Below are positions 1 through 41,753 of a DNA stretch of 41,753 nucleotides, piece after piece. The stretch spans positions 1 to 41,753 of the forward strand of contig PBDJ01000037.1 of the NCBI GenBank assembly GCA_002717365.1. The letters are read 5' to 3'. The position numbers and the translations under genes are program-made. Position 1 is the first letter of the stretch. Each line of letters starts with the position of its first letter. A model generated the notes under the pieces. It searched no databases. It was not told where the DNA came from and saw only the letters and a program-made list of their open reading frames with translations. The DNA is from Acidimicrobiaceae bacterium (GTDB lineage Bacteria; Actinomycetota; Acidimicrobiia; Acidimicrobiales; MedAcidi-G1).

Positions 1-174
1 ACGTTTGGAGGGCCGCTCCTAGACGATGACGGCCAGATGTGCGGTTCTCTGATCGTCCTCAACGTTGATACCCGAGAGGCAGCCGAGGAGTTCGCGGCCG
101 GGGACCCCTACGCCGAGGCAGGACTGTTCGAACGGGTCACAATCACAGGCTTCCGACCCCTACTAGGCACCTGA
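1..174 (+). CDS. YCII-like domain protein, C-terminal fragment
   Basis: An open frame enters from the left edge and ends at TGA 172-174, giving the last 57 residues of a protein. The fragment has a GGPLLDDDGQMCGSL strand-turn region, then an EAAEEFAAGDPYAEAGLF segment and a closing beta-strand (ERVTITGFRPLL). This is the C-terminal half of the YCII/YciI dimeric ferredoxin-like fold, where the 'DPY..AGL' element is the family hallmark. YciI-like proteins are small (about 90-100 residues), so roughly 35-40 N-terminal residues, including any catalytic Asp-His, lie outside the window. Biochemical role is unknown for most members. The next gene converges on it from the minus strand. Confidence 0.75.
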   Translation, partial: TFGGPLLDDDGQMCGSLIVLNVDTREAAEEFAAGDPYAEAGLFERVTITGFRPLLGT

Positions 175-196
175 ACCCCGGCGACGCGCTCACAGA

Positions 197-985
197 TCAG
201 TCCAGGGCAGCTAGAAAGTCGAGCATGGCCGGGTTCACTACAGCCGGTGCCTCAAGGTTGCTGGTATGGCCGGCGCCGGGAACCACTACGAAGGTCGACG
301 ATCCCGAGAGTAATTCCGAGACGAGACGTCCCCTTTCCAGAGGAATGGCCATGTCGGCATCGCCGTGGAAAACGATGCTCGGACAGGTGATCTCGCCAAG
401 ACGGTCGAGGATCGAGTCGCGCTCGAAGAGGCAATCCTTCGCTCCCTTCCAGTCGGTGATCGGCTTGGAGGCCCACTTGCCCCGCCAGTAACGGGCATCG
501 GGGTAACCAGGGGCGAATAAAACCATCTCGAGGGCGTCACCGACCTCGCCAGAAAGCCCTATGGCGATCGCGGTGTCGAAGAGCGCCTGAAATTGTGTCC
601 GGTCCTCGTCGGAGAGAGCGTCGGCGTCGGTGTCGACCAGCACCATGGCCCGGACCCGGGCAGGAGCGGTGAGGGCGGCCCTCAGCGTCAGGAAACCACC
701 CTGGGACATACCGCCGAGCACCGCACGGTCAATGCCTAGATGGTCCATCAGGCCGATCACGTCGGCAGCCAAATCCCAGTAGTCGAACGGCTCGGTGTGA
801 ACGGTTTGGCCCCAGCCCCGCTCATCGTAAGTCACGACCCGCCATCCGGCGCCGGTGAGAGGACCAACCTGATGGACCCACATCTCGTGGTCCATGCTGA
901 AACCGTGGCTAAGCAAAATGGCCGGCCCTTTGCCACCGGTGTCTAGGTAGTGGATGGCCTGACCGTTCACGTCAGCGAAGGGCAT
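197..985 (-). CDS. alpha/beta hydrolase
   Basis: A 262-residue alpha/beta-hydrolase-fold protein of the esterase/epoxide-hydrolase-like superfamily, probably cytoplasmic because no signal peptide is visible. The oxyanion-hole motif is LLSHGFS (residues 24-30). The nucleophile elbow is GGMSQGG with Ser94. The acid is in HGDAD (about Asp209 or Asp211) and the histidine is His240 in GAGHTSN. Ser, Asp and His are all in the usual order, so it should be active. The ATG at 985 has a good Shine-Dalgarno (GAGGAG) about 9 nt upstream. Substrate cannot be told from sequence; the motifs also fit 3-oxoadipate enol-lactonase-like enzymes, but no aromatic pathway genes are nearby. It stands alone, converging on the YCII gene and diverging from the gene at 1096. 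Confidence 0.85.
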   Translation of the reverse strand: MPFADVNGQAIHYLDTGGKGPAILLSHGFSMDHEMWVHQVGPLTGAGWRVVTYDERGWGQTVHTEPFDYWDLAADVIGLMDHLGIDRAVLGGMSQGGFLTLRAALTAPARVRAMVLVDTDADALSDEDRTQFQALFDTAIAIGLSGEVGDALEMVLFAPGYPDARYWRGKWASKPITDWKGAKDCLFERDSILDRLGEITCPSIVFHGDADMAIPLERGRLVSELLSGSSTFVVVPGAGHTSNLEAPAVVNPAMLDFLAALD

Positions 986-1083
986 AGAAGGTCTCCTCGG
1001 GTGCTGTATGTCGGGCCAGCCGAGTGACAGCCAGTGCGGGCTGCGTTCAGGATGGAATTCGTCAATGCGACACGTACAAAATC

Positions 1084-1089
1084 TAGTCT
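1084..1089 (+). promoter_or_regulatory. -10 element (TAGTCT), leaderless-type
   Basis: TAGTCT fits the actinobacterial TANNNT -10 consensus and ends exactly 6 nt before the GTG at 1096, so transcription would begin at or next to the start codon. No Shine-Dalgarno is visible, which agrees with a leaderless mRNA. No convincing -35 is seen. Confidence 0.45.
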
Positions 1090-1095
1090 GGGCCG

Positions 1096-2649
1096 GTGAC
1101 CGTCGGCTATCGCAACCCGTTTCTGGCCGCCAGTGGGAACCCGATCGCCCACGGTCGATGCGACCAGCAGGACTGCACGGAGATAGCTGGGGCCATTCCC
1201 GACGGTGCCGTCGAGTTAGCCGACGACGAGAGGCAGTTCATCTGGCTCGGACCTGGCCACTTCGGGGGTTTGGTCTCTGGCCCGTACCCCGACGGGAAGC
1301 GGACAATCTGGAGCAATGGCCGCGAGCGACTGGTCAAGTTGGATTACGAAACCCTGGAGGTCCTGGCCACTCTGGATCTACCTGGCCCGGAGCCCAGCAC
1401 GATGGCGGACTGGGAGGCTGGCGTGGCGGGCCTCGACGACCTGGAGGGCGACGAGGCAGTCCTCCACGCCGTCGATTTGGCCACCCGGTTCTTGACCGGT
1501 CTCGACGGGGTGTACTCCCTCCTGGATGCGAACCACACCCTGTTCCTGGGATGCAAGACGGGTGCTGTGTCCTACGCGGAGGTGGACCCGACGGATCGTT
1601 GTTCACCACTTGTGGAGGTCGCACGGTGGGCCAAACCAGCAGAAATCGAGGGGTTGTTCGTCGGTGTCAATATGACCCCCGACGGTCGCCTGGTGCTGTC
1701 CACTGACCACGGGTGGTTGGTCAGCCTGGCCCGGGACTTCTCTGACCACGTGGCCGTCCGGCTGCCTGGAGCGGACAAGGAGGCAGCTGACCACTGTGCC
1801 CGGATGAAGGCCGAGCGGGGTAATACGGGATACGGCTGGGTGCGTACCAGCATGTGTTGCGACGAGACGGGGGGCATTTACGTCAGTTCGGTGGACCGCA
1901 CCCATCGGGTGGTGTGGACCGGCGAGCGTTTCTCGTTCGACGAGGCCGACGGTGCGTGGAGTGCTCGTTATCGAAACGGAACCGGCCGGGGCTCAGGAAC
2001 AACGCCGTCGCTCATGGGGTTCGAAGCTGACGAGGACCGCTTCGTGGTGATCGGTGATGGCGACGAGGTGGTCAACATCACTCTGTTTTGGCGGGACAGA
2101 ATCCCGGAGCACTGGGAGCAGCTACCCGGGGCCCCGTCTCGGCGGATTGCCGGCCTGGGACCGGCCCATATGGGTGATCTGGCCCGCGCCGCGATTCAGA
2201 CGGAGCAGTCGATCACCGTGTCGGGCTACGGGGCCATGACAGTCAATAATGAGCCGGGTTCCCTTCCCGACTGGCTGCCGGCCCGGGGAGCTCGTCTCTT
2301 GTGCTTTTTCTTAGGGCACCACGAGCGGTTCACTCCGTACGGACTCCACAAGTACGAGTGGGATCCGTCGGCTCAGACCCTGAGAGAGGCGTGGGTGGTC
2401 ACCGACGTCAGTTCACCCAACTCAGTGCCCCACGTGAGCCAGGATGCCGACACCGTCTACACGTGTGGAACCCGAGACGGAAAGTGGACCATCGAGGCAT
2501 TGTCCTGGTCGACAGGTGAGTCGCGGGGACATTGGGTGATGGGTGACTCTCGCTACAACGCTCTGGGTGGGGGAGTTCACATCGACGAGGACGGCCGGTT
2601 GGTATACGGCACTATCTTCGGGAAGGCCCGGATCCTGCGAGCGCCCTAG
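1096..2649 (+). CDS. hypothetical protein, probable beta-propeller-like fold
   Basis: A 517-residue protein I cannot assign to a named family. It is rich in short beta-strand/turn units with Asp-Gly turns, for example MTPDGRLVLSTDHGWLVSL, GGIYVSSVDRTHRVVW and HIDEDGRLVYGTIFGKARIL. This spacing resembles the blades of an SMP-30/gluconolactonase-like or quinoprotein-like propeller. There is no signal peptide or membrane segment, so it is probably cytoplasmic. Several Cys occur early (CDQQDC near residue 22) and in a central SMCCDET segment, possibly a metal or redox site. The GTG start is chosen because a TAGTCT -10 lies 6 nt upstream; no Shine-Dalgarno is present. A strong hairpin follows the stop, so it looks monocistronic. 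Fold is inferred from strand periodicity; function is unknown. Confidence 0.7.
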   Translation: MTVGYRNPFLAASGNPIAHGRCDQQDCTEIAGAIPDGAVELADDERQFIWLGPGHFGGLVSGPYPDGKRTIWSNGRERLVKLDYETLEVLATLDLPGPEPSTMADWEAGVAGLDDLEGDEAVLHAVDLATRFLTGLDGVYSLLDANHTLFLGCKTGAVSYAEVDPTDRCSPLVEVARWAKPAEIEGLFVGVNMTPDGRLVLSTDHGWLVSLARDFSDHVAVRLPGADKEAADHCARMKAERGNTGYGWVRTSMCCDETGGIYVSSVDRTHRVVWTGERFSFDEADGAWSARYRNGTGRGSGTTPSLMGFEADEDRFVVIGDGDEVVNITLFWRDRIPEHWEQLPGAPSRRIAGLGPAHMGDLARAAIQTEQSITVSGYGAMTVNNEPGSLPDWLPARGARLLCFFLGHHERFTPYGLHKYEWDPSAQTLREAWVVTDVSSPNSVPHVSQDADTVYTCGTRDGKWTIEALSWSTGESRGHWVMGDSRYNALGGGVHIDEDGRLVYGTIFGKARILRAP

Positions 2650-2670
2650 TAGTCGATCAACAAGAGAGAA

Positions 2671-2699
2671 ACGTGCACCCCTCCCAGAGGTGTGCACGT
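2671..2699 (+). terminator. strong hairpin between two co-oriented genes
   Basis: The arms ACGTGCAC (2671-2678) and GTGCACGT (2692-2699) pair perfectly. Inside, after one C/T mismatch, CCTC pairs with GAGG around a 3-nt loop. It begins 22 bp after the stop of the 1096 gene and is not followed by a T-run, as is common for actinobacterial terminators. It also sits where the -35 of the next gene would be, so an operator role is possible. Confidence 0.55.
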
Positions 2700-2725
2700 A
2701 GGGCGGACCGGCTACAAACGGGAGT

Positions 2726-4285
2726 GTGGAACGACCACCGGACCGCCGGGCTGAGGCGCTGGACGCTCTCGACGGCGGCACTTTCGACGCCCTCGTGGTG
2801 GGCGGCGGCATCAACGGGGCAGTGTCGGCCCTCGCCCTGTCGGCCCATGGGCTGAGGGTAGCCCTCGTCGAGCGTTATGACTTTGGCTCCGGCACTAGCC
2901 AAGAGTCATCGTGCATGGTCTGGGGAGGTTTCAAATACCTAGAAAGCCGCGACCTGCGCTTGGTAGCTGGCCTCTGCGACTCCCGTAATCGCCTAGCTCG
3001 GGCCTTTCCGACCCGCCTGGCCGAAACTCGCTTCCTAGCTGCCTTGGACCACGGCGCACCCTTTCCACCCTGGTTTGCTTCATTGGGGGCTGTGACTTAC
3101 TGGGGCCTGGGGCGAATGGCCACCCAGCCTCCTCGCCACCGGCCTACGGCCAGCATCGAACGCCTGGAGCCGTCGGTTGACACTTCGATGGTTCGGGGAG
3201 GCATCGAATACTCCGACTATCTCCTGGTAGATAACGACGCCCGTTTCGTATCGGAGATGGCACTGCAGGCCGTACGACACGGGGCAGTCATCGCCAACCG
3301 GGTTGACGTCGTGGCTGCCGAGACCGGGGTTGGTGGTTGGCGAGTGAACCTGAGAGACGTTCTGACCGAACGGTTCTTTCATTGCTCGGCGACTCTCGTC
3401 GTCAACGCAGCTGGCCCCTACGTGCCCGATGTAGGACACCTGACTGGAACAGCGACTAACCACCGCCTGGTGTTTTCCAAGGGCATTCACTTGGTGGTGC
3501 CTCGGATCACCGACTCAGGACGGATCTTGGCTTTCTTCGACGATGACGAGAGGTTGTTCTATGTGCTTCCGATGGGAGAACGTTCGGTGGTCGGCACGAC
3601 GGATACCCCAGTCGAAGATCCCGACGTGTCGGTGACTGGAGAGGATCGATCGTTCCTGCTGGAGCAGATCAACGCCCGTATTGACCTGCCGCGCCCGCTA
3701 ACTGCTGCCGACGTGATTGCCGACCGCTGCGGAGTCCGTTCACTTGCCGTGGCGCCCGGCGGATCGGCGGAGGGCAGGGATTGGACAGAACTGTCACGGC
3801 GACACGCCGTGGAAGTGGACCAGACTCTAGGTGTGGTGTCGATCCTGGGTGGCAAACTTTCGGACTGTCTCAACGTGGGTGACGAGGTTGTCGAGGCGGT
3901 AATGAGCTGCGGATTGGAAGCCCGCGCTCCGGTAGCGCGGTGGTACGGCGAACCAGGTCGTACAGCCCGACGACGATTCAACGAACGGGCATCTGGTCTT
4001 GGGCTGAACCAGCGAGTGGCCGACGATCTATGGCGCCGTCAAGGCATGCGGGCCTTCTCGGCACTCGACCTGATCGACGAGGACCGGACTCTGGGCGAGC
4101 CAATGGGCGGCCTGGTACCCCTCACCGAGGCCGAGGTCCGAGTCATGGCCGACCATGAGCGGATTCTGGAACCAGAGGACTTTCTGCGCCGCCGGACCAT
4201 GCTCTCTCAAGTGGAGCGGGACGAGGAACTATCTGGCGACGAGGTAGTACAACGGGCGTTGGGGATTCTGGGCGTATCCGGTTGA
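2726..4285 (+). CDS. FAD-dependent glycerol-3-phosphate dehydrogenase-like protein
   Basis: A 519-residue GlpD/GlpA-type flavoprotein, expected to oxidise sn-glycerol 3-phosphate to dihydroxyacetone phosphate and pass electrons to the quinone pool at the membrane. The N-terminal Rossmann FAD motif is VVGGGINGAVSA (glycines 26-31). It is followed by the GlpD signature ERYDFGSGTSQESS and GGFKYLES. A later VVGTTDTPVEDP segment matches the conserved VGTTDT of the family, and the C-terminal half has the helical DAO_C-like region. The length is normal for aerobic GlpD. The GTG start is preceded by TACAAA, 7 nt upstream, a weaker match to the leaderless pattern. No glpK, glpF or glpR is next to it, so the real substrate could be a related polyol phosphate. 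Family assignment is firm, substrate less so. Confidence 0.8.
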   Translation: MERPPDRRAEALDALDGGTFDALVVGGGINGAVSALALSAHGLRVALVERYDFGSGTSQESSCMVWGGFKYLESRDLRLVAGLCDSRNRLARAFPTRLAETRFLAALDHGAPFPPWFASLGAVTYWGLGRMATQPPRHRPTASIERLEPSVDTSMVRGGIEYSDYLLVDNDARFVSEMALQAVRHGAVIANRVDVVAAETGVGGWRVNLRDVLTERFFHCSATLVVNAAGPYVPDVGHLTGTATNHRLVFSKGIHLVVPRITDSGRILAFFDDDERLFYVLPMGERSVVGTTDTPVEDPDVSVTGEDRSFLLEQINARIDLPRPLTAADVIADRCGVRSLAVAPGGSAEGRDWTELSRRHAVEVDQTLGVVSILGGKLSDCLNVGDEVVEAVMSCGLEARAPVARWYGEPGRTARRRFNERASGLGLNQRVADDLWRRQGMRAFSALDLIDEDRTLGEPMGGLVPLTEAEVRVMADHERILEPEDFLRRRTMLSQVERDEELSGDEVVQRALGILGVSG

Positions 4286-4305
4286 CCGGCTCTAAGGGCC
4301 GTGGG

Positions 4306-4337
4306 ACCGTAGTCCGCTCGTCGGACTGGCCGACGGT
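4306..4337 (+). terminator. hairpin in the gap before the 4356 gene
   Basis: AGTCCG (4311-4316) and CGGACT (4322-4327) form a 6-bp stem with a 5-nt loop. The flanking ACCGT (4306-4310) and ACGGT (4333-4337) can extend it across a 5-nt bulge. It lies 20 bp after the stop of the GlpD-like gene and 18 bp before the next ATG, with no T-run. It could be a terminator or a leader structure. Confidence 0.35.
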
Positions 4338-4355
4338 AGGAAAGGTGGGAACCCC

Positions 4356-4985
4356 ATGCTCCTCTGGAACCGACAATTGACCATCAGTCCCGACTCTTTC
4401 AACGCCGGTATGGCTGGGATGGTGGACGCCGTCACACACGTCAATTCGGTATCCGATTATGAATTCGCCCTCTGGGCCCCCGTCCTAGGAACCTTCGGGA
4501 GGGTGGGCATCTCGTCCCGCTGCGAAGACTTTGGCCCGTTCGCCGATGAGATGGCGGAGCGTGGTGTCCAGGACGACGCCTTCCGGGCAAAGATCGATGC
4601 TGTAGGCCCCTGCATGGCTGGAAACCCCGAGGACACCTTGTGGCAGATCCTCCATATTGCTGGTGAGATGGGCGCCCTTCCTAACGTCCTCACGTACATT
4701 CGCTGGCAGGCCGCACCCTCCCAGCTCATGGCGGCCGTCGAGTTCGCTACAGGCATGGCCGATTTCTCGTCAGGGATCACCGGTGCCACAACAACCGTGT
4801 CTGCATGCCAGTGGGGCTACCCCAACGGGATCGGCCTGATCACCGGGTACGACTCCGTGTCCGCCCAGCAAGCAGCTTCTATTGCAGTGGGCGCCGACAG
4901 TGGTTTCGCAGAGCGGCTAGCAGCTTCTGCCGATATCGGACGCCCGGAGACCATCGAAACCGGCGTCTTGCGGCGCATTGTCTGA
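4356..4985 (+). CDS. conserved hypothetical protein, two-repeat alpha/beta-barrel-like
   Basis: A 209-residue protein without signal peptide or membrane helix. The first half (residues 1-75: SPDSFNAGMAGMV, then DYEFALWAPVLGTFGRVGIS) and the second half (about 105-209: SQLMAAVEFATGMADF, then GYPNGIGLITGYDS) each read as helix followed by paired strands. This suggests two fused ferredoxin-like units of the dimeric alpha/beta-barrel type. The layout resembles a family of uncharacterised actinobacterial proteins I recognise by pattern but cannot name. A clear Shine-Dalgarno (AGGAAAGG) precedes the ATG. The next gene starts 14 bp after its stop and resembles the N-terminal half of this protein, so the two probably form a pair. 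Function unknown; a small-molecule-binding or oxygenase-like role is only a fold-based guess. Confidence 0.65.
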   Translation: MLLWNRQLTISPDSFNAGMAGMVDAVTHVNSVSDYEFALWAPVLGTFGRVGISSRCEDFGPFADEMAERGVQDDAFRAKIDAVGPCMAGNPEDTLWQILHIAGEMGALPNVLTYIRWQAAPSQLMAAVEFATGMADFSSGITGATTTVSACQWGYPNGIGLITGYDSVSAQQAASIAVGADSGFAERLAASADIGRPETIETGVLRRIV

Positions 4986-4999
4986 ACGTAAGACGCACC

Positions 5000-5500
5000 A
5001 TGCAGCTTTTCCAACGAAGACGGTGGGTTGATCCACATCGGTTGGTCGAGGGCCACGCTGCGTTCGTTCGACAGTTGGCGTGGATCGACGCCCACACCGG
5101 CATGGAAATGGCTGGATGGCGCCTCTCTGATAGCGAGCGGCCGGGTGCAATTCTGGCAACGACCACCTACGACGACTACAACTGGTTCTTGGCGGAGAAG
5201 GATTACCTCCAGACCTTGCCCGACTACAGCCCAGTCAACGACGCTGCGGCAGCCCTAACGATCGGGGAGGACACCTTTGAACGGTGGAACACCCTGGAAG
5301 ACCTCCCGCCCGAGTGGCGCCTAAAAGGCGCGTTTTGGCAGGTAACGGCCCCGAATGGCACCGAGTGCCTAGGAGAGGACGTAACCCAGTGGGCGAACGT
5401 CGAAGGCGCCGTGAACTGCACTACCTGGTTGCTAAGCCATGACGGGTCGCCAAGCAAGACACCCGACTCTCGTATCGAGCGCTGGGAACAAATTCACTAG
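5000..5500 (+). CDS. conserved hypothetical protein, paralogue of upstream gene
   Basis: A 166-residue soluble protein of unknown function. Residues 3-75 align without large gaps to the start of the preceding protein: VDPHRLVEGHAAFV corresponds to ISPDSFNAGMAGMV, TGMEMAGWRLSDSERPGAIL to SDYEFALWAPVLGTFGRVGI, and TTYDDYNWFL to SRCEDFGPFA. I chose the ATG at 5000 because it lies 14 bp after the upstream stop and restores this similarity. The frame is open further upstream, but that would overlap the previous gene by about 180 bp and read low-complexity sequence. There is only a weak ribosome-binding site, so translation may depend on the gene before it. The C-terminal half (ALTIGEDTFERW onward) is tryptophan-rich and unlike anything I know. 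Confidence 0.6.
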   Translation: MQLFQRRRWVDPHRLVEGHAAFVRQLAWIDAHTGMEMAGWRLSDSERPGAILATTTYDDYNWFLAEKDYLQTLPDYSPVNDAAAALTIGEDTFERWNTLEDLPPEWRLKGAFWQVTAPNGTECLGEDVTQWANVEGAVNCTTWLLSHDGSPSKTPDSRIERWEQIH

Positions 5501-5519
5501 TCGGGGGCGCCGTGTCTGG

Positions 5520-6902
5520 TCAGCCTCCTGAACCTTCTGCCGGCCACGTGTAGTGGTTGGGGTGCCGCGCGTCTACCTCACAGTCGTGCTTGTCCAGTTG
5601 GCGATGCCACCCGGCTAGCGGGTGGAGAACCCACTTGCTGACTGAGTGGGCGATCTCTCCCGATCGAGCCAGGATGGGCTGGAACGTTGATTGGCGTTCA
5701 ACAGGCACGGCCTGTCTGACTCGGATCCGGTACGAGAGGTACAGAGCCAGACCGGACAAGCAGATGGCCAATGACCAGAAGTAGGCAGAAGGTCCGAAGG
5801 TCTGCATGGCCATTCCAATGATCATTGGAGCGGCCATGGCCCCGAAACTGGAAGCCAACACAAGAGTTGATGCGGCAGCCACCCGCTTCTGGGCAGGTAC
5901 CCAATCGTTGGCCAGGGCCACGAACTGCCCATAGAGGGGAAATACGAAGGCTCCGAAGACCAGGTTGACGATCAGGAGGACCACGCTGGTCGCCGAAACC
6001 AGGGCTCCAATGCAGGCCAGCCCACACGACGTGGTCGCTACGAGCAAGATCACGGCCCGGCGGGGATAGCGGTCCGAAAGTTGGCCCAACGGGATCTGGA
6101 GGGTGATGGCCCCGACTACAGCTGCAGAGGTGAACAGGGTGATTCGCCCGGCGCCCATGCCCGACTCGGTGCCGAATACGGCGGCCATCGAAGTGGATGC
6201 CGACTGGACGAATGAACAGAGAACGATGCCGACGACCGCCGAGGGGATAGTCCGATACAGGTCGCGTAGAGGCATCTTTTCGTCGCTTGGAATCGGGGCA
6301 GCGGTAGAAGCCGAGAGAGTCACCGGCACCACGGCGAGCGAGATGAGGACTGAAGACAGCACGAAGAGCTTGAACCCGTGAGCTGAGCCCACGTTCAGTA
6401 GGAGCTGACCGACGGCCGTCCCACCCATCATGACCATCATGTAGGCGCCGAGAACGCTGCCCCGCGTTTCGTTCGTGGCCCGGTCATTCAGCCAGCTCTC
6501 CAAGATCACCAAGACGCCGGCGTTGCAGACTCCACTGACGAAGTACACGGCAGCCCACGTGATGGGCAGCACGAGCACAGCGTTGATGAGGACGGCTGCC
6601 GAAGCAGTCGAGGCCAGCGCCGCAAACACTCTGATGTGGCCCACCGCTGAAAGGGCGCGGCTAATTGCCTTAGCTCCCAGTAGGTAGCCGGCGAAGTGGA
6701 CGGCCATCACCGTTCCCATCGCTCCGGCGCTAAAGCCCTCAGATTCGGCGCGGATAGGCAGGAGGATCCGCTGTAGACCATTGCCGACCTGCAGGAAGAG
6801 GAAGGCCAAGAACAGCGCCCACACGCCGAGCAGGGACGAAATGGTCGACGTTCGACCCTGTCCCGTGCCGACCGTCGACCCATCGGCCGACGGCGGTTTC
6901 AT
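5520..6902 (-). CDS. major facilitator superfamily transporter, YcaD-like
   Basis: A 460-residue integral membrane protein with about 12 hydrophobic segments, a proton-coupled MFS permease in the inner membrane. It resembles the YcaD-type group: LQRILLPIRAESEGFSAGAM, a GYLLGAKAISRALSAVGHIR loop after helix 2, and FVSGVCNAGVLVILESWLND in helices 4-5. The middle loop carries a repeat of motif A as GQLSDRYPRRAVI. About 65 hydrophilic residues follow the last helix. The start ATG overlaps the stop of the thioesterase gene (ATGA), so the two are translationally coupled. Substrate is unknown; the partner gene suggests a link to carnitine/betaine-type compounds, but that is inference. It converges on the 5000-5500 gene 19 bp away. 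Confidence 0.85.
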   Translation of the reverse strand: MKPPSADGSTVGTGQGRTSTISSLLGVWALFLAFLFLQVGNGLQRILLPIRAESEGFSAGAMGTVMAVHFAGYLLGAKAISRALSAVGHIRVFAALASTASAAVLINAVLVLPITWAAVYFVSGVCNAGVLVILESWLNDRATNETRGSVLGAYMMVMMGGTAVGQLLLNVGSAHGFKLFVLSSVLISLAVVPVTLSASTAAPIPSDEKMPLRDLYRTIPSAVVGIVLCSFVQSASTSMAAVFGTESGMGAGRITLFTSAAVVGAITLQIPLGQLSDRYPRRAVILLVATTSCGLACIGALVSATSVVLLIVNLVFGAFVFPLYGQFVALANDWVPAQKRVAAASTLVLASSFGAMAAPMIIGMAMQTFGPSAYFWSLAICLSGLALYLSYRIRVRQAVPVERQSTFQPILARSGEIAHSVSKWVLHPLAGWHRQLDKHDCEVDARHPNHYTWPAEGSGG

Positions 6903-7384
6903 CGAAGGGTCCTAACACCCCGACCGACATGGTCGGGAAGGGGAACGGCGGCGTGATCAGAGGCCTGGGCTAGGGCGTTCCCCAGCACCGGTTCGACCAT
7001 GGGGGCAACCTTGGGACCATTCGGCCCTCGGGTCACGTGGAGCATCATGGATTCCTGGGTAGCTACCGGATCGGTGCGGTCCCCAGTGAACAACTCGTGA
7101 TGAAGATGGATCCTCTTTGTATCAGCACCCAGAACCCAGCTGTCAGCTCGTACCGCCGCTCCCTCCTTGACCTCTTGGAGGTACCGGATTCGGCTTTCGA
7201 CCGTGTAAAAACTTCCGTGCTCCGCGAGATACTCGGAGCCGAAGCCGAGGTGGACCAGGACCTCGTCAGAGGCCTGGCCAAATGCCACGCCGTAGTAGCC
7301 CTCAGTGAGATGGCCGTTGTAGTCGATCCACTCCGGTGGAACGACGGTGCTCCATACCTGGAGCGGTTCGGGGCTTACAGCCAT
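6899..7384 (-). CDS. hot-dog thioesterase, betainyl-CoA thioesterase-like
   Basis: A 161-residue single-hot-dog thioesterase. The motif PPEWIDYNGHLTEGYYGVAF carries the 4-hydroxybenzoyl-CoA-thioesterase-type 'D-Y-N-G-H' active-site region. SFYTVESRIRYLQEVKEGA and LGADTKRIHLHHELF closely resemble the thioesterase domain fused to the C-terminus of some L-carnitine dehydrogenases and the stand-alone betainyl-CoA thioesterase (CdhB). That enzyme hydrolyses betainyl-CoA to glycine betaine and CoA in carnitine breakdown. I prefer the ATG at 7384, with GGAG 9 nt upstream. A GTG at 7450 would add 22 residues without a ribosome-binding site. No carnitine dehydrogenase or dehydrocarnitine-cleaving enzyme is in the window, so substrate remains an inference, supported by the Rieske/sox operon 6.6 kb away. 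Confidence 0.7.
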   Translation of the reverse strand: MAVSPEPLQVWSTVVPPEWIDYNGHLTEGYYGVAFGQASDEVLVHLGFGSEYLAEHGSFYTVESRIRYLQEVKEGAAVRADSWVLGADTKRIHLHHELFTGDRTDPVATQESMMLHVTRGPNGPKVAPMVEPVLGNALAQASDHAAVPLPDHVGRGVRTLR

Positions 7385-7545
7385 CGACCTGATCTCCACA
7401 GTCCGGTCGGCCACCGGCACCGGAAGACTGCCAATGGGTGGTGATGCCACCGGGGTGGCGTTTACGCCGGCAATCTACGGCCGTCCCGACCTATGCGGCA
7501 ATCATCCCGACGGTCATTGGGCACAGGAGGCCTTGGTAGCCGCTG

Positions 7546-8949
7546 TTAACCCAAGGGGCCCGGAGGGAGCGTCTCCGGATCAAGGGTGGCCAACGCCCCG
7601 ATATCGGGCGCAGGTGCCGTGCCGAACACCTCCTCGGCAGCAGCCAGAAGGGCCACTAGGGCAGCGTCACCATGACGTCGTCCAGCAAACTGAACCCCGA
7701 CCGGAAGGCCACCGTCGGTGAATCCTGCCGGCAAGGACGCCGACGGTGCGCCGGTCACGGTGATCCTCGAACAGGACCGCATCCAGTGGGTGTAGTGGTT
7801 CAGTGACACACCGTCGATCTCGTCGACCCACTCCATGCCGACCGGAAATGGCAACACTTGGGTAGTCGGCGACAGGAACGCATCGAACTGACCCTCAACA
7901 AAGAACCGATCCCAGTGGGATCGGATGCGCCCTTCGGTGGCGACTGCCGCGGCGATCCGATCGGCATCCAGAGAAAGACCCAGCCGGATCTCATAGCGGG
8001 CTGTGGCCTTCACGCGCTCGTCGTCGACAAGAGGGGTCATATGGAAGGTCTGAAAAAGGCCGCGTAGGTCTTCGAAGCAGCGATCGGCACCCGTCAGGTC
8101 GGGGCAGGCCTCCACCACCTCCCAGCCAGCATCCACCAGGGCATCGACGGCTTGGACCGTTGCCGCCCGGACGGGGGGATCCACCGGAAGGTCCCCAAGG
8201 TCAGGGGAGAACGCAATCCGGGGAGCGGTCGGGATGGGGTCTGTCGACACCTCGGCAGACCTCATCACTCCCAGCAGGAGCGCCATGTCGGCCACTGTTC
8301 GGCCCATCGGACCGGCGATCGGTTGGTCGGTTCGGGGATCGGGATGCACGTCCAGAGGAATGGATCCGGTGGTCGGACGAAAGCCGACTACGGCGTTGAA
8401 GGCTGCTGGATTCCGGAGGGAGCCACCCAGGTCGGATCCGTCGGCGATTGAGAGAGAACCACAGGCCAGGCCCACAGCGGCACCACCACTGGAACCACCT
8501 GCGCTGCGTTTCGGGTCCCATGGGTTACGGGTCAGGCCTAGCACCGGATTGAAGGTGTGGGAGCCCTTTCCGAACTCGGGCGTGTTGGTTTTACCCACAG
8601 GCACGACGCCACTTAGACGGATATGGGCGACGAGGGGGGCGTCGTCGGTTGGTATGTGGTCGCGGAAGACCAATGATCCCCGGGTCGTCAGAACGCCAGC
8701 GGTGTCGTTGAGGTCCTTGAAAGCGGTGACAAGGCCGCGTAGCGGGGTGTTCTTGAGCAGGGTCGGATCGTCATCGAGTCGACCGGCGAGGTCCTCGGCT
8801 GTGTCCCAGTGGACGGTTGGTATGGCGTTGACTACCGGCTCGGTCATTTCGGCCCGGGTGCGGCAGTCCGCCAGGAGTTCCCGACATGACGCCTTGCCGG
8901 CGTCCAGCAGCGCCTTCTGCTCGGTGGCGGTCAACGCGGCGAGGTCCAT
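7546..8949 (-). CDS. amidase (amidase signature family)
   Basis: A 467-residue amidase-signature hydrolase with the complete Ser-cisSer-Lys triad: Lys78 in TAFKDLND, the cis-serine in AGGSSGGAA (about Ser154) and the nucleophile Ser177 in GSDLGGSLRNP. The length is typical. It hydrolyses a C-N amide bond in the cytoplasm; the substrate cannot be read from the sequence. It is not GatA: the associated gatB/gatC are absent and the C-terminal part is of the general amidase type. A TAGGGT -10 lies 9 nt before the ATG, in the 72-bp gap after soxG, so it probably has its own promoter. The thioesterase begins about 160 bp further downstream on the same strand. Confidence 0.88.
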   Translation of the reverse strand: MDLAALTATEQKALLDAGKASCRELLADCRTRAEMTEPVVNAIPTVHWDTAEDLAGRLDDDPTLLKNTPLRGLVTAFKDLNDTAGVLTTRGSLVFRDHIPTDDAPLVAHIRLSGVVPVGKTNTPEFGKGSHTFNPVLGLTRNPWDPKRSAGGSSGGAAVGLACGSLSIADGSDLGGSLRNPAAFNAVVGFRPTTGSIPLDVHPDPRTDQPIAGPMGRTVADMALLLGVMRSAEVSTDPIPTAPRIAFSPDLGDLPVDPPVRAATVQAVDALVDAGWEVVEACPDLTGADRCFEDLRGLFQTFHMTPLVDDERVKATARYEIRLGLSLDADRIAAAVATEGRIRSHWDRFFVEGQFDAFLSPTTQVLPFPVGMEWVDEIDGVSLNHYTHWMRSCSRITVTGAPSASLPAGFTDGGLPVGVQFAGRRHGDAALVALLAAAEEVFGTAPAPDIGALATLDPETLPPGPLG

Positions 8950-8958
8950 CGCCGGCGC

Positions 8959-8964
8959 ACCCTA
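8959..8964 (-). promoter_or_regulatory. -10 element (TAGGGT) of the amidase gene
   Basis: On the minus strand TAGGGT is followed by 9 nt and then the amidase ATG at 8949. No Shine-Dalgarno is seen. It is identical to the hexamer in front of upp. Confidence 0.4.
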
Positions 8965-9021
8965 GGGCACGTCGAAGATGGACCTCTTGCCGGTCTTTGA
9001 TCGTTCAGCGACTGGAAGCGG

Positions 9022-9633
9022 TCAGTGTCCGTGCAGTTCCCAGCCATGGGGGACCGATAGCCCGAATTCTGTGCAGGCGTCCGCCACGGCGATGAACAAG
9101 AACTTTCCGAACGATCGTTCGCAGCCAATGAGAAACGACGTCTGGCCACCCTCGTCGTCGCGAACTAGGTCACAGCCGACGTTTCCTACCGATGCTGAGA
9201 ACACGGCACCGTCTGGGGTGAGTTCATCTGACAGGTCCAGATTGCAGATTTTGTTCAGGGCTGCTGTGGCATTGGAGCCACTGATTCGCAGCATGGCTCG
9301 ACCGTGGGTTATGTCGATGACGGTGACGAACCCCTCGCCGGGCTCTCCCTGGAAATGGCCGAACACCTCGGAGAGGGCTGCTGTGATGGCCGACGCCTGT
9401 CCAGCGCCGGCATAGATGGTCCACTCGTCGGGACGGGTTCCGCATACGAGGGCACCGTCGGCTCGCCGCTGGCTCCGCCCATAGCCCACGCCTAGTTCTG
9501 CTGCCGCCCCCGTATCGGCACCGCCCCGAACCTGGACCTTGGTAGTTGAGGCAGCGTCGGCCACCGTGACGCTCCCGTCTGGAGCGCTCAGGGGACCGAT
9601 ATCTACCGGGCTGTTGAAGGTGGTCTCAGACAC
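9022..9633 (-). CDS. soxG: sarcosine oxidase gamma subunit
   Basis: A 203-residue SoxG subunit of heterotetrameric sarcosine oxidase, which packs against the alpha subunit and has a GcvT-like fold. Recognisable parts are the DEWTIYAG strand, TVIDITHGRAMLRISG, an LNKICNLDLS segment matching the conserved 'L....pLDL' of SoxG, and the terminal CTEFG helix. I chose the GTG at 9633 because GGAAGGAG lies about 9 nt upstream. An ATG at 9660 is possible but has a poorer site. The start lies inside the last codons of soxA (8-bp overlap), showing operon coupling. It is the last gene of the Rieske-soxBDAG operon. SoxG is the least conserved subunit, so position and partial motifs carry the call. Confidence 0.85.
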   Translation of the reverse strand: MSETTFNSPVDIGPLSAPDGSVTVADAASTTKVQVRGGADTGAAAELGVGYGRSQRRADGALVCGTRPDEWTIYAGAGQASAITAALSEVFGHFQGEPGEGFVTVIDITHGRAMLRISGSNATAALNKICNLDLSDELTPDGAVFSASVGNVGCDLVRDDEGGQTSFLIGCERSFGKFLFIAVADACTEFGLSVPHGWELHGH

Positions 9634-12478
9634 GTTGCCGTGCTCCTTCCGGATCGACATGGGCGTGGTGTTCCTGGACGGTGGCGGTGACCCGCCGCCC
9701 GTCGGCGAGCAGCACGGTGATGGATGAACCCGCAGCAGCCAGCGACGGGTCGACCTGAGCCAGACAGACCGATCGTCCGAGGGTCGGCGACATTCGACTC
9801 GAGGTGATCCGTCCCAGGATCGTGTTCGAGCCGCCGTCCACGATCTGTGCGGCCTCTTCAGGGACGATCTCTGGATCGTCGGTTTGGACACCCACCAAGA
9901 TGGGCAGGTCGGTCCGTTCGTAGGCGGCTTTCAATTCGGGCAGGCCAATGGTGTCCGGCTTGTCCAGCTTTACCAGCCCACCGAGGCCAGCTGTCGGAGC
10001 TTTACTCAGCCCATCGGTGTCCTGACCCACGATGTAGTGGCCCTTTTCCAGCCGCAGAATGCGCTGGGCTTCGACACCGAACGGACGACAGCCGAGATCT
10101 TCGCCCTGTGCGAGGAGTTCCTCCCAAACGTGGAGAGCATGACCGGACGGCACGTGAACCTCATAGGAGAGTTCACCGGTAAATCCGATCCTCCAGATAA
10201 TGCAGTCGGACACACCGGCCACTGTGCCCTGGCGCACGCTGAAGTACGGGAAGGCGTCAGCACTCAGGTCGACATCCTCCACGATCCGCTCCAGCAGGGT
10301 TCGGGAGTGCGGCCCGGCCACGTTGATACTGGTTAGGCCGCCAGTCACGGCAGTCACGTGGACTTGCCACTCGGGACGGTAGGTCTGTAGCCAGTCCTCC
10401 AGCATTTCCCAGACGGCACCGGCACCTGATGAGGTACAGGTCATGAGCCAGTGGTACTCGCCTAGGCGGCCAGTGACGCCGTCATCGGAGACAACTCCGT
10501 CTTCGGCCACCATGGTGCCGTAGCGCACTCGTCCGATGTCCAACTTGCTCCACTTGTTGACGTAGACGAGTTCAAGGAGCTTCGACACGTCAGGGCCACG
10601 AAGGTCCAGCTTTCCGAGCGGGGTTACGTCAATGAGGCCGACGTTGTTCCGTACATTGTCGGCTTCCTCCATGGGATCGCCGTAATGGTCAGGACGCACC
10701 CACTGGCCGGCGAGCAGTGGTGCGGCGCCGTGGGCGTCGTGCCAGTCTTGGAGAGCTGATCGGCGCACCGGCTCGTGGATCCGACCAGCCAACGCACCAA
10801 GCGTGATGGGGGCGAAGGGGGGCCGCCACACAGTTGTACCAATCTCAGCCATAGACACCTGATTGGCTTCAGCCAACACGGCGGCAGCGTTGACGGTCTC
10901 CAGCTTGCCCTGCGACGGGCCCATCGTCACGGTGGTGTACCGCTTCATGAGCTCGATGGAGTCGAAGCCCTCCTTAGAGGCCTGGATAAGGTCCTTCGAG
11001 GAAACGTCCTCGGAGAAGTCGACCATGCCGTGGGTTGTGCTCCGGTAGCACTCCGGGTGCGGTACACGGTTCAAAGGAGTCCGGCTGTCTGCCATTTCGG
11101 CTGGCTTGTCCCAGGCGGGGTCGTTCGACCTGGCCGTCTGGGCCACCCGGTCGTGGCGACGCCGTAGTGCACGGTTGGCTGCCAACACACCAGTGGCCCG
11201 ACCATGAGCCTCCAATTCGGCAGTCGACCCGTCACCAGTAATACCACCGGTAGCCAGAATGTTGCTGGGAAGCGAATTGGAGAAGTATCTGGCCGCCGTG
11301 GCGTCGTAGACAGGCCTGTCGCCGGCCATGTTGAGCAGCGAGGTGGGGGCGGTCCAGCCTGTAGCGGTGACCACTAGGTCGGCGTTGAGGGTCCGCCCAT
11401 CGTTCAATACGACCTTGGACACGCGGCTCTTGCCCGCTACGCACACAATGCTTTCGCCCTTCCGGGCGTCGAGCACGGCTACGACTTCTACGCCAACCCG
11501 CTTTAGGTCACCTACCGCTGCATCCCCATCGGCATTGGCGCTCATGACTACGGCTCTGTTCCCTGGCTTAACGGCCCAGAGATTTATAAGCCGCCGGGTG
11601 GCGCCGGAGAGCATGACACCTGGGGTGTCGTTACCTGCGAACACGTACGGACGTTCCACCAGGCCGGGGGCCACGACCATTACTCCAGCTCGGGCCTTGA
11701 TAAGTCGCTCGGGGGCAATGTCATGGCTTCGCTGCATGATGGAGATCCAGTTGTGGTCGTAGCGACCGGTCACCGTCGAGTCGACCAGCACCTCGATGTT
11801 GTCGTGGGCGCGGCAGGATGCGGCAAGGTCCGCCCCGTGCGCCCGTTGATCTTCGTTACCCCACAGCAGGTGCCCACCGAGATCGCCGTACTGTTCGACG
11901 AGGAGGACCGAAGCACCGTTGTCGGCAGCAGCCAGAGCGGCACCCATGCCGGCCGGGCCACCACCCGCTACAAGGACGTCCGGGTGGACGTACCGCTTGT
12001 CGTAGGCACCATGCGTGCTGGTTTCCCAGTGAATTCGGCCACCTGGTGCAAACTTCTTTAGGACCTTTTGGTACAGCGGCCACAGAAACTTCGGACGCAT
12101 GAAGGTCTTGTAGTAAAAACCCGAGGACAGGAACCGTCCAACCAACTGGTTCGCGGCACCGAGATCAAACTCGAGGCTTGGCCACACGTTCTGGGTGCTG
12201 ACCTCCATGCCAGCTTCCAGGCGGCGACTGCCGGCCCGGACATTGGGCTCGTCGCCGACCTGCACGAACAGATTTGGGTCCCAGTGGTCAGCGGTCAGAA
12301 TGCCGCGCTTGCGGTGGTATTTCATGCTGCGGCCGAAGACGTCGACTCCACTGGCCGCAATTGCCGAGGCGATGGTGTCACCCTGGTACCCGGTGACAGC
12401 TTTTCCGTTCCAGGTGAACGAAAGGCTCGTGGACCGGTCAATGATCTCGCCCGGTTGGGCGGTAAGTCGGTTACTCAT
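9626..12478 (-). CDS. soxA: sarcosine oxidase alpha subunit
   Basis: A 950-residue SoxA, normal length for the large subunit of cytoplasmic heterotetrameric sarcosine oxidase, which converts sarcosine, O2 and tetrahydrofolate to glycine, H2O2 and 5,10-methylene-THF. The N-terminal 100 residues form the ferredoxin-like Fer2_4 region (TFTW..K..TGYQGDTIASAI type). An NAD-binding Rossmann motif follows (LVAGGGPAGMGA, about 169-180) with VVAPGLVERPYVFAGNDTPG after it. The C-terminal part from about residue 575 is a GcvT-like folate-binding domain with the Q.W.RP.HYGDP and VNKWSKLDIGRVRYG motifs. The start overlaps the stop of soxD by ATGA. It is the catalytic partner of SoxB, with methylene-THF formed at the alpha subunit. 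Confidence 0.95.
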   Translation of the reverse strand: MSNRLTAQPGEIIDRSTSLSFTWNGKAVTGYQGDTIASAIAASGVDVFGRSMKYHRKRGILTADHWDPNLFVQVGDEPNVRAGSRRLEAGMEVSTQNVWPSLEFDLGAANQLVGRFLSSGFYYKTFMRPKFLWPLYQKVLKKFAPGGRIHWETSTHGAYDKRYVHPDVLVAGGGPAGMGAALAAADNGASVLLVEQYGDLGGHLLWGNEDQRAHGADLAASCRAHDNIEVLVDSTVTGRYDHNWISIMQRSHDIAPERLIKARAGVMVVAPGLVERPYVFAGNDTPGVMLSGATRRLINLWAVKPGNRAVVMSANADGDAAVGDLKRVGVEVVAVLDARKGESIVCVAGKSRVSKVVLNDGRTLNADLVVTATGWTAPTSLLNMAGDRPVYDATAARYFSNSLPSNILATGGITGDGSTAELEAHGRATGVLAANRALRRRHDRVAQTARSNDPAWDKPAEMADSRTPLNRVPHPECYRSTTHGMVDFSEDVSSKDLIQASKEGFDSIELMKRYTTVTMGPSQGKLETVNAAAVLAEANQVSMAEIGTTVWRPPFAPITLGALAGRIHEPVRRSALQDWHDAHGAAPLLAGQWVRPDHYGDPMEEADNVRNNVGLIDVTPLGKLDLRGPDVSKLLELVYVNKWSKLDIGRVRYGTMVAEDGVVSDDGVTGRLGEYHWLMTCTSSGAGAVWEMLEDWLQTYRPEWQVHVTAVTGGLTSINVAGPHSRTLLERIVEDVDLSADAFPYFSVRQGTVAGVSDCIIWRIGFTGELSYEVHVPSGHALHVWEELLAQGEDLGCRPFGVEAQRILRLEKGHYIVGQDTDGLSKAPTAGLGGLVKLDKPDTIGLPELKAAYERTDLPILVGVQTDDPEIVPEEAAQIVDGGSNTILGRITSSRMSPTLGRSVCLAQVDPSLAAAGSSITVLLADGRRVTATVQEHHAHVDPEGARQRV

Positions 12479-12723
12479 GAGGCCTCCTGGCCGCGTATCT
12501 CGTTGGTCGCGGTGTTGCGCTCAATGGTGAAGTAGCGGCGGCAGCCGCCCCGGCAGTACCAGGTCTCGGTGACCCAGTCAGCGGGGTTTTTCCGCATGTA
12601 CAGGTATTCGCGCCACTCGATTAGAGAAGCCGCCGAGGGGTCGGGGCGGGGAACGAGCTCCCCGCAGTTACGCAGGTCGCCCGAGTTCCGGGGACCACAG
12701 TTGGGGCAAGGTACGACAATCAT
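12475..12723 (-). CDS. soxD: sarcosine oxidase delta subunit, four-cysteine zinc site
   Basis: An 82-residue SoxD, the small zinc-binding subunit of the sarcosine oxidase heterotetramer. The N-terminus has CPNCGPRN with Cys6 and Cys9, then the conserved WREYLYMRKNP and a C-terminal GCRRYF. In the structurally known enzyme the zinc is held by two Cys, one His and one Cys (C..C...H...C). Here the His position is Cys57 (WYCRGGC), so the site reads Cys6-Cys9-Cys57-Cys61. The gene shares one base with the stop of soxB (TAATG) and overlaps soxA by 4 bp. Length and motifs are otherwise ordinary. Confidence 0.93.
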   Translation of the reverse strand: MIVVPCPNCGPRNSGDLRNCGELVPRPDPSAASLIEWREYLYMRKNPADWVTETWYCRGGCRRYFTIERNTATNEIRGQEAS

Positions 12724-14012
12724 TAGTGACCCACTGCTGCTGCGCCCTTTTCACCGACGAGGTCTCCCTCGGTGAAGCGCTCAATTCCGAACGGGGCGAT
12801 CAGGTCCGCTGTGCGGCCGGTGGCGATCGTCTCCGCCAGGGTTTCGCCGGCCACCGGGCCGGCCTTGAATCCGTAAGTGCCCCAGCCAACGTCAACCAGG
12901 TAACCCTCTACGGGTGTAAAGCCCATGACAGGGGAGTAGTCGGGCGTCATGTCGCAGAGGCCCGACCATTGGCGTAGCAGGCGCATCTTCGAGATGCCCG
13001 GCATGAGCTCCAGCACGTGTCCGGCCAGTTCTTCAGTGAATTCGAGGGTTCCGTTGACCCGGTAAGTGCCCACTGGGTCAACGGAGGCACCGAATACGAG
13101 CTCCCCCCGGTCGGTTTGACTGACGTAGACGTGCAGCGAGCCCGACACAACCACCGTCGGTAGGAACACCTTGCATGGTTCGGTGACCGCTGCCTGGAGA
13201 GGGTGAGTGGTGATGGGTAGAGGCACGCCGGCCATGTTGGAGATGAGTGAGGCCCAACCGGCCGTGCAGTTGACAACCACGGGAGAGTTGATGTCGCCGC
13301 GACTGGTCTTCACCCCGGAGACCCGGCCTCCGGCGCCCTTTCCGCCGGGCCCGGTACCGCCTTCAACATTGATGTCAAGGACTTCGGTCTCCTGGAGGAT
13401 GTGAACCCCGTGGTGGTCGGCACCGCGGGCGTAGCCCCAGACGACGGCGTCGTGGCGGACGATCCCACCAGGGGGGTGGTACAAGGCGCCCATGATCGGG
13501 TACCGAGTGTTAGGCGAGACGTCCAGGCTTGGGGCCTGTTTCTTCACCTCCTGGGGGTCGATGACGCTGGAGTCAATGCCCTGGAGCTTGTTGACCTCGG
13601 CTCGCCAGTGCATGGTCCGTAGCGCCGAGTCGGTGTGGGCCAGGGTGAGGTGACCTCGCCGGGAGAACATGATGTTCAGATTCAGGTCGGTGGCCATCGT
13701 GTTGTACAGGTCCAGCGACCGGTCGTAGAAGGCCACTCCCTCTGGTGTGAGGTAGTTGGAGCGGACGATGGCCGTGTTGCGCCCGGAGCCACCACCACCG
13801 ATGTACCCCTTGTCGACGACGGCTACGTTCGTGATGCCGTGGTTTTCGGCGAGGTAGTAGGCGGTGGCCAGGCCGTGAAGACCGCCACCTATGACGACGA
13901 CGTCGTAAGAGTCGTGCATTTCTGGGCGACGCCACATCCGTGGCCAATCGCCTCTAGTCAGGCCGTGTTTGACGAGCGCGCCTGCTGAGTACTTCGGGGG
14001 TCGTTTCCCCAT
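12723..14012 (-). CDS. soxB: sarcosine oxidase beta subunit
   Basis: A 429-residue SoxB, the flavin-bearing subunit that dehydrogenates sarcosine. The N-terminal YSAGALVKHGL and WRRPEMHDSYDVV lead into the FAD Rossmann motif VVVIGGGLHGLA (39-49). GYIGGGGSGRNTAIVRSNYL is the second conserved flavin-contact stretch. GGIVRHDAVVWG carries His187, which by position matches the histidine that holds covalent FMN in characterised enzymes. YSPVMGFTPVEGYLVDVGWG closes the substrate domain. The start ATG lies 3 bp after the stop of the Rieske gene, and the stop overlaps soxD. Nothing is truncated; all cofactor motifs are present. Confidence 0.95.
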   Translation of the reverse strand: MGKRPPKYSAGALVKHGLTRGDWPRMWRRPEMHDSYDVVVIGGGLHGLATAYYLAENHGITNVAVVDKGYIGGGGSGRNTAIVRSNYLTPEGVAFYDRSLDLYNTMATDLNLNIMFSRRGHLTLAHTDSALRTMHWRAEVNKLQGIDSSVIDPQEVKKQAPSLDVSPNTRYPIMGALYHPPGGIVRHDAVVWGYARGADHHGVHILQETEVLDINVEGGTGPGGKGAGGRVSGVKTSRGDINSPVVVNCTAGWASLISNMAGVPLPITTHPLQAAVTEPCKVFLPTVVVSGSLHVYVSQTDRGELVFGASVDPVGTYRVNGTLEFTEELAGHVLELMPGISKMRLLRQWSGLCDMTPDYSPVMGFTPVEGYLVDVGWGTYGFKAGPVAGETLAETIATGRTADLIAPFGIERFTEGDLVGEKGAAAVGH

Positions 14013-14015
14013 GGA

Positions 14016-15290
14016 TTAATTCACCTTCCTTGCTTGGTTTTCGACGCTGCGCCACGGAAGCGGGTTTATTCCGGTGCCGTAGAGCGGCTGATCGTCGGTT
14101 TCGTCACCGGTGGGAATCTGTGAGATCCCAACAAACCGGTCAGCGAGCATGTTGTGGAACCGATGGAGTGGCTCTTCGAATCGTGGGGAGAGGCGGCCCG
14201 GCGTGTAGCGGCCCTGAGACAGGCCCCTTTGTCCCCGCTGGACAATGTCGATGTCTTCGCCATTTACGTCTAGCCAGAAGTCTCGGGTGATGGCGAAGTC
14301 CTCGTCGGCTATCTGCAGGTTGGAGGGGGGAAGCAGCCAGGTGCAGTGTTCCCGGGTTAGGCCGGCAGCGACAGGATCCAAACGCATAACGAAGACGTGG
14401 TTGGGCAAGATGCTGAGAAGCACGTTGGGAAACAGGGCGATGAAGCGGCCGCTAGCCATATCGGACTGGCTGAGCCCTTCGGCAGGAGGCAAGGCGTTCC
14501 AGTCGCCACGCTCGTTGTTGGAAAGAGGTGTGGTGGTCTGACCGCAGTACATGCCGGTGCCCTGGTAGCGGTAGTGGTCCTGGACTCGGGAGACCTTGGC
14601 AAGCTCCGGATGCACCCACCGCAGGTGGTAGTACTCCTGGAAGTTCTCGGAGACAAGCTTCCAGTTGGCTGCAAATTCGAGGTTCTGGGTGAGATGGCTG
14701 CGCCATCCGGCGAGGCGGTAGCCGGCGAGGCGTTGATCGAGGTCGCCGAACCAGTCCCCGATTGTCGGTGTCTCATCAGAGAGGCAGACGAACAGGAGGC
14801 ACTGCCAGGAAGCGACTCGCACCGTGTGAAGCCCGTATTCAGCGGGTTCAAATTGGTCCACTCCGGCGTCGGCGAACTGGGGAGTGGCGACCAGGGCGCC
14901 GTCCCGGTCGTAGGTCCAACGGTGGTAGGGGCAGCGGATAGTCAACCCCAGGGTGCAGTCCGTCTCCAGTAGTTCCGTGCCGCGGTGCCGACAGGCGTTG
15001 AAGTAACACCGGAGTTCGCCATTCCGGTTGCGGGTGAGGATCACAGAACGGCCGGCGACGGATCGCACGATGGCGCTACCTGGGGCATCCAATTCATCGT
15101 GGGTTCCCACGCATACCCAGGAAGTAGAGAAGACCCGCTCCTGCTCTTCGGCGAAAAAGGCCGGGTCGGTGTACACGGCAGCCGGGAGGGCGTGAGCCTC
15201 CAGTATCGGACGGCGGGTACCCACCCAGGCCTCCTCGGCAGTCCAGGGGGTCCCGGTAGCGGCGGTTAGCGCGTCGGTCGAGGTCTTCAT
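14016..15290 (-). CDS. Rieske aromatic-ring-hydroxylating-type oxygenase, alpha subunit
   Basis: A 424-residue Rieske non-haem-iron oxygenase of the glycine betaine/choline/stachydrine group. The [2Fe-2S] ligands are Cys100, His102, Cys120 and His123 (CRHRG ... CPYHRW). The mononuclear iron site is SENFQEYYHLRWVHPEL with His222 and His227, and a later Asp (about 346) in NGEDIDIVQRG. As first gene of an operon with soxBDAG it probably removes a methyl group, as formaldehyde, from a quaternary amine feeding sarcosine. Glycine betaine demethylase is the best-known parallel, but no dedicated ferredoxin reductase (GbcB type) is encoded here. I place the start at 15290: an ATG at 15371 would begin only 7 bp from the divergent LysR start and would include the promoter described at 15327-15355. 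Confidence 0.88.
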   Translation of the reverse strand: MKTSTDALTAATGTPWTAEEAWVGTRRPILEAHALPAAVYTDPAFFAEEQERVFSTSWVCVGTHDELDAPGSAIVRSVAGRSVILTRNRNGELRCYFNACRHRGTELLETDCTLGLTIRCPYHRWTYDRDGALVATPQFADAGVDQFEPAEYGLHTVRVASWQCLLFVCLSDETPTIGDWFGDLDQRLAGYRLAGWRSHLTQNLEFAANWKLVSENFQEYYHLRWVHPELAKVSRVQDHYRYQGTGMYCGQTTTPLSNNERGDWNALPPAEGLSQSDMASGRFIALFPNVLLSILPNHVFVMRLDPVAAGLTREHCTWLLPPSNLQIADEDFAITRDFWLDVNGEDIDIVQRGQRGLSQGRYTPGRLSPRFEEPLHRFHNMLADRFVGISQIPTGDETDDQPLYGTGINPLPWRSVENQARKVN

Positions 15291-15326
15291 GGAGCGTCTG
15301 CCCCGTACCGGAGAGGGGGCGAGGAA

Positions 15327-15355
15327 AAGGTATGTCTGGTTCCACTCCTTGTAAA
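15327..15355 (-). promoter_or_regulatory. promoter of the Rieske-soxBDAG operon
   Basis: On the minus strand TTTACA (15355-15350) and TACCTT (15332-15327) are separated by 17 nt, the best sigma70-type pair in the window. Transcription would start near 15320, leaving about 30 nt of leader before ATG 15290. It overlaps the region upstream of the divergent LysR gene, as expected for LysR control. Confidence 0.5.
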
Positions 15356-15362
15356 GGACGGC

Positions 15363-15368
15363 TACTCT
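15363..15368 (+). promoter_or_regulatory. -10 element (TACTCT) of the LysR gene
   Basis: TACTCT lies 9 nt before the ATG at 15378, with no Shine-Dalgarno between them. It is back to back with the sox operon promoter; the two -10 elements are about 30 bp apart. Confidence 0.4.
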
Positions 15369-15377
15369 CATGGTGGT

Positions 15378-16298
15378 ATGAGACAGATTGATCCCCCTGG
15401 GTCGACCGACCTTCCGAGCACCCAGGGGCTAACCACTTTTGCCATCGTGTCTAGGCACCACAGCTTCTCCAGTGCAGCGGAAGAACTTGAAGTGGGACAG
15501 TCGGCGGTGAGTCATGCCATCCGGCAACTAGAGCGCTGGTTCGGATGTGCCCTCTTCGATCGGGACCACCGGGGTATTCGCCTCACCGAGGAGGGCAGAA
15601 TCCTCGCTGACGGAGTGGGAGCCGGTTTGGCTCGGGTTCACCAAGCCGTCCGCGACGTCCAAAATCTCCATGACCTAGCCACCGAGGTCGTCACCATCTC
15701 GGTCTCCACCGCGACGGCAAGCCACTGGCTGATACCCCGACTAGCCCGATTCAAGGTAGACCATCCTGAGATCGACGTCCGCTGTGTGACCACTGATTCG
15801 GACCGGAACTTCGACACCAGCACGGTCGACCTCTTCGTTCCCGTGGGTCGGGCCCGCTGGCCAGGGTGCCAGCGATGGCCGCTGATGGAGGAGACGGTCT
15901 ATCCAGTCTGCAGCCCCGAGTATGCGGCGTCGCTGGGCCCTACTCCATGGTCGCTGGGAGTCCTCATGGGAGCCGAGCTCCTGACGCTCCAGGAACGCCA
16001 CCGATCACGAATGCGATGGTCGGAATGGTTCAAGGCACTCGGAGCCGGTGCACCTGATGGAACAGGGGTGGGGGTCACAAATGACTACACGGTGCTTCTG
16101 TATGCCGCAATGGAAGGTCAGGGGGTGGGTCTGGGCTGGCACCACTTGGTTGATGATCTCGTCGAGCAAGGTCGCCTAGTGAGGCCGGTGGTCGAATCGG
16201 TGACGACCGCTGAGCCAATGTGGCTCAACGCTCCACCTGGGAGAGCCCTTGCCTCGGCCACCGAGGTGCTTCGGGATTGGCTCCTGACCGCTGACTGA
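15378..16298 (+). CDS. LysR-family transcriptional regulator
   Basis: A 306-residue LysR-type regulator, GcvA-like in its DNA-binding region. The winged helix-turn-helix occupies about residues 16-75 (FAIVSRHHSFSSAAEELEVG, then QSAVSHAIRQLERWFGCALF and GIRLTEEGR). The remaining residues form the periplasmic-binding-like effector domain, including SVSTATASHWLIPRLARF and a C-terminal GQGVGLGWHHLVDDLVEQGRLVRPV. It is divergent from the Rieske-sox operon with promoters side by side, so it most likely controls that operon in response to a substrate or product such as betaine, sarcosine or glycine. Known regulators of betaine breakdown in Pseudomonas are AraC-type, so a LysR in this position would be a different arrangement. 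Family call is firm; target and effector are inferred. Confidence 0.92.
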   Translation: MRQIDPPGSTDLPSTQGLTTFAIVSRHHSFSSAAEELEVGQSAVSHAIRQLERWFGCALFDRDHRGIRLTEEGRILADGVGAGLARVHQAVRDVQNLHDLATEVVTISVSTATASHWLIPRLARFKVDHPEIDVRCVTTDSDRNFDTSTVDLFVPVGRARWPGCQRWPLMEETVYPVCSPEYAASLGPTPWSLGVLMGAELLTLQERHRSRMRWSEWFKALGAGAPDGTGVGVTNDYTVLLYAAMEGQGVGLGWHHLVDDLVEQGRLVRPVVESVTTAEPMWLNAPPGRALASATEVLRDWLLTAD

Positions 16299-16325
16299 GG
16301 ACACTCCGCTATGTAAAGACGGACC

Positions 16326-16331
16326 TAGGGT
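16326..16331 (+). promoter_or_regulatory. -10 element (TAGGGT) of upp
   Basis: TAGGGT ends exactly 6 nt before the ATG at 16338, the spacing expected if transcription starts on the A of the start codon. It argues for ATG 16338 over the GTG immediately before it. Confidence 0.5.
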
Positions 16332-16337
16332 GGGGTG

Positions 16338-16961
16338 ATGCTAGAACTGCACGTCGTCAACCACCCGCTGGTCAGCCACAAGTTGACCCAAATGCGACGG
16401 GCCGAGACGCCCAGCGAGCGGTTCCGACAGTTGCTGGCCGAGACCAGCCTCCTTCTGGCTTACGAGGTAACCCGTGAACTGCCGTTAAAAAGCGTGCGAA
16501 TCACTACGCCGATGACTGACACAGATCAGCCCGAATTGATTGAGGAACCCGTGGTGGTATCGATCCTGCGTGCCGGCAACGGGCTGTTAGACGGCGTGCT
16601 CAGAGTGATCCCCTCGGCCCGGGTGGGACACGTTGGCCTTTACCGGGACCACGAAACCCTCGAGGCGATTGAGTACTACTGCAAGCTTCCACCACTGGAG
16701 GGGCGGACCGTCATCGTTGTCGATCCCATGTTGGCTACCGGGAACTCAGCTAGCGCCGCCCTCGACCGAATAAAGCTAGATGAGCCTGCCGCCATCCGAT
16801 TCCTGTGCCTACTAGCCGCTCCAGAGGGGATCGCTGCCCTCCAAGAGGCCCACCCGGATGTCGCCATCTGGACAGCGGCGGTCGACGAATGTCTGAACGA
16901 GGTCGGCTACATCGTGCCGGGCCTCGGCGATGCCGGTGACCGGATCTTCGGCACGAGCTGA
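16338..16961 (+). CDS. upp: uracil phosphoribosyltransferase
   Basis: A 207-residue uracil phosphoribosyltransferase, converting uracil and PRPP to UMP in pyrimidine salvage. The N-terminus [16 protein letters not shown] is typical of the family. [20 protein letters not shown] is the conserved central strand-loop. The PRPP-binding loop is [14 protein letters not shown] (residues 125-138), and the uracil-binding tail is [12 protein letters not shown]. All key motifs are intact and length is normal (about 208). I prefer ATG 16338 to GTG 16335 because of the -10 spacing. The 3' end overlaps the start region of the deacetylase gene by 32 bp. Confidence 0.97.
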
Positions 16962-17991
16962 ACGTCGAGCCCGTCGATTCCTCTCCATGGCGGCGGTAGC
17001 TGCCGCTGGGGCTCTAGTCGTCGTGCTCACTGGACCGGCACGGGCCGAGACGAGTGGTAGCGGTACTTTCCAAAAGGTCAGTGAGCCCACTGGGTATTTC
17101 GAAGAAGCCTCAGGCGTGGTCCACTTGACCTTTGACGACGGCCCCGATGAAGTGTTCACTCCGGTGCTCCTCGATCTGCTCGACCACTACGGGATCAAGG
17201 CCACCTTCTTCCCCCTCGGCCGGAACCTGAAGTCCCGGTGGGAACAGGACGACGTGCAGGAGCTCCTGAGCCGAGGGCATGCCATCGGGAACCACTCCTG
17301 GCATCACCGGAGACTGACAGAGGAGCATCCATTCAGCGTGGCGGCTGACCTCGAAGAGGCCTCACTACTCCTCCAAGACCTGGCTGGATTCCGACCCTCC
17401 TGTTGGCGGGCGCCCTACGGGGAGCGCAACGAGATGGTGCTGGCCGTCGCGGGGTCCCTAGGAATGGAGCACGTCGGGTGGACAGCTGACCCGCAGGAAT
17501 GGCAGAACCCTTGGGTGCCGGTAGTCCTGGCATACCTGACCGAGAAGCGCCACGACGGGTCAACGATTCTTCTCCACGACAGGAAATGGCTCTCCCTTCA
17601 TATTGTCGATGCAGTTGTCTCCGCATTCAGAGACGACGGCTGGGGCTTCGAGGTTGTGGACGCGTGCCGAACCGGAAACGAGCGAGAGGCGCGCATGGCC
17701 ACACGGACCGAGGGCGACGTTCCTGTCGGCAGAGTCGAGGGCTTAACGAAAGACGGGGAGGACCTACTGCTAACCGGTTGGGCCTACGACGCCGACGCTC
17801 CAGAGGGCGGCCTAGAAGTTGTGGGCAACACTGATGGTCTGAGCCCACGCATAGTGGGAGTGACTGGTATCGGACACGATTTCGCAGTGGTCTTACCCAG
17901 TCCGACGGACACAGTTCCGATCTGTGTCTGGGTGGCGAATGCCGGCCGATCTCGCCACGACACGTCGCTGGGATGCCACCACTTGCCCTGA
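16930..17991 (+). CDS. secreted polysaccharide deacetylase with C-terminal beta domain
   Basis: A 353-residue NodB-domain protein. An Arg-rich start (ERRARRFL) and a hydrophobic stretch ending in GPARAET look like a signal peptide (Sec, or Tat-like), so it acts outside the membrane. The deacetylase motifs are TFDDGP (Asp69-Asp70), NHSWHH (His122 and His126, metal ligands), WRAPYG (Arg160), TADPQEW and ILLHD (His216). All are present, suggesting an active N-acetylglucosamine or peptidoglycan deacetylase. Residues 255-353 ([20 protein letters not shown] and onward) form an extra domain of the kind with 'G.....GWA.D.D' strands attached to actinobacterial surface proteins. The ATG at 16930 overlaps upp by 32 bp and has no clear Shine-Dalgarno; an ATG at 16987 would cut off the basic part of the signal peptide. 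Confidence 0.85.
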
Positions 17992-18023
17992 GGCCAGCTC
18001 GAGCGGGGTCGGCCAGCGTTCCG

Positions 18024-18029
18024 TACCCT
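18024..18029 (+). promoter_or_regulatory. -10 element (TACCCT) of the PlsC-like gene
   Basis: TACCCT lies 8 nt before the ATG at 18038, with no obvious Shine-Dalgarno. The same hexamer stands 6 nt before the GTG at 41048. Confidence 0.4.
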
Positions 18030-18037
18030 CTTCAGGT

Positions 18038-18712
18038 ATGTACGACTATCCCGACGGACCAGATGCCGCCGAGGAACGCTCTCTCCTACGGATCCAGGCT
18101 CGGGTGGCGTGGTTCGTGCGGCTGCTGACCAACGTCGATGCGGGGAAGCGACCTCAAACTCCTCCAGGACCGGCCATCCACGCCGCAAACCACCGGAGTA
18201 TGGCTGACCTCCTTCTTTCAACGTGCACGTTTAGCAGTTGGGGCTGGCCAATCCGCCCCTTGGTTGCCAGTTCCTATTTTGAACGACCGCTGATCGGCTG
18301 GTTGTTGCGACAACTCCGTTGTATACCAGTCGAGGGGACTGGAGCTCTTGACCTTGCTGCCGAAGCACTCCGCGATGGGTGGTCCATCGCCATCATGCCC
18401 GAGGGGCGGATAGTTCCCGAAGAGGAATGGGCAGAGACCGGCGTAGGTCGATATCACTCGGGAATCGGGCGCCTCGCCATAGATACCGGGCTTCCGGTGG
18501 TGGCAAACGGGGCCAGTGGAACCGAGAGGTTCTGGCCGCGTGGACGGTCTCTTCCGTTCTTCCGGCCCTGGCGGCGGGTGTCGTTGGTACTGCGCAGTGA
18601 GGTGGTCGGAGTGGTGGAGGCCAAGCGGGCCCGTGGGGCCACAGACGAAATCATGGCGGCGGTGGTGCGCTGCGTGGCCACTTCGGACCAGATAGCCGGA
18701 AGAACCACCTGA
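18038..18712 (+). CDS. 1-acyl-glycerol-3-phosphate acyltransferase-like (PlsC family)
   Basis: A 224-residue membrane-associated acyltransferase of the PlsC/LPLAT superfamily, which transfers an acyl chain to lysophosphatidate or a related acceptor. The catalytic block I is NHRSMAD (His52, Asp57, the HX4D motif), block II is the SYFERPLIGWLLRQL region, and block III is IMPEGRI (Glu122, Gly123). The frame continues upstream to 17924, but that stretch overlaps the end of the deacetylase and reads poorly. The ATG at 18038 has a TACCCT -10 8 nt before it. No second phospholipid gene adjoins, so the acyl acceptor is not certain. Confidence 0.85.
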   Translation: MYDYPDGPDAAEERSLLRIQARVAWFVRLLTNVDAGKRPQTPPGPAIHAANHRSMADLLLSTCTFSSWGWPIRPLVASSYFERPLIGWLLRQLRCIPVEGTGALDLAAEALRDGWSIAIMPEGRIVPEEEWAETGVGRYHSGIGRLAIDTGLPVVANGASGTERFWPRGRSLPFFRPWRRVSLVLRSEVVGVVEAKRARGATDEIMAAVVRCVATSDQIAGRTT

Positions 18713-18766
18713 CCCCGTCGAGAGAATCTTCAGCGCTCGTTGTGGCCGTGCCCGTGGTCTTCCACC

Positions 18767-19258
18767 TCACCAAAGATCTAGGGCCAGGCCGGCGGCTAGT
18801 GATCCGCCAAGCTCACGTGCCGCGTCGGTGTGACCGTCGTTGACCTCCCCCTTTACTACTAGGGGCTCACCAGCCGGTCGCCAGCCCAGGCCGGCAGCTA
18901 ATGGCACCACGGCGTCCACAGCGCCCGCACCGTCTCCTCCGGCTTTCACGACTAAGCGGTAGGGCTTCCCGCGGGTGTGATCCAGACATGGGTAGTAAGT
19001 CCGGTCAAAGAAAACCTTCAGAGCCCCGGACATGTACCCGAAGTTCTCTGGAGTGGCCAGCAGGAAACCGTCGGCATCCAAGACATCCTCTACTTCGGCA
19101 TGGAGCGCCTCGACCATCCGCACCTCGACCAGGGCCCCGATCTCATCAATAGCCGGATCAGAGGCCCCATCGACTGCAGCTTCGACTAGAGCACGGGTCC
19201 CACCTGAGGCGGAGTGCCAGACCACAAGCAGGGTGCGCGTATTGGGCCGACGACTCAC
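18767..19258 (-). CDS. flavodoxin/NADPH-dependent FMN reductase-like protein
   Basis: A 163-residue flavodoxin-fold protein. The FMN phosphate loop is WHSASGGTRALVEAA (residues 14-28), and ATPENFGYMSGALKVFFDRT matches the isoalloxazine-binding stretch of the flavodoxin/NAD(P)H-dependent oxidoreductase group. It should bind FMN and act in electron transfer or quinone/iron reduction; the specific role is unknown. GTG start with AGGA a few bases upstream. It lies 21 bp downstream of menB on the same strand, so the two are probably co-transcribed, which would fit a quinone-related role. The stop comes shortly before a short open stretch in another frame that encodes a His-rich tail (see findings). 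Confidence 0.8.
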   Translation of the reverse strand: MSRRPNTRTLLVVWHSASGGTRALVEAAVDGASDPAIDEIGALVEVRMVEALHAEVEDVLDADGFLLATPENFGYMSGALKVFFDRTYYPCLDHTRGKPYRLVVKAGGDGAGAVDAVVPLAAGLGWRPAGEPLVVKGEVNDGHTDAARELGGSLAAGLALDLW

Positions 19259-19279
19259 TAGATCCTGAAGGCAGCGCTC

Positions 19280-20191
19280 TTAGAAGTGGTAGGGGAAACC
19301 CGAGTAGTCCTGGGGTCGCTTTTCCAAGAAAGCGTCCCGGCCTTCCCGGGCTTCGTCAGTTCCGTAGGCCAGGCGTGTTGCTTCGCCAGCAAACACCTGT
19401 TGGCCAACTAGACCGTCGTCGACCAGGTTGAAGGCGAATTTGAGCATCCGCTGAGCCGTCGGGCTCTTGGCGTTAATGGCGGCAGCCCACTCCAAGGCCA
19501 CCTCCTCCAGTCGGTCGTGGTCGACTACCTCGTTGACCATCCCCATGGCCTGCGCCTGGTCGGCTGTGTACTCCCGACCGAGGAAGAACACCTCACGAGC
19601 AAACTTCTGACCGACCTGACGGGCCAAATAGGCCGACCCAAAGCCGCCGTCGAAGCTCGCCACGTCAGCGTCCGTTTGTTTGAAGCGGGCGTGTTCGCGG
19701 CTAGCCAGAGTCAGATCGGCCACCACGTGAAGGCTGTGACCACCACCGGCTGCCCAGCCAGGTACCACGGCGATAACCACCTTGGGCATGAACCTAATTA
19801 GGCGCTGGACTTCAAGGATGTGGAGGCGACCTGTCCGCACTGGGTCCACCGTCTCAGCCGTCTCCCCACCCGCGTAACGGTAACCGTCGTCGCCTCGGAT
19901 CCGCTGGTCGCCTCCCGAGCAAAACGCCCAACCACCGTCACGAGGCGAGGGGCCGTTTCCTGTCAACAGCACTGTGCCCACATCCGATGCCATCCGAGCA
20001 TGGTCCAGCACCCGGTATAGCTCGTCGACGGTGTGTGGCCGGAAGGCGTTTCTGACCTCCGGACGGTCAAAGGCCACCCGTACGGTCCCCTGACCCACTG
20101 CACGGTGGTAAGTCAGGTCGGTCAGCTCAAAACCATCCACGAGCTCCCATCGCTCGGGATCGAACGTCTCGGAGACAGCGACTTCGCCCAT
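19280..20191 (-). CDS. menB: 1,4-dihydroxy-2-naphthoyl-CoA synthase
   Basis: A 303-residue MenB of the crotonase superfamily, closing the second naphthoquinone ring from O-succinylbenzoyl-CoA in menaquinone synthesis. Visible features are FDRPEVRNAFRPHTVDELYR (substrate loop), GGWAFCSGGDQRIRG (first oxyanion element), VPGWAAGGGHSLHVVADLTL (second oxyanion element), the DADVASFDGGFGSAYLAR region with the MenB-specific Asp, and the C-terminal EKRPQDYSGFPYHF typical of MenB. Length is slightly above the usual 270-300. A TATGCT -10 lies 8 nt before the ATG and a perfect 16-bp palindrome overlaps the presumed -35. Other men genes are not in the window. Confidence 0.96.
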   Translation of the reverse strand: MGEVAVSETFDPERWELVDGFELTDLTYHRAVGQGTVRVAFDRPEVRNAFRPHTVDELYRVLDHARMASDVGTVLLTGNGPSPRDGGWAFCSGGDQRIRGDDGYRYAGGETAETVDPVRTGRLHILEVQRLIRFMPKVVIAVVPGWAAGGGHSLHVVADLTLASREHARFKQTDADVASFDGGFGSAYLARQVGQKFAREVFFLGREYTADQAQAMGMVNEVVDHDRLEEVALEWAAAINAKSPTAQRMLKFAFNLVDDGLVGQQVFAGEATRLAYGTDEAREGRDAFLEKRPQDYSGFPYHF

Positions 20192-20199
20192 GGCGGGGG

Positions 20200-20205
20200 A
20201 GCATA
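20200..20205 (-). promoter_or_regulatory. -10 element (TATGCT) of menB
   Basis: TATGCT on the minus strand lies 8 nt before the menB ATG; no Shine-Dalgarno is seen in the C-rich spacer. Confidence 0.45.
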
Positions 20206-20224
20206 CGGCCCGTCGGCTGACTGG

Positions 20225-20240
20225 CCTGAACCGGTTCAGG
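20225..20240. promoter_or_regulatory. perfect 16-bp palindrome, candidate operator
   Basis: CCTGAACCGGTTCAGG is its own reverse complement over 16 bases. It sits in the divergent gap between menB and the small gene at 20314, starting 19 bp upstream of the menB -10 and overlapping where its -35 should be. The core GAAC-N2-GTTC differs from the actinobacterial LexA box (GAAC-N4-GTTC). A dimeric repressor or activator site is the likeliest reading. Confidence 0.5.
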
Positions 20241-20313
20241 ACAGTGTGGAGTTTCAGAGCAGAGCTTCGGCTTCTATGGGATCATCGCCCCTTCACAGCA
20301 AATGGAGGAGACC

Positions 20314-20613
20314 ATGTCATACACCTACCTGAATGCATCAGAACTTGGCCCAAGATTCCAAGGAGCGAAGCCTGGTTCGGACGAGTTCAACTCGGCGATG
20401 TCCGAGCTCATGACGGCCTACACAGAATGTGGCATCGAAGTTCACTCCACGGGCTTCTCCTCGGCCCTCGGGAGGACCATCAGCATCCAGACTGCACCTG
20501 ACGTTGAGAGCGCTACCCGATGCCAGGTGATGATCGGTCAGGCTGGCATCGTGCAGAACCTTGTCAGCGGTCCTTACACCTCGTTGGAAGACATGATCGC
20601 AATGCAGATATAA
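20314..20613 (+). CDS. small hypothetical protein
   Basis: A 99-residue soluble protein of unknown function. The ATG at 20314 is preferred because GGAGGAG ends 3 nt before it, one of the best Shine-Dalgarno sequences in the window; an in-frame ATG at 20302 would overlap that site. The sequence shows a helix (SDEFNSAMSELMTAYTECG), two strands (IEVHSTGFSSALGRTISIQT) and a second helix (VESATRCQVMIGQAG), a beta-alpha-beta pattern that would suit a small ferredoxin-like or ABM-type dimer. It is divergent from menB and shares its palindrome-containing upstream region. It ends before a pair of hairpins. Confidence 0.65.
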   Translation: MSYTYLNASELGPRFQGAKPGSDEFNSAMSELMTAYTECGIEVHSTGFSSALGRTISIQTAPDVESATRCQVMIGQAGIVQNLVSGPYTSLEDMIAMQI

Positions 20614-20633
20614 AATCCAGCAGACGAGGGGGT

Positions 20634-20706
20634 AGCCGAGGCGAGATAGGATCAGGCCACCTCGGCTCGAATGCCGACCTGTAGGGCGATGCACTTGCGT
20701 GCATCG
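20634..20706. terminator. two hairpins between convergent genes
   Basis: AGCCGAGG (20634-20641) pairs with CCTCGGCT (20660-20667) around an 18-nt loop. CGATGCAC (20687-20694) pairs perfectly with GTGCATCG (20699-20706) around the tetraloop TTGC. They lie between the small gene ending at 20613 and the CoA-transferase gene ending at 20716 on the other strand, so they can serve both directions. Confidence 0.6.
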
Positions 20707-20715
20707 GTAGCGGGA

Positions 20716-23109
20716 TTAAAGATTTTCCTCTAGCTCTCGCACCTGCTCCAAGGCACCGGAGGCCAAAAGGGCGGTTACCCGGCCTGGCTCCATCTGCAGA
20801 TCCTCTACGCAGAAGGACCAACTGTGCTCCCCGATGAGAGGTGCCGCCTCGCAGGGGGGCTTCGGCATTGCAGAACCTCGTATACACGTCCCCTCGAGGA
20901 CTATGGGACCCAGCCCGGTCTGATCGACCTCCACCAGAAAGCCCCGATCTATCAGGTGAGGATCCTCGAGCTGATCAAACGGATTCGTCACCCGGCCAGC
21001 GGGCACGCCTACATCTTGACAACGGTCCTGCACCTCAACCGGCCCGAGGGTCCTTGTCCAGGAGGCCAGTCCGCTGTTCACCTGATCCCGATGCGCCAGC
21101 CGACCGTCGGCGACGGCCAGGTCAGGACTCGCAGCCCACTCCGGATGTTCCATGGCCTCCTGTAGAGCGGCCCAGTCGGCGTCATGGCGGACGCAGATCA
21201 CGCACCACCGGTCCTCGCCAGCGCACGGGAAGACACCCCACGGGGCACCAATGGGGGAGTCATTGCCCTCCGGCCGTGCTGCTCCAGGTTCCAACGCCTC
21301 AGCCAAGAGAACGTCCCCAAGAGTGGCCACCATGGACTCGACTTGCGCTACCTCTACGTGTGCTGGTGCCGATCCTCGCCGAGTACCGATCAGGGTGGCA
21401 AGAGCCCCGATCGCGCACAGACGTCCAGCTAGGTGGTCTGGGTGGACAGCATTATTGCCCGGCGGACCGTCGTCGTCGTCGAAGGCCCAGAGCCAACTGA
21501 GTCCGCCCGCCGTCTGGATGGTGGGCCCATAACCCGTCCAGGCAGCTTGGATTCCCCGGGAGCCCATTAGTTGGCTAGAGACCAGAACGGCCTTCGGATT
21601 GAGACGCTGAACGTCCTGCCATCCGATCCCCAGACGTTCCATGGTCCCCGTGGAGTTGTTCTCAATTAGAACATCGGCCCACGTAACTAGGCGTTCCACG
21701 ACCTCCCGAGCATCAGGATGCTTTAAGTCAAGACCAAGACAGCGCTTGTTACGGCTGCAGGAAGCGAACGAGGGGGTCACCTCACCTCCCATGAAGATTC
21801 GGAGAAAGTCGGGATAGGACCGGCTTTCAACCTTGACGACGTCGGCTCCAAAGTCGGCGAGCATCCGGCCGCACTCCACGCCGACACCGCCGTGTCCGAA
21901 ATCAGCTACCCGGAGACCTTCTAGGGGCCGACTCCCAGGAAGGTCGACTAGGGCTGGGAGCTCGAAGGGTGGATTCTCGAACGCAAGCACGTGTTCGCCG
22001 GGGTTTGGTGACCGGAACCGGTAACCGACCCGTTCCCCGTCAAACTCCCAAAACCCGGACACCACTGGTGCTTGGGTAGTCGAGGAGACGTCGACATTCT
22101 GGAAAGTACCGCGAGAGGCGAAGTGCTCGTCGATCAGTATGTCGGCTGGACTCAGCATGGGCGTGGCCACGATCCCGCGCCGTTGCGCTTCCCGGCATCC
22201 CTCCACCATCGTCCAATCGGACCAGTGTTTGGCAAATGCCGCGTTGATGTCTCGAAGGTGGGATAAACGGTTTGCGAAGGACTCCCAGAACTCCCCGGCG
22301 AACTCCTCTGGCTGACCCATCCATTCCCACATGGCTCGCCATTGACCGGGTGAAAGGACCACCTGTCGGACAGCGCCGTCAGCGCACGGCACCGTGGGAT
22401 ACATAAGACTGTCCCCTTGCCGGAGGGTCGACATGCTGCCCCCGAGGTGCCGGCGGTGGCTGGCGAGGGGCACTCCCCAGGTATTCATCTGGGCGACGGC
22501 CTCCAGAGCCGACACGTCAAGATGTTGGCCACCTCCACCCCGGCTCCGTTGTGCGAGTGCCACCAGGATGGCGTGGACGCCGAGGATCCCCAGGGTGTCA
22601 CTGGCCAGAGTGCACGGGGGTAGCAGGGGTGGCTTTTCCGGGATACCGGAGAGAGCCAACCAGCCCGATAAGCCGAGAATCACGTCATCGGTGGACTGCA
22701 TGTCCCGATACGGGCCGGTCTGTCCGAAGTCGGTCAATGATGCAACCACGAGGTCAGAATTGATGGCGCCGAGGTCCTCGGCGCCGACCCCGATGCTCGC
22801 CAGATGCCCAGGCGGAGACGACTCGACCAACACGTCGGCGTGTTCCGCTAGGGATAGCAGACGCTCTCGGTCACCCGGGTCGCTCAGATTCAGAATCGCA
22901 CTGCGCTTGTTTGTGTTGCGATAAGCGAAGTACAGCGACGCCCCGTTGGGAGCAAAGGGTGGGATGTGTCGACTGGCCGAACCTGCCGGAGGTTCGACGA
23001 GTATGACGTCTGCCCCTAGGTCGCCCAGTAATCGACCGCACAGGTCGCCTCGGCCGTAGCAGAGATCGATAACCCGGAGGTCTTGCAAGGGTCGGTTGAT
23101 GGGGGGCAT
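20716..23109 (-). CDS. tandem-domain CaiB/BaiF family CoA-transferase
   Basis: A 797-residue protein made of two class III CoA-transferase domains in series; the usual protein has one domain of about 400 residues. Domain 1 starts RPLQDLRVIDLCYGRGDLCG (6-25), domain 2 RPLEGLRVADFGHGGVGVEC (394-413), a clear internal repeat. Each keeps a candidate catalytic Asp (Asp171 in LASDTLG, Asp558 in HPDHLAG), the residue that forms the aspartyl-CoA thioester in formyl-CoA transferase. These enzymes move CoA between carboxylic acids; single-domain members act as intertwined dimers, so the fusion may be a covalent pseudo-dimer. The ATG has GGAGG 4 nt upstream. Substrate is unknown; carnitine, bile acid or other acids are all possible. 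Confidence 0.9.
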   Translation of the reverse strand: MPPINRPLQDLRVIDLCYGRGDLCGRLLGDLGADVILVEPPAGSASRHIPPFAPNGASLYFAYRNTNKRSAILNLSDPGDRERLLSLAEHADVLVESSPPGHLASIGVGAEDLGAINSDLVVASLTDFGQTGPYRDMQSTDDVILGLSGWLALSGIPEKPPLLPPCTLASDTLGILGVHAILVALAQRSRGGGGQHLDVSALEAVAQMNTWGVPLASHRRHLGGSMSTLRQGDSLMYPTVPCADGAVRQVVLSPGQWRAMWEWMGQPEEFAGEFWESFANRLSHLRDINAAFAKHWSDWTMVEGCREAQRRGIVATPMLSPADILIDEHFASRGTFQNVDVSSTTQAPVVSGFWEFDGERVGYRFRSPNPGEHVLAFENPPFELPALVDLPGSRPLEGLRVADFGHGGVGVECGRMLADFGADVVKVESRSYPDFLRIFMGGEVTPSFASCSRNKRCLGLDLKHPDAREVVERLVTWADVLIENNSTGTMERLGIGWQDVQRLNPKAVLVSSQLMGSRGIQAAWTGYGPTIQTAGGLSWLWAFDDDDGPPGNNAVHPDHLAGRLCAIGALATLIGTRRGSAPAHVEVAQVESMVATLGDVLLAEALEPGAARPEGNDSPIGAPWGVFPCAGEDRWCVICVRHDADWAALQEAMEHPEWAASPDLAVADGRLAHRDQVNSGLASWTRTLGPVEVQDRCQDVGVPAGRVTNPFDQLEDPHLIDRGFLVEVDQTGLGPIVLEGTCIRGSAMPKPPCEAAPLIGEHSWSFCVEDLQMEPGRVTALLASGALEQVRELEENL

Positions 23110-23239
23110 CCGTCCTCCGAAACTGCGACGTCGGCTCTGGGTCTACCACCCTGGCCCGCCAACGGACGATCCGACGGGTACGGCACCACACCTCACCCCA
23201 CGGGTACCCTGCGCCTGCCTGCCCATAGGCACGATCGCC

Positions 23240-24412
23240 ATGCCCCACCATCCCTCCGTTCCCCGTATCCGTCGACTCCTGGTGCTCTCCGGGGTCCTCA
23301 TGGTCGTGTTGGCCTTGCCAGCGGGGGCGATCAAGGAAACCGAGTCCATTAGAGAGGCGCGGGACAAGAGGGAGGCGGCCAAGGACAGGGCAGCGACCGC
23401 GGCAGAAGCCCTGGAAGTGGCGGCGGCCGCCGACGACGTGGTCGCTGACGCTCTGCATGCTTTAGATGATGCGGTAGCCCTCCAAGAAGCGAAAATCGCC
23501 GCCGCTCGACAGGCCATCGAAGCTGCGGAAGCCGAAGCCACCCTGCGGTGGGTGCAAGCTGACCAAGTCGAGGCCGAGGTTGCGGCATTACGGCTCGGGA
23601 TCCAGGAACTGGCCATCGACGTCTACATCTCTCGTATGCGGCCGGGCAGTCTGCTCGAATCTCGGGACCTTACGGAGGGCGTGCGGAAAGCCGCCATCCT
23701 TGACGCGGTGACCGGCGACCGGGGTGACATGGTCGACCGGCTCCGTGCTCTCGAGTCGGATCTGGAGGACATAGCCCTTTCAGCCGATGACGCCATTCGT
23801 GAGGCCGAGGCGCGGCAACGGGAGTTGGAGTCGTCGATCTTGGTGCTGGACCGTCGGATCGCCGCCAAGGAGAACGTGAAGGGAGAACTGGAGCAGCGAA
23901 TTCGGGCCTATGAGGAGGAGATCCGGCAGTTTGAACGCGACCAGTACGTCATGGCCATCCTGATCGAGAACCTGATTGCCGAGGAACTTCGCAAATCGGC
24001 ACCCGATCTGACTAAGGAATCCGGGCAGGGCTTCATCATGCCGATGGAGGGAAAGATCGGATCAGGTTTTGGGCCTCGGATCCACCCGATCTTCGGGACC
24101 ATGCGCCAGCACAATGGGGTGGACATCGGATGTGTTAGGGGCCAGCCGATCTGGGCAGCAAAGGCGGGGAAGGTCATCTACGCGGGCTGGAAGAACGGTT
24201 ACGGCAACGTCGTCCTAATCGAGCACGAGGGCCCAGTAATCACCCTGTATGCCCACCAGGAAGAGTTCCACGTTTCCAGCGGCTACGTGATCGACAAAGG
24301 CGAGGTGCTCGGAACGTGCGGATCCACCGGCTGGTCGACCGGTCCACACCTCCACTTCGAAGTCCGAACCGGTGGCGAAGCCAAAGACCCGATGATCGTT
24401 CTCCCGAACTAA
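23240..24412 (+). CDS. secreted coiled-coil M23 family metallopeptidase
   Basis: A 390-residue EnvC/NlpD-like protein. Residues 9-30 are a hydrophobic signal segment ending PAGA. Residues 32-252 are an Ala/Glu/Arg-rich coiled coil. Residues 262-390 are the LytM (M23) domain. Zinc ligands are His291 and Asp295 (HNGVDIG) and His372 (PHLHFEV), with His339 in LYAHQ and His370 as active-site residues, so the peptidase looks catalytically intact rather than a degenerate activator. It is expected to cut peptidoglycan cross-links outside the membrane. In other bacteria such proteins are controlled by FtsEX, but ftsEX is not in the window. The start at 23240 gives a normal signal peptide; the longer upstream frame would run into the divergent CoA-transferase start. 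Confidence 0.88.
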   Translation: MPHHPSVPRIRRLLVLSGVLMVVLALPAGAIKETESIREARDKREAAKDRAATAAEALEVAAAADDVVADALHALDDAVALQEAKIAAARQAIEAAEAEATLRWVQADQVEAEVAALRLGIQELAIDVYISRMRPGSLLESRDLTEGVRKAAILDAVTGDRGDMVDRLRALESDLEDIALSADDAIREAEARQRELESSILVLDRRIAAKENVKGELEQRIRAYEEEIRQFERDQYVMAILIENLIAEELRKSAPDLTKESGQGFIMPMEGKIGSGFGPRIHPIFGTMRQHNGVDIGCVRGQPIWAAKAGKVIYAGWKNGYGNVVLIEHEGPVITLYAHQEEFHVSSGYVIDKGEVLGTCGSTGWSTGPHLHFEVRTGGEAKDPMIVLPN

Positions 24413-24432
24413 ACCGAGCGATCCGAAAACGC

Positions 24433-24460
24433 CGGAAGATGCCCCGAAGGGCCTCTTCCG
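24433..24460. terminator. bidirectional terminator hairpin
   Basis: CGGAAGA (24433-24439) and TCTTCCG (24454-24460) form a 7-bp stem. After one mismatch, GCCC and GGGC extend it, capped by CGAA. It sits between the convergent M23 gene and the pyrophosphatase gene. On the minus strand GCGTTTTCGG follows, giving a short T-run for hppA. Confidence 0.7.
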
Positions 24461-24475
24461 ACGCTTGGCGTGGGT

Positions 24476-26617
24476 CTAGCCGACGAAGGCCGAAGCGAAC
24501 ACTAGCGACACGATCGTCATCACCTTGATGAGGATGTTCATGGCTGGACCAGAGGTGTCCTTGAACGGATCACCTACCGTGTCGCCGACAACAGCCGCCT
24601 TGTGGCTTTCTGAGCCCTTACCGCCGTGATGTCCAGTCTCGATGTACTTCTTGGCGTTGTCCCACGCTCCACCGGCATTGGCCATGAAGATGGCTAAACA
24701 GAAGCCGGAGACTAGGGCGCCAGCCAGGAACCCGCCCAGAGCGTTGATACTGATGAACCCCATGACTAGAGGGATAACCACTGCCAAAGACCCGGGGAGT
24801 ACCATCTCCTTGAGTGATGCCGTGGTGGAGATAGCTACACAGCGCGCCGAGTCTGGGTGCACCCCAGGCTGGCCCTCCCGTAGACCGGGGATTTCCCGGA
24901 ACTGGCGCCGGACCTCCTCGATCATGTCTTGAGCGGCTCTGCCTACGGCATCGATGGTTAGGGCGGCGAACAGGAAGGGCAGCATGGCGCCGAGGAATAA
25001 GCCGATGAAGACGGTCACGTTGCCGACGTCGAGGGATAACGAACCGCCCGCCAGGCTGACCGCAAACTCGAAGCTCTTGAACAGCGCTAGGGCAGTTAGG
25101 GCAGCGGATCCCACAGCGAAACCCTTAGCCACGGCAGCCGTTGTGTTTCCCAGCGAGTCCAGAGCGTCGGTCACCTCGCGGACACTCGGATCAAGCTCGG
25201 CCATTTCCGCTATTCCCCCAGCGTTGTCGGCGATTGGCCCGTAGGCGTCGACCGATACAACTACCCCCGTAGTTGCCAACATCCCGATGGCGGCCACGGC
25301 GATTCCGTAGATCCCGCCGTCCAGCGCTCCGATGGAGTCGAAGGCCATTTCACCACCCCAGTAGGCGACGGCGACGCCAACACCCAGCAGGGCTACGGAA
25401 GTAGCGACCGAGACCATGCCGGCCGATACCCCACCCAGAATGGTGGTGGCGGGCCCAGTTTCCGTCTGCTTGGCGATCTTCTTCACCGGGCGGAAGTGAT
25501 CTGAGGTGTAGAACTCAGCCGTCTTGCCTAGAGCCCAACCCACGATGAGGCCCCCAATCACTGAGATAGCCAGGCCTATCGGAGAGTCGAAGGAATCGTT
25601 GTCGCCAAATAGCCAGGCGGCAACACCCACTGTGCCAACCACAGTCAATGCCATGGCCACATTGGTTCCCATGTGCAGAGCCTTTGACAGTGCTTTGGTA
25701 TCGGTGGAGGTCCCGCCCTTCACCAAGAAGGAACCCAAGATGGAGGCCACCATTCCAACCAGAGCGATGGCCATGGGGAAGGCAAGTAGGGAAATGTTGG
25801 TGGTGGCACTGGCCTCCTCGGCACCCAAGCCGAGGGCGAAAGCCACCAGCGAGATCGGGGCGATGATCGATCCTGCGTAGCTCTCGAACAGGTCAGCGCC
25901 CATGCCGGCAACGTCCCCCACATTATCGCCCACGTTGTCGGCGATGGTTGCCGGATTCCGCGGATCGTCCTCCGGGATGCCGGCTTCGACCTTGCCGACC
26001 AGGTCAGCACCCACGTCGGCTGCCTTGGTGTAGATGCCGCCCCCGACACGGGAGAACAGGGCGATTGAGGAGGCACCTAGGCCATAGGCGGTCACGACTT
26101 CGAAGGCGTCATCGACCTCGATGACCAACACGAAGAGTACGTAGACGACCATGAGACCGAGGAGGGCCAAGCCGGCAACCGTGAAGCCCATGACCGCCCC
26201 GCCTCGGAAGGCGATTGGGAGGGCGCGACCAGGACCGTCTTTAGCGGCCTCCGTCGTCCGAGCATTGGCCATGGTGGCCACCGTCATGCCCACGTATCCA
26301 GCAAGGCCAGAGAGCGTCGCTCCGATCACGTAAGTCGCGGCAGCTGCCGGAGCGATAAGAGCCGCAATGAGCACGGCCATGACCACCACGAAGACCGAAA
26401 CCCAGCTGTACTCCTTCTTGAGGAAAGCCCGGGCGCCTTTCTGTATCTCGGTCATGAGGAAGACCATGCGCTCGTCGCCCGGGGAGGCGGCCTTTACGTT
26501 GTTGTAGAAGAACCACGCGAGCAACAGGCCCATGAGGGCCGACGCGCCCGCCAGATACGGAATGGCGTCCAAGGGAGTGTCTCCAAGGGTGTGTCGGACG
26601 TGTTTATTTCCATCCAA
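24476..26617 (-). CDS. hppA: membrane-bound ion-translocating pyrophosphatase
   Basis: A 713-residue membrane pyrophosphatase with about 15-16 hydrophobic segments. It hydrolyses cytoplasmic pyrophosphate and pumps H+ (or Na+) out. The substrate motif is [20 protein letters not shown], followed by [20 protein letters not shown]; the second acidic motif is [18 protein letters not shown], and a third region near the C-terminus is [17 protein letters not shown]. At 25133-25150 the sequence encodes GNTTAA. Ala at this fifth position is the known mark of K+-dependent enzymes, where K+-independent ones have Lys. Start is uncertain: TTG 26617 opens the frame, while TTG 26572 has GGAGA about 8 nt upstream. 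No rotary ATPase or ppa is nearby. H+ versus Na+ cannot be decided by eye. Confidence 0.95.
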
Positions 26618-26646
26618 CTAATCGGTGGATGGAACTAGCCCCGACG

Positions 26647-26696
26647 TCCGCCGGTTGCGGCGGATCGCGCAGGGACGCAGGGACTCTAGTGAGTCC
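26647..26696. other. two small hairpins in the hppA/cyclo-ligase divergent gap
   Basis: TCCGCC (26647-26652) pairs with GGCGGA (26659-26664), loop GGTTGC. GGACTC (26681-26686) pairs with GAGTCC (26691-26696), loop TAGT. They are 16 bp apart in a 154-bp gap between divergent genes, where a terminator has no place, so operator or leader-RNA roles are more likely. I see nothing else in this gap and no strong -10. Confidence 0.35.
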
Positions 26697-26771
26697 AATG
26701 CCCGGGACCGACCTCTTCCAAGAAATGAGGAACTCCGATCGGGAAGACGAGAACAACGTGAGTGGGCCACA

Positions 26772-27356
26772 ATGAGAGTTGTGGAACCGACCTCGGCACC
26801 TATCGAGTACGTCCGAGGCGAGATGCTGGCCCGGCGGCGAGCTTTGGCCGCTGACGTCGTCTCCCGATCGTCTGCGCTAGTGGTAGAACGCCTTCGGGGC
26901 CTAGAGGAGGTCAGAGAAGCTCGGACCATCGGCGCCTATCTAGGCATTAGAGGTGAGGTGGATCCGTCTGCTCTCCGCGACGACGAAGGACTCGACGTGG
27001 CGCTTCCAGTTACCACGCCAGGCGAGCCCCTGCGGTTCATTGTTCCCATGGGACCGTTGCTTAACGGTCCGTTCGGGACCCGCCAGCCAGGAGACGGTCG
27101 GGAGGTACTACCCGACGATCTTGACCTGGTTCTAGTTCCGGTGGTAGTTGCCGATCAGTTGGGCAATCGCGTCGGTCATGGTGCCGGCTTCTACGACCGG
27201 ACATTCGCTCATATCCGAGAAGCGGGCCAGTCTCGAACGCTGCTAATCGGTCTATGCCATGCCTTCCAGGTCGTTCCCCGGCTTGAGGCCCGGCCGTGGG
27301 ACGTACCGTTAGATCTAGTGGTGACTGAAGTCGGCCTGGTGCGCCCCGGAAGGTAA
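26772..27356 (+). CDS. 5-formyltetrahydrofolate cyclo-ligase
   Basis: A 194-residue 5,10-methenyltetrahydrofolate synthetase, converting 5-formyl-THF and ATP to 5,10-methenyl-THF and so recycling stored folate in the cytoplasm. The N-terminal basic helix is MLARRRALAADVVSRSSALV, TIGAYLGIRGEVDP matches the conserved substrate strand, and the nucleotide-binding loop is GHGAGFYDRTF. DLVVTEVGLVRP is the usual C-terminus. The frame is open to 26625, but ATG 26772 begins just before the conserved N-terminal helix. No strong Shine-Dalgarno is seen. It diverges from hppA. Folate recycling would link it to the methylene-THF made by sarcosine oxidase, though the genes are 17 kb apart. Confidence 0.92.
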   Translation: MRVVEPTSAPIEYVRGEMLARRRALAADVVSRSSALVVERLRGLEEVREARTIGAYLGIRGEVDPSALRDDEGLDVALPVTTPGEPLRFIVPMGPLLNGPFGTRQPGDGREVLPDDLDLVLVPVVVADQLGNRVGHGAGFYDRTFAHIREAGQSRTLLIGLCHAFQVVPRLEARPWDVPLDLVVTEVGLVRPGR

Positions 27357-27434
27357 ACGGCGCGTCACAGCGAATCCCATTAGAGAGGGGCAGCATGCCA
27401 CCCGCGCCGCTCGTCCATAGGGAAGGATTGTGCT

Positions 27435-28838
27435 GTGCGCATCATCGTGGTGGGTGCTGGCGAGACTGGCACCTACGTTGCTGAACGTCTGAACGGGCAG
27501 GGCCACGAGGTGGCCCTCATTGAGAAGGCCCCCGAGCGCTTTCTTGAGGTTCGGGAGCAGTCTGATTTCCTGACCGTCCTAGGCAGCGGAACCGACATGG
27601 ACGTCCTCCAGGCCGCGGGAATAGAAGACACCCACCTCCTGGTAGCCGTTACCCGAAGCGACGAGACCAACATCGTGGTCGCCCTGCTGGCCCGCCGAGC
27701 CGGGGTGGCCAAGACGGTGGTCCGAGTGGAGTCCCGGAGCCTGCGACGCGCAGAGGTAGACGCTCTGTTCGACGGAGCGGATGATCACCTGGTGATAGAT
27801 CCGGACGAAGAAGTTGCCGAGGCCGTCCTGCGGCTCATGGAGTATCCGGGTGCACTTGAACTCAAGCGGATGGCCGGTGGCGAGGTAGTGATCCTCAGCG
27901 CCCGCCTTCCGGGCCATGCACCGCTCGTCGGTCAGTCCCTCCATGCCCTGGGAGCCGAACTAGAACCGGACTGGGATTTCATCGTGGGATCGATCACCCG
28001 GCGTGAACATGAGGAAGCAGATGAGGACACGATCATCCCCCGTGGCGACTGGATCCTACGTGAGGCCGACCTGCTGACCGTGATCTGCAAGCGACGCGCC
28101 CTACGTGACGTCACAACCCGCATGGGCTTGGCCCGCGACATGCCGACCAGGGCGCTTCTGCTGGGTGGCGGGAGAACCGGCCAGATGCTGGCCGAACAGC
28201 TAATCGAGCGGGGCCTTGATGTGGCCATCATCGAGAAGCGCGAGGAGCGGGCCAAGGAACTCTCTGAGATGTTCGCCGGCCGGGCCCTTGTGTTCGGAGG
28301 CGATATCGCCAATGCCGAGATGCTGGACGAAGCTGACGCGGCTGGTCAGGACGTAGTCATTGGCCTGACCGGCGCGGACGACGCCAACGTCCTGGCCTGT
28401 CTGTATGCCAAGGATGCTGGGCGCCGGCGGCGGTCGCCTCGCGACGAGGGCGGTCCAGAAACCATTGCTGTGGTCCACAGTTTGGGGCTTCTAGGCCTTC
28501 TGGAGTCACACCAGGTGGACGCTACCCTCAGTCCCCGGACAGCGTCGGCCAACAGTGTGCTCCGCTTCGTACGTGGCGAGGGCGAAACGGTGGCCGCCGT
28601 AGCTACCTCGCTTCACGGAGATGCCGAGGTCCTGGAGTTGGCGGTCGCCGAGGGGTGCGGCTGCGACGGGAAGTCCATCGCCGACCTGGGGCTGCACGAG
28701 GATGTACTCATTGCTGCCATCGTCCGAGACGGGAAACCCCAGATCGCCCGCGGCCGAAGCACCCTACGGGCTCAGGACCACGTGATCGCCGTGACTCGTC
28801 CCAGCCAGGCACCGATCCTGTCGTCGCTGTTCGAGTGA
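27435..28838 (+). CDS. trkA: Trk potassium uptake regulator TrkA (two RCK units)
   Basis: A 467-residue cytoplasmic TrkA with two RCK units. Unit 1 has the NAD-binding motif VVGAGETGTYVAERL (Gly7, Gly9, Gly12) and a TrkA_C domain (about 140-217). Unit 2 has LLLGGGRTGQMLAEQL (Gly244, Gly246, Gly249) and a second TrkA_C ending at the C-terminus. It forms the NAD/ATP-responsive gating ring for TrkH. Unit 2 contains an insertion rich in basic and acidic residues, GRRRRSPRDEGGPET (about 333-347), between two strands where TrkA proteins usually have a short turn. The GTG start is supported by AGGGAAGGA 7 nt upstream. Two trkH genes follow, the first 13 bp downstream. Confidence 0.93.
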   Translation: MRIIVVGAGETGTYVAERLNGQGHEVALIEKAPERFLEVREQSDFLTVLGSGTDMDVLQAAGIEDTHLLVAVTRSDETNIVVALLARRAGVAKTVVRVESRSLRRAEVDALFDGADDHLVIDPDEEVAEAVLRLMEYPGALELKRMAGGEVVILSARLPGHAPLVGQSLHALGAELEPDWDFIVGSITRREHEEADEDTIIPRGDWILREADLLTVICKRRALRDVTTRMGLARDMPTRALLLGGGRTGQMLAEQLIERGLDVAIIEKREERAKELSEMFAGRALVFGGDIANAEMLDEADAAGQDVVIGLTGADDANVLACLYAKDAGRRRRSPRDEGGPETIAVVHSLGLLGLLESHQVDATLSPRTASANSVLRFVRGEGETVAAVATSLHGDAEVLELAVAEGCGCDGKSIADLGLHEDVLIAAIVRDGKPQIARGRSTLRAQDHVIAVTRPSQAPILSSLFE

Positions 28839-28851
28839 TCCGGTTGGTCGG

Positions 28852-30375
28852 ATGATCTTCACCGCCCCGGCCAGCCAACGATCGGCGGCCGGGACCGGCC
28901 CCCCTCGGGCATCGTGGACTTCGGCCGGCGCACAGGCTGTTGCAGCCGCTCTGGGTGGCCTGAGCCTCCTTGCGATCTCGTCGGGACTGGTGGACCTACT
29001 CGGAGCGGGCGACGACACCACCGTCTTCCTCCTTACCGGAACCCTGTCGGGTCTGGCTGCGGCTTGGTTACTGGTACTGATCCGTCCACCAGGCCGCGTC
29101 CGGGACTCCCACGTCCTGTCGGGGGTCGCTGTCGCCCTACCGCTGCTCGTCGGCCTGCTGGCTGGTCTCCACCTGCTTGTTGGAAGCACCACTTCGGTCG
29201 TTGATGCGCTGGCTGAGGCCACCGCCGGCCTGACCACAACCGCCCTTGGGGCAATCGAGCCGGCCGGTAGCGACCACGGTCTGCGATTCCTCCGGGCAGC
29301 CACCCAGTGGGCGGGAGGCCTCGGAGCCCTGTTCGTAGGCGTGGCCATCCTCCCGTTCTTTGGAGCGGGACGCGAGTTCGCTGACCGGTCACGGATACGG
29401 GGGCGCCGACCGATGACCCCCACCCAACGGATAGCCCTACGCAACATCCTGATTGTGTACGGCACTGCCTCCGTGGCGACCTGGTTGGCCTACGGGGTTG
29501 CCGGCCTTTCAATCTTCGACGCCCTCCTGGTGGCCATGGCCACCGTGTCCACCGGAGGGATTGTGGACGGCGACCCGTTCGCCCGACCTGCTGTTCAGTG
29601 GGTAGCAGTAGGCGGCATGGTGGTCGCTGGGACCAGCCTGGTCGTTCTCTGGCGACTGACTGTAGGACGGGCTCGGGGACTGTGGCGGTCGGCAGAACTA
29701 CGGGTCTACCTAGGTCTACTGGTTATCGGGACGGCACTCTTTCTCTTGTGGACTGACGGAGCGGGACCGGACGGCGTCCGCCACGCTGCATTCACAACGA
29801 CTGCGGCGGTGACGACCACCGGCTTCCCGTCGGCACCAGCCGGAACGTGGTCAGCCGCAGTTCCCGTCCTCCTACTGGGATTGGTGTCCATCGGACCCAT
29901 GACCGGATCGGCCGGCGGCGGCTTCCAGATCCTGCGCCACCGGGCCCTCCTCCAGGTCGCCCTCCGTGAGATGGTCCGCCAGATCCACCCACGGGCCGTG
30001 CTCCGGGTTCGCCTCGGTGGCTGGGTGGCCGCCGAAGACACCCTCGCACGAGTGGTAGTTACCCAGTTCCTGTCGGTCAGCGTGCTGTTCGTGACGGCTC
30101 TTGCGGTAGCCGTCCTCGGCCTTGACGTTGTCCCCGCCCTCGGGGCCGCCGTCCACGCGGTTTCGACCGCCGGACCGGTTCGAGCATTGGACGGAACGGT
30201 CCTTGACCCGTCGGCCTGGCCAGCGCCCACCCGGCTGGCCCTGCTCCCGGCCATGGTCATTGGTCGGCTCTCCATCTATCCAGCCCTAGTGGCGCTCAGT
30301 GCCGGAGTGGCGGTATGCCGTAACCGAATTCGACTGGCCCGCAGGATTCGGTCCTATCGGGGGCGGACGCTATGA
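28852..30375 (+). CDS. TrkH-family channel with altered first filter loop
   Basis: A 507-residue TrkH/TrkG-type membrane protein with the four-fold membrane-pore-membrane layout. Its pore loops are GLTTTALGAI (127-136), ATVSTGGIVDG, AVTTTGFPSA and AVSTAGPV. In the neighbouring TrkH the first loop reads GYTATGATVF, so aligning from the shared DAL..E....G the filter glycine is replaced by Ala131 (codon 29242-29244); the other three loops keep their filter glycine. TGSAGGGFQILRHRAL corresponds to the TGSTAGG..K..R segment. It is more divergent than the second copy. Stop and next start overlap (ATGA). It probably works with the upstream TrkA, but transport selectivity may not be plain K+. Confidence 0.85.
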   Translation: MIFTAPASQRSAAGTGPPRASWTSAGAQAVAAALGGLSLLAISSGLVDLLGAGDDTTVFLLTGTLSGLAAAWLLVLIRPPGRVRDSHVLSGVAVALPLLVGLLAGLHLLVGSTTSVVDALAEATAGLTTTALGAIEPAGSDHGLRFLRAATQWAGGLGALFVGVAILPFFGAGREFADRSRIRGRRPMTPTQRIALRNILIVYGTASVATWLAYGVAGLSIFDALLVAMATVSTGGIVDGDPFARPAVQWVAVGGMVVAGTSLVVLWRLTVGRARGLWRSAELRVYLGLLVIGTALFLLWTDGAGPDGVRHAAFTTTAAVTTTGFPSAPAGTWSAAVPVLLLGLVSIGPMTGSAGGGFQILRHRALLQVALREMVRQIHPRAVLRVRLGGWVAAEDTLARVVVTQFLSVSVLFVTALAVAVLGLDVVPALGAAVHAVSTAGPVRALDGTVLDPSAWPAPTRLALLPAMVIGRLSIYPALVALSAGVAVCRNRIRLARRIRSYRGRTL

Positions 30376-31925
30376 CCACCCCATTTTCCCTGGAGGACCG
30401 GTGGGCGAGCACCACCGGTCACGTGACCGGCCTGGCCCTGCTGTTTATGTCTGTGGGCATGTTTGTCTCTGCCATCGTTGGACTGGTGGCAGGCTCGGCC
30501 GGCTTGGCTCTACTTGGGGCGGCGGCCATTACGGCCTTTCTTGGAATAGGCCTGTGGTGGACGACTCGGACCGGCGCTCTGGACCACGCCACCGTCTTCA
30601 CAGCGGTGGGGGGCACCTGGGTGGTCGCCTCGATGGTCGGAGCGATTCCCTATCTTCTGGCCGGAACGTTCGCTGTCGCCGGTCGACCGTGGGCAGTTGT
30701 GGTCGCCGACGCCTTGTTCGAGTCGATCTCCGGCTATACGGCTACCGGCGCGACGGTGTTCGGTGGGCACAACCAGATCGCCGACCAGGGCGCCGGGATT
30801 CTGCTCTACCGACAGCTCACGCAGTGGGCCGGGGGCATGGGCATCGTTGTCCTTGTGGTTACTGTGCTGCCGTCCCTGCGAGCCAGCGGCCTCGGCTTGA
30901 TCGACGCCGAGGCTCCCGGCATGGGAGTGGACCGGCTGGCCCCACGGGTGCGGGATACGGCGATTCGCTTCTGGCGTCTCTACCTGGGACTCACCGTGAT
31001 CATCGCCGTCGGCTTCCTTGTGGCCGGCATGGGTCCCTTCGATGCCGTGGCCCACGCCCTCACCACCGCCTCGACCGGGGGCTTTTCGACCCGGGACGCA
31101 TCGATTGGATACTGGGACAGCGTGGCCGTTGAGTCTGTCCTAATCGTGGCCCTTATCGTCGCAGCGGCCAGCTTTACGCTCCACAGCCATTCGTGGAGCC
31201 GGAAGCGGATCATCCACTTCGGTGACCACGAGTTCCGCGGATTCCTGAGCGTTCTGGGCATCTGCACACTTGTCGTGTCAACACTCCTGGCCCTCGACGG
31301 CATGGCTCCCGCACGTGCCTTGCGCATCGGACTATTCAACGTGGTCACCCTGGGCACCAGCGGTGGCTTCGGCAACGCCACCGGGGCTGGCAGCGACGGT
31401 GACTGGGTCCGCTGGGCGGCCGGCTCGCAGATGGTTCTCCTGTTCCTCCTTGTCTTTGGAGGGTGTACTGGGTCGACCGCCGGCGGGGTGAAGATCATGC
31501 GACTCCGGGTCGGCATAGCCCATGCCGCACGCACCCTGCACGGCTTTCGCCGCCCACGGGCCTTGCTCCCAGTCCGTCAGGGCACGGCCACCCTTCCGGA
31601 CTCCCTAGTGGAGCGCGTTGCCGGCTTCATGGTCGTGTACGGCATGTTGGTGGTCGGGGGAACAGTACTGGTGGCCGCCCTGGGCACGGACCTGGTTACG
31701 GCGGTCAGCGGGGTGATCGGATCCCTGGGCAACATGGGGCCCGTTCTGGGAGACGCTGGCCCCACGGCCTCCTTTGTGGACGGCTTCCCAACTCCGGCTC
31801 GCTTGGTGCTAGCCCTCCTGATGCTGGTCGGACGCTTGGAGATCTTCCCCATGCTGTTGATGCTGGTAGCGCCCTACCGTTTGTTCCGGGGAGCGGCCCG
31901 GCAGACGAGGCACCCCGGCCACTAG
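30372..31925 (+). CDS. trkH: Trk potassium uptake channel TrkH
   Basis: A 517-residue TrkH, the K+ translocating subunit in the inner membrane. The four pore loops are canonical: SGYTATGATVFG (filter Gly126, codon 30747-30749), TTASTGGFSTRD, TLGTSGGFGNAT and GSLGNMGPVLG. The conserved GGCTGSTAGGVKIMRLRV follows loop 3. With TrkA at 27435 it makes a complete Trk system. The start overlaps the stop of the preceding TrkH-like gene by 4 bp, so the three genes are one operon. Its stop codon shares the CTAG sequence with the stop of the convergent aminopeptidase gene. Confidence 0.94.
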   Translation: MTTPFSLEDRWASTTGHVTGLALLFMSVGMFVSAIVGLVAGSAGLALLGAAAITAFLGIGLWWTTRTGALDHATVFTAVGGTWVVASMVGAIPYLLAGTFAVAGRPWAVVVADALFESISGYTATGATVFGGHNQIADQGAGILLYRQLTQWAGGMGIVVLVVTVLPSLRASGLGLIDAEAPGMGVDRLAPRVRDTAIRFWRLYLGLTVIIAVGFLVAGMGPFDAVAHALTTASTGGFSTRDASIGYWDSVAVESVLIVALIVAAASFTLHSHSWSRKRIIHFGDHEFRGFLSVLGICTLVVSTLLALDGMAPARALRIGLFNVVTLGTSGGFGNATGAGSDGDWVRWAAGSQMVLLFLLVFGGCTGSTAGGVKIMRLRVGIAHAARTLHGFRRPRALLPVRQGTATLPDSLVERVAGFMVVYGMLVVGGTVLVAALGTDLVTAVSGVIGSLGNMGPVLGDAGPTASFVDGFPTPARLVLALLMLVGRLEIFPMLLMLVAPYRLFRGAARQTRHPGH

Positions 31926-33181
31926 CCGGACAACAGCTCCACCAGCAGGGTCTGCAAGTGGCCCGGGTCGACACTACCGCAGGTTTCCCGGGCGCTATGC
32001 ATAGCCAACTGGGCAACGCCCAGGTCGACGGTCCGGATTCCCGTCGCCGCAGCTGTGACCGGACCAATAGTCGTGCCACAGGGCAAATCTCCCCGGCTGA
32101 CAAAGGACTGCAGGGGGACCCCGGCCCGCTCTGCGGCCCGCCGCACCACCCCGGCTCCCTCGGCGTCAGTGGCGTAACGCTCTCCGGCGTTGAACTTCAA
32201 AACGGGACCACCGTTCAGGTGGACTAGATGCTCGGGGTCGTGCCGGTCAACGTAGTTGGGATGCGTGGCATGGGCCCCGTCGACAGAGAGCACCAACGAT
32301 CCCGAAAGCCTTCGGGATTCCAGAGCCACGAACCGTCGAAGCGTCCGGAGCAGCAGTGGCCCTGCTGCCCCGCTGCTCGACACGCTGCCTACTTCCTCAT
32401 GGTCGAACAGGGCCAGGACCGGGACCGGACCGTCAGCTTCAGCGGCATCCACTAGGGCCTCGGTGCCGGCATGGCAGGAGAGGAGATTGTCGATACGCGG
32501 TGCGCTCACCAGATCACGATTAGCGCCGACCAACACTGAGGGGGAGAGGTCGTGGAACATCACATCCCAGCCCAACACGGCATCCTCTGGGACTCCGGTC
32601 GCCGAGGCCATCAGAGCAGCGAAGCCACCTGGTGTCGACCCACCGGTCCCGATGATGGGGGAGAGGTGGTCTTGGGGGTTCAGCACCAGTCCCTTCTCGT
32701 TGACGCCCCGGTCGAGGTGGATAGCCAACTGAGGGATCCGAGCAAGGGGACGGTCATCACGTATCAGGACCTGTCGGACGCCACCGCCGTCCCGGACAGC
32801 CAAGCGACCCGAAATCCCGAGATCTCGGTCTAACCAGGAGTTGAGGAGAACCCCGCCGTAAACCTCCACCCCCAATTGGGAGCATCCGGCAGCGCCACGG
32901 TCAGGAACTGGCTTCAACCGGAGGTTCGGGCTATCAGTATGGGCGCCGACGATCCGCACAGGGGCGTCTTCGTCCCGACCCTGATCCACCCAGGCCACTA
33001 GAGCTCCCCCGGAACGCACGAGATGGCGACCGGGTCCGGGTAAATCATCATCCAGACCGATTTCTACGAAACCAGCCTCACCTAGTCGACGAGCGACCTC
33101 GTCGACAGCGTGATATGGGCTAGGTGAACCGTCGATAAACCGACACAGGTCGACAGCGGAGGCAGGGTCCTGATGGGACAT
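31922..33181 (-). CDS. M18 family aspartyl aminopeptidase
   Basis: A 419-residue M18 zinc aminopeptidase, a cytoplasmic dodecameric enzyme in known members that removes N-terminal acidic residues from peptides. The metal and catalytic motifs are [12 protein letters not shown] (His), [14 protein letters not shown] (Glu-Glu), [20 protein letters not shown] and, at the C-terminus, [13 protein letters not shown] (His). Family members run 420-450 residues, so the ATG at 33181 gives the expected size. The frame remains open to 33346, but that part would lie inside the gltB leader and start. It is divergent from gltB (139 bp apart) and convergent with trkH. Confidence 0.93.
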
Positions 33182-33211
33182 GCCACTATCATGGACCGTC
33201 CACAGCTCAGT

Positions 33212-33307
33212 TGAGATGCCCGCCACGCGGCAGTATCTCATCACATTCGCTCCGACCGACGGCGTTCCGGGCGATCTCCAGAGAGCGGACCCTGCTGGGT
33301 CCCCAGC
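33212..33307. promoter_or_regulatory. inverted repeats in the M18/gltB divergent region
   Basis: TGAGAT (33212-33217) and ATCTCA (33235-33240) are 17 nt apart. GCTGGG (33294-33299) and CCCAGC (33302-33307) flank a 2-nt centre and lie just before the gltB Shine-Dalgarno. Either could be an operator; the second could also form a stem in the gltB leader. Confidence 0.35.
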
Positions 33308-33320
33308 CCAGGAGACCACC

Positions 33321-36300
33321 ATGCCGAAAAGGTCCGTCGACTCCAAGTCCAGCGAACCGGCTGTACTCCAGCAACCCGCCTACCTGCGTCGGGATCTGCC
33401 ACCCAGCCAGGGCCTCTACGACCCGCGCATGGAGCACGACTCCTGCGGTGTCAATTTCGTCTGCCACCTTCGTGGCGTAGCAACTCACCGAATCGTTCAG
33501 TTGGGAATCGGCGCCTTATGCAAAATGCAGCACCGTGGTGCTCTCGGGGCCGAGGCCAATACCGGGGACGGTGCCGGTCTACTGCTGCAGATTCCTGACG
33601 ACTTCTACCGGCAGGTGGTGCCATTCGACCTCCCTGAAGCGGGACGGTATGCCACCGGAATCGCATTCCTGCCTCAGGGGGAGAGTGAGGCCAATCAGGC
33701 AGCGACTGAGGCGAGCCGTATTGCCGTCGAGGAAGGTCTGGAGGTTCTTGGTTGGCGAGACGTGCCGATCGACGACTCGATGATCGGCAGCGCGGCCCGT
33801 GCCACTGAGCCAATATTTCGTCAGGTATTCCTAGCCGGTTTAGATGGGCCCGATGGCCGGCCGATCGGCTTGGATCTCGATCGAATCGCCTATGTGGTCC
33901 GGAAGCGGACCGAGCATGAGGTGACGGTAACCAACGAGGACGGGCAGGACTACGGCGTCTACTTCCCGTCGCTCTCGGCCCGGACCATTGTCTACAAGGG
34001 GATGCTCACCACCCTCCAACTCTCCCAGTTCTTCGCTGACCTGACCGACGAACGCGTGGTAAGCGCCCTGGCTCTCGTCCACTCCCGCTTCTCGACCAAC
34101 ACGTTCCCGTCGTGGCCGTTGGCTCACCCCTACCGCTTTATCGCCCACAACGGCGAGATCAACACCGTGCAGGGGAACCGAAACTGGATGCGGGCCCGGG
34201 AGGCGTTGATGGGTACCCAGGTGCTGGCCGGTGACCTCGAAAGGCTATTTCCGATCTGCACTCCCGGAGCTAGCGATTCCGCAGGTTTCGACGAGGCCTT
34301 GGAACTGCTGACCATGGGCGGCTACTCGCTGCCCGAAGCGGTCCTCATGATGATCCCGGAGCCGTGGGAGAACCATGCCGAGATGTCCGACGACCGTCGA
34401 GCCTTTTATCAGTACCACGCCTCCCTAATGGAACCATGGGATGGTCCGGCGTCCATTGCCTTTACCGATGGCACGATCATCGGAGCCGTCCTCGACCGGA
34501 ACGGCCTACGCCCCAGCCGCTACTGGGTTACCTCTGATGACCTCGTGGTCATGGCCAGCGAAGTCGGCGTAGTAGACGTGCCGACCAGCGAGGTGGTCGA
34601 GAAGGGACGCCTCCAACCTGGACGAATGTTCCTCATCGACACCAGCGAGGGTCGAATCATTCGTGACGATGAGATCAAGGCCGGGTTGGCCTCCTCCCGG
34701 CCCTATCGCCAATGGCTGGACGAAAATCTGATCCACCTGGAGGACCTTCCCCCCAGAACCAAAGAAACCCTGGATGACAACACAATCATCCAACATCAAC
34801 AGGCCTTTGGGTACACCCACGAAAGCCTAAAACTTCTGGTGGCCCCCATGGCCCGGGACGCAAAGGGGGCCATCGGCTCAATGGGCACGGACACGCCGGT
34901 GGCTGTGTTGTCCGACCGGCCGCGGCCCCTCTATGACTACTTTCAGCAACTTTTCGCCCAGGTAACCAATCCGCCATTAGACGCCATTCGCGAAGAATTG
35001 ATCACGGCGCTATGCACCACCGTGGGAGCCGAGGGCAACCTCCTGGATCCCCGCCCAGAGAGCTGCCGACAGGTCCACTTGGCACACCCCGTCCTAACCG
35101 AAGACCAGATGGCTGCCCTGATCGGAATTGATGGTCCTGGCGGTCCCGACGGCTTCACCTCGCGAGTGCTCGACGGCCGCTACGAAGTAAGTCGCGGCGG
35201 TGACGGCTTGTCCGATGCTCTGGATCGCCTGAGGGCCGAAGCCTCTACCGCCATCCGAGATGGCGTCACCCTGATAGTCATCAGCGACCGGGGGATCAGC
35301 CCAACACTGGCCCCCATTCCATCGCTCCTAGCTACCGGGGCCGTACACCACCACCTGATCCGCGAGAAGACTCGCACCAGGGTCGGCCTTCTCGTCGAGA
35401 GCGGTGACGTCCGGGAAGTCCACCACGTGGCCCTGCTGCTCGGATACGGGGCATCTGCCGTCTGTCCCTACCTAACTTTCGCCTCCGTGGACGACATGGT
35501 GAGCGAGGGACGCCATGGTCTTCCTGCGACGATGACTCCCGAGAAAGCTCGGGCCAACTTGGTCCGGGCCTTCGATCAGGGCCTATTGAAGATCATGTCC
35601 AAGATGGGCATCTCGACAGTGTCCTCCTACACCGGCGCCCAGATATTTGAGGCCATCGGCCTCGGGACCGACGTCGTCGACACCTGCTTCACCGGGACAG
35701 TAAGCAGACTGGGCGGCATAGGCCTCGATGTCCTAGCCCAGGAGGTGGCCTCACGTCACGCCCTCGCCTTTCCAGCCAACCCGGCGGAACGCGCCCATCG
35801 CACACTGGAGGCCGGCGGCGAGTATCAGTGGCGTCGGGAGGGCGAATACCACCTGTTCAATCCAGAAACCGTCTTCCGACTCCAGCACGCCACACGGGAG
35901 GGCCGGTACGACGTCTTCAAGCAGTACACCAGCCTGGTCAACGAACAAGCGAAGCAGTTAGCCACCCTCCGCGGCCTCTTCACATTCCGCGAGGGGGTTC
36001 GGACACCAGTCCCACTGGACGAAGTGGAACCGGTAGCCGAGATCGTGAAGCGGTTCTCCACTGGAGCTATGTCTTACGGGTCAATCAGTGCCGAAGCCCA
36101 CGAAACGCTGGCCATCGCCATGAACCGAATCGGCGGCAAGTCCAATACGGGAGAGGGCGGAGAAGACCCCGACCGATTTACGCCCGAACCAAATGGCGAT
36201 CTTCGCCGTTCGGCCGTCAAACAGGTGGCCTCCGGGCGCTTCGGCGTAACCAGCGAGTATCTGGTTAACAGCGATGACCTCCAGATCAAGATGGCTCAAG

Positions 36301-37967
36301 GCGCCAAGCCCGGCGAAGGCGGGCAGTTGCCGGGCCACAAGGTTTACCCCTGGATCGCCCGGACCCGACACTCAACACCAGGAGTAGGACTTATCTCCCC
36401 ACCGCCTCATCACGACATCTATTCCATCGAGGACTTGGCCCAACTCATCTATGACCTTAAGAACTCGAACCCGGCCAGCCGAGTCCATGTCAAGTTGGTG
36501 GCTGAAGTCGGAGTAGGCACAGTGGCCGCCGGCGTCTCCAAAGCCCATGCCGACGTTGTCCTGATCTCGGGTCACGACGGTGGCACCGGCGCCTCACCTC
36601 TCACCTCCATAAAGCACGCCGGTGCACCTTGGGAGTTGGGCCTCGCAGAGACTCAGCAAACACTCCTTCTCAACGGATTAAGGGACCGGATCGTGGTCCA
36701 AGTCGACGGTCAGTTGAAGACCGGCCGCGACGTGATGATCGCCGCCCTACTGGGTGGAGACGAGTTTGGATTCGCCACAGCGCCCCTCGTGGTTTCGGGT
36801 TGCGTGATGATGCGGGTTTGCCACCTCGACACTTGCCCAGTGGGGGTAGCCACTCAGAACCCCGAACTACGAAAAAAGTTCACTGGTCGACCCGAGTTTG
36901 TCGTGAACTTCTTTGAATACATCGCCGAAGAAGTCCGGGAGATTCTTGCCGAACTGGGCTTCCGCACATTGGCCGAAGCCATCGGCCACCCCGAAGTCCT
37001 CGACGTCCGCCACGCCGTCGATCACTGGAAGGCCGCCGGTCTAGACCTATCTCCCATCCTCCACGTGCCCGACATAGGTAATGCCGATCGTCATAACACC
37101 GGCGGTCAGAACCATGGCTTGGAGCACATCCTTGACCGACACCTGATCGCTGAGGCCACTGCGTCCCTAGAAGACGGAAGGCCGGTCCGCATCGCCACCT
37201 CAATAACTAACGTTGATCGTTCGGTCGGAACCATGTTGGGCTATGAGTTGACCCGCCGGCACGGGGGAGAAGGGCTGCCCGACGACACCATCCAGGTGGA
37301 TCTCAGCGGATCGGCGGGGAACAGTTTCGGAACGTTCGTGCCTCGGGGAATCACCTTGCGTCTCACCGGTGACGCCAACGACTACGTCGGCAAGGGCCTC
37401 TCCGGAGGCCGCATCGCCATCCGACCACCAGCCGATGCCCCCTTCATGGCCGAGGAGCAGATCATCGCCGGCAACGTAATTCTCTACGGGGCGACCTCCG
37501 GCGAGGCCTTTATCCGAGGGCGAGTCGGGGAGCGGTTCTGCGTTCGGAACTCTGGCGCCGTTGCAGTGGTAGAAGGAATCGGAGACCACGGCTGTGAGTA
37601 CATGACCGGCGGACGAGCCGTGATCCTGGGCCCCACCGGTAGGAACTTCGCAGCTGGGATGTCCGGTGGAGTCGCCTTCGTCTTGGATCCGGACGGCTCC
37701 TTTTCCAACCGGGTCAACCCAGAGATGGTTCTGGTGGAGGAACCGGATGCCGAGGATCGTCACTGGCTTCAGGATCTCTTGGTCCAACACCACGACGAAA
37801 CAGGGTCGACGGTGGCCAAGCGGCTGCTGGCCTCCTGGGACCGTCAAATAGCTCCCTTCGTGAAGGTGATGCCCACCGACTACAAGCGAGTACTCGAGGC
37901 GGCCGCCGTTGCCCGCGAGACCGGACGCGACGAGGTGGAGGCAATCATGGCCTCCACGGGGAATTAG
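33321..37967 (+). CDS. gltB: glutamate synthase, large subunit
   Basis: A 1548-residue glutamate synthase alpha subunit. It makes two glutamates from glutamine and 2-oxoglutarate, with electrons from the small subunit. The class II amidotransferase domain begins at Cys42 (EHDSCGV), so a 41-residue propeptide would be removed. The central and FMN-binding domains follow ([27 protein letters not shown]). The [3Fe-4S] ligands are in [15 protein letters not shown], and the C-terminal GXGXG beta-helix includes [21 protein letters not shown] chose ATG 33321 because AGGAG lies 6-7 nt upstream. The open frame to 33180 overlaps the divergent gene's start. gltD follows 8 bp after the stop. Confidence 0.97.
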
Positions 37968-37975
37968 GCACGATC

Positions 37976-39436
37976 ATGGGCGACGCCCGAGGTTTTCTGA
38001 AACATGACCGGCAGCTTCCAGACCGCCGATCGGTGCCAGTCCGACTTCGGGACTGGAATGAGGTCTACGAGCCCTTCGGCGAAGACAACCTGCGAGAGCA
38101 GGCCAGCAGGTGCATGGACTGCGGCATTCCGTTCTGCAATGACGGCTGCCCACTGGGAAACCTCATTCCAGACTGGAACGACCTGACCTACCGAGACCAC
38201 TGGCAGAACGCCATTGAGCGGCTGCATGCCACCAACAACTTTCCTGAGTTCACCGGGAGGCTCTGTCCGGCTCCCTGCGAAGGAGCCTGCGTCCTCGGAA
38301 TCAACGAACCCCCGGTCACCATCAAGCAAATCGAGGTCAGCATCGTTGATCGGGCATGGGAGGAGGGGTGGATCGTCCCACTAGTTCCTGCCGAAAACAC
38401 CGGTCGACGGGTGGCCGTGGTGGGTTCGGGGCCTGCCGGATTGGCTGCCGCCCAACAGCTCACCAGGGCGGGGCACAGCGTGGTGGTGTTCGAGCGAGCC
38501 GATCGGATCGGTGGCTTGATGAGGTATGGGATTCCGGAGTTCAAGATGGAAAAGCGCCACCTCGACCGACGACTGGCCCAAATGGAAGCCGAGGGAACAG
38601 AGTTTCGGACTAATACCGCCGTCGGTGTGGACCTCCCCGTGAAGCAACTTCGGGCCGATTTCGACGCTGTAGTGTTGGCCTGTGGAGCCACCCAGTGGCG
38701 CGATCTTCCAGTTCCCGGGCGAGAACTGGACGGCATCCTCCAAGCCATGGAGTATCTCCCCGGTTCCAACCGCGTCCAGGAGGGTGACCTGAACACCGCT
38801 CCGGTAGATGCCGCGGGCATGGACGTTGTCATCATCGGAGGAGGCGACACCGGGGCCGACTGCCTGGGCACTGCTCTACGCCAGGGAGCACGAGTGGTCC
38901 ACCAGTTTGAGATCATGCCTAGACCGCCCGATGAACGACCCGACAGCAACCCGTGGCCGACCTGGCCAATGATCTACCGGGTGTCGTCGGCCCACGAGGA
39001 GGGCGGGGAGCGCGAGTACGCCATCAACACCTCAGAATTCGTTGGCCAAGACGGTCGAGTCAGCGCTCTGCGCACCCACCGGGTAGAGCAGGTGTACACC
39101 GAGGGGCGGATGTCGTTCGAGCCGATCGAAGGTACTGAGCAGGAGTTCCCCGCAGACCTGGTCCTCCTAGCCATGGGTTTCACCGGGCCGGAGCGCAACG
39201 AACTTACCGATGGCCTCGGTCTCGAACTAGACGTCCGAGGAAACGTCGCACGGAATCGGGAGTACCAGACCTCGGTGGACGGGGTGTACGTCTGCGGAGA
39301 CATGGGGCGAGGACAGTCGCTAATCGTATGGGCTATTGCTGAGGGCCGGTCGTGTGCAGCGGCCGTGGACCGGATGCTCTCGGGAAGCACCCTCCTACCT
39401 GCACCCATCGCACCTACCGCTGTCCCTCTTCGCTGA
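37976..39436 (+). CDS. gltD: glutamate synthase, small subunit
   Basis: A 486-residue glutamate synthase beta subunit, which takes electrons from NAD(P)H through FAD and Fe-S centres to GltB. The N-terminal cysteine motifs are CMDCGIPFCNDGCP (Cys46, 49, 54, 58) and CPAPCEGACVLG. FAD binding is VVGSGPAGLAAAQQ, and NAD(P)H binding is VIIGGGDTGADCLG. The C-terminal TSVDGVYVCGDMGRGQSLIV is the conserved FAD-contact stretch. Length is normal (about 480). It is 8 bp downstream of gltB and surely in the same operon. A hairpin follows the stop. Confidence 0.97.
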   Translation: MGDARGFLKHDRQLPDRRSVPVRLRDWNEVYEPFGEDNLREQASRCMDCGIPFCNDGCPLGNLIPDWNDLTYRDHWQNAIERLHATNNFPEFTGRLCPAPCEGACVLGINEPPVTIKQIEVSIVDRAWEEGWIVPLVPAENTGRRVAVVGSGPAGLAAAQQLTRAGHSVVVFERADRIGGLMRYGIPEFKMEKRHLDRRLAQMEAEGTEFRTNTAVGVDLPVKQLRADFDAVVLACGATQWRDLPVPGRELDGILQAMEYLPGSNRVQEGDLNTAPVDAAGMDVVIIGGGDTGADCLGTALRQGARVVHQFEIMPRPPDERPDSNPWPTWPMIYRVSSAHEEGGEREYAINTSEFVGQDGRVSALRTHRVEQVYTEGRMSFEPIEGTEQEFPADLVLLAMGFTGPERNELTDGLGLELDVRGNVARNREYQTSVDGVYVCGDMGRGQSLIVWAIAEGRSCAAAVDRMLSGSTLLPAPIAPTAVPLR

Positions 39437-39442
39437 GGTCAC

Positions 39443-39476
39443 GGCGGCGCCACAAATCCACGTGGTGCCATCCGCC
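39443..39476 (+). terminator. hairpin after gltD
   Basis: GGCGG (39443-39447) pairs with CCGCC (39472-39476). Inside, GCCAC-like and GTGGTG-like arms pair around an 8-nt loop, with a 3-4 nt bulge on the 3' side. It starts 6 bp after the gltD stop. No T-run follows. Confidence 0.45.
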
Positions 39477-39547
39477 ACTACCGCAGAGAAATACGTGGTT
39501 AAGCCGTGGCTAGCCTCCGGCCATCCTCAACCCGCTTTGAGAGTGAG

Positions 39548-39553
39548 TAGGTT
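39548..39553 (+). promoter_or_regulatory. -10 element (TAGGTT), leaderless-type
   Basis: TAGGTT ends exactly 6 nt before the GTG at 39560. There is no room for a normal leader. Confidence 0.45.
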
Positions 39554-39559
39554 CCAGAG

Positions 39560-40249
39560 GTGCCGAGGCTTAGAGAAACAGCGTTATCGGCGGCCGGAGC
39601 AGTAGTCCGCCGGACGGCGGCCGTAGCCAGCCGGGTCGCCGCTGTTGGCCCCAACGACCGCCCGGCTCGAAACTTCGGCCGGTTTGGTGACGGCACCCAT
39701 CTCGGGTGGCCGACCGGTTCGGTGTTCGGCGAACGGTGGATCTGGATTGGCTGTGACACCCTGATCGCCCCGCACGTCACCCTGTCGGCTGGGATGGCTA
39801 CCGCTGTGGAAATGGACACCGAATCGGTAGTTCGTATCGGTGATCGTTGTCTCATTGGACGGGGCACAGCAATCGTCGGGCACCGGGCTGTCGATATCGG
39901 TGATGACGTGTACACCGGTATGAACGTCTACATCACCGACCAGAACCACGGGTACGAAGACCTCAGCCTCCCCATTGGGGTGCAGGCCCCATCGGAAGAG
40001 CCCGTAGCCATCGGCTCAGGAAGTTGGATCGGATCCGGTGCGGTGATTCTCCCCGGAGCGCGAATCGGCACCCATGTCGTCGTAGGAGCGAACTCGGTGG
40101 TCCGTGGCGAAATCCCCGACTATTCGGTGGTAGTTGGCGTACCCGGCCGTGTGGTCCGTCGACATGACGGCACCGCTTGGCGACGCATGGGAATCGGAAA
40201 AGGGGCTGAGGTGATCTGGCCGAACCAATTCGGAAATAGCAAAAACTGA
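39560..40249 (+). CDS. hexapeptide-repeat acyltransferase
   Basis: A 229-residue left-handed beta-helix acyltransferase of the maltose/galactoside/serine O-acetyltransferase-like group. Hexapeptide turns are visible at WIGCDTLIAPHVTLSAGM, VRIGDRCLIGRGTAIVG, VDIGDDVYTGMNVYI, then TDQNHGYED with the likely catalytic His, and IGSGSWIGSGAVILPGAR and GTHVVVGANSVVRG near the end. VVGVPGRVVRR is the family's typical closing strand. It should transfer an acetyl or other acyl group from acyl-CoA to a sugar or other hydroxyl/amine acceptor, which is unknown. GTG start with a -10 element 6 nt upstream. The DUF2142 gene nearby would fit a surface-polysaccharide context, weakly. Confidence 0.87.
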   Translation: MPRLRETALSAAGAVVRRTAAVASRVAAVGPNDRPARNFGRFGDGTHLGWPTGSVFGERWIWIGCDTLIAPHVTLSAGMATAVEMDTESVVRIGDRCLIGRGTAIVGHRAVDIGDDVYTGMNVYITDQNHGYEDLSLPIGVQAPSEEPVAIGSGSWIGSGAVILPGARIGTHVVVGANSVVRGEIPDYSVVVGVPGRVVRRHDGTAWRRMGIGKGAEVIWPNQFGNSKN

Positions 40250-40278
40250 AGCCCTGTGGAACGTTCGCTATTACGCGC

Positions 40279-40965
40279 CTAGAACGGTTGGGCGTCGAGA
40301 AACTCCAACGCTGCGTCTATGAAGCCGAAGTCCTTTGGCGTAGCGAAGTGGTCGACACCAGGCAGAACGACCAAGTCGGCATTAGGTAGGCCGTCCACTA
40401 GTGGATCGGCAGGGCCGGCGTGATCTTGCTCTCCGATTACTACCCGGACCGGGATCGACACACCGGCGAGAAGCTCCGGCGTGAAGGAGCGCCGGTCAGG
40501 TCGCTGCAAGAACGCGGACAATGCCTCGCGGTCGGCTCCCGCTACATCGGGAAGGTCAGCGAAATAGCGCATCTCGGGATCTGTTGCCGTCCCTGTTCGA
40601 ACCGCTTCGACTACCGCCCGTCCCCGCTCGACGTCACGCTCGAAGAGGTTGCGTCCCACGCCGGCTAACACAATTCGGTGAAATCGGTGAGCGTGATGGG
40701 CAGCCAACCACAGGACGGCCATGGCGCCTGCCGAAAAGGCGATGGCATCGACCGGATCGTGTCCCAGCTCGTCAAGAATCCGGTCTTCTAAGTTCCGGTA
40801 AGCCTCTGGGTCACTGGGCTTATCAGCCATCCCATGGCCCAGGAGGTCTACCCCGACCACTGTTCGGCCGGCGTCTCCAAGTAGATCGACCCAGCCGTTA
40901 TTGCGCCAGGTGGCCTCAAAGGAGGTTCCAAACCCGTGGACAAGTAGAACATCGGGACCGGACAC
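40279..40965 (-). CDS. alpha/beta hydrolase
   Basis: A 228-residue alpha/beta-hydrolase. The oxyanion motif is LLVHGFGTS (7-15), and the nucleophile elbow is AFSAGA with Ser78, where the first Gly of the usual GxSxG is replaced by Ala. The acid is in VIGEQDHAGP and the His in PGVDHFATP. It is shorter than usual, with a compact lid region. Active-site residues are present, so it is probably an esterase, lactonase or C-C hydrolase; substrate unknown. GTG start with TAAGTT 6 nt upstream. It converges on the hexapeptide acyltransferase gene with a 29-bp gap. Confidence 0.85.
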   Translation of the reverse strand: MSGPDVLLVHGFGTSFEATWRNNGWVDLLGDAGRTVVGVDLLGHGMADKPSDPEAYRNLEDRILDELGHDPVDAIAFSAGAMAVLWLAAHHAHRFHRIVLAGVGRNLFERDVERGRAVVEAVRTGTATDPEMRYFADLPDVAGADREALSAFLQRPDRRSFTPELLAGVSIPVRVVIGEQDHAGPADPLVDGLPNADLVVLPGVDHFATPKDFGFIDAALEFLDAQPF

Positions 40966-40971
40966 CCGGCG

Positions 40972-40977
40972 AACTTA
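40972..40977 (-). promoter_or_regulatory. -10 element (TAAGTT), leaderless-type
   Basis: On the minus strand TAAGTT is followed by 6 nt (CGCCGG) and the GTG start at 40965; no Shine-Dalgarno is present. Confidence 0.45.
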
Positions 40978-41035
40978 CCTGTCGTCTGCTCGGGCCTCCC
41001 CGCTGGGCTTCCCTGATCAGTGGATTTGACGTCGG

Positions 41036-41041
41036 TACCCT
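41036..41041 (+). promoter_or_regulatory. -10 element (TACCCT), leaderless-type
   Basis: TACCCT ends 6 nt before the GTG at 41048. TTGACG lies only 4 nt upstream of it, too close to be its -35. Confidence 0.45.
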
Positions 41042-41047
41042 GATTCG

Positions 41048-41753
41048 GTGACTCCGCAACGCCTGCTGGTTGTGGTCGGGTTGCCCCTCGGCCTCCTGAT
41101 CGCCTTCTTGTCGCCCGCCTGGACGGCCTATGACGAGTTCACACACTTCGCCCGCGCGGTCGACATGGCGCAGGGGAATCTGGAGCCCACCCTGTCGAGC
41201 GAGGGCATCGGTTCTCATATCCCCACCGCCTACCAGGAGGCCACCGGCCAGATCATCCTAGATCACCAGGAAGGTCGACCGCCGTGGTCCCCGACGTCGA
41301 TCCGAGCCTTGCTCGACCACCGGCCGGATGGTCGGACTACCTTTATCGACACCCGTCCCACCACGGCTTCCACCCCGGTGGCCTATCTCTCTGCTGCCGC
41401 CGGAGCTTGGGTGCCGGTGGTCCTCGATGCTCCCGGGCTGGTGGTCCTGTGGGCTAGCCGCCTCGCTTCTCTGGCGGTCTACCTTGCTATCGCCACGGTG
41501 GCTGTCCGCGGGGCTTCGGCGTTCCGCTGGTCGTTAGCCGCCTCCGCTCTCGCTCCCCTAAACCTGGCTTTGGCCTCCTCGGTCTCTCCGGACGGATTGA
41601 CAGTCGTCGCTGTGCTCCTCACATTCTCCATATGGACGCGGGTGGAGGCGGGTGACGAGGTCGGAATGCCAACCCTCATCGGAGCATCCCTTCTCCTGGC
41701 CCTGGCTAAGCCCCCGTATTTCCTGGTCCTAGCGCTCTTCTTGATATCTGCTG
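41048..41753 (+). CDS. DUF2142-type membrane protein, N-terminal part
   Basis: The first 235 residues of a membrane protein that runs off the right edge without a stop. It begins with a hydrophobic helix (LLVVVGLPLGLLIAFLS), then AYDEFTHFARAVDMAQGNL, an extracellular loop with GSHIPTAY, and later helices containing SSVSPDGLTVVAVLL and LALAKPPYFLVLAL. The DE..HF.RA, SPD and KPPY elements are the marks of the DUF2142 family, large GT-C-like proteins (about 450-550 residues) often found with surface-polysaccharide genes. Function is unknown; a polyprenyl-phosphate-sugar glycosyltransferase role is an inference from fold class. GTG start with a TACCCT -10 6 nt upstream. Confidence 0.8.
   Translation, partial: MTPQRLLVVVGLPLGLLIAFLSPAWTAYDEFTHFARAVDMAQGNLEPTLSSEGIGSHIPTAYQEATGQIILDHQEGRPPWSPTSIRALLDHRPDGRTTFIDTRPTTASTPVAYLSAAAGAWVPVVLDAPGLVVLWASRLASLAVYLAIATVAVRGASAFRWSLAASALAPLNLALASSVSPDGLTVVAVLLTFSIWTRVEAGDEVGMPTLIGASLLLALAKPPYFLVLALFLISA

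Follow-up and report, generated by a model that had tools for sequence, protein, structure and literature searches.

The 41,753-nucleotide stretch of DNA analysed here (the window), from an Acidimicrobiaceae bacterium, encodes a divergent TrkH paralogue, TrkH1, whose gene lies between a single trkA gene and a canonical trkH gene, and in which the glycine of the first selectivity-filter loop is replaced by alanine. The same filter glycine is replaced in 77 of the 91 readable first (TrkH1-type) genes, over 15 of the 16 coded families having a first gene, and the readable partners of these genes keep that glycine.

The trkA-trkH1-trkH2 locus

Open reading frames and a reading of the DNA placed the genes on the forward strand in the order trkA, trkH1 and trkH2. 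The single trkA beside the two trkH genes (27435..28838) has a GTG start and encodes a regulatory RCK protein of 467 amino acids, which was assigned from Pfam TrkA_N (two stretches) and TrkA_C and from the NCBIfam TrkA model NF007039 (330 bits against a cut-off of 293). Its stop codon is separated by 13 bp from the ATG of trkH1 (28852..30375; 507 amino acids; filter residues A-G-G-G in loops 1 to 4), and the stop of trkH1 overlaps the ATG of trkH2 (30372..31925; 517 amino acids; filter residues G-G-G-G) by the four bases ATGA (30372..30375). The first filter position is occupied in TrkH1 by Ala131 (codon GCC, 29242..29244) and in TrkH2 by Gly126 (codon GGC, 30747..30749). The initial annotation had described two trkH genes after trkA, the 4-bp overlap and these residue numbers, all of which were correct by the open reading frames and codons. 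In the source genome, which is 78% complete and comprises 45 contigs totalling 1.87 Mb, trkH1 and trkH2 were the only PF02386 matches.

Both products scored above the PF02386 cut-off of 27 bits (67 for TrkH1 and 152.5 for TrkH2) and below the cut-offs of the NCBIfam models TIGR00933 (331; scores of 135.6 and 225, respectively) and NF008020 (866; 115 and 253.5). In phmmer comparisons, TrkH1 matched 4j9u/3pjz with an E value of 3e-30, and TrkH2 matched 3pjz with an E value of 1.4e-76. An AlphaFold2 model of TrkH1 with moderate confidence (mean pLDDT 64.4, pTM 0.70) has the TrkH fold with four M1-P-M2 repeats, and resembles Vibrio parahaemolyticus TrkH (VpTrkH, 3pjz_A) with TM scores of 0.80/0.86 (Z 38.2, 450 residues aligned, rmsd 2.6), the next structural matches being KtrB, HKT and KdpA. 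The pLDDT averages 52 over residues 131-140; the model was taken to support the fold, and the filter geometry was not judged from it.

Ala131 of TrkH1 stands opposite Gly113 of VpTrkH, ungapped from the DA motif of loop 1 through the filter. Three alignments agreed on this position: the pairwise phmmer alignment with 4j9u/3pjz, a 15-row MAFFT alignment, and an alignment of a 16-protein TrkH1 profile with 4j9u/3pjz. A misalignment placing Gly133 in the filter was thereby ruled out, and the observation that Ala131 replaces the filter glycine present as Gly126 in the second protein was upheld. A local variant or a sequencing error was also ruled out, because the other 16 of the 17 rows from the window's family and its named kin have alanine as well. 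In loops 2 to 4, TrkH1 has glycines facing Gly222, Gly322 and Gly439 of VpTrkH, of which Gly222 is treated as a filter residue in the available part of PMC6987127, and Gly322 and Gly439 were assigned as filter residues from the alignment. The canonical G-G-G-G filter is thus found in TrkH2 and not in TrkH1, and TrkH1 of the window, with alanine in loop 1, does not have the SGGG pattern of HKT class I.

Distribution of tandem trkH genes

With TrkH1 as the query, 110 of the 298 genomes searched in the order gave a match and 188 gave none. Regions were taken from 105 of the 109 other matching genomes (G161, G218, G267 and G270, with weak or short matches, were omitted), and together with seven named loci and the window they made up the 115 loci that were read, L040 having been dropped as identical to L036. 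At least two trkH genes in tandem were present in 89 of the 115 loci, which correspond to 84 of the 298 genomes searched with TrkH1 and to named loci. The order trkA-trkH-trkH was found in 85 loci and trkA-trkH-trkH-trkH in one, and tandems without a trkA in the stretch consisted of two trkH genes (two loci) or three (one locus); the other loci had trkA-trkH (23) or a lone trkH (3). As judged from stop-to-stop frames and not from start codons, the frame of the second trkH opens no later than the first gene ends in 87 of the 89 tandems. A second TrkH lies within the same fetched locus for 89 of the 92 first-type genes; the stretch of L038 ends inside the gene, and the partners of L067 and L090 are on another contig. 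The relatives on named contigs are MAGs of Acidimicrobiia type by name (Candidatus Microthrix, Acidimicrobiaceae, Acidimicrobiales), and one of them, named ALOHA, is 90% identical over 283 residues.

Among other kinds of K+ importers, we searched for KdpA and Kup, and neither had a match in any of the 21 genomes of the window's family, 13 of which are at least 90% complete (5 and 6, respectively, of 14 control genomes were matched). Because of this result, and because the sole PF02386 matches of the window's own, incomplete genome are in the operon, K+ import in the family may run mainly through the Trk operon.

Filter residues and phylogeny

The loop-1 residue of the 91 readable first genes was alanine in 43, serine in 18, asparagine in 16 and glycine in 14, and glycine is kept in loop 2 (92/92), loop 3 (91/91) and loop 4 (90/91). 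Second-type genes have glycine in loops 1 to 4 in 94/94, 94/94, 93/94 and 93/93 rows, and all 20 single-copy genes have it at every loop; loops at stretch ends (loop 1 of L123 and loops 3 and 4 of L038) were unread. By family, loop 1 is alanine throughout the window's family (f1) and its named kin (17 rows), serine throughout f36 (10), asparagine throughout f59 (10) and glycine throughout f28 (11), and the other families are mixed or have alanine. The initial annotation had regarded the first protein as an unlike TrkH that had lost a filter glycine, and the orthologues bear this out: it is a real paralogue with a conserved filter change, encoded beside a canonical TrkH and one trkA. The loop-1 change is not obligatory, as glycine is still present in 14 first genes, 11 of which belong to f28.

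We reconstructed a tree without the loop-1 columns, in which the 92 first genes formed one clade (SH-aLRT 99) apart from the 94 second genes and the 20 single-copy genes. In a thinned tree with relatives from the class and the phylum (mixture model; 28 of the 92 first, 28 of the 94 second and 8 of the 20 single-copy genes; loop-1 and loop-3 columns excluded), the 28 first genes were again grouped (97), as were the 28 second genes (98). Both trees were quick reconstructions with long branches. A recent duplication was ruled out, TrkH1 and TrkH2 being separate old clades. The split may be called old but be dated no more closely, since the first-gene side also took in the order's single-copy genes and four genes from other taxa. 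On the full tree the loop-1 residue changes 13 times, a figure in which one unread row is treated as a state of its own.

Selection, conserved residues and the predicted TrkA contact

Between the window and G227, dN/dS was 0.069 for TrkA, 0.141 for TrkH1 and 0.161 for TrkH2, and between L034 and L035 the corresponding values were 0.062, 0.145 and 0.103. TrkH1 is under purifying selection, and its dN/dS of 0.14 ruled out a decaying gene. The gating residue Arg468 is retained in 88 of 91 TrkH1 rows and Gly346 and Gly355 in all 91; Lys357 of the intramembrane loop is retained in 11, Pro87 and Trp186 are retained in none, and 68 rows have Thr at position 437, close to the filter of loop 4. With Lys357 kept in so few rows, the pore function of TrkH1 is not assured. 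The mean column entropy is higher in TrkH1 (2.17) than in TrkH2 (1.60), a variability that weak constraint would also fit.

We examined 88 positions conserved in the second-type and single-copy genes, a position being counted as lost when it was kept by under half of the TrkH1 rows. By this measure TrkH1 has lost 36 of the 88, and the losses are denser in the D1-D2 loop (10/12) than elsewhere (26/76; Fisher p 0.003, with regions drawn after the alignment had been seen). Of the 9 conserved residues in the N-terminal region 7 are lost, and the divergence of TrkH1 is therefore not peculiar to the predicted TrkA-contact loop; the D3-D4 loop has kept 3 of 3. In VpTrkH, the D1-D2 and D3-D4 loops carry the HN1 and HN2 contacts with TrkA, at Ile178 and Ser389 (available part of PMC6987127), and by analogy we extend this putative contact role from the two residues to the whole of both loops. 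Within the window's family, the D1-D2 loop of TrkH1 has a conserved sequence of its own, and the predicted contact with TrkA therefore looks rebuilt and not simply lost.

A second tandem in another lineage of the phylum

Searches with TrkH1 as the query matched 61 of 198 genomes of the class and 65 of 396 of the phylum; distant TrkH are under-counted by this query, and loops were read for part of the matches. In one family of another class (f101, presumably Coriobacteriia), the first TrkH of all six fetched tandem loci has alanine in loop 3, and the second TrkH has glycine wherever it was readable. Matches were found in 32 of 39 genomes of this family and gave 23 full first-type genes (the fragmentary G665, with alanine in loop 3, and G646 were excluded), of which 16 have alanine and 7 glycine in loop 3; loops 1, 2 and 4 have glycine in all 23. 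Of the 13 genomes with a second copy, 12 have loop-3 alanine, against 4 of the 10 in which no second copy was detected (Fisher p 0.019; related rows from draft genomes, with partners tallied by hand and the second copy of G746, which is in pieces, counted as present). On the thinned tree, the f101 genes are apart from the TrkH1 of the window's order. Tandems of two other families, f114 and f127, keep all eight filter glycines.

Possible functions of TrkH1

We propose, at what we judge to be an even level of probability, that TrkH1 works as a pore of low affinity or weak selectivity and shares TrkA with the canonical TrkH2, perhaps within one mixed dimer. TrkH1 would be made together with TrkA and TrkH2; the presence of two trkH genes beside one trkA suggests a shared TrkA, and a putative TrkH1:TrkH2 mixed dimer is plausible. 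Alanine at loop 1 should lower the cation affinity, and possibly the discrimination between K+ and Na+, with the pore not closed. With the D1-D2 loop (HN1) diverged and the conserved D3-D4 residues (HN2) kept, nucleotide control should differ from that of TrkH2, and TrkA would most likely serve both a high-affinity TrkH2 pore and a lower-affinity, differently gated TrkH1 pore. The affinity, the gating and the sharing of TrkA are here predicted from sequence.

The closest guide to the effect of alanine may be KtrB of Vibrio alginolyticus, in which Tholema is said to have reported in 2005 that high-affinity, selective K+ uptake requires every one of the four filter glycines. A Gly-to-Ala filter change in the same protein reportedly lowered the affinity for both K+ and Na+ by two orders of magnitude (work of Tholema, 1999 and 2005, cited in PMC9898762 and PMC5449183), which speaks against a Na+-selective channel. 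For the window's alanine, lowered affinity is most likely and better supported by analogy than Na+ selectivity, and Na+ passage may be predicted for the Ser-bearing TrkH1 orthologues. That TrkH1 is a Na+-selective channel corresponding in bacteria to plant HKT class I (SGGG) is in our judgement very unlikely, with alanine in the window and 42 other rows and asparagine in 16, although plant HKT proteins do vary at the same position (loop 1 has Ser or Gly, and loops 2, 3 and 4 have Gly in 100, 98 and 97%, according to the available part of PMC7918770) and serine is present in 18 of the 91 first genes, including all ten of f36. The initial annotation had offered a Na+-permeable, weakly selective or regulatory partner; a weakly selective or regulatory partner fits all the data, and Na+ permeability is less supported, as the HKT serine rule applies directly only to the 18 orthologues with serine. 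The room for a loss of selectivity in TrkH may in any case be small, because TrkH prefers K+ by less than 2-fold (available part of PMC6987127).

The scarcity of Lys357, the absence of Pro87 and Trp186, the loss of the loop-1 glycine and the greater variability of TrkH1 over TrkH2, together with a second TrkH lying in the fetched locus of nearly all first-type genes, would also suit a regulatory subunit with little or no conduction of its own, which would associate with TrkH2 on the TrkA ring to tune or stabilise it. We consider such a subunit unlikely, since a dead pore should retain neither the glycines of loops 2 to 4 nor Arg468, and both are almost invariably kept. It is likewise improbable that constraint was relaxed, TrkH2 having secured K+ uptake and the loop-1 glycine of TrkH1 having drifted to small residues with no selected new function: the dN/dS of TrkH1 is like that of TrkH2, just three replacement residues occur in 77 rows, and loops 2 to 4 are nearly untouched. 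Such drift would nevertheless account for the presence of all four residues and the 13 state changes, would be eased by the weak selectivity of TrkH reported in PMC6987127, and would agree with the way alanine in f101, in related rows, tracks the second copy.

A wider proposal, which takes in both lineages, is put forward tentatively and judged rather unlikely. Two lineages would have independently evolved an asymmetric double-pore Trk, in which TrkH1 and TrkH2 form a heterodimer on a single TrkA ring, with one pore canonical and the other weakened at exactly one filter position (loop 1 or loop 3) and separately gated, so that one nucleotide switch would control both a pore for K+ and a second, leakier one for cations.

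Comparison with known systems

TrkH1 shares with the TrkH-TrkA system of Vibrio parahaemolyticus (3pjz, 4j9u, 6v4j-l) the fold, the four loops, the intramembrane loop, the Arg of D4M2 and a trkA partner gene. It differs in having A-G-G-G instead of G-G-G-G and Gln at the position of the loop Lys, and in lacking most of the HN1-loop residues that TrkH2 and the single-copy TrkH conserve. The Gly-to-Ala variants of Vibrio alginolyticus KtrB likewise have one filter glycine changed to alanine, but are laboratory mutants, whereas TrkH1 has a natural, conserved state.

Escherichia coli also has two TrkH-type proteins per cell, TrkG and TrkH, which differ in their cation behaviour; according to the available part of PMC9898762, both have the conserved glycine in each pore loop, and trkG was presumably acquired from a phage. 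The pair described here differs in being in tandem, in occurring in many families of one order and in having one filter glycine replaced. The division of plant HKT proteins into class I (SGGG) and class II (GGGG), with the Ser-for-Gly rule at loop 1 (available part of PMC7918770), is similar in that loop 1 varies and loops 2 to 4 have glycine, and some TrkH1 have serine. Unlike plant HKT, the window has alanine, and TrkH1 groups with bacterial TrkH, is encoded beside trkA and is known here from its sequence.

In the open-licence literature, we found no description of a tandem TrkH pair with an altered filter, and nothing on TrkH in Acidimicrobi- or in Eggerthella, on a KtrB/TrkH heterodimer, or on the evolution of pore-loop glycines in bacterial Trk/Ktr/HKT. 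For trkH1 together with trkH2, one paper, on Streptococcus sanguinis, was found. In a plasmid search with TrkH1, the best 25 of 115 records were all below 60% identity, and none of them covers 80% of the query. The pair is a variant of the Trk system and not a new kind of system.

The replaced glycines of the first genes, set beside partners that keep them, are natural experiments on the role of one filter glycine and a bacterial parallel to the class split of plant HKT, to which the second lineage adds a similar glycine loss at a different loop. They also provide a direct test bed for whether Trk dimers can be mixed.

Residues other than glycine were also seen at filter positions outside the first loop. 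In family f101, which belongs to another class of the same phylum, a separate trkA-trkH-trkH tandem was observed (loci L194-L199 and L214-L236 from related genomes), and the loop-3 filter position was Ala in 16 of its 23 full first-type TrkH genes. Such losses were rare in the window's order: the first TrkH of L059 (f28) has Ala in loop 4, and the second of three tandem TrkH genes of L053 (f14) has Ala in loop 3.

In a TrkH of family f96 (L203:3655-5316), the sole TrkH found within its stretch, the filter residue of loop 1 is Ser and that of each of loops 2-4 is Gly. In five Ser-type first genes of f36 (L061, L074, L086, L099 and L105) the open frame is about 441-455 codons long, and the match to the query, TrkH1 of the window, begins only at about residue 87-96; judging by these frame lengths and match starts, domain 0 at the N-terminus seems to be missing from them.

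In the window, a long ORF lies close to the K+ uptake operon on the opposite strand (24476-26617, minus strand), and presumably resembles a membrane-bound pyrophosphatase.

In two genomes of f58 (L067, L090, L145 and L146), trkA and the Ala-type first gene are together and the canonical TrkH is on a different contig, indicating that the Ala-type first gene and its canonical partner can be separated.
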